Origin: JBDRGX01 sp043817485 [NCBI: bacterium]
GTDB lineage: Bacteria > JBDRGX01
Length of the DNA: 14,321 bases
Assembly (NCBI GenBank): GCA_043817485.1
Contig: JBDRGX010000032.1
Location: 1-14,321, forward strand
Direction: 5' to 3'
The notes under the pieces are model-generated. The model was not told the origin of the DNA. It saw only the letters and a program-made list of their open reading frames with translations, and searched no databases. Below are positions 1 to 14,321 of this stretch, in pieces. The first letter of the stretch is position 1. Each line of letters begins with the position of its first letter. The position numbers and the translations under genes were made by a program.

Positions 1-118
1 AGTCTCATTTAAATGCTAATTGTGTTGGCTTTGTCGTTGGCTCCTCCAATGTATTATTTCATACATTTTCGTCGCCTTCTCCTTGCCGCCTTATTATCAT
101 TTTAAATGCAACTTAGTC
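1..118. repeat. GC-richer repeat element at window edge
   Basis: This stretch is clearly richer in G+C than its surroundings and has no gene. Read on the minus strand it starts GACTAAGTTGCATTTAAA (118 down to 101) and near its other end repeats GCATTTAAATGAGACT (16 down to 1), so it looks like one unit of a repeat about 113 bases long. A perfect 7-bp hairpin, AATGTAT/ATACATT with a 6-base loop, lies at 48-67. A partial relative, AAGTCGCATTTAAAGG, occurs at 13139 just after the HU terminator, which supports a dispersed repeat. It lies directly downstream of the propeller gene stop. The true boundary is outside the window. Confidence 0.45.
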
Positions 119-121
119 TAA

Positions 122-2419
122 CTATGGTTGATAAGCATAAATATGTCCATCTGTAGAAGATATAACAAAAACAGCATTTTGTCTGTCATATCCTGGTGAA
201 ACTTGAAATCCCGATGAAGCATTTGATTTTGGAAATCCAGATTTAACAGATGCTAAATTTGTTGCTGATAAAGAATAAAAATCTCCAGCATTAGTTCCAA
301 AATAAACATAACTATTTAATATTATCGGCGCAGAATAAATTATTCCCGATGCTGCTCCATCTACAGTATGACTTGATGAAAGTGTTAAAGGAGAGCCTGT
401 TGTTCCATCGTCATTAATAGAATAAAAAATATTTGTGTCTTGACGACCAAAAAAAATTTTATTATTAATATCCCCAAATTTAGTATGAAGAGAAGTAACA
501 CTTCCTTCTATATTAAAAGCACCACCTGCATCATAATTTCCACGAAAAGCAAAAGTATCTGCATTTAAAGCCATTAATCCACGATTAGAACTTACAGTTC
601 CATTTTTTACTCCATAATATAAATTAGCAATACTTCCATTATAGTAAATAAATATTGGAGATTTAATTTCCTCTGTTCCAGGACTTGTAGGATAAGATGC
701 TGTAATTGTACCTGTTGCTATTGCAATTTTATATACTTTTCCAGTATCTGCACCAATGTATAAATAATCATCTGCTACATATATTCCAGGTGTAGATTGT
801 ACAGGTTCTCCTATACTTACAGGCCAATTAGAAAGAGCGGAACCATTTGCATCTACTCCATAAACAAATCCATCATTACAACCAACAAAAATTTTATTTT
901 TAGTACTATTTATAATAGGAGAAGATCGAATTGAATTACCGCTTGATAAAGTAACAACCCATAATTCTGTAGCAGAAGTTCCATTATCTCTAATTTTATA
1001 TAATCGTCCATTATCATCTCCAAAAATAATAATATTTTGATTAGTTCCATCTTCTTTATAAACAGCACAAGAAGTTCTAATATTATAATAATAAGAAGCT
1101 GTTGAATTTTCATAACTCCATTTTAAAGTTCCATCAACACCATTTAAAGCATAAATTCTTCCTTTAACACTAGTTCCATTAGTATCTGTTCCTACATATA
1201 CTGTTCCTTGCAAAGCACGAGCAGAAGAATATACTGGTTGTATACTACCTGTTGCAGGATAAACCCATTTACAATAAGCATCATCTGCAAAATATTTAAC
1301 ATAATCTGTAGTTGCATTATCAACAGAATACATTAATGGAACTCTTGAAGCTGTTGGAGAAATTCTTATTGGATTACGAAGATTATAATTTACTAATCCA
1401 TCATTTAAAATAGTTGATGGATTAGTGTCCCAAACACCATCTTTATATTGTTTTCTATAAACAATTTCATTGATATCTACATAATAACACCAAATTAAAA
1501 CTCCGTCTGAAGTAAGATTATTATTATATTTTGTGTCATTTGTTCCTACATCTGCAAGTAAAGTAATTGAGCTCCAAGTTTCAGTTGCATTATTATAAAA
1601 TACATGATAAACACGATCACTTGCATTGTAAGTCAAGTGTATGTTATTATTTGAAGTATTAAGACCTCCAAGATTTGAATATGTATAAGCACTTCCTGGT
1701 ATTATTTCAGCTGCTGTTGACCAACTTGTTCCATTCCAATAACTCCATCTAGTAGGTTCATAATATCCAAAAAAACAAGCAGGATATGTTCCTCCTTTTG
1801 ACAAAAGCAAAATTTGTTCACCAATATCAGTACTACCTCTTGTAAAAGTAACTAAATCATAAGCAGATGACCAATTAACTCCATCATTATCACTATATTT
1901 AGCATAAATATGTCTTTCTGATGCACCTACATAGAAACGATAAGCAATCCAAAGTCTACCACCTGGCTCTCTATAAATGCAAGGATTAGCTTTTTCACTT
2001 TGTGTTGCTTGAACTTCATATTCAGTTCCAGTTGACCAAGTATTATCTCCATTATAAGTTAATTTTCTAAAGCAAACTTGCCCTTGATTTTTTTCATAAA
2101 CTACATAAATATGATTATTAGAATCTATTATTTGATGAGAATGATAGTTATACCATTCATTAGAAAGTTGAACAGCAGTATTCCAACTGGTTCCTCCATT
2201 AGTAGAAACTTTATAATTCAATCCAGATTGAGATGTTCCTGGCCAACAATAAAAAGCTACAATAGTTTCAGTGCTCGTAATTACAATATTTCTATTAGTA
2301 CCATATACAGAAGGAGAAATTTGAGCATTTTGAACCTGATCAATAACAACTTGTGCTTGCAAAAAAATAGATAACATTGAAAAAAAAATAATTACAAAAA
2401 ATACAAATATTTTACGCAT
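122..2419 (-). CDS. Secreted BNR/PQQ-type double beta-propeller protein
   Basis: A 765-residue exported protein of unknown substrate. Residues 1-22 form a signal peptide (MRK, a long Phe/Ile/Leu-rich core, then QAQ); there is no lipobox cysteine, so it is not a lipoprotein. Residues about 25-370 resemble a sialidase/BNR propeller, with Asp-box-like motifs STNGGTSW (72-79) and SDNDGVNW (176-183) and further WNGTSWST and TWSS blades. Residues about 385-765 are a PQQ/BamB-like propeller with repeated blades such as RIYALNGVDGTLKW, GRLYKI, IGADTGKVYKI and DGHIYAYQP. The BNR and PQQ halves are known folds; ligand or adhesive binding outside the cytoplasm is inference. No C-terminal sorting domain or anchor is visible. 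The start is supported by AAGGAG six to seven bases upstream. Its codons are visibly less AT-rich than those of neighbouring genes, from its Gly/Thr/Ser-rich composition or from transfer. It is monocistronic. Confidence 0.85.
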   Translation of the reverse strand: MRKIFVFFVIIFFSMLSIFLQAQVVIDQVQNAQISPSVYGTNRNIVITSTETIVAFYCWPGTSQSGLNYKVSTNGGTSWNTAVQLSNEWYNYHSHQIIDSNNHIYVVYEKNQGQVCFRKLTYNGDNTWSTGTEYEVQATQSEKANPCIYREPGGRLWIAYRFYVGASERHIYAKYSDNDGVNWSSAYDLVTFTRGSTDIGEQILLLSKGGTYPACFFGYYEPTRWSYWNGTSWSTAAEIIPGSAYTYSNLGGLNTSNNNIHLTYNASDRVYHVFYNNATETWSSITLLADVGTNDTKYNNNLTSDGVLIWCYYVDINEIVYRKQYKDGVWDTNPSTILNDGLVNYNLRNPIRISPTASRVPLMYSVDNATTDYVKYFADDAYCKWVYPATGSIQPVYSSARALQGTVYVGTDTNGTSVKGRIYALNGVDGTLKWSYENSTASYYYNIRTSCAVYKEDGTNQNIIIFGDDNGRLYKIRDNGTSATELWVVTLSSGNSIRSSPIINSTKNKIFVGCNDGFVYGVDANGSALSNWPVSIGEPVQSTPGIYVADDYLYIGADTGKVYKIAIATGTITASYPTSPGTEEIKSPIFIYYNGSIANLYYGVKNGTVSSNRGLMALNADTFAFRGNYDAGGAFNIEGSVTSLHTKFGDINNKIFFGRQDTNIFYSINDDGTTGSPLTLSSSHTVDGAASGIIYSAPIILNSYVYFGTNAGDFYSLSATNLASVKSGFPKSNASSGFQVSPGYDRQNAVFVISSTDGHIYAYQP

Positions 2420-2439
2420 TTTATAATCTCCTTGTTTTT

Positions 2440-2560
2440 AAATGACCAAAATAATAAAGAAAATTCGAAATACGAAACAATGAAAAAAATTAAATTGGAA
2501 ATTAGAAATGGAATCTACTCTGGTGTTCTTTTTTCCTGGTGTTCTGGTGACTGGTGCTCT
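2440..2560. repeat. Dispersed AT-rich intergenic repeat, copy 1
   Basis: No gene is supported here. AAATGACCAAAATA (2440-2453) recurs exactly in inverted orientation at 13271-13284. The 24 bases at 2457-2480, centred on TTCGAAATACGAAACAA, recur inverted at 13289-13313 with a single one-base indel. Four copies of CTGGTG lie at 2520, 2536, 2544 and 2551. A 73-codon reading frame over this region has no ribosome binding site and is composed of repeat sequence. Confidence 0.6.
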
Positions 2561-2649
2561 ATTGCTATTGAATTGTCAAAGACTATAATTTTCAATTTTA
2601 CATTTTCAATTGTTATTTACTGTTCCATTTTTGAAAATAAATGGTTATT

Positions 2650-2677
2650 CTAATGTCCCCCGCTGGCGGGGGTAGGG
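2650..2677. repeat. GC-rich palindrome, copy 1
   Basis: A 28-base unit identical to the one at 2710-2737. Its core CCCCCGCTGGCGGGGG (2657-2672) folds into a six- to seven-bp G:C hairpin, which stands out sharply in such AT-rich DNA. There is no T-tract after it on either strand, so it is more likely a mobile or REP-like palindrome than a terminator. Confidence 0.75.
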
Positions 2678-2709
2678 TTTCCTTTTTCTATTCCTTTATC
2701 AATCTGTTC

Positions 2710-2737
2710 CTAATGTCCCCCGCTGGCGGGGGTAGGG
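2710..2737. repeat. GC-rich palindrome, copy 2
   Basis: The second identical copy, exactly 60 bases after the first, with the hairpin core at 2717-2732. It continues into GGTGGAATCC, which copy 1 lacks, so the full element probably extends to about 2760 here and copy 1 is shorter or truncated. Confidence 0.75.
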
Positions 2738-2796
2738 GGTGGAATCCTCTTCTTCACCTCCTAAAAAAATTCGAATATTAAAATTCAAAACAAATA

Positions 2797-2833
2797 CAAT
2801 TTTGGTAGTTTGCAATATTTTATTTTTGATTGC
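2797..2833. repeat. Dispersed repeat segment shared with 13329-13365
   Basis: TAGTTTGCAATATTTTATTT and the eight bases after it (2806-2833) match 13338-13365 in the same orientation at 26 of 28 positions. The preceding bases (AATTTTGG against AATTTGGA) are also similar. No gene lies here. Confidence 0.6.
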
Positions 2834-2929
2834 GATTTAATGTAAATATATTGAAAAATTAAGTGTTTTGTCAAGTTTTTATTTAAAATTATCATGAATT
2901 ATTTTTATTTGCCATAATGAATAATGTTC

Positions 2930-3122
2930 CTACAATAATGTCATCCCTTCGGGATTAAATTTGGATTGTGTCAATGTATGCTACAATAATGTCATCCCTT
3001 CGGGATTAAATTTGGATTGTGTCAATATATGCTACAATAATACAACCCTTTAGGACTAAATACAGAATATGAAAGAACCCAAAAAAAAATCTTAACCCTG
3101 AAAGGGTGATATTATTATAGCA
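2930..3122. repeat. REP-like array: two tandem 51-base units, a decayed third, an inverted fourth
   Basis: Units at 2930-2980 and 2981-3031 are adjacent 51-base direct repeats differing at one base. A third, diverged unit starts at 3032 (CTACAATAATACAACCCTTT). A fourth lies in inverse orientation at 3094-3122. Each carries a short hairpin around CCCTTCGGG or its equivalent (ATCCCTTCGGGAT at 2943-2955; ACCCTGAAAGGGT at 3095-3107). There are no spacers between the first units, so this is not a CRISPR array. The pattern resembles bacterial REP palindromes; no REP-associated transposase is in the window. Confidence 0.75.
3080..3107 (-). terminator. Probable intrinsic terminator of the recombinase gene
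   Basis: On the minus strand, ACCCTTTCAGGGT (a 5-bp stem with a 3-base loop) is followed by TAAGA and then nine T. It lies 33 bases past the recombinase stop codon. The hairpin is the inverted unit of the REP-like array, so a repeat seems to serve as the terminator. The stem is short and the T-run is offset by five bases, hence moderate confidence. Confidence 0.5.
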
Positions 3123-3139
3123 TTTTGTTTAAAAAAATG

Positions 3140-4024
3140 TTATTTTCTTGGATGATATTTAGAATGAATTTCTTTAAGCCGTTCTTTATTAATATGAGTG
3201 TAAATTTGAGTAGTAGCAATACTACTATGTCCTAACATTTCTTGAACTATTCGTAAATCTGCACCTCTTTCTAAAAGATGTGTTGCAAAAGAATGTCGTA
3301 AAGTATGAGGAGTAAAATTTTTTTTAATAGAAGTAAATTTAATATATCCTTTAAGTATTTTCCATGTTCCTTGTCTTGTTAATTTATTTCCATGATAGTT
3401 AAGAAATAAATATGAATTTTGTTTATTTTTCAACAATTTTTGTCGAGAATTAGTTAAATACAAATTAAGAGATTCTAATGTTTTTTTACCAATAGGAACA
3501 ATTCTTTCTTTACTTCCTTTGCCAAAACACCGTATATAGCCAATATTTTGGTTTATATCATTTAATTTTAAAAAAATAAGTTCTGAAATACGGATTCCAG
3601 AACCATAAAGCATTTCGAACATAGCCAAATCTCTTCTTCCTATAATAGTATCAATTTTAGGAGTACTAAAAAGTTTTTCTATTTCTTGAATAGTTAAAAC
3701 ATCTGGTAGACTTTTCCATACTCTTGGAGAAATAATATTAGCAGTAATATCTTCTTTTAAAATTTTTTCACGAGTTAAAAAACGATGAAAAACTTTAATA
3801 GCGATTATTGCTCTGGCAATAGAATTAGCTTTCAATCCATGTTTTTGCAAAAATTCTAAATATGAATGTAATATTTCTTTATTTACAATAGAAATATCTG
3901 AATTTATTTTTTTTAAAAAATCCAAATATTTAGTTAAATCTCTTTTATAAGCAATAATTGTATTATTTGCAAGTCCTCTTTCAACAGAAAGATAATTTAA
4001 AAAATCTTCTAAATAATTTTTCAT
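3140..4024 (-). CDS. xerD: Tyrosine site-specific recombinase, XerC/XerD type
   Basis: A 294-residue tyrosine recombinase, the usual length for chromosomal XerC/XerD, which resolve chromosome dimers at dif in the cytoplasm. Residues 1-85 are the SAM-like core-binding domain (ERGLANNTIIAYKRDL). Residues about 105-290 are the catalytic domain with all active-site residues in place: Arg145 (GSGIRISEL), Lys169 (GKGSKERIVP), His240 and Arg243 (HTLRHSFATHLL), His266 (LGHSS) and Tyr275 (TTQIYTH). M1 fits the family N-terminus. No Shine-Dalgarno precedes it, but TATAAT lies 12 bases upstream, so the mRNA is probably leaderless. It is divergent from the HAD gene. The intact catalytic set and housekeeping surroundings favour Xer over a mobile-element integrase; the choice between XerC and XerD is uncertain. 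Confidence 0.9.
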   Translation of the reverse strand: MKNYLEDFLNYLSVERGLANNTIIAYKRDLTKYLDFLKKINSDISIVNKEILHSYLEFLQKHGLKANSIARAIIAIKVFHRFLTREKILKEDITANIISPRVWKSLPDVLTIQEIEKLFSTPKIDTIIGRRDLAMFEMLYGSGIRISELIFLKLNDINQNIGYIRCFGKGSKERIVPIGKKTLESLNLYLTNSRQKLLKNKQNSYLFLNYHGNKLTRQGTWKILKGYIKFTSIKKNFTPHTLRHSFATHLLERGADLRIVQEMLGHSSIATTQIYTHINKERLKEIHSKYHPRK

Positions 4025-4035
4025 AATATTTGTAA

Positions 4036-4063
4036 ATTATAAGATATTTTAATAAATTGCAAA
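4036..4063 (-). promoter_or_regulatory. Promoter of the recombinase gene
   Basis: On the minus strand TTTGCA (4063-4058) is followed 16 bases later by a perfect TATAAT (4041-4036). Transcription should start near 4029, about five bases before the ATG at 4024. Confidence 0.5.
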
Positions 4064-4099
4064 TTATTTTTTTATTTTTTAAAAAATTATTTTTAAAAG

Positions 4100-4128
4100 T
4101 TGACAAGTTAATAAAAAATGGCAATGAA
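4100..4128 (+). promoter_or_regulatory. Possible promoter of the HAD-pdh-lepB run
   Basis: A perfect TTGACA lies at 4100-4105, 52 bases before the HAD start codon. The best -10 at 17-18 bases is AATGAA/ATGAAT, which is weak, so only the -35 is convincing. Confidence 0.3.
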
Positions 4129-4157
4129 TTAAGTTTTAAATATTTTTAAGGAGAGTT

Positions 4158-4817
4158 ATGGAAATAAAATCTTTTGTTTTTGATATGGATGGGTTAATGG
4201 TTGAAACAGAATCTTTATATGGTCAAGCTTTAACTGAAATTGCATATCAAAAAAGAAAAAAAATTTCACAAAAAACAAGATATCAAATTATGGGAAGAGA
4301 TGCTATTGATGGAATGACTATTTTCAAAAAAGATCTTGATTTAAAAGAAAGTGTTTTAGAAATTTTAGATCAAAGAGAAAAAATATATAAAGAACTTTTA
4401 ACAAATGCCATTCTTGAGCCATTATCGGGATTAATTGAATTACTTAATTTATTAAAAAAAATGCAATTTCAAATAGCTCTTGCTTCTTCTTCTCAAAGAT
4501 GTTGGATAGATATAATTCTTGAAAAATTAAATATTGCTTCTTTTTTTGAAATAATTGTTTCAAGAAATGAAGTTAAAAAAAGTAAACCAGATCCAGAAAT
4601 TTATTTACTTGCAGCTAAAAAATTAAATTTAAATCCAAATCAATGTTTAGCTTTAGAAGATACAATTCCAGGAATAGAATCAGCTAAAAAAGCTGGAATG
4701 AAATGTATTGCTATTCCTAATAAATTTAATAAAAATGAAAATTTTTTTAATGCAGATTTAGTATTAAATAGTTTATGTGAAATTGATGAAAACTTTTTGA
4801 AAAATTTTTGTAGATAA
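4158..4817 (+). CDS. HAD-superfamily hydrolase, beta-phosphoglucomutase/phosphatase type
   Basis: A 219-residue cytoplasmic HAD subfamily-I enzyme. Motif I is FDMDG with nucleophile Asp9 and acid/base Asp11; the small helical cap occupies about residues 15-85; motif II is ASSS (109-112); motif III is Lys143 in KSKPDPEIY; motif IV is LEDTIPGIESAKKAG with Glu167 and Asp168. This pattern fits sugar-phosphate phosphatases and beta-phosphoglucomutases; the substrate cannot be read from the sequence. The start has AAGGAGAG a few bases upstream. It ends ten bases before the E1 beta start, the position normally taken by the E1 alpha gene, so the two are almost certainly co-transcribed, but no functional link to pyruvate metabolism is evident. 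Confidence 0.85.
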   Translation: MEIKSFVFDMDGLMVETESLYGQALTEIAYQKRKKISQKTRYQIMGRDAIDGMTIFKKDLDLKESVLEILDQREKIYKELLTNAILEPLSGLIELLNLLKKMQFQIALASSSQRCWIDIILEKLNIASFFEIIVSRNEVKKSKPDPEIYLLAAKKLNLNPNQCLALEDTIPGIESAKKAGMKCIAIPNKFNKNENFFNADLVLNSLCEIDENFLKNFCR

Positions 4818-4827
4818 AGGAGGTTTA

Positions 4828-5799
4828 ATGCGTACAATTACTTATAGAGAAGCTATTGTAGAAGCTTTAAGAGAAGAAATGATAAGAGATGAAAAAGTTT
4901 TTTTATTAGGTGAAGATATTGCTATTTATGGTGGTGCTTATGGTGCTACTAAAGGATTATGGGAAGAATTTGGAGATGAAAGAGTAAGAGATACTGCTAT
5001 TTCAGAGCAAGTAATTGTAGGAGCCGCTATTGGTGCTGCAATGACTGGTATGCGACCAGTTGCTGAAATAATGTATATTGATTTTATGACTTTAGCAATG
5101 GATCAATTTTGTAATCAAGCAGCTAAAATAAGATATATGTTTGGTGGAAAAGCTAAAGTTCCAATGGTAATAAGAACACAGGGAGGTGCTGGAAGATGTA
5201 TTGCAGCTCATCATTCTCAAAGTTTAGAATCATGGTTTTTACATGTTCCAGGAATTTATGTTATTATGCCATCAACTCCCTATGATGCAAAAGGACTTTT
5301 GAAATCTGCTATTAGAAATGATAATCCAATACTTTTCATAGAACATAAAAGTATATATAATAATAAAGGTGAAGTTCCAGAAGGAGAATATACAATTCCT
5401 ATTGGAAAAGCTGATGTTAAAAAAATTGGAAATGATATAACTATTATTGCTCATTCTCGTTCTACTATTTATTCTTTAGAAGCAGCAAATGAATTAGAAA
5501 AAGAAGGTATTTCTGTAGAAGTAATTGATCCTCGGACTCTTCAACCTTTAGATATGGATACTATTCTTTCTTCAGTTAAAAAAACTAATAAAGTAATTAT
5601 TGTTGAAGAAGGTTGTAAAAGCGGTGGTATTGGTGCAGAAATAGGAATGAGAATTGTAGAACAAGCATTTGATTATCTTGATGCTCCAATTAAAAGAATA
5701 GCTGGTGCTGATGTTCCTATTCCAATGAGTGAACCATTAGAAAATGCAGCTATTCCTAATAAAAATGATATTATGAAAGCAATCAGAGAAATGCTTTAG
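4828..5799 (+). CDS. pdhB: Pyruvate dehydrogenase E1 component, beta subunit
   Basis: A 323-residue ThDP-dependent beta subunit of the alpha2beta2 E1 type, full length for the family. It begins with the transketolase pyrimidine-binding domain: GEDIAIYGGAYGATKGL (28-44), the cofactor-activating Glu60 in ISEQ, and HHSQS (128-132). The C-terminal transketolase domain (about 190-320) includes DPRTLQPLD and IVEEGCKSGG. With E1 alpha it decarboxylates pyruvate and passes the acetyl group to lipoyl-E2. AAAGGAGG immediately upstream gives a strong start, only ten bases after the HAD stop, and the E2 gene follows after 11 bases. No E1 alpha gene is in the window, although the partner is obligatory for this family. 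A branched-chain or acetoin dehydrogenase role cannot be excluded. Confidence 0.88.
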   Translation: MRTITYREAIVEALREEMIRDEKVFLLGEDIAIYGGAYGATKGLWEEFGDERVRDTAISEQVIVGAAIGAAMTGMRPVAEIMYIDFMTLAMDQFCNQAAKIRYMFGGKAKVPMVIRTQGGAGRCIAAHHSQSLESWFLHVPGIYVIMPSTPYDAKGLLKSAIRNDNPILFIEHKSIYNNKGEVPEGEYTIPIGKADVKKIGNDITIIAHSRSTIYSLEAANELEKEGISVEVIDPRTLQPLDMDTILSSVKKTNKVIIVEEGCKSGGIGAEIGMRIVEQAFDYLDAPIKRIAGADVPIPMSEPLENAAIPNKNDIMKAIREML

Positions 5800-5810
5800 G
5801 AGAAATAAAA

Positions 5811-6959
5811 ATGATTCAAAAAGTTTTTTTACCACAATTAGGACAAACAGTTGTAGAAGCAAAAATAGAAAAATGGTTAAAAAAAGAAGGTGATATTATA
5901 GAAAAAGGTGATATTCTTTTAGAAATTACTACAGATAAAGCCACAGTAGAAGTAGAATCTTTTTATAAAGGTATTTTAAAAAAAATAATTCATTTTGAAA
6001 ATGAAACTTTGCCAATATTATCTACTATTGCTTTGATTGGAGATAAAGAAGATTCTCTTCCAAATATAGAAGATATTATAAAAGAAAATATGCTTTTAAA
6101 TGAAAATAAAGAAGAAGTTATAAAAGAAGAGCAAAAAGAAGAAAAAAAAACAGCTGAAAATTTGGATGAAAGAATCAAAATTTCTCCAGCAGCGAAAAGA
6201 AGGGCAAAAGAATTAAATATAGATATAAACTTAATTAAAGGAACAAGTGAAAGAATTACTATAGGAGATGTAGAAAATTATACTAAAAAAAGTCAGATCT
6301 CTTTTTCTTCTCTGACTTCTATGAGAAAAATAATTGCAGAAAAAATGACGAAAAGCAAAACTACTGTTCCACATTTTTATCTTTTTACTGAAGTAAATAT
6401 GGAAAAAATTATTGTTTTAAGAGAAAATTTTATTGCAAAAATTATAAAATTATCTTTTAATGATTTTATAATTAAAGCATTGGGCTTGGCTTTGAAAGAA
6501 CATCCTAAAATAAATTCATCATTTTCTTCGCAAGAAATTATTAATCATTCAGAAATTAATATTGGATTGGCTGTTGCTCTTTCTGAAGGTTTAATAGTTC
6601 CAGTAATTAAAAATGCAGATAAAAAAGGGCTTGAAGAAATAGGAAAAGAAACTCAAAAGTTAATTGAAAAAGCAAAAAATAAAAAATTATTACCAGATGA
6701 AATTTCTGGAGGTTCTTTTACTATTAGCAATTTAGGAATGTTTGATATTACAAATTTTTTACCTATTATTCAAGTTCCAGAATCAGCTATTTTAGGGATA
6801 AGTAGTATTAAAAAAAGACCTGTTGTAATCAATGATGAAATAAAAATTGCTCAAATAATGAATTTAAGTTTATGTTGCGATCATCGTGTTATTGACGGTG
6901 ATGTTGGTGCAAAATTTTTAAATAAATTAAAAGAAATACTTGAAACAACAAGTTTTTAA
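5811..6959 (+). CDS. pdhC: Dihydrolipoamide acyltransferase (E2) of a 2-oxoacid dehydrogenase
   Basis: A 382-residue E2 chain with the complete domain order. One lipoyl domain (1-78) has the lipoylated Lys43 in TTDKATVEVE. A charged Glu/Lys linker occupies about 84-118. The peripheral subunit-binding domain (121-157) reads ISPAAKRRAKELNIDI. The acyltransferase domain (about 165-380) carries SNLGMF and the catalytic DHRVIDG motif with His358 and Asp362. It takes the acyl group from E1 and transfers it to CoA; pyruvate is the likely substrate by context. The E1 beta stop overlaps its ribosome binding site (TAGGAG), so translation is likely coupled. No E3 gene follows; E3 must be encoded elsewhere. 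A single lipoyl domain is typical of compact complexes. Confidence 0.88.
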   Translation: MIQKVFLPQLGQTVVEAKIEKWLKKEGDIIEKGDILLEITTDKATVEVESFYKGILKKIIHFENETLPILSTIALIGDKEDSLPNIEDIIKENMLLNENKEEVIKEEQKEEKKTAENLDERIKISPAAKRRAKELNIDINLIKGTSERITIGDVENYTKKSQISFSSLTSMRKIIAEKMTKSKTTVPHFYLFTEVNMEKIIVLRENFIAKIIKLSFNDFIIKALGLALKEHPKINSSFSSQEIINHSEINIGLAVALSEGLIVPVIKNADKKGLEEIGKETQKLIEKAKNKKLLPDEISGGSFTISNLGMFDITNFLPIIQVPESAILGISSIKKRPVVINDEIKIAQIMNLSLCCDHRVIDGDVGAKFLNKLKEILETTSF

Positions 6960-7013
6960 AAATCTAAAATTAATGTAAATAATTCAATAGAAAAATTTTA
7001 AGAAAGGATAATG

Positions 7014-7568
7014 ATGTCAGAAAAAAAGAAAAAAAAGAGTGTTGTTAGAGATTGGATAGAAACAATTGCTATTTCTTTAGCTTTAGCTATGATTGTAAGA
7101 ACATTTGTTATTCAAGTTTTCAAAATTCCTACGGGTTCAATGTTAGATACTCTTTTAGTAAATGATTACATTATGGCAAATAAGTTCAAATATAAAATTA
7201 TTGAGCCGAAAAGAGGTGATATTGTTATTTTTAAAGCTCCTCATGAGCCACAAAAAGATTATATTAAAAGACTTATAGGTCTACCTGGAGATAAAATAGA
7301 AGTAAGAAAAAAAAGAGTTTTAGTTAATGATCAATATATTGACGAACCTTATAAAGTTAATAAAGATTCTTATATTGAATCTCAGGGATACGGATGGAGA
7401 GATTATTTTGGGCCTGTAATTGTTCCTCAAAATTGTTATTTTGTAATGGGAGATAATAGAGATAATAGTTATGATAGTCGTGGTTGGGGCTTTTTGCCAA
7501 AAAGTTATCTTAAAGGAAAAGCTTTTTTAGTATATTGGCCTCCAACAAGAATAAAAATTATAAAATAA
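7014..7568 (+). CDS. lepB: Signal peptidase I
   Basis: A 184-residue type I signal peptidase that cleaves exported pre-proteins on the outer face of the inner membrane. After a Lys-rich tail (KKKKK), residues about 15-36 form the single membrane anchor. Box B contains the nucleophile Ser42 (PTGSM), box D the general base Lys85 (DYIKRLIGLPGD), and box E reads GDNRDNSYDSRGWG (147-160). The small size matches compact bacterial forms. Two adjacent ATG codons exist at 7011 and 7014; AAAGGA at 7003-7008 is only two bases from the first and five from the second, so 7014 is chosen. It follows E2 by about 50 bases and is probably transcribed with it. A likely client in this window is the secreted propeller protein. 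Confidence 0.92.
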   Translation: MSEKKKKKSVVRDWIETIAISLALAMIVRTFVIQVFKIPTGSMLDTLLVNDYIMANKFKYKIIEPKRGDIVIFKAPHEPQKDYIKRLIGLPGDKIEVRKKRVLVNDQYIDEPYKVNKDSYIESQGYGWRDYFGPVIVPQNCYFVMGDNRDNSYDSRGWGFLPKSYLKGKAFLVYWPPTRIKIIK

Positions 7569-7794
7569 AATTTCCCTGCATAAATGAAGGAGTAATTGGC
7601 ACTCACAAATAAATTTTTAACAAATGAAGCTTTTTACAAAATAAACTGAATTTTTTTTATCAAAATATTTATTATTTTTAACGACAATTTATTTTTGCAG
7701 TAAATTGCGTGTAATTTTTTAATGTAATTTGATTTAAAAAAAATATACAAATCAACAATATTCAATTATTTGAATAATTATGGAGTTTAAAAAA

Positions 7795-8592
7795 ATGAAG
7801 ATAAATTTTACTAAAATGTCTGGAACAGGAAATGATTTTATTATTTTTGATAATAGAAAAAAAATAAAAAAATTGATTGATGCATCTTTTATTAAAAAAC
7901 TTTGTGAAAGAAAAAGAGGTATTGGTGCTGATGGCATAATTTTATTAGAAAAAACAAAAACAGATGAATTTAAAATGAGAATATTTAATCCCGATGGAAA
8001 TGAAGTAGAAATGTGTGGAAATGGGGCTCGATGTTTTGTTTTTTGGTTAAAAAAAAATCTTCTTATTAAAGATAAAGTTTCTTTTGTAACAAAAGCTGGT
8101 ATTTTGCAAGCAGAAATTAAAAATAAATTAATTAAATTAAAAATGACTTCTCCTCAAAATATAATTCCAGAAATAAAATTGAAAAAAGATCTAAAAGTTT
8201 CTTTTGTAAATACTGGTGTTCCTCATACAGTTATTTTAACAAATAATCTTCAAGAAACAAATGTAATTGAATTAGGAAAATTTGTTCGTTATCATCAAAA
8301 ATTTCAACCAAATGGAACTAATGTAAATTTTATTACAGTTAAAGATGAACATACTTTATATATTCGAACTTATGAAAGAGGAGTAGAAAATGAAACATTA
8401 TCTTGTGGTACTGGAATAGTTGCAAGTGTTATTATTTCGGATGTTTTGAAATATATTAATTCTCCAGTAAAAGTTCATACTTTTGGTGGAGATATTTTAA
8501 AAGTATATTTTGAAAAAGAAAAAAATACTTATATTAATGTTTATTTAGAAGGACAAGCAGAAATAATTTATGAAGGACAAATTATAATATAA
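7795..8592 (+). CDS. dapF: Diaminopimelate epimerase
   Basis: A 265-residue epimerase converting LL- to meso-diaminopimelate for lysine and peptidoglycan, by a two-cysteine mechanism in the cytoplasm. The two symmetric halves each supply one cysteine: Cys74 in EMCGNGARC and Cys204 in LSCGTG. Other family marks are MSGTGNDF near the N-terminus, IGADG, FNPDGNE and GVPHTV. An in-frame ATG exists 15 bases earlier at 7780 but lacks a ribosome binding site; the GGAG that follows it (7782-7785) is correctly spaced nine bases from the ATG at 7795, and the family N-terminus (MKINFTKMSGTGND) begins there. dapA follows after 24 bases. The 226 bases upstream contain no gene and only a short inverted repeat (ATTCAA/TTGAAT, 7760-7775). 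Confidence 0.94.
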   Translation: MKINFTKMSGTGNDFIIFDNRKKIKKLIDASFIKKLCERKRGIGADGIILLEKTKTDEFKMRIFNPDGNEVEMCGNGARCFVFWLKKNLLIKDKVSFVTKAGILQAEIKNKLIKLKMTSPQNIIPEIKLKKDLKVSFVNTGVPHTVILTNNLQETNVIELGKFVRYHQKFQPNGTNVNFITVKDEHTLYIRTYERGVENETLSCGTGIVASVIISDVLKYINSPVKVHTFGGDILKVYFEKEKNTYINVYLEGQAEIIYEGQIII

Positions 8593-8616
8593 ATTTAAAA
8601 AATAGGAGATAAAATT

Positions 8617-9489
8617 ATGTTTAAAGGATCAATGGTTGCTTTAGTTACGCCTTTTAATCAAGAAAAAATTGATGAAGAAAAAATTAAGAATTTAGTTAAT
8701 TTTCATCTTGAAAATAAAACAGATGGAATTGTTCCTTGTGGCACTACTGGAGAATCTCCAACTCTTTCTTTTGAAGAACATGAAAGAGTTATTGAAATAG
8801 TTGTACAAGCTGTAAATAAAAAAATCCCAGTAATTGCTGGAACTGGTGGTAATAATACAAAGGAAGCGATTACTTTAACTAAGTTTGCTAAAAAAATTGG
8901 TTGTGATGGTGCTTTAATAGTAGTTCCTTATTATAATAAACCTACTCAAAAAGGACTTTATGAACATTATAAAAAAATTGCTGAAGAAGTAGATATTCCA
9001 ATTATTCTTTATAATATTCCAGGTCGTACTGGTATTAATATGATTCCAGAAACAGTTGCTAAACTCTCTCAAATAAAAAATATTGTTGGAATAAAAGAAG
9101 CATCTGGAAGTATTTCTCAAGTAGCAGAAGTAATTTCAATTTGTCCAAAAAATTTTGTTGTTTTTTCTGGGGATGATAATATGACTTTACCTTTATTGGC
9201 ATTAGGAGGTAAAGGTGTTATTTCAGTAGTTGCTAATATAATTCCACAAGAAATTCATGATATGATTGAAAATTGGGAAAAAGGAAATATTCAAAAAGCA
9301 CAAGAAATCTTTTATAAGTTTTTACCTTTATGTAATTCTATGTTTTTTGAAACAAATCCTATTCCAGTTAAAACTGCAATGTTTTTAATGAAAAAAATTT
9401 CTGATGAAATACGATTACCATTATGTAAAATGGAAACTGAAAATATAACGAAATTAGAAAATGTATTAAAAAAATATAATTTAATATAA
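8617..9489 (+). CDS. dapA: 4-hydroxy-tetrahydrodipicolinate synthase
   Basis: A 290-residue Schiff-base TIM-barrel aldolase that condenses pyruvate with aspartate semialdehyde, the first step of the diaminopimelate/lysine branch. Active-site residues are all present: Lys160 in GIKEASG forms the Schiff base; Tyr132 (LYNIPGRTG), Thr44 (CGTTGESPT) and Tyr106 (VPYYNKPT) form the proton relay; Arg137 binds the semialdehyde carboxylate. The length equals the usual 290-300. AGGAG precedes the start at a normal distance. With dapF it forms a two-gene operon holding the first and last steps before the meso product. The E1/E2 complex upstream uses the same substrate, pyruvate, but no direct link is shown. 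It is convergent with nrdD. Confidence 0.95.
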   Translation: MFKGSMVALVTPFNQEKIDEEKIKNLVNFHLENKTDGIVPCGTTGESPTLSFEEHERVIEIVVQAVNKKIPVIAGTGGNNTKEAITLTKFAKKIGCDGALIVVPYYNKPTQKGLYEHYKKIAEEVDIPIILYNIPGRTGINMIPETVAKLSQIKNIVGIKEASGSISQVAEVISICPKNFVVFSGDDNMTLPLLALGGKGVISVVANIIPQEIHDMIENWEKGNIQKAQEIFYKFLPLCNSMFFETNPIPVKTAMFLMKKISDEIRLPLCKMETENITKLENVLKKYNLI

Positions 9490-9512
9490 TTAATTTTAAA
9501 TTTTGTATATGA

Positions 9513-9540
9513 TGAACCGATGATTTAAATCGTCGGTTCA
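9513..9540. terminator. Hairpin between convergent dapA and nrdD
   Basis: TGAACCGATGA and TCGTCGGTTCA form an 11-bp stem (one G:T) around TTTAAA. The hairpin is the most GC-rich element of this gap and lies 23 bases past dapA and 31 bases past nrdD. Neither strand has a T-run directly after it; on the plus strand seven T follow about 16 bases later. It may stop both transcripts or protect their 3' ends. Confidence 0.5.
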
Positions 9541-9571
9541 AGGTAAATGAAAAACATTTTTTTACAGTAAT

Positions 9572-11974
9572 TTAAGATAAATTAGTTCTATATCTATCAT
9601 TCAACTCGCCTTTTTTACCTTTATTCCAACCAGATATTTTAGAAAAATATCCAGTAATTCGAGTAATTCCATCTACTTTATCAGAATTACAATATTCACA
9701 AACTTCTTTTAATCCACGCATTAATTTAAAACAACTATTACAAGAAGTAAATTCTGGAGAAAAAGCAATTTGAGCATTTTGAGTATTTTTAAAAGTTTTA
9801 GTTACAAAATCAGCTATAGATCCTGCATCTGGACGACTATCTGCAATCCAAATATGCGAAAGAGCTCCAGCTTCTATTAATGGATGAAAAATTCCTTCTG
9901 TTTGTATTCTTTCAATTGGAGAAATTGGATGAGAAATATTTAGATAAGTAGAATTAGTATAATATATATTCTCAGTTTTCATATCACCTTTTATAATTGG
10001 TTTACTTTGTTCTGTAAAATATTCTAAATCTAATTTAGCTAAACGATAAGCAGTACTTTCTGCTGGAGTTTGCTCTAAAACAAATTTCATTTTATATTTT
10101 TCTGATAATTTTTTTAAAGCCAAATTAATGTAAGCAATAATTTTTATTCCAAATTTTAACATTTCTTTTGAAGCATGTAATTCTTTTCCTAAATGATACT
10201 CAACCATTTCATTTAATCCGAGAATTCCAATAAGAAAACTTGCTTTTTCCATTCTAATATATCTTTTTCCTTCATGTTTTGCTGCTAAAAGTGCTAAAGG
10301 CCCTTTATCTTCTAATAAAAGTAATTTTTCAATAAACCTTTTCTTTTGTATATGTGCTTTAACAGATAATTCTAAATATTCATCTAATTTTTGAAATAGT
10401 TTTTGTTCATCATGATTTGCAATATAAGCAACTCGAGGTAAATTTAAAGTAACATTTTGTAAAGCACAAAATCTCATATTCCAAGGAGTTTTTGCATCTT
10501 CAATATCAGATTGTTCTAATTTAAAACTTAATCTACAACATTCACTTACTTTCATTGTTTCACCACGATCAAAAACAAAATAAGTATTTCCTTTTTCACT
10601 TGCTACCTCTGAAATATGAAGAAGAAAATCTTGATGTCCTGGAGTTTTAAAAAACTTTTCAGTAATATGAACTAATGGTTTAGGAAAGAAAAAAGGTCTT
10701 CCAGATGCATCACCTTCTTTATAAACATCAAACAATGCCCAAAGAAATTTTCTTGATTCATTAGCATAATCTTTATAACATTTTCCAGTATATTCACCTC
10801 CTGGCCCAATTGCTAATGTATTTTCAAAATGTTTAGGAATTTCCCAATATAAATTGATGTCTGAAAAAATTGCTTGTCCACCTCTTGCTACTGATTGCTG
10901 AGAATATTCAAAAATTAACATTTGAGCTAATTGTTTTAAATCTCTATCTGAAAGACCTACTAAAAAAGGTGCAAAAAAAATATTTACAGCATCCCATCCA
11001 ATAGCTCCAGCAAAATGTCCTTGAAGAGCTGCTGAAAATTTAACCATATGAGCCAACAAAGTTTCAGGATGTTTGGCTGGTTTAGTAATAGATAAGGAAT
11101 TAGGCATAGTTAAACCAAATTTTTTAATAAACTCTAATGATTGTCCAGAACAATAAGGTCTTGAAATAAAACCTAAGTCATGAATATGAATATCGCCCTT
11201 AATATGAGCATCTGCAACATCTTGAGAAAAAACTTTTATTAAAGCATATTGTTTATTTATGGCTTCTGCTAAAGTCATATTAATGGCTTCTGGATTATGA
11301 GGAATATTTGCATTTTCTTTATTAGCATCAAAAATAATTTGCTCTACATCATAAAGAGGAACACCTAAACGAGTATGTTTTTTTCTTGCTTCTTCTAAAC
11401 CATATTCTATTAATTTAACATCAACCAATTCTCTAATTAAAGAAGAAGTAATTACTTTAATATTTGATTTTATAATTTGTTTTTCTACTTCTAAGCTTAT
11501 TTGTGTAGCTAATTCAGAAGGAATATTAGCTTCTTTAATTAAAACATCTATAATTCTATTTCTATTCCATTCGGCAATACCTTCATTCTTTCTTACAAAA
11601 AGTGAAAAATCTGTAATATCTGTTTTTTCAAGAGATTTTTTTTTGGTATTATCTTTTGTATTTCGTAAATTATTTCTGTTATTTCTATAAAGTATAAATG
11701 ATTTAGCTGTTTTTGCATGACCTGTTTCAATTAAAACTTTTTCTATTGCATCTTGAATTTCTTCTACATTTGGAATATAATCATTATATTTGCTATACAA
11801 ATATTGAATAACCATATCTGTTAATTCTTCTGATTTTTGTATATTTTCTCCACCTACAGATTTAGCAGCTGCAAAAATTGCATTAGTAATTTTTTTTCGA
11901 TCAAACTCAATAATTCGACCATCTCTTTTATGAATAAGAGTAAATGAGTTATTCATATTTTTTGCTTTAATCAT
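9572..11974 (-). CDS. nrdD: Anaerobic (class III) ribonucleoside-triphosphate reductase
   Basis: An 800-residue glycyl-radical enzyme that reduces ribonucleotides to deoxyribonucleotides in the absence of oxygen. Two ATP-cone regulatory domains come first (about 11-101, HKRDGRIIEFDRKKI; about 122-212, VRKNEGIAEWNRNRI). The catalytic barrel contains GDIHIHDLGF, Cys275 (PYCSGQSL) and Cys479-Cys480 (SECCRLSF), probable radical-chemistry cysteines by family position. Near the end, Cys745, Cys748, Cys759 and Cys762 form the zinc site, and Gly775 in RITGYFS is the radical glycine. Two ATP cones make it longer than the E. coli enzyme (about 710). CGGAGAA precedes the start at eight bases. The activating enzyme NrdG, which must install the radical, is not adjacent. 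NrdR-type boxes lie upstream. Its loss of activity in air is a family property. Confidence 0.95.
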   Translation of the reverse strand: MIKAKNMNNSFTLIHKRDGRIIEFDRKKITNAIFAAAKSVGGENIQKSEELTDMVIQYLYSKYNDYIPNVEEIQDAIEKVLIETGHAKTAKSFILYRNNRNNLRNTKDNTKKKSLEKTDITDFSLFVRKNEGIAEWNRNRIIDVLIKEANIPSELATQISLEVEKQIIKSNIKVITSSLIRELVDVKLIEYGLEEARKKHTRLGVPLYDVEQIIFDANKENANIPHNPEAINMTLAEAINKQYALIKVFSQDVADAHIKGDIHIHDLGFISRPYCSGQSLEFIKKFGLTMPNSLSITKPAKHPETLLAHMVKFSAALQGHFAGAIGWDAVNIFFAPFLVGLSDRDLKQLAQMLIFEYSQQSVARGGQAIFSDINLYWEIPKHFENTLAIGPGGEYTGKCYKDYANESRKFLWALFDVYKEGDASGRPFFFPKPLVHITEKFFKTPGHQDFLLHISEVASEKGNTYFVFDRGETMKVSECCRLSFKLEQSDIEDAKTPWNMRFCALQNVTLNLPRVAYIANHDEQKLFQKLDEYLELSVKAHIQKKRFIEKLLLLEDKGPLALLAAKHEGKRYIRMEKASFLIGILGLNEMVEYHLGKELHASKEMLKFGIKIIAYINLALKKLSEKYKMKFVLEQTPAESTAYRLAKLDLEYFTEQSKPIIKGDMKTENIYYTNSTYLNISHPISPIERIQTEGIFHPLIEAGALSHIWIADSRPDAGSIADFVTKTFKNTQNAQIAFSPEFTSCNSCFKLMRGLKEVCEYCNSDKVDGITRITGYFSKISGWNKGKKGELNDRYRTNLS

Positions 11975-12017
11975 TTAGTTTTCTCCGTTGTTTTTATTTA
12001 TAAAAATTTTTATAAAT

Positions 12018-12065
12018 ATACTTGATATTGGGCATTGGAATTAAAATAGATACAATATATAGTTT
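12018..12065. promoter_or_regulatory. Tandem NrdR boxes upstream of nrdD
   Basis: Box 1, ATACAATATATAGTTT (12050-12065), matches the NrdR consensus acaCwAtATaTwGtgt at 14 of 16 positions, including the whole ten-base core. Box 2, ATACTTGATATTGGGC (12018-12033), matches at 11 of 16, eight of ten in the core. Their starts are 32 bases apart with a 16-base gap, the three-helical-turn spacing known for NrdR operators. Box 2 is 44 bases from the nrdD start and box 1 sits inside the likely promoter. Repression by ATP/dATP-bound NrdR is inferred from this match. Confidence 0.7.
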
Positions 12066-12074
12066 TTTTGTCAA
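12046..12074 (-). promoter_or_regulatory. nrdD promoter
   Basis: On the minus strand a perfect TTGACA (12074-12069) is followed after 16 bases by TATCTA, the best -10 candidate. NrdR box 1 occupies most of the spacer, as expected of a repressor site. The -10 match is weak, so the exact start is uncertain. Confidence 0.5.
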
Positions 12075-12084
12075 GATTTTTTTA

Positions 12085-12155
12085 AAAATTGTTAGTTGGT
12101 TGATGACCCCATATGGGAACCACCATTTTTCTCTCTTTTCTGAGAGATTATAGCA
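12085..12155 (-). promoter_or_regulatory. Second minus-strand promoter and structured leader or small RNA
   Basis: On the minus strand TGCTATAAT (12155-12147) is a perfect extended -10. The expected transcript starts near 12140 (GAAAAGAGAG), then contains a GC-richer stretch that can pair TGGTT with AACCA around CCCATATGGG, then AATTTTT. A 14-codon frame, starting ATGGTGGTTCCC and ending with TAA, overlaps it after a purine-rich leader. It may be an upstream nrdD promoter with a leader, a small RNA or a leader peptide; I do not recognise the fold as a known riboswitch. Confidence 0.4.
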
Positions 12156-12471
12156 TATTATTTTATTTTTTAAAATATTTTTTATCTATTTTTATTTTTA
12201 CTAATTTCTCTTATTTTTTTAAAATATTTTTTTTCATAAACTTTAATTTTTTGTATACCATATACTTTTCCTTTTACAATATTCTTACATTCATTAGATT
12301 TTTAATTTTTTGATTCACTTGGAAAACAGAAAATAAAAAAAAATTTCAAATTTATTAAGTTTTTTTGGAAAAAATATCTAAAATAATTTTACTAAAATGA
12401 AATAAAACAAAATAATTTTTTTAAAATTTTTAAAATGAAAAATAAAAATTAAAATTTTTTAGTTAAGTTTA
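12156..12471. other. AT-rich stretch without a supported gene
   Basis: Long A and T runs dominate. A 66-codon frame covering 12113-12313 encodes only Phe/Ile/Leu-rich sequence, has no ribosome binding site, and starts inside the CCCATATGGG palindrome, so it is rejected. I see no RNA gene, repeat or conserved motif here. Confidence 0.6.
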
Positions 12472-12497
12472 TTGACAAAAAAAAAAAAAGTTATAGA
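12472..12497 (+). promoter_or_regulatory. Possible promoter of the bS22-like/tRNA/HU cluster
   Basis: TTGACA (12472-12477) is followed by a run of 13 A (12477-12489), G, and TTATAGA. If TATAGA (12492-12497) is the -10, the spacer is 14 bases, shorter than normal, and the A-run fills most of it. Confidence 0.35.
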
Positions 12498-12551
12498 AAA
12501 AGCAATAATTATTTTTTGTAGATAAATTAATTTTTAGGAGGGTTTTAAAAA

Positions 12552-12647
12552 ATGCCTTGTGGACGAAAAAGAAAAAAGCATAAAATAAATACACATAAAA
12601 GAAAAAAAAGAAAAAGAGCTAATAGACATAAGAAAAAGAAAATTTAA
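12552..12647 (+). CDS. Small basic ribosomal protein, mS38/bS22 family (AURKAIP1/COX24 domain)
   Basis: A 31-residue protein starting MPCGRKRKKHKINTHKRKK. Of its residues, 21 are Lys, Arg or His. The start MPCG-(K/R)-KRK-x-HK-x-x-THKRKKR and the end RHKKK match the short bacterial proteins annotated with the AURKAIP1/COX24 domain, related to mitochondrial mS38 and actinobacterial bS22, which bind rRNA in the small ribosomal subunit. A strong AGGAGGG lies nine bases upstream. The tRNA-Phe gene begins eight bases after the stop, consistent with co-transcription and with a translation role. Such short genes are often missed by gene finders. Family assignment is by recognition of the signature; the exact ribosomal position is from relatives. 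Confidence 0.85.
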   Translation: MPCGRKRKKHKINTHKRKKRKRANRHKKKKI

Positions 12648-12655
12648 TTAATTTT

Positions 12656-12728
12656 GCCGAGATAGCTCAGTAGGTAGAGCGAGGGACTGAAAATCCCTGC
12701 GTCCCCAGTTCAATTCTGGGTCTCGGCA
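12656..12728 (+). tRNA. tRNA-Phe (anticodon GAA)
   Basis: A complete 73-base cloverleaf. The acceptor stem GCCGAGA pairs with TCTCGGC; the D-arm is GCTC/GAGC; the anticodon stem AGGGA/TCCCT encloses CTGAAAA with GAA at 12689-12691; the five-base variable loop is GCGTC; and the T-arm CCCAG/CTGGG encloses TTCAATT. The discriminator is A, and CCA is not encoded (CTT follows), so CCA must be added after transcription. Confidence 0.97.
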
Positions 12729-12793
12729 CTTTTGAAATTTAAATTTATTATTCCATATTTTTTGTGGGATAAAACTAAGGAGGTATTAAGATT

Positions 12794-13075
12794 ATGAATA
12801 AATCTGAATTAGTAGAAAAAATTGGAGCTATTGGAATTACTAAAAAACAAGCAGAAGACTCATTAAATGCAACGCTTGAAGCTATTACCAATGCTTTAAA
12901 AAAAGGTGATTCTGTAACACTTGTTGGTTTTGGAACATTTAAAGTAGTTAAAAGAGCAGCTCGAGTTGGTATCAATCCATCTACTCGTGAAAAAATGAAA
13001 ATTCCTGCAAAAAAAGTTCCTAAATTTAGTGCTGGCAAATCTTTAAAAAGTATTATTGCTGGTTCAAAAAAATAG
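12794..13075 (+). CDS. hup: DNA-binding protein HU
   Basis: A 93-residue histone-like protein of the HU/IHF family that bends and compacts DNA as a dimer. The N-terminal helices (MNKSELVEKI to about 38) form the dimer core. The beta-arm region contains VGFGTFKVVKRAARVG (44-59) and the intercalating-proline segment INPSTREKMKIPA (60-72), followed by the HU ending PKFSAGKSLK. Length and motifs are typical. AGGAGGT lies nine bases upstream. It follows tRNA-Phe by 65 bases and is closed by a strong terminator, so it may be transcribed with the small ribosomal protein gene and the tRNA. HU rather than IHF is favoured by sequence and length, but these are close. Confidence 0.95.
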   Translation: MNKSELVEKIGAIGITKKQAEDSLNATLEAITNALKKGDSVTLVGFGTFKVVKRAARVGINPSTREKMKIPAKKVPKFSAGKSLKSIIAGSKK

Positions 13076-13091
13076 ATAGAAAATAATTTTT

Positions 13092-13128
13092 AAAAAACCT
13101 GCTATATTTATAATATAGTAGGTTTTTT
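13092..13128 (+). terminator. Intrinsic terminator after HU
   Basis: AAAAAACCTGCTATAT pairs with ATATAGTAGGTTTTTT across a TTATA loop: a 16-bp stem with one G:T pair. The six-T run, which also forms the base of the stem, is followed by ATTT. It starts 16 bases past the HU stop. The symmetric A-run could let it act on the opposite strand too. Confidence 0.85.
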
Positions 13129-13138
13129 ATTTAATATC

Positions 13139-13165
13139 AAGTCGCATTTAAAGGAATAGTAATAA
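13139..13165. repeat. Remnant related to the element at 1-118
   Basis: AAGTCGCATTTAAAGGAATA and the next bases resemble the minus-strand reading of 114 down to 91 (AAGTTGCATTTAAAATGATA), with similar TAATAA following. The similarity then ends. It looks like a truncated copy. Confidence 0.35.
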
Positions 13166-13211
13166 TTAAATTTGAATATTGAAACAATAAAAAAAAGAAA
13201 ATTTGTAGCAC

Positions 13212-13365
13212 AAAATTCGAAATAAATTTTAAACCCAAATGAACAAAACAGATTTTGTTTAGAATATTTATATTTTGGTCATTTGGATTTGTTTCGTATT
13301 TCGAAATTTTCTTTTTATTTCATATTTCGAATTTGGATAGTTTGCAACATTTTATTTTTGATGGC
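13212..13365. repeat. Dispersed AT-rich repeat, copy 2, with internal inverted repeat
   Basis: Left-arm blocks AAAATTCGAAATA (13212-13224) and CCCAAATGAACAAAAC (13234-13249) are matched in inverse order by TTTTGGTCATTTGG (13273-13286) and TATTTCGAAATTTT (13297-13310), giving a large imperfect stem. Segments 13271-13313 match 2440-2480 in inverse orientation, and 13338-13365 matches 2806-2833 directly. The apparent N-terminal extension of the next gene is made of this repeat. Confidence 0.65.
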
Positions 13366-13387
13366 AACTTTGTATAAGGAGTTATTT

Positions 13388-14128
13388 TTGACAATTATTC
13401 AAGAACAATTATTTTTATTGAAACTTCACTTTAGAAAATGTTTTTTTGATATTTATGATAATTTAGGAACATCTATTTGTTTTAATTTTTTTTGGAGTTT
13501 TCTTTTTTTTCCTTGTTTTTTTTTATTACTTTTAAATAAAAATATATTACTAAAAACTACTAATTTTCTTCTTATTGAATATCCTATTACTGGTATTTTA
13601 TTTTATAATATTAGATTGTTAATTAAAGAAGAAAAAAATATTCAAATTAAATTTTTTATTGAAAATTTTAAAAAATATTTTTGGAAAAGTATTTTTTTAT
13701 TTTTAATTTACTTTTTTGCCTTTTTCTTATTTAAAATAAATTTTCAATTTTTTCAAACTTCTGTTGGAATAAATAAATTCATTTCAATAATTAATTTATT
13801 TGTTATATGTTTTTTTATTTTTATTCAAAATTATACATTTCCTTTAATGACTTTGAATTTTACAATGAAAAATATTTTTAAATATGCTATCTATTTAAGT
13901 TTAAATAATTTCTTTTTTACTTTTTGTATTTGGATGCAAAATGTAGCTATTCTTTTATTTACGAGTTTTACTGTTCTTGGATTATTATTAATAGGAATAA
14001 GTATTGTTGTTATTTCTCAATTAAATAGTTTAGCCATTCTTTTAAATAAGTATCAAAATATTTCTTATTTAGAAGAAAAATATTATCGTAAAATAAAAGA
14101 ACTTTGGAAACCATGGGGAAAACAATAA
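13388..14128 (+). CDS. Multi-pass membrane protein of unknown function (DUF624/YesL-like pattern)
   Basis: I do not recognise this gene with certainty. From the TTG at 13388 it encodes 246 residues, extremely rich in Phe, Ile and Leu. Hydrophobic segments at about 28-50, 58-75, 100-117, 131-150 and 186-212, with a weaker one at 163-180, suggest five or six membrane helices and a charged C-terminal tail (YLEEKYYRKIKELWKPW). The layout DNLGTSICFNFFWSF, then PITGILFYNIRLLIKEEKN, then FFIENFKKYFWKS resembles the DUF624/YesL pattern, but this is tentative. The TTG is chosen because AAGGAG (13376-13381) sits six bases before it. An upstream ATG at 13361 has no ribosome binding site, and the longer frame from 13283 runs through repeat DNA. 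It is monocistronic, with a hairpin overlapping its stop. Confidence 0.65.
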   Translation: MTIIQEQLFLLKLHFRKCFFDIYDNLGTSICFNFFWSFLFFPCFFLLLLNKNILLKTTNFLLIEYPITGILFYNIRLLIKEEKNIQIKFFIENFKKYFWKSIFLFLIYFFAFFLFKINFQFFQTSVGINKFISIINLFVICFFIFIQNYTFPLMTLNFTMKNIFKYAIYLSLNNFFFTFCIWMQNVAILLFTSFTVLGLLLIGISIVVISQLNSLAILLNKYQNISYLEEKYYRKIKELWKPWGKQ

Positions 14129-14156
14129 CTTTTTTAGCAAAATAAGTTATTGTTTT
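14119..14156 (+). terminator. Hairpin terminator overlapping the membrane protein stop codon
   Basis: AAAACAATAACTT pairs perfectly with AAGTTATTGTTTT (13 bp) across a 12-base loop whose TTTT and AAAA can extend it. The stop codon lies inside the left arm. Only the four T of the stem and AATTATT follow, so termination may be moderate. Confidence 0.6.
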
Positions 14157-14205
14157 AATTATTAAATATTAAAACAAATCATTTTTTTCTGTTGTTACTT
14201 TGTCA

Positions 14206-14270
14206 ATATGTTAATTTTTTACTACGTGAAAATGTTAATTTTTTAGATTGAAAAATTAACATATTTTCAC
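14206..14270. repeat. Direct and inverted TGTTAATTTTTT repeats
   Basis: ATATGTTAATTTTTT (14206-14220) is followed 24 bases on by AAATGTTAATTTTTT (14230-14244), and AAAAATTAACATATTTTCAC (14251-14270) is its inverse. GTGAAAATGTTAATTTTT and this inverse form an inverted repeat with a two-base bulge. Repeated short motifs at such spacing are seen at ends of IS21-family elements and at operator clusters. The window ends 51 bases later in TATAGGA, which may begin a ribosome binding site of a gene just outside. Confidence 0.5.
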
Positions 14271-14321
14271 ATATTCTCGTTGGTTTAAAAAACTTTCTAT
14301 TTTTTTATTGAGTTTATAGGA

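What the first reader, a model, noticed from the sequence alone, without database searches (positions are those of the whole stretch)
12018..12074. Canonical tandem NrdR operator over the nrdD promoter
Two boxes matching the NrdR consensus at 14/16 and 11/16 positions are 32 bases apart, the spacing characteristic of true NrdR operators, and the better box lies between a perfect TTGACA and the likely -10. The two-box spacing makes chance unlikely even in AT-rich DNA. It predicts an NrdR gene in this genome and a regulon beyond nrdD.
Basis: partly seen in the sequence, partly recalled or inferred. Interest (0 to 1): 0.6.

Follow-up and report, generated by a model that had tools for sequence, protein, structure and literature searches.

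The report
NrdR repressor operator at nrdD
The DNA just upstream of an anaerobic ribonucleotide reductase gene carries a convincing, ordinary two-box landing site for the repressor NrdR, in a little-known bacterial lineage whose nearest relatives usually keep the repressor gene beside it.

Summary
Confirmed, and largely ordinary. Two boxes, 12050-12065 and 12018-12033, lie 32 bp apart (16-bp spacer) upstream of a class III RNR gene, nrdD (9572-11974, minus). A matrix built only from 43 promoters of other genomes ranks them 1st and 6th of 14,306 positions; as a pair they score 23.6 bits (next at spacing 30-33: 9.9) and 0 of 5000 shuffles of the upstream region reach that. Of 51 genomes of the WOR-3 phylum with this NrdD, 47 have nrdR, each time directly upstream of nrdD; 43 of 45 non-redundant nrdR upstream regions show TTGACA followed by two such boxes. 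In the window nrdR is not there, yet the operator is. Standalone nrdD with its own operator is common elsewhere: 21 of 30 bacterial genomes with NrdR, but also 3 of 4 bacterial genomes without detectable NrdR, so the operator itself does not prove that NrdR is present. nrdR elsewhere in this genome is likely but untested, since no genome is held. Not secure: the -10, and any regulon beyond nrdD, which is patchy in relatives. New member of a known kind.

The parts
12050..12065 (.). NrdR box 1 (strong, promoter-distal); reads AAACTATATATTGTAT in the nrdD sense; C4 and G13 present
   Evidence: 14/16 to consensus, rank 1 of 14306 with a matrix from other genomes
12018..12033 (.). NrdR box 2 (weaker, promoter-proximal); reads GCCCAATATCAAGTAT in the nrdD sense; C4 and G13 present
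   Evidence: 11/16 to consensus, rank 6 of 14306; 32 bp from box 1, 16-bp spacer
12069..12074 (-). TTGACA, probable -35 hexamer; begins 9 bases before box 1
   Evidence: in 42 of 43 relatives' promoters TTGA(C/T) begins 3-7 bases before box 1
12043..12048 (-). TATTTT, weak candidate -10 one base after box 1; 20 nt from TTGACA, so uncertain
   Evidence: sequence; one search lists no promoter using this TTGACA
11983..11986 (-). GGAG, probable ribosome-binding site of nrdD
   Evidence: sequence
9572..11974 (-). nrdD, anaerobic (class III) ribonucleoside-triphosphate reductase, 800 aa, with N-terminal ATP-cone matches
   Evidence: TIGR02487 425.5 bits (cut-off 326.35); PF13597, and PF03477 in two stretches

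Best explanation
This is a tandem NrdR operator. NrdR, a Zn-ribbon/ATP-cone repressor, when loaded with dATP plus ATP binds as a tetramer to two boxes three helix turns apart, covers the promoter and stops nrdD transcription when dNTPs are plentiful; the block lifts when dATP falls. Shown here: the two-box site, its non-randomness, its position, and the same arrangement in relatives. Known for the family from the literature, not for this organism: the tetramer mechanism. Inferred: that this genome encodes NrdR away from nrdD, and that the site is bound and repressed. By parsimony the ancestor shared with WOR-3 and with the phylum of G149 had nrdR upstream of nrdD behind one operator; in the window's lineage nrdR is no longer in that place while an operator sits on nrdD.
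For: Matrix ranks and shuffles; the window's pair score 24.8 (other background) is at the 70th percentile of leave-one-out scores of 43 promoters in front of intact nrdR. TTGACA/box/box fits before nrdR in 43 of 45 non-redundant regions; 4 of 4500 shuffles reach the same fit. nrdR directly upstream of nrdD in 47 of 51 genomes. The same order before nrdR in all five genomes with this NrdD in the phylum of G149 (G149; G166, G167, G169, G178; pair scores 16.8 to 25.4); G178's box 1 equals the window's at 14 of 16 bases. Standalone nrdD with its own operator in 21 of 30 bacterial genomes that have NrdR elsewhere. Spacer 16 bp, within the 14-17 bp bound by all NrdRs tested (PMC12051234, passages). 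G:C pairs nine apart in each box matter for binding in S. coelicolor (PMC9110341, passages); C4 and G13, which I take to be these, are present 4 of 4 in the window.
Against: No nrdR in the window and no genome held to look in. In the 4 of 51 genomes without nrdR over the cut-off beside nrdD, none was found elsewhere. Operator and NrdR do not track each other among bacteria with standalone nrdD: 21 of 30 with NrdR, 3 of 4 without detectable NrdR; the difference over all 42 loci (21 of 30 against 3 of 12, P 0.014) comes from 8 archaeal loci that have neither. C4/G13 complete in both boxes is usual but not universal in relatives (30 of 43). TTGACA is 9 rather than 3-7 bases from box 1 and no clear -10 exists. 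Box 2 is weak by consensus count.
Confidence: 0.83

Rival explanations
1. Orphan operator: nrdR has been lost from this genome and the boxes are a relic of the nrdR-nrdD operator.
For: nrdR is missing from its usual place. In three WOR-3-phylum genomes (G002, G004, G113) no intact nrdR stands before nrdD and none was found elsewhere. Three of 4 bacterial genomes with standalone nrdD and no detectable NrdR still show a box pair. Window box 2 (GCCCAATATCAAGTAT) equals the box that straddles the nrdR start codon in L082 (ATACAATATGAAGTGT) at 11 of 16 bases.
Against: In the three nrdR-less WOR-3-phylum genomes the pair scores 16.8 (G004), 0.5 (G002) and -10.1 (G113), against 24.8 in the window (boxes in those three placed by eye; best pairs anywhere in their loci 16.8, 10.2 and 6.2). 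C4 and G13 are kept 4 of 4. Most bacterial genomes with standalone nrdD have NrdR (30 of 34), and the NrdR-less ones may be incomplete.
Confidence: 0.11
2. The boxes are real but read by another repressor, or by NrdR together with another factor.
For: No binding data; the promoter geometry departs from relatives.
Against: Motif, spacing and gene target match NrdR, and the same boxes stand before nrdR itself in relatives.
Confidence: 0.03
3. Chance match in AT-rich DNA.
For: 26% GC; 43 positions reach 11/16 or more.
Against: 0 of 5000, 0 of 300 and 0 of 300 shuffles reach the pair score.
Confidence: 0.01

Closest known systems
NrdR operators of E. coli nrdDG / nrdHIEF and L. monocytogenes nrdDG (PMC12176259, PMC12051234; passages seen)
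   Same: Two boxes with a 15-16 bp spacer near the promoter of an RNR operon; in L. monocytogenes nrdDG the spacer is 16 bp and the boxes overlap the RNA polymerase site
   Different: Here nrdD stands alone (no nrdG beside it in the window), in an uncultured lineage; box 2 is weak; the -10 is unclear
S. coelicolor nrdRJ operator (PMC9110341; passages seen)
   Same: Conserved G:C pairs nine apart in each box, boxes about three helix turns apart
   Different: Its operon, as the name nrdRJ says, includes nrdR; in the window nrdR is not linked to nrdD
nrdR-nrdD operators of the WOR-3 phylum and of the phylum of G149
   Same: TTGACA, box 1, -10 region, box 2 in the same order; orthologous NrdD
   Different: There it stands before nrdR; TTGACA lies closer to box 1; spacing 29-34, most often 30 (16 of 43)
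Standalone nrdD operators in other bacterial phyla
   Same: The operator sits directly on a standalone nrdD while nrdR, where found, lies elsewhere
   Different: Spacing mostly 31

Membership tests
NrdR operator | Two palindromic 16-bp boxes of the NrdR type | tested here: met
NrdR operator | Spacer of 14-17 bp (or 24-27) | tested here: met
   16 bp; range from PMC12051234 (passages)
NrdR operator | Conserved G:C pairs nine apart in each box | tested here: met
   C4 and G13 in both boxes (boxes printed); importance from PMC9110341 (passages); that C4/G13 are these pairs is my mapping from their distance
NrdR operator | Lies upstream of a ribonucleotide reductase gene | tested here: met
   nrdD, TIGR02487 over cut-off
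NrdR operator | Conserved upstream of the orthologous gene or operon in relatives | tested here: met
   but no relative with over 70% NrdD identity was available
NrdR operator | Overlaps the promoter or start site | tested here: inconclusive
   TTGACA begins 9 bases before box 1, but no -10 at normal distance
NrdR operator | nrdR gene in the same genome | not testable with these tools
   no genome held
NrdR operator | Bound and repressed by NrdR with dATP/ATP | not testable with these tools
   needs an experiment

The most novel reading that the evidence does not exclude
The window's operator is what is left of an nrdR-nrdD operon after nrdR was deleted: box 2 is the remains of the nrdR start codon (relatives read ...ATG AAG TGY, Met-Lys-Cys, as the right half of box 2; the window reads ...ATC AAG TAT), and nrdD is now run by an orphan or re-recruited operator.
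Probability: 0.07. Interest if true: 0.4.

Novelty: new member of a known kind. Interest (0 to 1): 0.2.

Why it matters
It shows that a known repressor system can be recognised by sequence in lineages without cultured members, and that an operator can sit on nrdD when the repressor gene is no longer its neighbour. The relatives add two testable points: in many WOR-3-phylum genomes one NrdR box is formed partly by the first codons of nrdR itself, and in some the same kind of box pair precedes a purF-like gene.

Tried and rejected
Own-genome search for nrdR: no genome is held. First idea, that the window is a WOR-3 genome that must have lost nrdR because nrdR is not found away from nrdD there (47 of 51 beside nrdD, 0 elsewhere): weakened when the NrdD trees placed the window outside the WOR-3 rows, on the branch between them and the isolate-UBA9089 lineage with others (both are rooted at the midpoint only and draw its sister differently), and when standalone nrdD with its own operator was found in genomes with NrdR elsewhere. 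dapA is most similar to the phylum of G149 (best 60%) rather than to the WOR-3 phylum (best 56%); the taxonomy is left open.

Operator/NrdR co-occurrence: the overall test (P 0.014) looked like support, but on re-checking the difference comes from archaea; among bacteria it vanishes (21 of 30 against 3 of 4, P 1.0).

Fossil start codon in box 2: resemblance only (11 of 16 bases to one relative's box); what follows box 2 does not read as NrdR by eye; kept as a low-probability reading.

Exact-box search (one box, up to one mismatch, 147 genomes): 30 distinct places in 25 genomes, 19 of them upstream of nrdR, 5 before a purF-like gene, 1 before a second nrdD, 1 before dnaE, 4 others; the reversed control pattern gave 15 matches, so the others may be chance. 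Rfam gave only the tRNA at gathering threshold. The promoter scan gave no more sites than shuffles (7 against mean 5.5, sd 2.7).

Rows set aside: the matrix used 43 of 45 non-redundant upstream regions (42 of the WOR-3 phylum and L007); L062 (fit 19) and L015 (no TTGA(C/T) fit) were left out, both having a box farther upstream. The fit gave extra weight to C4 and G13, which biases the matrix toward them but not toward the window. In one search L040 (nrdR match split and below cut-off) was left out of the 2x2 table; L038 was counted as without operator although a 28.1-bit pair lies just beyond the 200-bp limit; L074 was counted as without operator although its nrdD match begins at residue 218, so its true upstream was not seen.

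Full report
What was claimed.

Observation. The gene at 9572-11974 (minus) is a class III ribonucleotide reductase (TIGR02487 425.5 bits against a cut-off of 326.35; PF13597 and two ATP-cone stretches). The boxes are at 12050-12065 (14/16) and 12018-12033 (11/16), 32 apart. TTGACA is at 12069-12074 on the minus strand, GGAG at 11983-11986, and 43 bases lie between box 2 and the start codon. The consensus is recalled, so I built an independent matrix: in 45 non-redundant nrdR upstream regions of related genomes I looked for TTGA(C/T) followed by two boxes; 43 fit at 27 points or more, while 4 of 4500 shuffles do. With the 86 boxes of these 43, the window's boxes rank 1 and 6 of 14,306 positions and the pair scores 23.55 bits; the next pair at spacing 30-33 scores 9.87, and at spacing 28-35 11.9 (reusing box 1). 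No shuffle reaches 23.55 (0 of 5000 for a 200-bp region, 0 of 300 for the whole window, 0 of 300 for intergenic-like composition). With a different background the score is 24.8, the 70th percentile of leave-one-out scores of the 43 promoters.

Promoter. The -10 is not secure. The scan finds no hexamer pair using this TTGACA at 16-18 nt. TATTTT directly after box 1 would match the place of TATAAT-like hexamers in many relatives but is 20 nt from TTGACA; in 42 of 43 relatives TTGA(C/T) begins 3-7 bases before box 1, here 9.

Relatives. NrdD's best matches are 67-69% identical, mainly in candidate division WOR-3 and, in a smaller search, in the phylum of G149 (isolate UBA9089). Of 147 held genomes of the phylum of G001 (WOR-3), 51 have this NrdD at 60% identity or more; 47 of these have nrdR over the family cut-off, in all 47 on the same strand within 400 bases upstream of nrdD. 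The other four are G116 (contig ends just upstream) and G002, G004 and G113, where no intact nrdR stands in the place. In G004 tblastn finds a C-terminal nrdR remnant (45% over 44 residues, E 7e-5); in G002 and G113 it finds none, and only short NrdR-like stretches can be read by eye. Their pair scores, at boxes placed by eye, are 16.8 (G004), 0.5 (G002) and -10.1 (G113). In the phylum of G149 five of 19 genomes have this NrdD; all five have nrdR upstream (three with one gene of about 260 aa between) and TTGACA with two boxes before nrdR.

Standalone nrdD. In other phyla nrdD often stands without nrdR beside it. Of 42 such loci counted (L040 left out), 30 lie in genomes with NrdR and 21 of these carry a significant box pair on nrdD; of 12 without detectable NrdR 3 do (Fisher P 0.014, NrdR status). 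But 8 of the 12 are archaeal and have no pair; among bacteria the figures are 21 of 30 and 3 of 4 (P 1.0). So the arrangement seen in the window is common in bacteria that have NrdR, but an operator does not by itself tell that NrdR is present. Completeness of these genomes is not given, so absences are weak, and the loci are not independent of each other.

Placement. Two trees of NrdD put the window on a long branch between the WOR-3 rows and the UBA9089 lineage with others. No close relative is held. The window has nrdD without the neighbour that it has in the nearest groups, but with an operator as good as theirs.

Mechanism. From the literature (passages only): NrdR with dATP and ATP forms a tetramer that binds two boxes about three helix turns apart and bends the DNA sharply; inverting conserved G:C pairs nine apart weakens binding about 50-fold (PMC9110341). 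Spacers of 14-17 bp are bound by all four NrdRs tested (PMC12051234). E. coli nrdDG and nrdHIEF have 15-bp spacers (PMC12176259). The window has a 16-bp spacer and C4 and G13 in both boxes, as do 30 of 43 relatives' promoters. That the site is bound, and that dATP closes it, is inferred from the family.

Regulon. The window has no second pair. In relatives an exact-box search finds 19 of 30 places upstream of nrdR; box pairs also occur before a second nrdD in 2 of 5 loci looked at, before none of 6 other ATP-cone ORFs of 667-699 aa, and before a purF-like gene in 8 of 30 loci.

Verdict. A convincing NrdR operator, a new member of a known kind, in an unplaced lineage where the repressor gene is not next to nrdD. 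Whether nrdR is elsewhere in this genome could not be tested.

Noticed in passing
nrdR promoters of WOR-3-phylum loci, e.g. L082, L085, L102, L124, L144, L146-L151: In 18 of 43 promoters box 2 straddles the nrdR start codon: ATGAAGTG, from the codons for Met-Lys-Cys at the start of the Zn-ribbon, forms its right half, so the repressor's own coding sequence is part of its operator (count). Not seen in the passages read; searches made: only.
   Followed up: partly
L196, L197, L198, L201, L202, L204, L206, L213 (upstream of a purF-like gene): A diverged amidophosphoribosyltransferase paralogue (TIGR01134 181 bits, below the cut-off of 350) has a box pair upstream in 8 of 30 loci (at most 1 of 200 shuffles as good), which suggests that NrdR control has spread to purine synthesis in one group; the register (29-32) is ambiguous.
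   Followed up: partly
L176:1469-1516 (G082): A near-perfect pair at spacing 32 (31.4 bits) lies upstream of dnaE (DNA polymerase III alpha) in a genome where the NrdR search gave no match.
   Followed up: no
L006/L092 (G004), L003/L091 (G002), L141 (G113): No intact nrdR upstream of nrdD where relatives have it; G004 keeps a detectable remnant, and the operators are weakened or gone.
   Followed up: partly
L260, L261, L262 (phylum of G149): A gene of about 260 aa sits between nrdR and nrdD in three genomes; its family was not searched.
   Followed up: no
window 12552-12644, plus strand: A 31-residue Lys/Arg-rich ORF just before tRNA-Phe and an HU gene; no Pfam or NCBIfam match at 0.001. It recalls small ribosomal proteins of the COX24/mS38 type (recalled, not tested).
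   Followed up: no
window 12091-12124: A GC-richer island (GTTAGTTGGTTGATGACCCCATATGGGAACCACC) with a CCCATATGGG palindrome in very AT-rich intergenic DNA upstream of nrdD; no Rfam match at gathering threshold.
   Followed up: no
window 13283-14128, plus strand: A 281-aa ORF, hydrophobic and perhaps membrane-spanning by eye, without a Pfam or NCBIfam match at 0.001.
   Followed up: no
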